This document shows, in pieces, positions 1 through 36,894 of a stretch of 36,894 bases of DNA (position 1 is the first letter of the stretch; every line of letters starts with the position of its first letter). The position numbers and the translations under genes were made by a program. The stretch spans positions 1-36,894 of the forward strand of contig JACCVC010000308.1 in assembly GCA_013698305.1 (NCBI GenBank), read 5' to 3'. This DNA is from Chloroflexia bacterium. GTDB lineage: Bacteria; Chloroflexota; Chloroflexia; Thermomicrobiales; UBA6265. The notes under the pieces are model-generated. The model saw only the letters and a list, made by a program, of their open reading frames with translations. It was not told where the DNA came from and did no database searches.

Positions 1-5
1 AAGGT

Positions 6-1922
6 TTACTCTCCGTCAATGAGGAGGAATGTTGTGGTGCCGTTGACTCCGTCCTCTTGCGTGGATACTGACGCGAGGCCGACGACGTTCGGATACGGAT
101 TCCCCGATGCCTCGGGAGTCGCCACCACGGGATTGAAGAAATCCTCGCACGCTTCGCCGTCAAAATCCTGGTCAAGCTGGAAATTCTCGAACTGGTCCTC
201 GTCGTAGGCTGCCTGGGCGTCTGTCTGCGTGGCATAGTCGCCGCACGAGGGATCAGCGTCGGTAATTCCGGCCCCGAAGGAACCTTCAAGTTGGCTTGCC
301 ATGGACAGCACAACAGGCAGATTGATGTAGGCCACGCTTCCGTAATCGGTCGGGAGCTGATCCATGACGGCAGTGAAATTGGCGTCCTGGGACAAGGGAA
401 ACTCAACAGCGCCCAGGTAGTCGTCCAGGCCGTTGCCTACCGAGATCACCAGCTCGCCGTCGACCACACCGAATTCCGCTCTGTCGGCCACGCCTGTTTC
501 GATGATATCGACCACGCTGACCTGTGAGCCATTGACGTCGCGGGTTTCGATGGCGCCCACGTCACCCATGCCGGCTCCGATGATGAAGGAAATCTTGGAT
601 AGCGCATCCTGGACTGGCACAGGATTGTCGAGCTCGGAGAACATGATCGCGTCGACCGCTGGGGGCGCGCTGCTGTCCATGACCGAGCCTTCCAGCGAAA
701 TCGCGAGACCGAACTCGCCCACCAACTGATCGACGAAGTCGGTCTTCAGATTGAACCCGAGCAATGATTCGGCGCTGGCGAAGTACTCTTCCGGACTGGT
801 GGGAGTTGCGCCGGCAACTGGCGTGGCCAGTGGATCCTCTCCGGCAACACCGCCCGCAAGGAGTAGCGCGAACGTGCTGACAAGACCGGTCGCGTCGATA
901 TTGCTGCCGTTGATGACCAGCAACGCGTTGGAATCAACCCGATCCAGGAACGACCCGTCGAGCGGTGTGATCTCCTCGAATGGAGTGGCATTGGCGATCG
1001 AGCGAGTTTCGAGCCGGAAGCCAGCTTCCTCGGCGGAAAAGCTGAAGGCCGTCCAGGCGTCGAGAGCGTCGAGCGCTCTCTGATCGACATTCCGGGTTAC
1101 TTCTGGCGACGACATTTTCAGCGCTTCGACTGCGGCAGGGCCATTGATGAAACCAAGCGCCAGGTGCTCGGCGGGGAGCATGCCCGTGAGGGACAGGAAG
1201 TTCCCGTTCGTGTCCAGAGCCGGCACGGCACCCGCGGCGGTATCGATGATCGGCTGGATGTCTTCCGCGTAGACTGCCTGAATGGCGTAGTCACCCACCA
1301 GCGCCACCGCGGAGGGCTCGGTGAAGTCGTCTCCGTCTTCCGGAATGTAGGACGTGATCATTACACCGTTGTATTCAGTCGTGGTCACGTCGCCACCGGA
1401 GAACTCGACGTTCATGTCGATGCTTTCCAAGAGTTCCTCGTACTCTTCCTGGACGTTGTCGCTGGTGATGATCAGCGCGTACCCACCGTCGTCAAGGTCC
1501 TGGGTTGCCGAAAGCGGATCGAGGGAGACCTCAGCGACGCTGACATCAGGCGTTTCCGGAATTGACGTGACCACAACGGCGATCTCCGCGCCTTCAGGAA
1601 CGTCCGATGACATGTCATCCATCATCATCTCGTCGCCGAACGTATCGGTGAGGCCGGAGCGCTCCAGCAACTCAGCGGTAAGCTGGGCCTGGGCCGACTC
1701 AAGATCAAAATTTGCGTAGGCGTAGAAAAGCGAGGTTTCGGGAACCACGCTCGCCAACTCCATCGCCCCAGACGACGATCCGGTCTGAGCCTGAACGCTT
1801 TGTGTCGGAGCAATGGCGAGGACGATCAAGGCGACGACCATGGCGAACGTCCAAAATCTGACTGGCAACGAAACTGGAGCACTTTGAACTCTGGCTGGGT
1901 ACATGTCTGAGTTCCTTTGCAT
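6..1922 (-). CDS. DUF3352-family secreted/anchored protein with an embedded excalibur-type Ca-binding motif
   Basis: ORF 6..2117; better start is ATG at 1922 (MQRNSDMYPARV...) followed by a hydrophobic signal segment (FAMVVALIVLAIAPTQSVQAQ). DUF3352-like features (FYAYANFD, DALDAWTAFSF, SVAYINLPVV). Near the C-terminus LDQDFDGEACE matches DxDxDGxxCE. Confidence 0.7.
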   Translation of the reverse strand: MQRNSDMYPARVQSAPVSLPVRFWTFAMVVALIVLAIAPTQSVQAQTGSSSGAMELASVVPETSLFYAYANFDLESAQAQLTAELLERSGLTDTFGDEMMMDDMSSDVPEGAEIAVVVTSIPETPDVSVAEVSLDPLSATQDLDDGGYALIITSDNVQEEYEELLESIDMNVEFSGGDVTTTEYNGVMITSYIPEDGDDFTEPSAVALVGDYAIQAVYAEDIQPIIDTAAGAVPALDTNGNFLSLTGMLPAEHLALGFINGPAAVEALKMSSPEVTRNVDQRALDALDAWTAFSFSAEEAGFRLETRSIANATPFEEITPLDGSFLDRVDSNALLVINGSNIDATGLVSTFALLLAGGVAGEDPLATPVAGATPTSPEEYFASAESLLGFNLKTDFVDQLVGEFGLAISLEGSVMDSSAPPAVDAIMFSELDNPVPVQDALSKISFIIGAGMGDVGAIETRDVNGSQVSVVDIIETGVADRAEFGVVDGELVISVGNGLDDYLGAVEFPLSQDANFTAVMDQLPTDYGSVAYINLPVVLSMASQLEGSFGAGITDADPSCGDYATQTDAQAAYDEDQFENFQLDQDFDGEACEDFFNPVVATPEASGNPYPNVVGLASVSTQEDGVNGTTTFLLIDGE

Positions 1923-2028
1923 GGATGCCACCTTGCGGTGAACCGCAGTGGGCAAGTCGGTTGATTTGTACGATTGGGCCCCGGTCTGCGAAGGTGTGGC
2001 TCTGGTGTGCCTGTCATGCCAACTGAAG

Positions 2029-2181
2029 TCAGCGTGACCGATCGTCCTCTTGCTGGATATTGCTGTCGATACCGGTGGCGAGTGACAACACCATGATGAA
2101 TAGCGCGGCCATGACAATGCCCACCGCGACTATGAACCCGAGCGTCAACGCCGAACTCACCAATTCACTCAGAATATCCAT
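2029..2181 (-). CDS. Small (50 aa) single-TM membrane protein
   Basis: ATG at 2181 (MDILSELVSSALTLGFIVAVGIVMAALFIMVLSLATG...), preceded by an SD-like GGTGGAG; hydrophobic helix. The longer ORF start at 2271 runs into the promoter region. Confidence 0.5.
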   Translation of the reverse strand: MDILSELVSSALTLGFIVAVGIVMAALFIMVLSLATGIDSNIQQEDDRSR

Positions 2182-2331
2182 GGATTCGCTCCACCTGACG
2201 ATCCGATGATCGGCCATCGACCTGACCGATCCATACGCTGAGTATAGACCTTTCGTCGACGATCCGGACACGAGACAAGGTATCTGAACACAATCCTGTC
2301 CAGATACCTCGTCGAACGAATCGTGGGTTGT

Positions 2332-4941
2332 CTACGCCACGACCTCAGCCGCGGAGAGCTGACCCTGAATGACGAACTCTCCGTTCTCGACCGACAATTC
2401 GACATCCTCGCCCTCCCGAATCTGCCCGCTCAGGAGTCTGAGCGCCAACGGGTCGAGCAGGCGCTTTTGGATGACCCGCTTGAGCGGGCGGGCGCCATAG
2501 GCAGGTTCATACCCCAACGTGATGAGCAGCTCACGAGCTTCGAGGGTGGGGTGCAGCCTCATCCCTCGCTGCGCAAGCCGGCTCGAAAGATCGTCCAACT
2601 GTAGGTCGACGATCTCGCCAATCTGATCGCGCGAGAGTTGGGTAAAGATGATCGTCTCGTCGACGCGGTTGAGAAACTCGGGACGGAAGTTGGCCCGCAG
2701 CGCGTCCATCACCTTGGCCCTGATCTCGGGGACATTTGATTCGTTCATTCCCAGAATCGCCTGTGACCCGAGATTGCTGGTCATGATCACCACCGTGTTG
2801 CGGAAGTCGACCACCCTGCCCTGGCCGTCGGTAAGACGTCCATCATCCAGCACCTGGAGCAGGATGTTGAACACGTCGGGATGTGCCTTCTCGATCTCGT
2901 CGAACAGGATCACGCTGTACGGGCGGCGCCGGATCGCTTCGGAGAGTTGTCCGCCTTCGTCGTACCCGACGTAACCCGGAGGCGCGCCAATGAGGCGGCT
3001 GACGGCATGCTTCTCCATGTACTCCGACATGTCGATGCGGATCATTGCGCCTTCGCTGTCGAACATGAACTCCGCCAGCGCTCGCGCCAACTCGGTCTTG
3101 CCAACGCCGGTTGGACCAAGAAAGATAAAGCTGCCAAGCGGCCGGTTGGGATCGGACAACCCGGCTCGGGATCGGCGAATCGCGTCTGACACTGCCTGGA
3201 TTGCCTCGTCCTGCCCGATGACCCGCCCGTGGAGGCGAGTTTCCATCTGGATCAGTTTTTCGATCTCGCCTTCCATCAGGCGGCTGACCGGAATGCCGGT
3301 CCAACGGCTGACCACGTCGGCTATATCGTCGCTGTCGACCTCTTCCTTGAGGAGCTTGCCGCTGGTTTGGAGCCTGGCGAGCTTTTCCTCCTCCTGCTGC
3401 AAGCGTGCGTCGAGCTCCTTGGCACGGCCATACTGGAGCTCAGCCGCCTTGTTGTAGTCGTAGGCTCGCTGCGCCTGTTCGATCTCCACCCGCAGGTGGT
3501 CCATCTCGTCCCGTAGCTCGGAGATGCTGTTGATTGCCTGACGCTCCTGGTCCCACTTCGAGCGAAGAGCGTCTCGACGCTCCTTGCGATTGGCAAGCTC
3601 CTCCTCAAGGGCCTGGAGGCGGAGGATGGAGTTGGGGTCGGACTCTTTCAGCAGGGCCTCGCGCTCGATCTCGAGCTGCATGATCCGCCGCTCGGCTTCA
3701 TCCAGCTCGACCGGCATCGAGGTGATTTCCATCCGCAGGCGGGAGGCAGCTTCGTCGACGAGGTCGATGGCCTTGTCCGGCAGGAACCGGTCGGAGATGT
3801 AGCGGTCCGACAGGGTTGCCGCGGCGACCAGCGCCGTGTCGAGAATCTTCACCTTGTGGTGGACTTCATATCGGTCGCGCAGGCCGCGGAGGATGGAGAT
3901 CGTGTCTTCCACGCTGGGCTCGCCGACCTGAACCGGCTGGAACCGTCGCTCCAATGCGGCGTCCTTCTCGATGTGCTTGCGGTATTCGTCCAGCGTGGTC
4001 GCGCCGATGGCGTGCAGCTCGCCACGCGCCAGCATCGGCTTGAGCATGTTGGAGGCATCCATCGCTCCTTCGGCAGCGCCCGCGCCCACGACGGTGTGAA
4101 GCTCGTCGATGAAGAGAATGACCTGACCCGCCGCGGACTGAACTTCCTTCAACACCGCCTTGAGGCGCTCCTCGAACTCACCACGGAACTTGGCGCCGGC
4201 GATCAGCGCGCCCAGGTCGAGGGAGACAATGCGCTTGTCCTTGAGCCCCTCCGGAACATCGCCACGAATGATGCGCTGCGCGAGTCCTTCGGCGATCGCT
4301 GTCTTGCCGACGCCGGGTTCACCGATAAGGACAGGGTTGTTTTTGGTTCTGCGTGAGAGCACCTGGATGACCCGGCGGATCTCGTCGTCCCGGCCGATAA
4401 CCGGGTCGAGTTTGCCGTCCCTCGCAAGGTCGGTGAGGTCGCGTCCATATTTCTCCAACGCCTGGTAGGTGGTCTCAGGGTTCTCGTTGGTCACGCGCTG
4501 ATTGCCCCGGATCTCCGTCAGCGCGCCGTATACCCGGTCCTTGCTGATCCCGTGGCGAGAGAGCACGGACGCGGCAGCGGTACGCTCACCCGCCAGAATG
4601 CCCAGGAAAAGATGCTCTGTGCTCAGGTACTCATCACCGAACTGCCCAGCCTCCGTCTCAGCGACCTGGAGCGCCTGTCTGAGCGCAGAACTCACGACCG
4701 CTTCCGCGCTGAACTGAAGCTTCGGCGCACGGTCGACGAGACCTTTTGCCTCGCTCAACAGCTTCGACGGCTCGACGTCAAGCCGCAGAAGGATCTGAGG
4801 GACGATGCCGTCCTCCTGATCGATCAGGGAAACCAGAAGCGCTTCGGGCTCATACTGCGCCAGTGACTTCTGCTGGGTGAGTTGCTGGCCGGCAACAATG
4901 GCCTGCCGGGCCTTATCGGTATAATTCTGGTTGGATGCCAT
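2332..4941 (-). CDS. clpB: ATP-dependent chaperone ClpB (Hsp100)
   Basis: Two Walker A motifs ([26 protein letters not shown]), middle coiled coil, Clp N domain. Start [13 protein letters not shown] at 4941 rather than 5013. Confidence 0.97.
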
Positions 4942-5025
4942 AGTATGGATTCTCCTGTAATGAATGTGCGCCGTATGTCCACTTCCATTGTGCGTCAAGA
5001 AGGTTGCTGGCACATTTAGGTGGGA

Positions 5026-5400
5026 TTATGGCCGTCGAGAGTCTCGCACCTGTTGCTGGTCGAGGTATCCGAGCTTTATCAGCACGTCATCGATCTCCGC
5101 GACCCACGATTTCGCCGAAGGTGATCTCTGCAGATTGAGCCGCAGGGCACGAAGCGCGTAAGTCAACTCGAGCACAATCTGCACGCCGGCAAGATTGAGA
5201 CCCCGCTGTTCGACCAGGTACTTGACCTGTCGCAAGCGCTCAATGTCCTCGTCAGAATAGAGGCGAAGATTGCCCGACGTGCGTGAGGGAGCGATCAAGC
5301 CCTCACGCTCGTATTTTCGCAAGGTCTGCGGATGCATCTCCACCAACCTGGCGGCAACGCTGATAACAAACAGCGGTTCTGAGTATCCCGGGCTCATCAT
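5026..5400 (-). CDS. hspR: MerR-family heat-shock repressor HspR
   Basis: MerR HTH: FVISVAARLVEMHPQTLRKYEREGLIAPSRTSGNLRLYSDEDIERL; directly upstream of clpB. ATG at 5400 has SD GGAGGGAG; the track start at 5571 would cross the promoter. Confidence 0.88.
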   Translation of the reverse strand: MMSPGYSEPLFVISVAARLVEMHPQTLRKYEREGLIAPSRTSGNLRLYSDEDIERLRQVKYLVEQRGLNLAGVQIVLELTYALRALRLNLQRSPSAKSWVAEIDDVLIKLGYLDQQQVRDSRRP

Positions 5401-5433
5401 CGCAAGGCTCCCTCCGTCAATACGTATAGTCGA

Positions 5434-5462
5434 ATAATACTTCTTGATACGATTCATGTCAA
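5434..5462 (-). promoter_or_regulatory. Sigma-70-type promoter of hspR(-clpB): TTGACA-N17-TATTAT
   Basis: Minus strand: TTGACA (5457-5462), 17-bp spacer, TATTAT (5434-5439), just upstream of hspR. Confidence 0.6.
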
Positions 5463-5463
5463 C
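5443..5463. promoter_or_regulatory. Candidate degenerate HAIR operator (HspR-associated inverted repeat)
   Basis: CTTGATA-N7-TGTCAAC versus HAIR consensus CTTGAGT-N7-ACTCAAG; exact N7 spacing, 9 of 14 half-site positions match; overlaps the -35 hexamer. Confidence 0.4.
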
Positions 5464-5592
5464 TTTTGGCCTTCCGAGGATCGGTTCCAACCAACCTGCG
5501 CGGTTACGGTTGAGCCGAAGGCGCCGGTGGTGGATAATCGCGACACGCGATGCCCGTCGATTCGCTTTCACGCATGAGGAGAAGAGCGCATC

Positions 5593-6240
5593 TTGGCTAA
5601 CCTGATCACTGTGGCGCGCCTCGTTCTACTCTTCTTCGTGATCTGGCTCATCTACGTTGGCAATGCACGAGTGGTGACTGCCTGCATGGTGTTGATTGCG
5701 CTCGTATTTGCGAGCGATGGTCTCGACGGATGGGTGGCCCGCAAGCGAAACTCGACTTCCTCGTTCGGGGCGGTATTCGATATTATGGGTGACAGGATCG
5801 TAGAAAATGCGCTCTGGGTTATATTCGCCGATCTCGACCTGATTCCGGTGTGGATTCCATTGCTGGTATTGACTCGAGGCTTCATTGTGGATGGACTGCG
5901 ATCGCTGTCCTACTCCGACGGCATGACGCCATTCGGTGAAAACAACATGATGCGGTCCGTCTTCACCGAATGGCTCACTGCTGGGAGGTTTATGCGAGGC
6001 TTCTTTGGTTGGGCCAAGGCAGCAGGCTTCGTGTTTCTGACCGGGCTGGCCGGGTATGAACGGCTGGACACCACCGATACGCTGCTCGGCGAGTTATATA
6101 CAAAGGACTGGTACATCTTGTTCGGGTGGGCGCTGGTGTGGTCGGCGGTGGCGTTGACAATCGTGCGTGGAATTCCGGTGATGATCGACGCGGTGGGATA
6201 CTTCAAGGAAACCAATGGCAACCCGACCTCGAGCAGATGA
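5593..6240 (+). CDS. CDP-alcohol phosphatidyltransferase family protein
   Basis: Signature DGLDGWVAR...GAVFDIMGD matches DxxDGxxAR-x8-GxxxDxxxD; TTG start after a GAGGAG SD. Confidence 0.88.
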   Translation: MANLITVARLVLLFFVIWLIYVGNARVVTACMVLIALVFASDGLDGWVARKRNSTSSFGAVFDIMGDRIVENALWVIFADLDLIPVWIPLLVLTRGFIVDGLRSLSYSDGMTPFGENNMMRSVFTEWLTAGRFMRGFFGWAKAAGFVFLTGLAGYERLDTTDTLLGELYTKDWYILFGWALVWSAVALTIVRGIPVMIDAVGYFKETNGNPTSSR

Positions 6241-7366
6241 AGACGCAAGCGTTCAGGAGGCAGACAGCGCTGCGTCCGAGGATCCGACTCCGCGCATCAA
6301 GTTCAGACCCCAATTCCGCAAGGAAGAGCGTCGCGAATTCCGGTATTGGCTGAGCATCGCCATTGCCGTGTTCTTCTCCTGGGCGTTTTGGCTGATACCG
6401 GGGCCAGTTCGCGGATGGTTCGCCGATCGGTGCGGCGACATGTTTTATCGGAGCAGCAAGACCTACCCGGACAACGTAGGTTCCAATGTCGAAACAGTCA
6501 TGCTGCATGCCGGTACGAATCAGGATCGGGAGATCATCGTTCGGTCAGTTTTTCGAAACTCCGCACGCAACTTCATGGACCTGATCACGATGCCGCGACA
6601 ATCGAACAAGGCTTTTCTCAATTCGGTGAGGCTGGTCTCTGGAAGCTGGGCTACCCTCGATGAGGCGATCGCAGCAGGAAAGGGCGGCATCCTGTTTACC
6701 GGGCACGTCGGCTGCTTCGACTTTATCGGCCAGGCGATCTCCGCACGAGGGTACAAGCTGACGGTGGTGACTGGGCGCACGACTTCGCGGTTCATCTTCG
6801 ACGGCGTCACCTACCTGAGGGGCGCGCGAGGCGCGACGATGGTAGAGCCGACACCCTCTGGCGTTCGGAGCGTGGTGAAGGCATTGAGGCGCAACGAGTT
6901 CGCCGTCTTCGTTACCGACCGAGACTTTTTTCAGAACGGCATGGATGCCACGTTCATGGGGGTAGACACCACGCTCCCACCGGGCGCAATCAGGATCGCG
7001 AGGGAAACCGGAGCGCCGCTTATCTCGATCTTCACTCGCCGGGTGAAATCGGGTCATGAGCTAAGAATCGGTCAGCCATTCCATGTGCGAAAAACGGACG
7101 ACATGCAGGCCGATCTGGCAGAAGGGATGAAATCCCTGGTGGCGGAACTGGAGTCGGGGATCAGCGCCTCACTGGATCAGTGGGCCATGTTTCAGCGGGT
7201 GTGGAGCGATGTCGATCGGGTGCCGATCCGAGTGTTCCCAGTCGGCTCGCCGCTCGAAAGCGAACTGCTGGAGCGGGTAGCGTCGGCCCTGCCTGAACGG
7301 GAAACTCGTCCCGCAAAACGTGAACACCAGTCATCCGTCACGTCCACCGACGATGTAAAGAGCTAG
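6215..7366 (+). CDS. Lysophospholipid acyltransferase, LpxL/HtrB-like
   Basis: N-terminal TM; GGILFTGHVGCFDF (HxxxxD-type) and later FVTDRDFFQNGMDATFMGVDTTLPPGAIRIARETGAPLI are characteristic of the LpxL/HtrB superfamily. Overlaps the upstream gene. Confidence 0.8.
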   Translation: MATRPRADEDASVQEADSAASEDPTPRIKFRPQFRKEERREFRYWLSIAIAVFFSWAFWLIPGPVRGWFADRCGDMFYRSSKTYPDNVGSNVETVMLHAGTNQDREIIVRSVFRNSARNFMDLITMPRQSNKAFLNSVRLVSGSWATLDEAIAAGKGGILFTGHVGCFDFIGQAISARGYKLTVVTGRTTSRFIFDGVTYLRGARGATMVEPTPSGVRSVVKALRRNEFAVFVTDRDFFQNGMDATFMGVDTTLPPGAIRIARETGAPLISIFTRRVKSGHELRIGQPFHVRKTDDMQADLAEGMKSLVAELESGISASLDQWAMFQRVWSDVDRVPIRVFPVGSPLESELLERVASALPERETRPAKREHQSSVTSTDDVKS

Positions 7367-7854
7367 CGATAGTTCACGAACTGCAATGCTACCGGCCAGT
7401 CGCCCGACTTGAGTTCCTGGATGACTTCTTGTAGTTCGTCGCGGCTTTTGGCCTGCACCCGGATGGTGTCTGCCTGGATCTGCGGCTTCGCTTTCTTGAA
7501 GGTGTCCCGGATGTGTTTGGATATCTGCTTGGCGATGTCGTCCGGAATGCCTTCCTTGAGTTTCACGACCTGGCGATAGCGGGCGCCGGAGGCTTCCTCC
7601 TCTGTCTGGTAGTCGAGGATCTTGAGCGAGAGCTTTCGACCAATGAGCTTGGACTCGATGATGTCCTTGACCGCGCCCAGGCTGTACTCGGACTGCGTGG
7701 TTATCGTAAACTGATTGTCGGATTCATCGATCTCCGTGTTGGTATCCTTGAGGTCAAACCTCGTACGAATCTCGCGCCCCGCCTGGTCGAGCGCGTTGCG
7801 GAGTTCCTGCTGGTCGAAGCGTGAGACAATGTCAAAAGATGCTGCGCTGGCCAT
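7363..7854 (-). CDS. yajQ: YajQ family (DUF520) nucleotide-binding protein
   Basis: ASFDIVSRFDQQELRNALDQAGREIRTRFDLKDT...; start MASAASFD at 7854. Confidence 0.92.
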   Translation of the reverse strand: MASAASFDIVSRFDQQELRNALDQAGREIRTRFDLKDTNTEIDESDNQFTITTQSEYSLGAVKDIIESKLIGRKLSLKILDYQTEEEASGARYRQVVKLKEGIPDDIAKQISKHIRDTFKKAKPQIQADTIRVQAKSRDELQEVIQELKSGDWPVALQFVNYR

Positions 7855-7969
7855 TAATCCATCCTTTTGTACGAGATCCACCGCATTTCCCGGAGTGTAT
7901 ACCACAGGTGAGGGAGCCATGTCGGAGACGAGTGCTTGATGCCTGGCTTGCAGGGGATGAAACTATCAG

Positions 7970-9076
7970 GTGACTCATTCATTTCTTCAACGTATTCTCG
8001 GAATACCGCTGCTCTACAAGGTGCTTGTCGCGAACGCGCTGATCATCGTGATTGGTGCGGTCGTCGGCACGGTGGTGACATCCATGGCGCTGCCCTCGGG
8101 CAACGAGGCGAGAAGCGCCGGATTGATCGTCAGCTTCGTGGTGATCGGAGGGGCGCTCAGCATCGCGGTGAACTACTTCGTGCTTCGTGCGGCCTTTCGG
8201 CCGCTCGATCGGCTGGCTGAAGTCGCCGACGTCATTCGAACCGGAGATTTCTCAAGCCGCGTGCGGGCCACGTTGTTCTCGGACCCACAACTGGCCCGAC
8301 TGGCGGAGTCGTTCAATGAAACCCTTGACGAGCTGGAGCACGATCGTGACAAATTGCGGCAACTGACCAGCCAGGTCATCCACGCTCAGGAAGAGGAACG
8401 CAAGCGGATTGCCAGGGAATTGCATGATGACACCGCGCAAGTCCTTTTCGCTCAGCTCCTGACCATCACGGCCATGAAATCGTCGCACGACCCAGGCGTT
8501 CAGCACTCGGCTGAGTCTCTGGAGGCGTCGACCGTGGAGGCAATCGAGGGGGTCCGGCGCTTGGCGCTGGAGTTGCGCCCTCCGGCACTGGATGATCTTG
8601 GCTTGCGAGAGGCGTTGGCGGATCTGGCGCAGCGATACTCTGAGCAAACCGATATACCGGTAGGCTATCGGTGGAATGGCCCGCGAGAGCGGCTGCCCGC
8701 CGAGCTGGAGCTCGTGCTGTATCGGATCGCCCAGGAAGCCATGACCAACGTCTTGAAGCATGCTCACGCGAGCCGCGCTGATATCACCGTGACACAGATG
8801 GGCAGCGACATGGTGTTGACCATTGTCGACAACGGGCGCGGATTCGATCCGGCGGTCGTGGAGCAAGGCGATGTGCGCGGGCTTGGGTTGGGGGTGTTCG
8901 GGATGGCGGAGAGGACGTCGCTGGTTGGTGGCAACCTCAGGGTCGAGCGAGCGAAACCCGCTGGCGTGCGAGTGATCGCCACGGTGCCCATTGCGAGGGT
9001 ACACAAGATTCTCGACCGTCAACCCGTAGCAAGCGCGGGGCTGAAACTCGGGACCCAGGAGCGCACGTATGACTGA
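7970..9076 (+). CDS. Sensor histidine kinase (HAMP, HisKA_3, HATPase)
   Basis: N-terminal TMs, HAMP-like region, EEERKRIARELHDDTAQVL, MTNVLKHAHASRADITV, DNGRGFDP. Confidence 0.92.
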   Translation: MTHSFLQRILGIPLLYKVLVANALIIVIGAVVGTVVTSMALPSGNEARSAGLIVSFVVIGGALSIAVNYFVLRAAFRPLDRLAEVADVIRTGDFSSRVRATLFSDPQLARLAESFNETLDELEHDRDKLRQLTSQVIHAQEEERKRIARELHDDTAQVLFAQLLTITAMKSSHDPGVQHSAESLEASTVEAIEGVRRLALELRPPALDDLGLREALADLAQRYSEQTDIPVGYRWNGPRERLPAELELVLYRIAQEAMTNVLKHAHASRADITVTQMGSDMVLTIVDNGRGFDPAVVEQGDVRGLGLGVFGMAERTSLVGGNLRVERAKPAGVRVIATVPIARVHKILDRQPVASAGLKLGTQERTYD

Positions 9077-9743
9077 CACCAGAACCACTCGCACACGAAT
9101 CCTGCTGGCGGATGATCATGGCGTCGTTCGGGCGGGCTTGCGGGCGTTGCTGGAGGCGCAAGCCGACATGACCGTCATCGGTGAGGCCGAGGATGGGCGC
9201 GAGGCGGTAAACCTTGCGTCGGAGTTGCGACCAAACATCGTCATTGCGGACCTGTCGATGCCGCACGGCGGCATGACCACCATAAGCGAGATCACGGCTC
9301 TGGGGCTGGGCATTCGTGTGCTGGTACTTACGGTGCATGCAGAGGAACGCTATCTCCTGCCGGTTCTCGAAGCGGGGGGGTCGGGGTACGTTCGGAAATC
9401 CAGTGCCCATACTGATCTGCTTGACGCGATTAGAACAGTCTCGCGTGGCGAGGTCTTTCTGGATCCCGCGGCGACGAAGACTCTGCTGCGTGGATATCTG
9501 GGGCGGATGCGTACCGGCGATGAGTTGGATATTGGCGAGGTGCTGTCGGACCGGGAGCGGGAAGTCGTAAAGTTGACCGCTGAGGGGTATACGGCGCAGC
9601 AAGGTGCGGAGTTGCTCTCGCTCTCGCCGAAGACGATCGAAACCTATCGGCATCGAGCGATGCAGAAGCTGGGGCTGACAAATCGTGCCGAGCTCGTGAG
9701 ATACGCGCTTCGTGCCGGCTTGCTTTCGGAGGAGCAAGCGTAG
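9069..9743 (+). CDS. NarL/LuxR-family response regulator
   Basis: RILLADDHGVVRAGLRALL receiver; C-terminal LSDREREVVKLTAEGYTAQQGAELLSLSPKTIETYRHRAMQKLGL; overlaps the kinase by 8 nt. Confidence 0.94.
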   Translation: MTDTRTTRTRILLADDHGVVRAGLRALLEAQADMTVIGEAEDGREAVNLASELRPNIVIADLSMPHGGMTTISEITALGLGIRVLVLTVHAEERYLLPVLEAGGSGYVRKSSAHTDLLDAIRTVSRGEVFLDPAATKTLLRGYLGRMRTGDELDIGEVLSDREREVVKLTAEGYTAQQGAELLSLSPKTIETYRHRAMQKLGLTNRAELVRYALRAGLLSEEQA

Positions 9744-9757
9744 GGAAAAACCCTACG
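9739..9757. other. Perfect hairpin CGTAGGG-AAAAA-CCCTACG over the response-regulator stop
   Basis: 7-bp perfect stem including the TAG stop (9741-9743); no T-tract follows. Confidence 0.4.
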
Positions 9758-9822
9758 GTGAGTAGGGAGAATCGTGATGGGTCGCTTCGCGATTTCCACG
9801 TCTTCCCTGTCTACCGCCGTGT

Positions 9823-9851
9823 TTGACACTTCTTACACTTGCAGGTACATC
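9823..9851 (+). promoter_or_regulatory. Candidate promoter for the marR-like gene: TTGACA-N17-TACATC
   Basis: Consensus -35 and 17-bp spacer, weaker -10, in the intergenic region upstream of 9948. Confidence 0.35.
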
Positions 9852-9947
9852 CGGGTGCAGATCAGCGACCTGACAATCCTGGAGTCAGTAGACGTGCGCT
9901 GACCAAAGTATGAACTGGCAGTGCATGGAAATACGAGGTGGAACGCA

Positions 9948-10505
9948 ATGGCTATGAGCAACTCTTCACTACTTGAGCGCGGTCCGCGGGCCCATTTCGA
10001 TGACAACCGGCTGCGTGTGCATCCTGGCTGGTTTTCACCGACGACGGAAGAGCTTGAGTCTGAAGCAACGCCGTCCGCTGACGTGCTGTTCGATGTCTTC
10101 ACCCAGATCATCAAAATCGCGGGTGCTCTCGATCGGGGGGCGTCGGAGACGCTGGAAGACTTGAACCTGACCGCCGGAGCGTTCAATGCCCTGGTGGAGT
10201 TGGGCAAGGTGGGAGAGGAAGGCGTCGCCCCTTCCGAACTCGCCCGCCGGCTTGGCGTTGCCCGACGCACCGCGACCCTCTACGTAGATATCCTCACGAA
10301 ACAGGGTTGGGCGGTGCGAGAAGCTCATCCCGCCGATCGCAGGATGGTGCTTGCGCGACTGAGCGAGCAGGGAACGCACCTGCTCGCGAATGATGGCCAG
10401 ACGTATCAGCAGCGACTCTCGGAACTCCTGGGTGACCTGTCGCCCGTGCAGGCGGAACGGCTCCGTCAGCTTCTCGGTCAGATCATGGTGGAGACCGCCA
10501 GCTAG
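9948..10505 (+). CDS. MarR-family transcriptional regulator
   Basis: Winged helix: TAGAFNALVELGKVGEEGVAPSELARRLGVARRTATLYVDILTKQGWAVREAHPADRRMVLARLSEQG; ATG 9948 after an AGGTGG SD. Confidence 0.88.
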   Translation: MAMSNSSLLERGPRAHFDDNRLRVHPGWFSPTTEELESEATPSADVLFDVFTQIIKIAGALDRGASETLEDLNLTAGAFNALVELGKVGEEGVAPSELARRLGVARRTATLYVDILTKQGWAVREAHPADRRMVLARLSEQGTHLLANDGQTYQQRLSELLGDLSPVQAERLRQLLGQIMVETAS

Positions 10506-10508
10506 CGA

Positions 10509-12665
10509 TCAGGCATCGTTGCTGCCTCGGAACACCAGGACGGTGCGTGCCGGGATGCTGAGCTTTGAGCCCGCTGGGATGCTGATTTCATCCGGTATGC
10601 CAGTGGGCCTGTCCGTTGACAGGATCGGCGTCCACGCCTTTTGGCCGCTGTCGCCGTTTGGATCTGGCAGAACAACGGAGATGTCTTCCTCCCATGAGTG
10701 AAGGATAACGAGCAGCGACGAGGTCCGGATGCGCTCACCGAGCTCGTCGGCTTCGTCAATGGCGGTTCCGGACAGCCGGAGAATTAACGGGTCGGCGACA
10801 TCGGCGGTCCAGTCGTCATGCGTCATCTCGTCACCATCAGGCCGAAGCCAGGCGACGTCCTTGAGCGTATTCGGTGTGTCTGGACGACCACGGAAATATC
10901 GGCGCCGTCGGAGCAGAGGCTCTTCTTTCCTCAAGGCAACGACGTTGCGCGTGAAGGCAAGCAGGTCCGTGTCGTCCTGATCAAGCTGCCAGTCAATCCA
11001 GCTGATCTCATTGTCCTGGGCGTAGGCATTATTGTTGCCCGACTGGGTGCGGTTTATCTCATCGCCATGAGCGAGCATAGGTACACCTTGGGAAAGCAGC
11101 AAGGTCGCGATCATGTTTCGTTGAGTCCGGCTGCGGAGATCCTGGATCACCGGGTTGTCGCTGGGGCCTTCGACGCCGAAATTGGTGGACTGGTTGTGAT
11201 CGTGACCGTCCTGGTTGTTTTCCCCGTTGTCCTCGTTGTGCTTGTCCTGGTAGGAGACGAGGTCTCTCAGCGTATATCCGTCGTGTGCCACAACAAAGTT
11301 CACGCTGGCGCGAGGTCCGCGCCCGCTCGCTTCATAGATGTCGGAGGACCCGGCGATCCTGTTCGCGAGTTGGCCACGATCCCGATTGCCCTGGAGCCAC
11401 CAGCCGCGGATGTCGTCGCGATAGGAGTCGTTCCACTCTGACCAAAGGGTGGGAAATCCTCCGACCTGAAACCCATCGGGCCCGATATCCCATGGTTCGG
11501 CGATGAGCTTTACGCCGCTGAGCAACGGATCCTGGTGGATGGCGTCGAAGAAGCCGCTGCCTGGAAGAAACTCCGGATGTTCTCGACCGAGCGTCACGGC
11601 GAGGTCGAACCGAAATCCGTCGACGCGCATCTCCTCGACCCAGTAGCGCAGACTGTCCAGCACCATCTTGATCACTTGAGGGTTCGAGAAGTCCAGCGTA
11701 TTCCCGGTGCCGGTGAAGTCGGTGTAGAAGCGGGGCTTCCTGTCCTCTAGCCGATAGTAGGTCCGGTTGTCGACGCCCTTCAAGCTGAGCATCGGTCCCA
11801 GGTGATTTCCCTCGCAGGTATGGTTGAACACCACATCCAGTATGACCTCGATCCCGGCCTCATGCATGGATTTGACCATATGGCGAAATTCGCCGATCTG
11901 GCCCAGCGGATCTTGACTCTGCGCGTAACGGGGCTCCGGCGTGAAGAAGTTCAGGGTGCTGTAGCCCCAGTAGTTGCTCAGCTGCTGCTCATGGAGGAAG
12001 GCGTCATCCACGAACGCGTGAACCGGAAGGAGCTCGATCGCCGTCACGCCCAGGTCCAGAAGGTAGTCAATGCTGGTATGGTGCGCGAGTCCCAGCCACG
12101 TGCCGCGCAACGCCTCCGGAATCGACGGGTTTGCGGCGCTGAACCCCTTTGGGTGGACCTCGTAGATCACCGTTTCCGGCCAGGGCGTGTTGGGCCGACG
12201 GTCTGCCTGCCAGTCGACCACGCCACCGGTCACGACACCCTTGGGGACGAACTTGTCGTTCGCACGGTCGTCCGCAGTGAAGTCTTCCTTCTTTGAAAGA
12301 TTGTATCCGGAAACAGCTGGGTCCCAGGTGATGGCCCCGTCAATGGCTCTGGCATAGGGATCCAGCAGCAGTTTTGCGGGGTTGAAACGAAGTCCATGTG
12401 TTGGATCGTAGTTGCCGTCTACACGATAGCCATAGCGGGTGCCGGGATGCACCCCCGGCACGTACACATGCCATACGTCGTGATTGCGTTCTTCCAGCGC
12501 GACGGTGTAGTCGGGCTTGTCAGTTGACGCGGTAAAGATGCAAAGCGTGACCGCTTTCGCGTCGTGCGAATAGATTGCAAAGTTGGTTCCTTCGCCATCC
12601 CATGTTGCGCCAAGCGGCGCGGGGCGACCCGGACGGGGGCTCCCATAGACTTCACGACGATCCAT
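10509..12665 (-). CDS. glgX: Glycogen debranching enzyme GlgX
   Basis: CBM48 N-terminus (GRPAPLGATWDGEGTNFAIYSHDAKAVTLCIF), GH13 motifs (VILDVVFNHT, DGFRFDLAV, LIAEPWD, NFVVAHDGYTLRDLVSY). Confidence 0.95.
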   Translation of the reverse strand: MDRREVYGSPRPGRPAPLGATWDGEGTNFAIYSHDAKAVTLCIFTASTDKPDYTVALEERNHDVWHVYVPGVHPGTRYGYRVDGNYDPTHGLRFNPAKLLLDPYARAIDGAITWDPAVSGYNLSKKEDFTADDRANDKFVPKGVVTGGVVDWQADRRPNTPWPETVIYEVHPKGFSAANPSIPEALRGTWLGLAHHTSIDYLLDLGVTAIELLPVHAFVDDAFLHEQQLSNYWGYSTLNFFTPEPRYAQSQDPLGQIGEFRHMVKSMHEAGIEVILDVVFNHTCEGNHLGPMLSLKGVDNRTYYRLEDRKPRFYTDFTGTGNTLDFSNPQVIKMVLDSLRYWVEEMRVDGFRFDLAVTLGREHPEFLPGSGFFDAIHQDPLLSGVKLIAEPWDIGPDGFQVGGFPTLWSEWNDSYRDDIRGWWLQGNRDRGQLANRIAGSSDIYEASGRGPRASVNFVVAHDGYTLRDLVSYQDKHNEDNGENNQDGHDHNQSTNFGVEGPSDNPVIQDLRSRTQRNMIATLLLSQGVPMLAHGDEINRTQSGNNNAYAQDNEISWIDWQLDQDDTDLLAFTRNVVALRKEEPLLRRRRYFRGRPDTPNTLKDVAWLRPDGDEMTHDDWTADVADPLILRLSGTAIDEADELGERIRTSSLLVILHSWEEDISVVLPDPNGDSGQKAWTPILSTDRPTGIPDEISIPAGSKLSIPARTVLVFRGSNDA

Positions 12666-12709
12666 TCACAGTCCTTGTTGTCTTCTTCGATCGGGGTGAT
12701 TTTTGCTGA

Positions 12710-12910
12710 CTAGTTTGTCTGCTCAAGTGACGGAACATCCGCACCGGTTTGTTCGTCCTCGACCATATGCACCTCTATGAGCTCGAAGCGCTCTTCGTCC
12801 TCGAAGTGGCGGTCCTCGACGAGGCGGGCGGCGGAAGCGGCGTTGTCCGCTTCGAGCCGGTCGGTGAATTCCTCGCCGTCGAGTTGATAGCGAACGGTGT
12901 ACTCATTCAT
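12710..12910 (-). CDS. Hypothetical acidic 66-aa protein
   Basis: Intact ORF with ATG start in the gap between glgX and the next minus-strand gene; no recognised family. Confidence 0.45.
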   Translation of the reverse strand: MNEYTVRYQLDGEEFTDRLEADNAASAARLVEDRHFEDEERFELIEVHMVEDEQTGADVPSLEQTN

Positions 12911-13019
12911 GTGGTTGACTCCAGTTTCATGGGCGCACGATGAGCGAAACCGTTGTGGAGCTTCTCACTTCGGCATACGCCCATCGGGTGAATCGCATGG
13001 CTGCGACCCATGGAACAGT

Positions 13020-13574
13020 TTACGACGAACCGGCGGGTTCTGCGTCTTCGAGCAGCGCTACCGCCTTTCGCAGGTGTTCCGCGCCATCAGCGAACAGCGG
13101 TATGAGCTCGGGGATCGACTCGAAATCGAAGGAGCGCATGGCCGACTGTGCTTCGTCAATAGCCGCCAACACGTCGTCTCTGCCCAGCTCATAATGCTCC
13201 ACGGCAGCGGGATGCTCATCCTCATTCTCTACCGAAGCAAGATAGTCGTCGATCTGCGCTACCACCGTCTCTATGCTCGTGGCGCGGCCCTGAAGCGCAA
13301 GGATGTTGCGGGATCGGTTCGAGACGAGTGACTCAACCTCGTCGACGGAGGCCGCGAGTACCGTCACCCTTGGCAGCATCACGTCCCGAAAGCCCGCGTT
13401 GCTGTTGGGATCCACGTTCGGGTTGAACGTGCCGGGCGGGACGAGCGCGGTTCCCAGTGATGTGACCAACAGCAGGATCACGACCAGATGACTGAGACGG
13501 ACAATGCGATGCAATCCCTGTTTCCCTTCAACCTGACGAGGACGCACGCCGAAGCCACGCACCATTTCTGGCAT
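13020..13574 (-). CDS. Hypothetical protein with one N-terminal TM segment
   Basis: Hydrophobic LSHLVVILLLVTSLGTALV then an acidic helical region; divergent from glgE. Confidence 0.5.
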   Translation of the reverse strand: MPEMVRGFGVRPRQVEGKQGLHRIVRLSHLVVILLLVTSLGTALVPPGTFNPNVDPNSNAGFRDVMLPRVTVLAASVDEVESLVSNRSRNILALQGRATSIETVVAQIDDYLASVENEDEHPAAVEHYELGRDDVLAAIDEAQSAMRSFDFESIPELIPLFADGAEHLRKAVALLEDAEPAGSS

Positions 13575-13642
13575 CGCGTCTCATGCCTGAATGTAAGACA
13601 ATATCAGCAGTAGAAGTTCAATCTCCTGGGAAGGGATGACCC

Positions 13643-15649
13643 ATGACCGTGAAGACAGTTTCATTTGCCCCTGACGCTCCAGCTCCATCTCCAGTCTTGG
13701 TGGAGAATGTAGCGCCTGCGATCGACGGTGGTCGGTATCCGGTGAAGCGAGAAGTGGGGGATGTGCTGACCGTTTCTGCGGATATCTTCCGGGAGGGTCA
13801 TGACAAGATCGCGGCGGTTGTAAAGTATCGTCGCTGGCATGATCGCGAATGGTGCGAAGCCGAAATGCGCTTCGTCGACAACGACCGGTGGGAGGGCTCG
13901 TTCGTCGTTGACGAAAACACCCGCTATGAATTCACGGTTGAAGCGTTTCCGGACAATTTCGAGACCTGGCGCGATGAGATCACCAAGAAACTTGCCGCCG
14001 GACTGGATGTCCGTCTGGAGCTTCAGGAGGGAATGCTCCTGCTGGAGGACGTACTGAGGCGCGCAGGGAGTGATGATGCAGCAACGGTTGCCAGAGCGAT
14101 GGAGCAGAGCCTACCCGCTACAACTCAAGCCAGGTCGCTGGAATTCCTGCTTGATCCGGTGGTGGTCGATGTCGCACAACGTCACTGCTCCCGAGTGGCA
14201 GCAGTCGAATTCGAGCCCTACCGCTCAGTCATCGTTGATCGAGTGCGAGCGCGGTTCGCCGCATGGTACTCGATGTTCCCACGATCCGCTGGCTCTCAGC
14301 GGGGAACTAGTGCGACGTTCAAGGATGTTGGGAAGCATCTGCCTCGGCTTCGCGACATGGGTTTCGACGTTTTGTACTTTACCCCGATCCATCCAATTGG
14401 GAAGACCAATCGGAAGGGCAAGAACAACACCCTCAATCCCGGTCCATCAGATCCCGGTGTTCCATATGCGATCGGGAGTGAGCAAGGAGGGCACTTTTCC
14501 ATCGAACCATCGCTTGGCACCATCGACGATTTTCGTGAGCTCCTGCGGTCCGCCGAGGACCATGAGATGGAGATTGCGCTTGACATCGCGTTGAACGCAT
14601 CTCCTGACCACCCATGGGCCACTGAGCATCCGGAGTGGTTCACCATTCGCCCGGACGGTTCGATCAAATACGCCGAGAATCCGCCCAAGAAGTATGAAGA
14701 TATCTATCCGATCAACTTCCAGAGTGAAGATTGGCAAGGGCTGTGGAATGAACTCAAGCGGATGATCCTGTTTTGGGTGAAGAACGGAGTCAAGACGTTC
14801 CGGGTAGACAACCCACATACCAAGCCGACTGCGTTCTGGGAGTGGTTGATCTCCGAAGTTCACCGGACCAATCCCGAGGTGATCTTCCTCTCGGAGGCTT
14901 TTACGCGGCCAAAGGTGATGCGCACGCTTGCCAAGGCTGGCTTCGCGCAGAGCTACACCTACTTTACGTGGCGGAACTTCAAGCAGGAGATCATGGAGTA
15001 CGCTAGTGAATTGACCCAAAGCGAGATGAAGGAGTATTTCCGCGGGAACTTATTCACCAACACCCACGACATCCTGCCGTACATCCTGCAGGAGGGAGGA
15101 CGACCGGCGTTCCGGTCGCGCTTCGTGCTGGCGGCAACGCTATCGTCGGTGTATGGCATCTACAGCGGGTATGAGCTCTGCGAGAACACCGCGGTGGCGG
15201 GCAAGGAGGAGTATCTCAACTCCGAGAAGTACGAGCACAAGGTGTGGGATTGGGATAGGCCAGGAAACATCATCGACGATATCACTCGGCTCAATCAGAT
15301 CCGGCGCGAGCATCCTGCGTTGCAGGAGTACGACAACCTGTCATTCCTGCAAGCGTCGAGCGACAGCGTGATCTGCTATATCAAGAGTTTGCCGGAGCAG
15401 GACAGCCACGTCATGGTGGTGGTCAACCTTGACCCGTTCCAGCCGCACGAATCCACGATCGAGGCGCCATATCATGTCCTCGGGATTCCGCCCGACGCGC
15501 ACATCCAGGCCACCGAATTGTTCTCCAACAGCACGCATATTTGGCAGGGTACACATCAAACTGTGTATCTTGACCCCAAAGAGAACCCCGCCAACATCTT
15601 TTCGCTGAAGGTGTGGCAGCAGAAGGACTACGAAGAACCCTGTTTCTAG
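13643..15649 (+). CDS. glgE: Alpha-1,4-glucan:maltose-1-phosphate maltosyltransferase GlgE
   Basis: N-terminal DUF3416-like domain; GH13_3 motifs (VLYFTPIHPIGKTNRKGKNN, EIALDIALNASPDHPW, TFRVDNPHTKPTAFWEWL, EVIFLSEAFTRPKVM, NTHDILPYIL). Confidence 0.95.
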   Translation: MTVKTVSFAPDAPAPSPVLVENVAPAIDGGRYPVKREVGDVLTVSADIFREGHDKIAAVVKYRRWHDREWCEAEMRFVDNDRWEGSFVVDENTRYEFTVEAFPDNFETWRDEITKKLAAGLDVRLELQEGMLLLEDVLRRAGSDDAATVARAMEQSLPATTQARSLEFLLDPVVVDVAQRHCSRVAAVEFEPYRSVIVDRVRARFAAWYSMFPRSAGSQRGTSATFKDVGKHLPRLRDMGFDVLYFTPIHPIGKTNRKGKNNTLNPGPSDPGVPYAIGSEQGGHFSIEPSLGTIDDFRELLRSAEDHEMEIALDIALNASPDHPWATEHPEWFTIRPDGSIKYAENPPKKYEDIYPINFQSEDWQGLWNELKRMILFWVKNGVKTFRVDNPHTKPTAFWEWLISEVHRTNPEVIFLSEAFTRPKVMRTLAKAGFAQSYTYFTWRNFKQEIMEYASELTQSEMKEYFRGNLFTNTHDILPYILQEGGRPAFRSRFVLAATLSSVYGIYSGYELCENTAVAGKEEYLNSEKYEHKVWDWDRPGNIIDDITRLNQIRREHPALQEYDNLSFLQASSDSVICYIKSLPEQDSHVMVVVNLDPFQPHESTIEAPYHVLGIPPDAHIQATELFSNSTHIWQGTHQTVYLDPKENPANIFSLKVWQQKDYEEPCF

Positions 15650-15709
15650 AAGCTCCGTATCTGTTTGGACTATCCCGGCCCGGTACGGGCCGTCGAATGA
15701 GGTGAACGT

Positions 15710-17359
15710 ATGTTGAACCGCGATGAACTGTGGTTCAAGGATGCAGTGTTGTACGAGGCGCCGGTCAAGTCGTTCTTCGACTCCTCCGGCGACGGGACCG
15801 GCGATTTCCGGGGGATGACCGATCGGCTGGACTACATCCGCGATCTCGGCGTCGATTGTATCTGGTTGCTGCCGATGTACCCGTCGCCGGGTCAGGATGA
15901 TGGATACGATATTTCGGATTTTCTCTCAATTCAGTCCGAGTACGGCACCGTTGACGACTTCAAGGAGTTCCTGGATACCGCCCACTCTCGCGGACTTCGA
16001 GTCGTGGCCGATCTGGTGATGAACCACACGTCCGACCAGCACGCGTGGTTTCAGGAGGCGCGTCGCGACCCTACCTCGCCGAAGCACGACTACTACGTTT
16101 GGTCTGACGATCCGGAACGCTATGTCGATGCCCGGATCATCTTTACCGACACCGAGGTATCCAACTGGACCTATGACCAGGTGGCTGGCAAGCACTATTG
16201 GCACCGGTTCTTCAGCCATCAGCCGGACCTGAACTACGACAACCCTGACGTGCATCGGGAGATGTTCGACATTGTCCGATTTTGGCTCAATCTCGGTCTG
16301 GACGGCTTTCGTTGCGACGCGGTGCCGTACCTGTACGAGCGGGAGGGAACCAACTGCGAAAACCTTCCAGAGACCCATGGGTTTTTGCGAAACTTGCGGC
16401 GGATGGTCGACGAGGAGTTTCCGGGGGCGGTGCTGCTGGCGGAAGCCAACCAGTGGCCCAGCGACGTGGTGGAGTACTTCGGCTCCGAGCAGGAGCCAGA
16501 GTTTCACATGGCATTCCACTTCCCGCTGATGCCGCGCATGTTCATGGCCATGCGCCGGGAACAACGCACGCCGATCGTCGAGATCATGGAGTCGACTCCG
16601 GAGATTCGCGCGGACAACCAATGGGCGATCTTCCTGCGGAACCACGATGAGCTCACGCTGGAAATGGTGACCGACGAAGAACGCGACTACATGTATTTCG
16701 AGTACGCAAAAGACCCGCGCATGCGCATCAATCTCGGTATTCGGCGACGCCTCGCCCCGCTGCTGGACAATGGTCGACGCCAGATCGAGATGATGAACTC
16801 GCTGCTGTTGTCGATGCCGGGTACGCCAGTGTTGTACTACGGTGACGAGATCGGGATGGGCGACAACGTCTTCCTGGGAGATCGGAATGGCGTGCGGACC
16901 CCCATGCAGTGGAGCGGGGACCGTAACGCCGGATTCAGTCGAGCCGACTGGGAGCGGCTGTATTCGCCGGTGGTCATGGACGCGGTGTATGGGTATCAGT
17001 CGGTCAACGTCGATGCCCAGAACCGCTTGCCGACATCGCTGCTCAACTGGATGAAACGCCTGATTGCCGTCCGAAAACGCTACCACGCGTTCGGGCGCGG
17101 AACGATCCGCTTTCTGCACCCCGAGAATACCAAGGTCCTCGCCTACCTGCGGGAGTATGAGAGTGAGATTTTGCTCTGTGTCGTCAATCTCAGTCGCTTT
17201 GCGCAGTTTGCGGAGCTGGATCTCAGTGAGTTTGACGGTCTTCATCCGGTCGAACTCATGGGCGAGACTCGATTCCCGGACATCGGAACGCTTCCCTACC
17301 TGCTGACGATGGGGCCACACGCCTTTTTCTGGTTCCGAATCGAACAGCCCACCGACTGA
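15710..17359 (+). CDS. treS: Maltose alpha-D-glucosyltransferase / trehalose synthase TreS
   Basis: [102 protein letters not shown]. Confidence 0.96.
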
Positions 17360-17364
17360 CACCA

Positions 17365-18759
17365 GTGACGATTCGATCCTATCGCGGGAAGGCGGTGATA
17401 CTCGTGATCAATCCTCATGCTGGTTTCAGGTCAATCGAGCACGCCAGCGAATGGCTCGCGCAGCGTCGGTGGTTTGGCGACAAGGGCCGGGACATCGTCG
17501 ATATTCGCTCGCAATTCGCCGTCGAAGCGATGGTTGGTCTGTCGTCTGTTCGGCTCGAAGTTGTTGAGATCGACTTCGCCACAGGGGAGCCGTCACGATA
17601 CTTCCTGGTGCGCGACCCCGACGATTCTGACACCGATCATATCGAAGACGACGACGTCCGAGCGTGGCTACTTCGTGGATTTGCAGAAGACCGGGCCCTG
17701 CCCCACCCAACGGGCGAGCTACGCTGGTCGACGCATGACGAACTTGCGACGCAAGTGGGGGACATCGCAACATCCTCGCGAGTCTTCCGTGGGGAGCAGA
17801 GCAATACGTCTGTTGTGTACGCAGACACGGTGATGCTGAAGCTGTTCCGCAAGGTGGAGCCGGGGCAGAACCCGGAAGTCGAGATCGGCCACTACCTGAC
17901 TCAGAACTCCAATTTCCGAGCCTTCCCACGGCTCCTGGGATCAATCGATTTGATTTCCGGTGGAGGCGTCACAACGGTTGTAGCTATGCAGCAGTTTGTG
18001 CTGAGCAAGGGCGATGCGTGGTCGTGGTTGCTGGCAGGGCTGGACGAAAGTGTCTTCGCCAGCCAGTCGGTCGATGAGATGGGCAAACTCGGGCGACGGA
18101 CAGCCGAGTTGCACGCAGCGCTCGCAACTGGCACGGAGGCGGCATTCGCCCCAAACCGGATCATTCACAGCCATGCGGCGGTGCTGTATCAGGAAGCGCT
18201 CGTTGAATTGAACGACACCATCGCCCGACTCGATGCTCACGGCATTCCGGATGTGGAGTGTCTCGGAGCTTCGTTGAGATCGGCTCTGGAGGATCTCCTC
18301 CTGCTGGAAGGGACATGGCGAATTCGGATACATGGTGACTATCACCTGGGTCAGGTACTGCGAACCGAGGCAGACGACTTTGCCATTCTTGACTTCGAAG
18401 GGGAACCTTCCCGGCCACTCAACGAGCGCCGGGCTACGGCGTCACCGCTTCGCGATGTAGCCGGGATGCTCCGGTCGTTCGACTACGCCGCGGAGTCGGC
18501 GAGGAGACAGCATCAGGATGTACTTTTTGAGCAATGGAGAGCGTTGGCCCGGCGGCGGTTTGTGGAGGAGTACACTACCACCGTGCAAGCATCGCGTCTT
18601 CTCACCGACGGGATGGACGTCGAACGCAGACGTAGGCTCACAGCTGCGTTCGAAGTGTACAAGGCGCTGTATGAAGTCCGCTACGAGCTGGGCAACCGGC
18701 CGGAATGGCTCGACATACCGCTTGATGGCCTCCGACGGATAGCAAACGCAGTGCCCTGA
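17365..18759 (+). CDS. mak: Maltokinase (Mak/Pep2)
   Basis: WLAQRRWFGDKGRDI N-terminus; kinase-like RIHGDYHLGQVL and FAILDFEGEPSRPLNERRATASPLRDVAGMLRSFDYA; 5 bp after treS. Confidence 0.93.
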   Translation: MTIRSYRGKAVILVINPHAGFRSIEHASEWLAQRRWFGDKGRDIVDIRSQFAVEAMVGLSSVRLEVVEIDFATGEPSRYFLVRDPDDSDTDHIEDDDVRAWLLRGFAEDRALPHPTGELRWSTHDELATQVGDIATSSRVFRGEQSNTSVVYADTVMLKLFRKVEPGQNPEVEIGHYLTQNSNFRAFPRLLGSIDLISGGGVTTVVAMQQFVLSKGDAWSWLLAGLDESVFASQSVDEMGKLGRRTAELHAALATGTEAAFAPNRIIHSHAAVLYQEALVELNDTIARLDAHGIPDVECLGASLRSALEDLLLLEGTWRIRIHGDYHLGQVLRTEADDFAILDFEGEPSRPLNERRATASPLRDVAGMLRSFDYAAESARRQHQDVLFEQWRALARRRFVEEYTTTVQASRLLTDGMDVERRRRLTAAFEVYKALYEVRYELGNRPEWLDIPLDGLRRIANAVP

Positions 18760-18795
18760 CCTTGCGATCGCGCCGCACGTGATTGAGATTGGCCC

Positions 18796-19650
18796 ATGAT
18801 CGAGAGCATTGTCCTTGACATCCTGCTGATGCTCATTGTGTTCCTGATGATGGCGATTGGCGCATACCGTGGTGGCATGCGAGAAGCGTTTTCGGCGGGC
18901 GGCCTTCTTCTCGGTGTGCTGGTGGCGACGGAATGGCTGGAACCCTGGGGCCGATGGCTCGCCCGGAATACGAGCCTGTCAGATGGCGGCGCGAGATTCC
19001 TGGCGGCAGTGGTGACCATGACGCTCTTTACCGTCGTTGTTGGATATGCCGTGGGTTCGGCTTTCAATTATCATCCCGGCCCAGGCGGCCGGCTGTTCGG
19101 TACTGTGCTCGCTGGCGGCGCGGGGCTTGTGGCGATGTCTTACGTCCTGACCTGGCTGCGTGTTTACCTCTTTGATGATGACGAGCCTGAGGTGATCGGG
19201 AACACGTTCCTCGCACGATTTCTGGATGGAGATGCCGGGTTGGTGCTGTTGGTGGTCAGTGGCGCGACTATCGTGGCTGCGATCCTGGGGTCCATCGTCC
19301 GCGAGCGCGACAGCGATTCGGTGTCGGATCCGGGCACATCATCGGTTGTCCCGGCGCCAACGCGACAGTCGTACCGAGAGCGGCGCGCAGACTTTCCGGA
19401 AAAGGTCGAGCCGATGGCCGAAATGGCGTCGCATCGCACTGCTCCAGTCCGGGTTCGAGAATCTCAGCAGTGGCAAGACACGTCCGGGACGATTCCGGCT
19501 CGAAACGACCGGTCGTGGTCGAACACGTGGCCGAGTGACTCGCCAGGCCTCAAGCCAGACGACAGCAAGTCCAGGCCGACGGGCGACGTCAGGCGGGCCA
19601 GAGAACGCCACCGACGCGATGGAGAGGGCACACCGGAGACAGGAAGTTGA
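18796..19650 (+). CDS. CvpA family membrane protein with a disordered C-terminal tail
   Basis: Four hydrophobic segments (MIESIVLDILLMLIVFLMMAIGAYRGGMREAF...) typical of CvpA; polar, Pro/Ser/Arg-rich C-terminal about 110 aa. Confidence 0.68.
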   Translation: MIESIVLDILLMLIVFLMMAIGAYRGGMREAFSAGGLLLGVLVATEWLEPWGRWLARNTSLSDGGARFLAAVVTMTLFTVVVGYAVGSAFNYHPGPGGRLFGTVLAGGAGLVAMSYVLTWLRVYLFDDDEPEVIGNTFLARFLDGDAGLVLLVVSGATIVAAILGSIVRERDSDSVSDPGTSSVVPAPTRQSYRERRADFPEKVEPMAEMASHRTAPVRVRESQQWQDTSGTIPARNDRSWSNTWPSDSPGLKPDDSKSRPTGDVRRARERHRRDGEGTPETGS

Positions 19651-19685
19651 CGCCGGAGCCGTATTTCTCGCGACCGGACAATCTG

Positions 19686-20474
19686 TCAACCATGGTTGGG
19701 CAGGATTATGGAATTGGGTCGAAGGTGAATCTGGATCGGATAATTTCGATACAACCTCACGAGGTGGAACGGCAGTGAGTGAAGGACGGGTGCGGCGAGA
19801 GATTCCAGGGAGTCTTCTGGTATCGCGACTGTCTGCACGCCGTTCGCCTCCGACACACGTGATTGCGAGTCACCGGTGATCGACAAAGTCACGCTGGTGT
19901 CGGATGGATGTCCAACCGCCATCAGCGCATCCCACGAATCGCTGTAGATGCAGGAGGCGGATCCGTAGCGCACCGAAAGGCGCCAGGGCCTGGAGGCCGG
20001 TGTTGTCACCGAGCGCCACGCCCCGATTGGCTGTCCGATAGCCGAGATCTGCAGGTCGCCGATTTCCAACGCCTGATAGTCCAACGGTGTTGTGAATGGA
20101 CGCTGTTTGTCCGGCAACGCAAACACCGCCGATACGTTCCAGCGAGCGACGAAATCGGCAGACATCGCGCGCAGGACACCGTCTGATGCCAGCACCACAT
20201 CAAGTCGTTGCCGGAGAAAGCCAGCGACGCCTTCCGCGGCCTCTGAAATCGGTTGATCGCCGTCGCCATCCAGCAGGAGCACGCGGGCGGACTGGTGCTC
20301 GATGAGCATGGCAAAGAGGCCCGTTGATCGGTAGATGGTCAAGATCGGATGATCGGAACCGAGCTCGGAAGCAAGAAGGCTCGCTCCCACTCCAGAGCCG
20401 AGCATGGCGCCAATTCCGCTTGACGCCAGAAATTGCCTACGGCTGACAACGGAGAGGTTTCGCGCCGCCGTCAT
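19686..20474 (-). CDS. Hypothetical Tat-exported protein
   Basis: Start MTAARNLSVVSRRQFLASSGIGAMLGSGVG (twin-arginine SRRQFL). ATG overlaps the ispE TGA (ATGA). Confidence 0.6.
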   Translation of the reverse strand: MTAARNLSVVSRRQFLASSGIGAMLGSGVGASLLASELGSDHPILTIYRSTGLFAMLIEHQSARVLLLDGDGDQPISEAAEGVAGFLRQRLDVVLASDGVLRAMSADFVARWNVSAVFALPDKQRPFTTPLDYQALEIGDLQISAIGQPIGAWRSVTTPASRPWRLSVRYGSASCIYSDSWDALMAVGHPSDTSVTLSITGDSQSRVSEANGVQTVAIPEDSLESLAAPVLHSLPFHLVRLYRNYPIQIHLRPNSIILPNHG

Positions 20475-21367
20475 CGTGCCGGTGGTTCCGTTGCTGGCAC
20501 TGCACATTTCGGTACATAGCCGAGTCGGGACGTATACACAAGGGATGTCGGTATCTGGATTCTGACGCGGCGAGCGAGCTCGATGGCTTCACCCGTGGAT
20601 TGGCAGAGCGCATACATCGTCGGCCCGGCTCCAGTGACGTTGACCGTTGGGAACCCGAGTCCTTCGAGCTCGTCGCGCATGGAGGCGAGCTCTGGGAAAT
20701 GTGAGTAGAGGGCGTTGGCAAACACATTGGGTGGCACGTCGCCAGGGTCTGGAAAGGCAACTGCAAATGATTCGACGTCGTTCCCTGACGACCACCACTC
20801 GGGCTTGATCGCAGCATACATCGTCGCGGTCTTGCTTGGGATGATCAGGTGAGGCGTGACCGTGACCGCCCATGTCTCGTTCATGGGTGCAGGGAGAGCC
20901 GTCAGGATTTCACCACGACCGCGAGCGAGAGAAAAACCGGCGCCCAGAAAGAATGTCACATCACTGCCTAGGCCCGCCGCCAGGCGCATGAGGATTGCCT
21001 CTGGCGCCAAATGTTGATTCGCGAAATGCATCAAGGTAGCGGCGGCATCACTGCTGGCGCCACCGAGGCCTGCCGCGATCGGGATGCGCTTTTGCACCTC
21101 GACAATTTGGGGAGGGATGTGGAATCCGGTGTCACGCAATGCCTTCAATGCCGACAGGATGAGATTCGGGCCGGGCGGAACATTGCCGACTTCTGAGTCA
21201 ATGTGGAGTTCGTCTTCGGCTCCTGACCCAGGCTCGAACGAGATGGTGTCTCGCAGCGAGATCGTCGCCAGCACCGACCGGATCTCGTGGAAGCCGTCGT
21301 CTCGCCGCCTGAGGATTTCCAATCCGAGATTGATCTTGGCCGGTGCGTCTATCCAGGATTTGCTCAC
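20471..21367 (-). CDS. ispE: 4-diphosphocytidyl-2-C-methyl-D-erythritol kinase
   Basis: APAKINLGLEILRRRDDGFHEIRSVLATISL; IPIAAGLGGASSDAAATL; GTG start overlaps the ksgA stop. Confidence 0.95.
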   Translation of the reverse strand: MSKSWIDAPAKINLGLEILRRRDDGFHEIRSVLATISLRDTISFEPGSGAEDELHIDSEVGNVPPGPNLILSALKALRDTGFHIPPQIVEVQKRIPIAAGLGGASSDAAATLMHFANQHLAPEAILMRLAAGLGSDVTFFLGAGFSLARGRGEILTALPAPMNETWAVTVTPHLIIPSKTATMYAAIKPEWWSSGNDVESFAVAFPDPGDVPPNVFANALYSHFPELASMRDELEGLGFPTVNVTGAGPTMYALCQSTGEAIELARRVRIQIPTSLVYTSRLGYVPKCAVPATEPPAR

Positions 21368-22218
21368 GGCTGCAGCACCGTTGATTCACTCAAGGCAAGC
21401 CAGGATTCCAGCGAGATCGCCTGCGGTCGCGCCGCCGGATCGATTCCAAGGTGATCGAGTTCGTCGGCGACGGTAGGCTTGTCCAGGGAAAGCCCCCTGG
21501 AGAGCGAATTGAGCAAGGTCTTTCGCCGCTGCTGAAAGGCGATGGTCGCCATGGTGAACAGTCGGGACCTTGCTTCGGAATCGACGAGAGGAGTCTCACG
21601 CACGTTGAGTTGAATGACACTCGATGTGACCTTCGGCGGAGGATAGAAAGCGTCTTTTGGGACGTCGAAAAGCAGCGTCGGGGTAGCATAGAGGCGGGTT
21701 GCGAGCGTCAGCAGGGACAAGTCGCCGGTGCCTGCCGCCATTCGCGCCGCGACTTCCTTCTGCACCATGATGGTGAGCCGCCGTGGTGGATGCGGGGATT
21801 CGAGGAAGTGACGCACGATCAGTGTGGCGACGCTGTAGGGCAGGTTCGCCACGACATCATATGTGCGTCCGTTCGTGATTGCCGACATGTCGGTAGTGGC
21901 AGCGTTTTTGTGTATGACTGTGTAGTTGTCGTTTTGCCGGAAATGGTCGGCGATCCTAGAAGCGATATCGTCGTCCATTTCTATGGCAATGACGTGCGCG
22001 CCCCGGTTGAGCAGTGCTTCCGAGAGGATGCCCATCCCCGGTCCAACCTCGATCACCAACTGGCCCGAAGAGATGTCCGCGGCGTCAGTGATCCGCTCAA
22101 CGATGTCGGTGTCCAGCAAAAAGTTCTGGCCCATGGATTTGGACGGGCGGACTCCCCAGGAGCGAAATCGCCGCAGCCAGTCATCCTCAGACATTCGACG
22201 CATTTCAGCATCTACCAT
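21364..22218 (-). CDS. rsmA: 16S rRNA dimethyladenosine transferase KsgA/RsmA
   Basis: GVRPSKSMGQNFLLDTDIVERI, VIEVGPGMGILSEALL, VVANLPYSVATLIV. Confidence 0.95.
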   Translation of the reverse strand: MVDAEMRRMSEDDWLRRFRSWGVRPSKSMGQNFLLDTDIVERITDAADISSGQLVIEVGPGMGILSEALLNRGAHVIAIEMDDDIASRIADHFRQNDNYTVIHKNAATTDMSAITNGRTYDVVANLPYSVATLIVRHFLESPHPPRRLTIMVQKEVAARMAAGTGDLSLLTLATRLYATPTLLFDVPKDAFYPPPKVTSSVIQLNVRETPLVDSEARSRLFTMATIAFQQRRKTLLNSLSRGLSLDKPTVADELDHLGIDPAARPQAISLESWLALSESTVLQP

Positions 22219-22236
22219 GGGGCGCTCCGGCCCGGA

Positions 22237-23289
22237 CTACTCGCGGACAAGCCGGACCCCTTGCCCGTCTGAGACGATGCCGATATGCCAACAGGGGAGT
22301 TCGCGATCCGAGAATGCCTTCTCGAATGCCCTCGCACCGGATTCTGGAACCGAGACCAGCAAGCCCCCGGAAGTTTGTGGGTCGAAGCCGAGGGCAACCC
22401 TCGCTGGATCGCAATCCGCGTCGATCTTGACATTGGCGTGATCGCTGAGGTAATAGTCCTGGTTCCGACCCAGCCCTCCCGCGATGACTCCATCCTCTAT
22501 GAGCTGTTCGACGCGCGGCAGGATGGGCAGCGCAGGCGCCGTAATCCGCAGTTGGACTCTGCTGCGCTGGGCGATCTCATGCGCGTGACCAAGCAGTCCG
22601 AAACCCGTAATGTCGGTCACCGCTGACACGTTGTGCTCGACGGCGGCGTTCCGAGCCGCGAGGTTCAGTTGCAGCATCCAGTCAATCGCCGGTTGCAAGG
22701 CCGGTCGGTCAATCACCGATTGCTTGGCGGCGGTGGTGAGAACGCCTGTGCCGAGAGGCTTGGTGAGATACAACTGATCGCCCACTCTGGCTCCGGCCTT
22801 GGTCCAGATTCTGTCTGGGTGAATGGTTCCCGTGACCGCGATGCCGTACTTCGGCTCGTCATCGGTGACAGTGTGTCCGCCGGCAATCGCTCCGCCGGCT
22901 TCCTGCATCTTGTCGGACCCGCCTCGAAAAATCTCGGCCAGAATCGACATGTCGAGATAGTCGGGGAATGCGGCTATGTTGAGCCCCATCATCACCGTGC
23001 CGCCCATCGCGAACACATCGCTCATGCTGTTGGCCGCGGCAATCGCCCCGAACTCGTAAGGGTCATCGACAACCGGCGCGAAGAAGTCGACCGTCTGGAT
23101 AATCGCCCGCTCGTCATCAAGGCGCAGCACCGCCGCATCGTCGGACGTTTGCAAACCGACGATAATGTCAGGGTGAGATATGGCAGTGAGTGGCCGCAGA
23201 ACCTGCGCCAGCGCTCCGGGGGCGAGCTTGGAAGCTCAGCCGGCGCAGCGAGCGAGCGAGGTTAGCCGGATCTGTTCGCGATCGTGCAT
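22237..23289 (-). CDS. selD: Selenide, water dikinase SelD with in-frame UGA (selenocysteine)
   Basis: Extending past the TGA to ATG at 23289 (SD AGGA) gives MHDREQIRLTSLARCAGUASKLAPGALAQVLRPLTAISHPDIIVGLQTSDDAAVLRL..., in frame with the called ORF (VDFFAPVVDDPYEFGAIAAANSMSDVFAMGG). 350 aa including Sec. Confidence 0.9.
23188..23216 (-). promoter_or_regulatory. Putative bacterial SECIS element in selD mRNA
   Basis: RNA 5'-GAG(CGC)UGGCGCAG-GUU-CUGCG(G)CCACUC-3': GAG/CUC, UGG/CCA and CGCAG/CUGCG pair around a GUU apical loop about 34 nt after the UGA. Confidence 0.65.
23236..23238 (-). other. In-frame TGA at the catalytic SelD position (Sec18)
   Basis: Codon TGA in CAG-U-ASK aligns with Cys17 of E. 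coli SelD (GAGCGCK) and keeps the catalytic Lys three residues later. Confidence 0.88.
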
Positions 23290-23412
23290 GGTATTCCTGC
23301 CGTGATTGCTTGTCGTGCCAAGAGGTCCGTTTGACCATGGCATGATTGTACCCGGCAGGCGATCTCGTGACGCCTGGGTGTTTCAGAATTCGTGTAGTGG
23401 AGGCATCACCTG

Positions 23413-23787
23413 ATGCAATATCAGAGACCTGACCAGAGCCGCGCCGCGAACGTCACCTATCATCTGGCGCCAACCGTGGCATGGGATGCTCGCGGAACCG
23501 GAGCGGAATACGTTCCAGAGGCATTCGACGACGATGGCTTCATCCACTGTACCAATGGCCTCGAACCGCTGCTGGAAGTCGCCAATCTCTTCTACCAGGC
23601 TGACGAACGCGACTATGAGGTGCTGGTGCTGGATGTAACGCGCATCACTTCAGAGGTTCGATACGACGATCCTGATCAGAAGTTTCCGCATATCTACGGT
23701 CCTCTCAACACATCCGCCGTCTTTGGTCGGCTCACGGCACAGCGCGATAGCGATGGCACATTTCTGGGTTTTGCCCAGGGTGTGTAG
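23413..23787 (+). CDS. DUF952 domain protein
   Basis: YHLAPTVAWDA...EAFDDDGFIHCTNGLEPLLEVANLFY...FPHIYGPLN pattern of DUF952. Confidence 0.8.
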   Translation: MQYQRPDQSRAANVTYHLAPTVAWDARGTGAEYVPEAFDDDGFIHCTNGLEPLLEVANLFYQADERDYEVLVLDVTRITSEVRYDDPDQKFPHIYGPLNTSAVFGRLTAQRDSDGTFLGFAQGV

Positions 23788-23825
23788 GCGCGTTCGTTTC
23801 TCCGCTGCGTGGATAGAGCGACACG

Positions 23826-26057
23826 GTGTTTGAGTGGATTGCACGTTTTTCACTCGCGCATAGCAGGCTGATGATCGGTATCTGGCTCGTGCTGGCGCTG
23901 ATGTCGGTTCCGTTTGCGTTGAATGCTGACGATCCGCTCAAGGTCGGCGGGTTCACATCAGCGGACACCGAGTCGAGCATGGTGCGCGAGGTGATTGAGA
24001 ACGATCTCGACTACAGCCCGTCGTCGATGATCGTGGTGTATGAGAGCGACACGTTGGACGCTCGCGAACCCTTGTTCCAGGAGCAGGTCGACAGCTCATT
24101 GTCCCAGGTTGGCGAACTCGGCTTTGTCGAGGATGTCGTCACACCGTCGATCGATTCGTCCCTGATTTCGTCATCGGGTGAGATTGCCTACGCGATCATC
24201 GGGCTTGATCTTCCCCCCGAGGAGGCGCAGCGCGATGTGCCCGAGTTCGAGCGTAGCCTCGTCGATCAGCCTGACATATCGTTCCTCGTTGCGGGTGCCC
24301 CCGCCTTTTACGCCGATATAGAAACCGCGAGTCAGCGAGACCTTCAGCGAGCAGAGCTGATCGCCTTGCCGATCGCGTTGATCGCCCTTCTCGTTGTATT
24401 TGGCACGGTCGTGTCGGCGGCGATTCCGCTGATCACAGGAGGGGCGGGCGTCGTGGTGATCCTGGGGGCAGTGTATTGGCTGGCCAATGTCACCGATCTC
24501 AGCATCTTCGTGCTGAACCTCGCGACCATGCTTGGCCTCGGACTGGCGGTCGACTACGCCTTGTTCGTCACCAGCAGGTATCGAGAAGAGCTTCGACGCA
24601 ACGGCAACGATGTTGAAGCGGCGGTGATAACGTCGATCACCACGGCTGGGCGAGCGGTCTTCTTTTCCGGCATGACCGTGTTGATCGGCCTTTCAGGTCT
24701 CATCTTGTTCCCGCTGATGTTCCTGCAATCGGTTGGATTCGCCGGAGTGGTCGTCGTGGCGATCTCGACCCTGACCTCCCTGACGCTGCTTCCCGCGATT
24801 CTGGCGATCACCGGCACGCAGGTCGAGTCACTGTCGATCGGCCGTCTTGGCGGCCTCGCCGTGGGCTCGACCGGTGGCGATGGCAGCTGGTACCGGTTTG
24901 CCATAGGCGTGATGAAGCGGCCCGTGGTCGTCGCGCTTGTCACGGTTTCAGTCCTGGTGGCTCTTGGCCTTCCGTTTCGCGATGCCAACATTTCCTCACC
25001 GGACGCGACGATTCTCCCTCAGGATCTTCCGAGCAGGCAGGGATTTGATCTGCTCAGCGGCGAGTTCTCTGGCGGCGAAATTTCACCGTTCGTGATCGCT
25101 CTGCAATTCGGCGAGGATGCGTCGCGAGGGGAGCGCCTCGCGATCGCCAGCCACGTTGAATCGCTGGCTCGAACTGACCCAAGAATCGAACGGGTGCAGG
25201 GCCCGACCGCATTTGCTGACGGGCTGTCTGACGTGGCGCCAACGGTGAGGTTCCAAAGTCGCCTCCTGCTCGAACGGCTCGGTGTGAACACGCAGTTGGA
25301 TCGGCTTTGGACCGGGGACGAAGCGGTGATTTTGGCGTTCCCAGTTGCTCCCGCCAATCAACCCGAGAACAAGGAGCTGCTCGCCTCACTTCGCTCCATC
25401 CCGGACACCGATGAGGCGAGCGTGCTGGTGGGAGGTGGCACCGCCGAGATCGCCGATGTCGTGGACGTGATCTACGACCGCTTCCCGGTCGCGGCAGGCA
25501 TGGTGGTCGTAACGACCTACCTGATTCTCCTGGTCCTGTTTCGATCCGTGCTGCTGCCTTTGAAGGCAATCGTCCTCAACGTGATGTCGATCCTGGCATC
25601 GTATGGGGCGCTGGTATGGATCTTCCAGGAAGGAAACCTCTCGAAGTTTCTGGGATTCACGCCGCAGGGATTCGTCGAGGCGTCGTTGCCGGTGATCATG
25701 TTCTGTGTGTTGTTCGGACTGTCGATGGACTATGAAGTGTTCCTGCTGTCGCGAATCCGGGAAGAGTGGGAGCGAACCGAAGACAACCGCGAGAGCGTCG
25801 CCCACGGGCTTGAGCGGAGTGGGCGGATCATCACCAGCGCCGCGCTGATCGTGATCGTCGTCACGGGCTCGTTCGTCACCGCGGATGTGGTACTCGTGAA
25901 GGCGCTTGGCCTGGGGATTGCGATAGCGGTGTTTGTGGATGCCACGATCGTTCGAGGACTGCTGGTGCCGGCGAGCATGGAACTCTTGGGCGCCAGGAAC
26001 TGGTGGCTACCGACGTGGCTGGGGCGTATGCTGCCGAGGGTATCGGTGAGGGAATAG
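23826..26057 (+). CDS. MMPL/RND-family membrane transporter
   Basis: Two repeats of six TM segments; LGLGLAVDYALFVTSRYREELRR and FGLSMDYEVFLLSRIREEWER motifs of MMPL proteins. Confidence 0.93.
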   Translation: MFEWIARFSLAHSRLMIGIWLVLALMSVPFALNADDPLKVGGFTSADTESSMVREVIENDLDYSPSSMIVVYESDTLDAREPLFQEQVDSSLSQVGELGFVEDVVTPSIDSSLISSSGEIAYAIIGLDLPPEEAQRDVPEFERSLVDQPDISFLVAGAPAFYADIETASQRDLQRAELIALPIALIALLVVFGTVVSAAIPLITGGAGVVVILGAVYWLANVTDLSIFVLNLATMLGLGLAVDYALFVTSRYREELRRNGNDVEAAVITSITTAGRAVFFSGMTVLIGLSGLILFPLMFLQSVGFAGVVVVAISTLTSLTLLPAILAITGTQVESLSIGRLGGLAVGSTGGDGSWYRFAIGVMKRPVVVALVTVSVLVALGLPFRDANISSPDATILPQDLPSRQGFDLLSGEFSGGEISPFVIALQFGEDASRGERLAIASHVESLARTDPRIERVQGPTAFADGLSDVAPTVRFQSRLLLERLGVNTQLDRLWTGDEAVILAFPVAPANQPENKELLASLRSIPDTDEASVLVGGGTAEIADVVDVIYDRFPVAAGMVVVTTYLILLVLFRSVLLPLKAIVLNVMSILASYGALVWIFQEGNLSKFLGFTPQGFVEASLPVIMFCVLFGLSMDYEVFLLSRIREEWERTEDNRESVAHGLERSGRIITSAALIVIVVTGSFVTADVVLVKALGLGIAIAVFVDATIVRGLLVPASMELLGARNWWLPTWLGRMLPRVSVRE

Positions 26058-26226
26058 CAAGCCGGGAACCGCTGGTGAATCGAGTACACTGGATTCGGTG
26101 CGAGGGGACGGCGGGTCTGCTGTGCTTACTGCGACTGCATGACCATCTCTCATATTTGTCGACTCACCTGGTCCTGTGCCCCTGCCCATTCAAACGTTGA
26201 CATCACATGACATTCAGGAGAACACA

Positions 26227-26304
26227 ATGCGTCCTGGCCACCCGACTATCGCGCCTTTGGGCGACTGGACCATGGCAGGCGGAGGTCACGCGTGGCAACG
26301 CTAA
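26227..26304 (+). CDS. Candidate 25-aa small ORF (MRPGHPTIAPLGDWTMAGGGHAWQR)
   Basis: ATG with SD AGGAG 6 nt upstream; its stop lies 13 nt inside the next ORF in another frame. Confidence 0.3.
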   Translation: MRPGHPTIAPLGDWTMAGGGHAWQR

Positions 26305-26654
26305 ACCACCTGAACGCTCGGTCCTTGACGCAGCATCGGAAATCGACATGGTGGAGTGCGCTGCGGGGTTGGTTCATGGCAGAGTATACGAACGTTGAAG
26401 GGGACGCGTTCATCTGGCGGCGTGGCCGAGATTCGGTGATCTTGCGTCAGCAGAGCGAAGGTTGGCACGTATGCTACCGGACCACAGGTCGTCTGCTGGG
26501 ACCACCGAGATGCGTATATGAAGCGCACCACCGCATCGCGAAGCACGCCGCGTGGGACATGATGGCGCGTGTCATCAACGTTTCTCGCGACGAGCACGAA
26601 GGTGTGGAAGCAGCGAGGATGGCTGCAAGATGGATGCGCCAGATGTCCGGGTAG
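26292..26654 (+). CDS. Hypothetical protein
   Basis: GTG start with GGAGGT SD 5 nt upstream (alternative ATG at 26376); upstream of mutM; no recognised family. Confidence 0.5.
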   Translation: MATLNHLNARSLTQHRKSTWWSALRGWFMAEYTNVEGDAFIWRRGRDSVILRQQSEGWHVCYRTTGRLLGPPRCVYEAHHRIAKHAAWDMMARVINVSRDEHEGVEAARMAARWMRQMSG

Positions 26655-26666
26655 CGAGCGTGCGAC

Positions 26667-27521
26667 ATGCCTGAGCTCCCGGAGGTCGAGACAATTCGGC
26701 GGCTATGCGAAACGCATCTCGTTGGTCACAAGGTGCGGGACGTTGCCGTCACCTTGCCAAAGCTTCTCAGGCAATCGATGTTGCCTGAACCCCAATGTCT
26801 GTCAGGCGAGTCATTGATCGCCGCGACCAGGCGCGCCAAGGTACTCGATCTTGCGTTCACCGGCGACCTGCATCTGTTGATCCATTTCAAGCTTGCGGGA
26901 CAATGGGCCATTGTGCTGCCTGACGGTGAGCGACATGTCGCTGGGCATCCAGTTCCCAAACCCGATGGCGACCTTCCCCACATGTCGACCCATGCTTCCA
27001 TCCTGTTCGATGACGGTCGAATCGCCTGGTACAGCGACATCAGGCAATTCGGCTGGTTCAATCTATTGCCTTCCGACGACGTACATGGCGTCATGGACGG
27101 GCTGATGCTCGGACCAGAGGCGACGGACCCGATCGATGTCGCACGCCTCGAGTCCCTGTTTTCCAGACGGTCGGTCCCGGTCAAGGCAGTTCTGCTGGAT
27201 CAGAAGGTTCTGGCTGGGCTCGGAAATATCTACGTCGACGAGGCATTGTTCAGCGCTGGGATTCATCCAACGAGACCCGCAAAGTCGTTGATCAGCGATG
27301 AAACGGCGCGCCTGGCAGCAGCGATCGCACCGGTCCTTGCCGAAGGTATCCGGCAGGGAGGAGCAACCATCGTTAACAGCAAGGCGATTCCTGACAACGG
27401 CTTTCCCGCAGTGCATGGTCGTGAAGGCGAGCCGTGCTTCACTTGCGGATCGAGTATCGTGAAGGTTCGAGTTGCCGGCAGGGGCACCTACTTTTGTCCC
27501 AGTTGTCAGACGATTTCGTGA
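26667..27521 (+). CDS. mutM: Formamidopyrimidine-DNA glycosylase
   Basis: N-terminal MPELPEVETIRR; LAGLGNIYVDEALF; C-terminal zinc finger CFTCGSSIVKVRVAGRGTYFCPSCQ. Confidence 0.96.
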   Translation: MPELPEVETIRRLCETHLVGHKVRDVAVTLPKLLRQSMLPEPQCLSGESLIAATRRAKVLDLAFTGDLHLLIHFKLAGQWAIVLPDGERHVAGHPVPKPDGDLPHMSTHASILFDDGRIAWYSDIRQFGWFNLLPSDDVHGVMDGLMLGPEATDPIDVARLESLFSRRSVPVKAVLLDQKVLAGLGNIYVDEALFSAGIHPTRPAKSLISDETARLAAAIAPVLAEGIRQGGATIVNSKAIPDNGFPAVHGREGEPCFTCGSSIVKVRVAGRGTYFCPSCQTIS

Positions 27522-27530
27522 CATCGAAGG

Positions 27531-28595
27531 CTAGTCTCGAAAATCGACAGCATCCGAAAGATTGGCGACACACGTCGAGATCAACGCAATAGCGCCTGCG
27601 ACATCGGTCAGGCTGATCATCTCATTCGGACTGTGCATGTACCGATTGGGGATAGAAACCAGCCCGATTGCTGAAGCGATTCCCGAGCGACGGAAGCCAT
27701 CTGCGTCGGTTCCGGTGCTTCGGCCCGCCGCCTGCACCACGAAGGGGACAGCTGCGTCCTTCGCCGCATCGCGCAGCGCCTCAAAGACGCGTTGATTCAC
27801 TGCCGAGCCCCGGGTGAGCACGGGGCCACCACCGAGGGACACCTTGTTATCCACCTGCGGTTCGGCGCCAGGATAGTCAGTGGCATGCGTGACATCGAGC
27901 GCGATGACGACATCCGGCTTGAGATTGTGGGCTGCGTTGATCGCTCCTGCCATGGTGATCTCTTCCTGGCTGGCGGCGAGCGCGGTGACACGGTGAGGTG
28001 TGTCGCGTTTGATCACGGAGCGCAGGACTTCAAGCGCGATAAACGACCCGATCCGATTGTCGATGCTGCGGGACACGAGAAGGTCGTTGGGGAGATCCAG
28101 CGGCGTCACGTCGACCACGGCTGGATCGCCGACCTCGACCACTGCCTGCGCGGCGCTTCGGTCCTTTGCGCCGATGTCGATCCACACGTCGGAGAGGGTG
28201 GTGACCTTCTCGCGGTCGGCAGGCTTCAGGAGATGGGCGGCCTTCTTTCCGATCACGCCAGTGACCGGCCCGTTGCGACCGTCGATCATGATCCGCTGGC
28301 CGACGACCACCTGATCGTCCCATCCTCCTATGCGGTCGATCCAGAGAAACCCGTTGTCATCAATCGACGTGATGATCAAGCCGATCTCGTCGATGTGGCC
28401 CTCGATCACGATGTGAAGCCCATCGCCGTCGCGATTGCTCGCCCATGAGTTGCCTGCGATGTCGTGGTCAACGAGCGGCGCGAGGTTCGTTGCTTCTTCG
28501 CGCCAGTGGCGGGCGGCATGGCGCTCGAAGCCTGACGGCGACGGTGTTGTGAGCAGGTCGAGCAGGTAGGCTCGCTGATTCTGAGTGAGTGACAT
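27531..28595 (-). CDS. M42-family aminopeptidase/endoglucanase-like protein
   Basis: LLTTPSPSGFERHAARHW, IEGHIDEIGLIIT, SRSIDNRIGSFIALEVLR, ASQEEITMAGA, DVTHATDYPG; start MSLTQNQR at 28595. Confidence 0.92.
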   Translation of the reverse strand: MSLTQNQRAYLLDLLTTPSPSGFERHAARHWREEATNLAPLVDHDIAGNSWASNRDGDGLHIVIEGHIDEIGLIITSIDDNGFLWIDRIGGWDDQVVVGQRIMIDGRNGPVTGVIGKKAAHLLKPADREKVTTLSDVWIDIGAKDRSAAQAVVEVGDPAVVDVTPLDLPNDLLVSRSIDNRIGSFIALEVLRSVIKRDTPHRVTALAASQEEITMAGAINAAHNLKPDVVIALDVTHATDYPGAEPQVDNKVSLGGGPVLTRGSAVNQRVFEALRDAAKDAAVPFVVQAAGRSTGTDADGFRRSGIASAIGLVSIPNRYMHSPNEMISLTDVAGAIALISTCVANLSDAVDFRD

Positions 28596-28689
28596 AGTGG
28601 CTCCCGTTGGGTGAGGATCAGTCTGTCCGACAGGGTCTATCTTGACATCTTGCGCCTGACTCGGGTAGTTTGATCCCAACAACCGAATG

Positions 28690-28970
28690 ATTTGCGTCGA
28701 TCAGAACGAGTACGCACAGGTGTGGATCGTAGCGAGCCGGGTGTGGTGAGATGCCGGTGTGAAACATGTGCCGAATGGATCTGTGAGCAATGCCCCGAAC
28801 GCCGCGAATATCCGTGGCCTGTAGACGGCGTCGGAACTCCACCGTTAACGGGAGCGGCGTATCGGCGCGAGCGTGTTCGTGCCCGTACGATTGAGTGGAT
28901 GCCGTGACGGCATCAACGAGGGTGGCACCGCGGATCAGACTCCGTCCCTTTCCGGGATGGGGTCTTTTTA
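28690..28970 (+). ncRNA. T-box leader (Trp specifier UGG) of the trp operon
   Basis: T-box sequence AGGGTGGCACCGCGG at 28919-28933; specifier candidate GAA-TGG-A with TGG at 28776-28778; structured Stem I-like region; terminator at 28938-28969. Left boundary approximate. Confidence 0.88.
28938..28969 (+). terminator. Intrinsic terminator of the T-box leader
   Basis: GACTCCGTCCC-TTTCC-GGGATGGGGTC: 11-bp stem with two G-U pairs, followed by TTTTT. Confidence 0.85.
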
Positions 28971-28999
28971 TCGTGCAGAGCCATCAGGAGGGAGCGCGA

Positions 29000-30583
29000 A
29001 TGCAATCCACAAGCGAATTGATAGCACACCGAAGTAGCACGGTTCCTCCGATCGGTGAGGTTCGAGTGATTGCGGAGAGGGCGGATTCTCGCGTCCGCCG
29101 GGTAGCGGTGTATCAGGAGCATCCCGCCGATCTGGAAACCCCGGTGTCGGTCTATCTCAAGCTCACGCGCGGAGCGACCAGGGCAGGCTTTTTGCTTGAA
29201 TCGATCGAGGGCGGTACTCGAATCGCCCGATATTCGTTTATCGGCAGTAACCCGGTCCATTCTCTTACCATGCGCGACGGGAGGATCAGCGGCCTTCCGG
29301 AAGACGGAACTTTCCCGGAATCCTACGACGACCCCTTGACGGCTCTCGGCGAGATTCTTGACCAGTTCCACGTGGAGCATGCGAACGATCTCCCTCGATT
29401 CACCGGAGGCGCGGTGGGATATCTGGGTTATGAGGCGATTGCGCGATTTGAGCCTCGCGTTCCCAGGGCGGCGGGCAAGGGGCTTGAGGCGGCGGATGCC
29501 AGATACCACATCGCCGAAACGCTGGTGGTGTTCGATCATCTCGAACGAGTGATGAAGATCGTCAGCCACGTCAACATCAAGCATCCTGATGACGTCGATT
29601 CCGAGTACGAGGCGGCGGTCGATCGGATTGAGCGCGTCGTCGAAACCCTTCGCCGCACCGTCCCAATGCCTCCCGCGACCTCTATCCCCACCGAAACACG
29701 GCCCGTCAATGACCGGTTCCAGCTCAATACGAGTCCCGAGCGGTACCGGGAAATCGTTGAGCGCGGCAAGCAGTACATCCACGATGGCGATGTGATCCAG
29801 GTCGTGCTGTCTCAACGCGTAGATGTGCCGACCAGCGCTCATCCGTTCTCGCTGTATCGGGCGTTGCGGATGGTCAATCCGAGCCCGTACATGTTCTACC
29901 TTGACTTTGAGGATCATCAGGTCGTGGGAGCCTCCCCAGAATTGTTGGTGCGGCTGGAGGATGGAGTCGTGACCAACCATCCGATTGCTGGCACCCGACC
30001 ACGAGGCGAAACTCCCGAGCGAGACGCGGAGCTCGCGGCCGAGTTGAAAGAGGACCCCAAGGAGCGCGCCGAACACATCATGCTGGTGGATCTGGGGCGG
30101 AACGACGTCGGGCGGGTCAGCAAACCCGGCCAGGTTCGCGTGCCGAAGTTGTTGGACGTCGAGCGGTTTTCCCACGTCATGCATCTTGTGTCACACGTAG
30201 AAGGTGATCTCTGCGATGAACTTACCGGCCTGGATGCGCTTCGGGCCTGCTTCCCGGCGGGTACCGTGGCGGGAGCGCCCAAGATCCGGGCGATGGAGAT
30301 CATCGCCGAGCTCGAGACCGATGCCCGTGGCATTTACAGTGGCGCGATCGGCTACGTGGATTTTTCCGGCGGTATGGACACCTGCATCGCGCTTCGGACA
30401 CTCGTGTTCCACGACGGCATCGCGTCCCTACAGGCTGGTGGCGGCATCGTCGCAGACAGCACGCCCGAGGGAGAGTATGCCGAGAGTTTTCACAAGATGC
30501 GCGCCTTGATCAAGGCGATCGAACGGGCGGAGGAGCTGGAGTGCCAGGAAGTCTCAGGAACTCGGAAAGGAGCCACGACATGA
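29000..30583 (+). CDS. trpE: Anthranilate synthase component I
   Basis: ATG at 29000 with [81 protein letters not shown]. Track start 28895 lies inside the T-box. Confidence 0.96.
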
Positions 30584-31200
30584 TCTTTCTGCTCGATAAC
30601 TACGACTCGTTCACCTACAACCTGTATCAGGCAATCACAAAGATCGGGGCAGAGGTCGAGGTTGTTCGAAATGACCAGATTACCGTTGACCAGGTGATGG
30701 ACCGCGTCGAAGAGATCGACGGACTGGTCGTCTCGCCAGGACCGTGCACACCGGATCAAGCTGGCATATCAGTCGAGCTGACACGGAGGATGGCAGGCGT
30801 TCGCCCGGTGCTTGGCGTGTGTCTGGGGCATCAGGCGATGGCTCAGGCGTTTGGCGCACGCATCGTCCACGCCCCGGCCCTGATGCACGGCAAGACATCG
30901 CCCATCCATCACGACGGAAATGGCGTGTTCATGGGTCTGCCGAATCCATTCCCCGCAACGCGCTACCACTCACTCACCATTGACCCTGATACGCTACCGG
31001 CCTCGTTCGACGTCACGGCGCGCTCCGACGATGGCGTTATTCAGGGTATTCGGCATCGGGAGCTCGACCTGGAGGGTGTGCAGTTCCACCCGGAGTCAAT
31101 CCTCACCATCGCTGGCCCCGACCTGCTGCGAAATTTTGTTGAGAAGGTCAGCGGGCCACAGCTGGCGACAACTATTTCACAGAGGTTGCTGGGCTATTGA
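30580..31200 (+). CDS. trpG: Anthranilate synthase component II (glutamine amidotransferase)
   Basis: [47 protein letters not shown] overlaps the trpE stop. Confidence 0.96.
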
Positions 31201-31230
31201 GCGCCATATTGACGTCAGGATGGACGAACA

Positions 31231-32286
31231 ATGATCGAGATCAAGTCAGTCATTCAGCAGGTTGTTGAAGGCGAAACGCTGTCGCAGGGTGTCGCCGCGC
31301 AGACTATGCACGCGATCATGTCCGGGGACATCACCCAGGCGCAAATCGGCGCGCTGGTGACCGCGTTGCGAATGCGAGGCGAAACCATCGAGGAGATCGG
31401 AGGTTTCGCCTCGGCCATGCGCGATCACGCCCTCAAGGTCGAGATTGCGTCGGATGGGCGCCCATTGCTTGATACCTGCGGCACAGGAGGGGATCACTCA
31501 AACTCGTTCAATATCTCGACGACTGCGACGTTCGTGATTGGCGCCGCTGGTGTCCGGATCGCGAAGCATGGCAACCGCGCCGCCAGCAGCCGGTGTGGGT
31601 CTGCCGACCTGCTCGAAGGGCTTGGTGTGCGAGTCGAGCTCACACCTGATCAAGTCTCGGAATGTGTTGAGCGGGTGGGGATTGGGTTCATGTACGCGCC
31701 AGCCTTTCACCCGGCCTTGCGATACGTCGGCCCAACCCGCCGGGAAATCGGCATTCGCACCGTGTTCAACGTACTTGGACCATTGACCAATCCGGCGGGA
31801 GCCAGTCACCAGCTCATAGGCGTCGGACATCCGGAAATCGCCGGCAAGCTGGCCCAGGTTCTGGCGCGGCTGGGCAGCAAACGGGCGGTACTGGTGCATG
31901 CCGAAGAAGGGCTGGACGAAGTCGGGATTGTCGGCGAGACGGCGATCACCGAGTGGCACGCAGCGCGTGGCACGGTCGAGAGCTCCATCGTCACGCCGAG
32001 CGACTTCGGCCTGGCGACAGGCGTCATGGACAACATCGTCGGGGGTGACGTCATGGAGAATGTCGCCATCACTCGCGCCATCCTCGCGGGGGAAGACGGG
32101 CCGCGCCGAACGATTACGCTACTCAACGCTGGAGCGGGTATTTATGCCGCCGAGGCCGCGCAGTCATTGGCCGAGGGCATTGAGATGGCTGCCAGCGCCA
32201 TTGATTCCGGCGCGGCGGCGGCCAAGCTCGACGAGTTGATTCACGTCAGCAACGACGTGGTGATTCCAAGCGAAAAGGTGTCCTGA
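31231..32286 (+). CDS. trpD: Anthranilate phosphoribosyltransferase
   Basis: LLDTCGTGGDHSNSFNISTTATFVIGAAGVRIAKHGNRAASSRCGSADLLEGLG. Confidence 0.97.
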   Translation: MIEIKSVIQQVVEGETLSQGVAAQTMHAIMSGDITQAQIGALVTALRMRGETIEEIGGFASAMRDHALKVEIASDGRPLLDTCGTGGDHSNSFNISTTATFVIGAAGVRIAKHGNRAASSRCGSADLLEGLGVRVELTPDQVSECVERVGIGFMYAPAFHPALRYVGPTRREIGIRTVFNVLGPLTNPAGASHQLIGVGHPEIAGKLAQVLARLGSKRAVLVHAEEGLDEVGIVGETAITEWHAARGTVESSIVTPSDFGLATGVMDNIVGGDVMENVAITRAILAGEDGPRRTITLLNAGAGIYAAEAAQSLAEGIEMAASAIDSGAAAAKLDELIHVSNDVVIPSEKVS

Positions 32287-33134
32287 TGGCGACTGGAGTG
32301 ATTCAAACCGACACGATCCTCGACCGGATTTTGGCTCAGACAGCCAGCGATGCCGCGATGCGAAAGCGACAGGTGGCTGAGAGTGCGCTCATGGAAAGAA
32401 TCGATCGATCCGATCGGCGACCACTGAACCTTGCCAATGCCCTGCGCATAGATCATGTCGCCGTGATCGCGGAGGTCAAGCGAGGATCTCCGTCACGTGG
32501 GATGTTCCCGGTCGAAGTCGATCCGATCGCCGTCTCGACCGCGTACCACAAAGGCGGCGCGGCGGCGATTTCCTGCCTGACGGACGGCCCGTTCTTTCAT
32601 GGTTCCCAACTCGATCTGGAGGCAGTGGCCGATGTCGCGCATCGTGGTGACAATGCTATCCCGGTTATCCGCAAGGACTTCATCATCGATTCTTACCAGC
32701 TTCTGGAGGCGAGAGCTTGGGGTGCCGATGCAGTACTCCTGATCGTGGCCGCGCTCGACGATGCGCTCCTTGCCGACTTGTACCAGCAAACCAATGACCT
32801 CGGACTTTCTGTGCTGGTCGAAGTGCATGATGAAGCAGAGGCGGAGCGTGCGCTGAAGTTGAACCCCTCGGTGATGGGGGTCAACAATCGAAACCTGAAG
32901 ACGTTTGAAGTTGACCTCGGGATCACCGAGATGATCTCGTCGCGGGTTCCCGCGGATACGTTGCTCGTCTCGGAGTCGGGGATATTTTCGGCGGAGGACG
33001 TCGCTCAGGTCGCAGCGTGGGGGGCCGACGCGGTGCTGGTGGGGGAGTCGCTTATCGTCCAGGACGACCGAGAGCGAGCCGTCCGCACGTTGGCTCAAGT
33101 CCTCCGGAACAGTGCGAGGCAGGATCGGAGATGA
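32286..33134 (+). CDS. trpC: Indole-3-glycerol phosphate synthase
   Basis: VAVIAEVKRGSPSRGMF, ISCLTDGPFFHGS, VIRKDFIIDSYQLLEARAWGADAVLLI, VNNRNLKTFEVDL. Confidence 0.97.
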   Translation: MATGVIQTDTILDRILAQTASDAAMRKRQVAESALMERIDRSDRRPLNLANALRIDHVAVIAEVKRGSPSRGMFPVEVDPIAVSTAYHKGGAAAISCLTDGPFFHGSQLDLEAVADVAHRGDNAIPVIRKDFIIDSYQLLEARAWGADAVLLIVAALDDALLADLYQQTNDLGLSVLVEVHDEAEAERALKLNPSVMGVNNRNLKTFEVDLGITEMISSRVPADTLLVSESGIFSAEDVAQVAAWGADAVLVGESLIVQDDRERAVRTLAQVLRNSARQDRR

Positions 33135-33817
33135 CACCGCCGGCCTTCGACCTGTCCAGACACATTGTAAAAGTCTGCGGGATACGGGATGTGCCCGCGG
33201 CGGCCACTGCATCGCGGGCTGGCGCCGACCTGCTGGGATTTGTGGTGGCGGATAGCAGGAGGAAGGTCGCTCCTGGGCTGATTCGCGAGGTTCGTGAACA
33301 TCTCGCTCTTGTCGAGAAGCGACCGCTGCTGGTTGGGGTGACGGTGAACGAGCCTCCACAGGCACTCGCCGATATTGTCGAGCGAGGGCAGGTGGACGTT
33401 GTTCAACTCAGCGGAGACGAAGTTCCCGAGCTCTTGGATGACATCTGTGTCCCTGTCATCAAGACCTTGCACATCGCGCGCGGTATGTCCTTCGATGACA
33501 TACGCCGAAAGGCGGACGCATGGCTCGATCATGCAAAGCCAGTGCGGGCCTTTTTGATCGACGCCAAGGTCGATGGTCACTATGGTGGGACTGGCATCCG
33601 GGCGGACTGGACGGTTGCGGCATTGATGGCTGAGCGGTATCCCGTGATCCTCGCAGGTGGTCTGACGCTGGGGAATGTCGCCGGAGGCATATCAACTGTC
33701 CGACCCAATGGCGTGGATGTCAGCAGTGGAGTCGAGATAGATGGAACGAAGGACCACACGCTGATAGAGACGTTTGTCACGAGAGCCCGGCAGGCGTTCT
33801 CCGCGTTGCCGGGCTAG
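33131..33817 (+). CDS. trpF: Phosphoribosylanthranilate isomerase
   Basis: IVKVCGIRDVPAA, ADLLGFVVADSRRKV, VVQLSGDE, VILAGGLTLGNVAGGI; ATGA overlap with trpC. Confidence 0.94.
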   Translation: MTPPAFDLSRHIVKVCGIRDVPAAATASRAGADLLGFVVADSRRKVAPGLIREVREHLALVEKRPLLVGVTVNEPPQALADIVERGQVDVVQLSGDEVPELLDDICVPVIKTLHIARGMSFDDIRRKADAWLDHAKPVRAFLIDAKVDGHYGGTGIRADWTVAALMAERYPVILAGGLTLGNVAGGISTVRPNGVDVSSGVEIDGTKDHTLIETFVTRARQAFSALPG

Positions 33818-34515
33818 CTTCGCCGCTGGTGCTGATCGGCAGTCCTGATCGTTGCCCGGAGAAGCCCCTGCAACCAGTCGTGCTCATCGCCCAGAATCTC
33901 CTGCGCGACCTGTTGTGATCGTTTGGGAGGTGAGCGGCAAATTTGATAGATCCCGTCTGCTCTGGTCATGAAACCATAGTCGACGAGTTCCCTGCGTAGC
34001 GTTGCATAGTCCTCGTGGGCGTGTCTGAGAATCTCGTTGACCTTGGCTTCAGGATATGACCGAACAGGATCGAAGCGCAGGAGCAGGTGCTGAAGCACGA
34101 TCACCCGTGCCTTGCGTCGAGACGGGATGCTCCTGAGCCTGTCTCCCTCGAAGAAGTTCCTGATGGTTCGCTGCCTGGTAGGGTCATCGTCATGGCCGTC
34201 AAATCCATCTTCACGCTGTTCCCGCAACGGTGCTCTGCGCGACTCGTCGAGGAACCGTGCATTGAGCGAGTAGCGTTGTGACTGTGCGTCGGGCGTGGCG
34301 ATGACAATACCAGCATCGACAAGCTTGCGCATGTGGTGGCTCACTGTCGCGGGCGTCAGCTCGAGCGCCGCGCTCAACTCGCGACCCGTGCGTGGCTGGG
34401 TCGCAACCAGCCCGAGAATTCGCAGCCGCGTTTCGTCAGCGATCACCTTGAGTGTTCGCGCAAGGTCGTTGACGGTCGGTGCTTGATCATCCATACGGTC
34501 TTCTTTCACGTTCAT
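33814..34515 (-). CDS. ArsR-family HTH regulator fused to DUF2087
   Basis: N-terminal TLKVIADETRLRILGLVATQPRTGRELSAALELTPATVSHHMRKLVDAGI; C-terminal LHPV-like FDPVRSYPEAKVNEILRHAHEDYATLRRELVDYGFMTR typical of DUF2087. Start MNVKEDR at 34515 (track start 34530 lies inside a palindrome). Confidence 0.85.
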   Translation of the reverse strand: MNVKEDRMDDQAPTVNDLARTLKVIADETRLRILGLVATQPRTGRELSAALELTPATVSHHMRKLVDAGIVIATPDAQSQRYSLNARFLDESRRAPLREQREDGFDGHDDDPTRQRTIRNFFEGDRLRSIPSRRKARVIVLQHLLLRFDPVRSYPEAKVNEILRHAHEDYATLRRELVDYGFMTRADGIYQICRSPPKRSQQVAQEILGDEHDWLQGLLRATIRTADQHQRRS

Positions 34516-34517
34516 TA

Positions 34518-34551
34518 ATTCGACAATCATCTAATTAGATGATTGTCGAAT
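34518..34551. promoter_or_regulatory. Perfect 34-bp palindromic putative operator
   Basis: ATTCGACAATCATCTAA|TTAGATGATTGTCGAAT is exactly self-complementary; 2 bp upstream of the ArsR-DUF2087 start codon. Confidence 0.75.
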
Positions 34552-34600
34552 ATATATGGCGCGAATCCCAGCGTCAAGATTTAGAGCCAAGGAGCGGGGG

Positions 34601-35371
34601 TCAGCCAGGAAAGAGCGGGATGGAATCCCATGAGTCGTCGAAGCCGCAGACCCAATTCAGCGATGTCACCTGCGCCAGCGAGATGCCGCCAAGCTCCGCG
34701 AACCTGTCTTTGGACAGGTTCGACACGGGTTCACTAAAGTAAGAAAAGTCACCATCGAGCATCGTCAGCAAACTCGCGTCGTCGGCTTCTTTCGCTGTCT
34801 CACGGATGATGGCTCGGAGCTCATCTGGCGACGTGGCACCTTCGGCGCGGAGGGTGGCTCGCCAGGACCATAGCTCACGCCGTTCCCGCTCCTGAGCGAT
34901 GAGGAGTTCATCTCGCATTTCTTGGAGCATCTGCATCGAGTCGATGTCTGCCCACGGTTCGGGCGCCCAGCCGAACATGCGCTCTACCTTTGCCGGGGAG
35001 GGGAACGAAGGCTCCGCAAGCTCGTCGATCAATCCGAACGACCAGCACAGGGTCTCGGCAGCGATCAACGCCGCCGAGCAGTGGCCGAGCATTTCCGGTG
35101 AAAGGGAACCCGCCTCGTTGCGAAGGACGTGGAGTTCACCCTCACTCAGCTGTGTTGCCAACTCTCGACGCGCCCACGAGTACAGCTCGAACCGATCCGT
35201 TTCGACGGCGTACAGATCAACATCGTTGCTCTCGCCCGACACCGACGATTCGATTGCCCCTCGTCGTGCCAGCGTCACCAGCACGATGGCGCGACGCACG
35301 ACCTCATCCACCGGTCGGAGGTTGATATCGACGCTGTCGCACGGGTGCAGATCAGTGTTTGAGTCGGGCAT
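34601..35371 (-). CDS. DUF4272-like protein
   Basis: RRAIVLVTLARR, AAETLCWSFGLIDELAEPSFPSP and C-terminal SLNWVCGFDDSWDSIPLFPG resemble DUF4272 patterns. Confidence 0.55.
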   Translation of the reverse strand: MPDSNTDLHPCDSVDINLRPVDEVVRRAIVLVTLARRGAIESSVSGESNDVDLYAVETDRFELYSWARRELATQLSEGELHVLRNEAGSLSPEMLGHCSAALIAAETLCWSFGLIDELAEPSFPSPAKVERMFGWAPEPWADIDSMQMLQEMRDELLIAQERERRELWSWRATLRAEGATSPDELRAIIRETAKEADDASLLTMLDGDFSYFSEPVSNLSKDRFAELGGISLAQVTSLNWVCGFDDSWDSIPLFPG

Positions 35372-35383
35372 TGTCGACGAGTC

Positions 35384-36496
35384 CTAGACGTTGAACAGGA
35401 AGTTGATGACGTCTCCGTTTTGGACAATGTAGGTCTTGCCTTCGCGACGGAGCGTTCCGGCCTTCCTCGTCTCCGCCAATGTCCCCGCCGCGATCATGTC
35501 GTTGTAGCCGACAACCTCGGCGCGAATGAAGCCTCGAGCGATGTCGGTATGGATCTCGCTGGCGGCCTCGACCGCGTCCGCGCCCCGCCGGATGGTCCAT
35601 GCTCGGCACTCGTCCTCGCCGACGGTGAAGAAAGGCATCAGCCCAAGCAGATCGAACGACTCGGCGATGATCCGATCGAGACCCGATTCGATGATGCCCA
35701 GGTCATCCATGAACACCGTCGCGTCGTCGGCGTCAAGCTGGCCGATCTCCATCTCGATCTTGCCGGCGATGAGATGGGCTGCGATATTCGAGCCGCCGAA
35801 CTGTTCCCGCAGCGATGTCACCAGCATTTCACCCGTTTCGCCGAGTTGATTCTCGCCAACGTTGACCAGGATCAGCAGCGGTTTGGCGGTGAGGAAGCCG
35901 AAGCCGCGCAGGAGACGATGGTCCTCTTCCTCAAGGTCATCGTAGTGATTTCGAAGCGGGGTTTCGGATTCGAGATATTCCCGGAGCGTGACGAGGACCT
36001 TTTGCTCCCGCTCCATCAAATCCTTCTCGTTGCCTCGCACCTTGCCCAGCTGTGGCTCGATGCGCTGCAATCGCTTCTCTATCAGGGCGAGATCGCTGAA
36101 CAGGAGTTCCATGTTTAGTGTTTCGATGTCGCGAGCCGGGTTCACTGTCTCCTCCGAATGAGGGACGTTCTCGTTCTCAAACGCTCGAACGACATGCACC
36201 AGCGCGTCGGCTTGCGCCAGATGGCCGAGCAATTGCCCTCCCATGCCCTTTTCGCTGATGCCCTTGGCAATGCCGGCCACATCCAGGTATTGAACGTCGG
36301 CTGGCACCTTCCTTTGCGGCTTGAACAGCTCGGTAAGCTCGTCAAGTCGCTGATCGGGCACCTTCACCGTCGCCAGGTTTGGCTCGTCCGCCTTGGCACC
36401 GAAGGTGCCGGTAGTGGCCTCGGCGCGAGTGAGCGCGTTGAACACGGTAGTCTTTCCGGACGCGGGCAGTCCGATGATTACGAGCTTGGTTTCCAC
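35384..36496 (-). CDS. ychF: Redox-regulated ATPase/GTPase YchF (Obg family)
   Basis: KLVIIGLPASGKTTVFNALT; DVAGIAKGISEKGMGGQLLGHLAQADALVHVVRAFEN; C-terminal TGS-like GKTYIVQNGDVINFLFNV; GTG start. Confidence 0.95.
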   Translation of the reverse strand: METKLVIIGLPASGKTTVFNALTRAEATTGTFGAKADEPNLATVKVPDQRLDELTELFKPQRKVPADVQYLDVAGIAKGISEKGMGGQLLGHLAQADALVHVVRAFENENVPHSEETVNPARDIETLNMELLFSDLALIEKRLQRIEPQLGKVRGNEKDLMEREQKVLVTLREYLESETPLRNHYDDLEEEDHRLLRGFGFLTAKPLLILVNVGENQLGETGEMLVTSLREQFGGSNIAAHLIAGKIEMEIGQLDADDATVFMDDLGIIESGLDRIIAESFDLLGLMPFFTVGEDECRAWTIRRGADAVEAASEIHTDIARGFIRAEVVGYNDMIAAGTLAETRKAGTLRREGKTYIVQNGDVINFLFNV

Positions 36497-36529
36497 GTGT
36501 ATGCAGTCCTCTGGTAGTGTTGTCCGGGC

Positions 36530-36894
36530 CTAGTCATGGGGCGTGATGAGAATTCGCACGGTCGAGTCACCGACTTTGGCTTCTGATGCGTCTTCGTCGA
36601 GCGCCGATTGGCGCAGAACTTCAGACGCCAGCACCTCGCGGGAGATGAGCTTCTGATTGTTCGTGATGGCGTCGACCGCCTGGGCGTCGTCGGAGGCGAA
36701 CGCGAGCGCGATCTTCTGCTCGACGCGCAGATCAAGCTTCTTCCGAGCATCCTGCACCGAGCGCACGAAGTCTCGCGCCAACCCTTCCTGAATCAACTCC
36801 TCTGTCAACTCCGTGTCGAGGGCCACGGTCGCGCCGTCCCCTTGCGCCGCGGCGAATCCTTCCCGCTTGCGCAGCCCCACCAGGACTTCACCTG
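36530..36894 (-). CDS. ileS: Isoleucyl-tRNA synthetase, C-terminal fragment (runs off the window)
   Basis: EGFAAAQGDGATVALDTELTEELIQEGLARDFVRSVQDARKKLDLRVEQKIAL matches the C-terminal region of class-I IleRS; open at the window edge. Confidence 0.82.
   Translation of the reverse strand, partial: GEVLVGLRKREGFAAAQGDGATVALDTELTEELIQEGLARDFVRSVQDARKKLDLRVEQKIALAFASDDAQAVDAITNNQKLISREVLASEVLRQSALDEDASEAKVGDSTVRILITPHD

Follow-up and report, generated by a model that had tools for sequence, protein, structure and literature searches.

A Trp-specific T-box leader of known type in front of the trp genes of an uncultured Chloroflexota lineage, and a tRNA-Ala(GGC) gene nested in the leuS leader of the same genome

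Introduction

The locus examined here raises the question of how an uncultured member of Chloroflexota adjusts tryptophan synthesis to the supply of tryptophan. It lies in the window, i.e. the whole stretch of 36,894 nucleotides that was analyzed, which is part of an assembly of 2.34 Mb in 337 contigs that is 72% complete. Control by TRAP and by translated leader peptides is known for trp operons of other bacteria, while a preliminary description of this DNA had proposed a T-box leader that senses uncharged tRNA-Trp.

Results and Discussion

The trp leader and its alternative folds

When the whole window was searched with cmscan against Rfam 15, the only match at gathering level was the T-box family RF00230, at 28688-28952 of the forward strand, with 97.3 bits (gathering score 93 bits), an E value of 2.2e-20 and the model covered end to end (1-219). 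This is the Infernal comparison that the preliminary description had recommended, and its alignment places UGG in the specifier loop, directly after GAA. The TGG at 28776-28778 inside GAATGGA was thus correctly named as the specifier, and the T-box sequence AGGGTGGCACCGCGG is indeed present at 28919-28933. The elements of the leader are listed below, several of the structural statements being based on alignments read by eye.

28642-28671, +: tentative promoter, TTGACA (28642-28647), 18-nt spacer and weak -10 TAGTTT (28666-28671); by eye
28694-28788, +: Stem I with AGCGA bulge and distal loop; RF00230 alignment, kept in 12 relatives
28776-28778, +: specifier UGG (Trp) in GAA-UGG-A; RF00230 alignment, GAATGG invariant in 13 of 13 leaders
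28791-28830, +: Stem II; RF00230 alignment
28832-28854, +: Stem IIA/B pseudoknot, CGG (28832-28834) with CCG (28842-28844) and CUCC (28837-28840) with GGAG (28851-28854)
28898-28914, +: Stem III hairpin GAUGCCG-UGA-CGGCAUC; RF00230 alignment
28918-28950, +: antiterminator, GAGGG/CCCUU and GCGGA/UCCGU flanking the 7-nt bulge UGGCACC (28923-28929); folding and RF00230 alignment
28937-28969, +: intrinsic terminator of 12 pairs (28937-28965) with U-tract

The promoter candidate has a weak match to the consensus, and a promoter scan did not report it. Folding energies are -9.9 kcal/mol for the antiterminator and -20.7 kcal/mol for the terminator, and against the one 12-pair terminator found, 0.2 were expected in shuffles. 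Both structures have positions 28941-28948 in common, so only one of the two can form. A terminator followed by trpE about 30 nt further on had also been described, and this is what is found: the terminator and its U-tract precede the ATG of trpE at 29000, which has a Shine-Dalgarno sequence AGGAGGG (28986-28992) 7 nt before it. The genes behind the leader are the following.

29000-30583, +: trpE, anthranilate synthase component I; TIGR00564 (trpE_most), 556 bits against a cut-off of 518
30580-31200, +: trpG, anthranilate synthase component II; TIGR00566, over cut-off
31231-32286, +: trpD, anthranilate phosphoribosyltransferase; TIGR01245, over cut-off
32286-33134, +: trpC, indole-3-glycerol phosphate synthase; NF001377, over cut-off
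33131-33817, +: trpF, phosphoribosylanthranilate isomerase; NF002298, E value 7e-43, below cut-off, and operon position

The first four thus exceed curated NCBIfam cut-offs and trpF does not. Upstream of the leader, on the opposite strand, lies a gene for an M42-type aminopeptidase (match below cut-offs).

The predicted cognate tRNA

ARAGORN did not call a tRNA-Trp in this genome because contig C207 begins inside the gene. The tRNA-Trp(CCA) gene at this edge, cut so that its first 3 nt are missing, was read by eye, and its acceptor end CGGCCCT-G-CCC gives G73 as the discriminator. The preliminary description had suggested checking this base and had anticipated a G that would pair with the variable base C of UGGN; the UGGC bulge of the leader does match the discriminator of its cognate tRNA. 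In 46% of Trp T-boxes the variable position is occupied by U and not C, which allows a G-U wobble (TBDB; PMC7778990), so C is common without being universal and UGGC is one of two common forms. The specifier UGG also agrees with the regulated pathway, trpEGDCF being downstream.

A leader that reads another tRNA through a shifted specifier frame, either AUG (Met) or GGA (Gly), has to be considered here, since the A and T preceding the specifier are just as invariant as the specifier itself and the GGN of the +1 frame always encodes Gly, so that the alignment alone cannot pick the frame. The discriminators can: the -1 frame needs a Met tRNA and the +1 frame a Gly tRNA, but the Met tRNAs of this genome have A73 and its Gly tRNAs U73, and neither pairs with UGGC. 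Both shifted frames were rejected on this mismatch, and with trp biosynthesis genes downstream, in relatives also trpS, a specificity other than Trp is very unlikely.

Other T-boxes of the genome follow the same decoding rule. The specifiers of all seven, AUG before metG, AUC before ileS, CUC before leuS, CGC before argF, GAC before aspS, GUC before valS and UUC before pheS, match the genes downstream, which were identified from translated products rather than by a family search, and this indicates that the rule works in the host organism. The Asp T-box (specifier GAC; L006:1501-1839, reverse strand), situated before an Asp/Asn-tRNA synthetase-like gene, is the only other UGGC T-box in the genome. 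G73 is common in tRNA-Asp, and no tRNA-Asp was found in the 72% complete genome. The Arg T-box (specifier CGC; L005:1501-1750, forward strand) precedes an ornithine carbamoyltransferase-like gene, an arrangement that points to a switch acting on arginine biosynthesis and not on a synthetase.

Proposed mechanism and its alternatives

The architecture of the leader, its mutually exclusive folds, the match to the tRNA and the conservation described below argue that trpEGDCF is almost certainly controlled by a transcriptional T-box riboswitch specific for tRNA-Trp. Binding of the tRNA, discrimination of its charge and antitermination would proceed as in the T-box family. When tryptophan is scarce, the anticodon of uncharged tRNA-Trp(CCA) would pair with the Stem I triplet UGG (28776-28778), and the GCCA end of this tRNA with the UGGC (28923-28926) of the antiterminator bulge. 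With the tRNA bound in this way, 28918-28950 would be kept as the antiterminator and the polymerase would read into trpE. Charged tRNA-Trp, with its 3' end blocked, would let the stronger terminator (28937-28965) form, and transcription would end about 30 nt before trpE.

Regulation of the trp genes through TRAP or through translation of a leader peptide, for which the precedents in other bacteria speak, is extremely improbable at this locus, since the T-box model explains the entire leader. No match to PF02081, the family of the TRAP gene (mtrB), was obtained in the 72% complete genome, the B. subtilis positive control being matched, and TRAP control was rejected on these grounds. Three-frame translation of 28641-29000 gave no leader ORF with tandem Trp codons, and leader-peptide attenuation was likewise rejected for want of a Trp-rich ORF in that region. 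The sequence is therefore in accordance with the earlier prediction of uncharged tRNA-Trp sensing rather than either of these mechanisms. It could also be argued from the RF00230 score, which barely exceeds the gathering threshold, that the leader is what remains of a decayed T-box and no longer regulates the genes behind it. However, no functional motif is damaged, each of the two alternative folds is strong, and other T-boxes in the same G+C-rich group score similarly or lower, which leaves hardly any probability for a relic. The leader is rather an ordinary, well-formed Trp T-box of known type, and nothing novel remains open about it.

Conservation and known systems

Relatives of trpE in GTDB genomes come from Thermomicrobia-like and other Chloroflexota. 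A T-box precedes trpE in twelve of the nearest relatives, directly in seven and ahead of a trpS-trpE pair in five (L015, L020, L022, L037 and L042). In the alignment of 13 sequences (the window and 12 relatives) GAATGG and GGTGGCACC are invariant, and GAAUGG together with UGGC is kept in 13 of 13 leaders. The Stem IIA/B pseudoknot, which lies outside the Rfam model, occurs among the relatives in compensated variants (CUCC/GGAG, GGGC/GCCC, GAUUCC/GGAAUC and GAGUC/GACUC). Among ten sequences, a set that omitted the window, L020 and L022, its pairing was equalled by 4 of 20,000 partner-swap permutations, a statistic that still contains kinship; by eye the pseudoknot is present in the window and in L022 and ambiguous in L020.

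The leader shares with the RF00230 family the full-length match, the specifier, the UGGN bulge, the antiterminator and the terminator, and differs from it in higher G+C content and in a longer Stem II loop and spacer, with nothing beyond the family. A T-box before trpE was reported in Dehalococcoides (Chloroflexi) by Wels et al. 2008 (PMC2494555), and judged by that published description phylum, gene and Trp T-box are the same, whereas the host here is an uncultured Thermomicrobia-like lineage. The arrangement has thus been known in the phylum since 2008 and the window adds another member, a well-supported Trp T-box from an uncultured lineage with discriminator and pseudoknot checked, which alone changes little. 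The five trpS-trpE relatives share this leader with its UGG and UGGC, but in them trpS (identified from sequence rather than by a family search) stands between leader and trpE, while here the leader abuts trpE. In those relatives one switch would govern both charging and synthesis.

A tRNA-Ala(GGC) gene within the leuS leader

Outside the window, the leuS T-box of the same genome (specifier CUC; L004:1501-1849, reverse strand, corresponding to G000:C14:7052-7400) contains, as read from its sequence, a complete tRNA-Ala(GGC) gene on the same strand. The gene is nested in the Stem III region, with Stem IIA/B on one side and the antiterminator on the other. When 30 relatives were searched at the DNA level, 19 loci holding this tRNA were obtained; an RF00230 match spans the position of the tRNA in 16 of the 19, and L109 has the same arrangement by eye. 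Nesting was then counted with a pattern that requires a tRNA T-arm 23-83 nt ahead of a T-box: it hit 44 of the 158 class genomes and 49 of the 400 genomes from across the phylum, and a reversed-pattern control hit 0. The nested leaders are as follows.

L004, L091-L098, L101-L109, L140-L141, L143-L144, L148-L168 and L170-L175: nested leuS leaders

All loci that were read have Ala-GGC as the tRNA, nearly all have GAACUC in the specifier region, and leuS is mostly next; the exceptions, by the longest nearby frame, are a branched-chain aminotransferase-like ORF in L167 and a phosphoesterase-like ORF in L171, and the truncated locus L147 gave no T-box match. Of 15 genomes checked, 14 have a single match to the anchored tRNA-Ala(GGC) pattern; the variant in the remaining one, G020, is missed by it. 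Sequences on either side of the tRNA form more pairs with one another than swapped flanks do (mean 7.8 against 6.5 pairs; 0 of 20,000 permutations), although helices were searched for greedily and some of those chosen lie elsewhere. A tRNA placed in the loop of Stem III would be expected to produce such an excess.

No description of a tRNA-Ala(GGC) nested in a leuS T-box was found in the open-access papers searched. We give about even chances to the proposal that this leader is a composite RNA, conserved across Chloroflexota, in which the tRNA is made regardless of the state of leuS and RNase P excision severs the sensor from the expression platform. The tRNA lies upstream of the terminator and would therefore be made with leuS either on or off; if RNase P excises it, the sensor domain would be detached from the expression platform. 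A tRNA gene within a tRNA-sensing switch poses a testable question, namely in which order RNA processing and transcription control take place. In G006 (L100 and L145) tRNA-Ala(GGC) precedes leuS with no T-box visible, and it is possible that there the switch was lost while the tRNA stayed. Another variant is seen in L136 and L137 (G020 and G024), where a complete leuS-type T-box with specifier CUC follows closely behind the tRNA-Ala(GGC) gene and does not enclose it.
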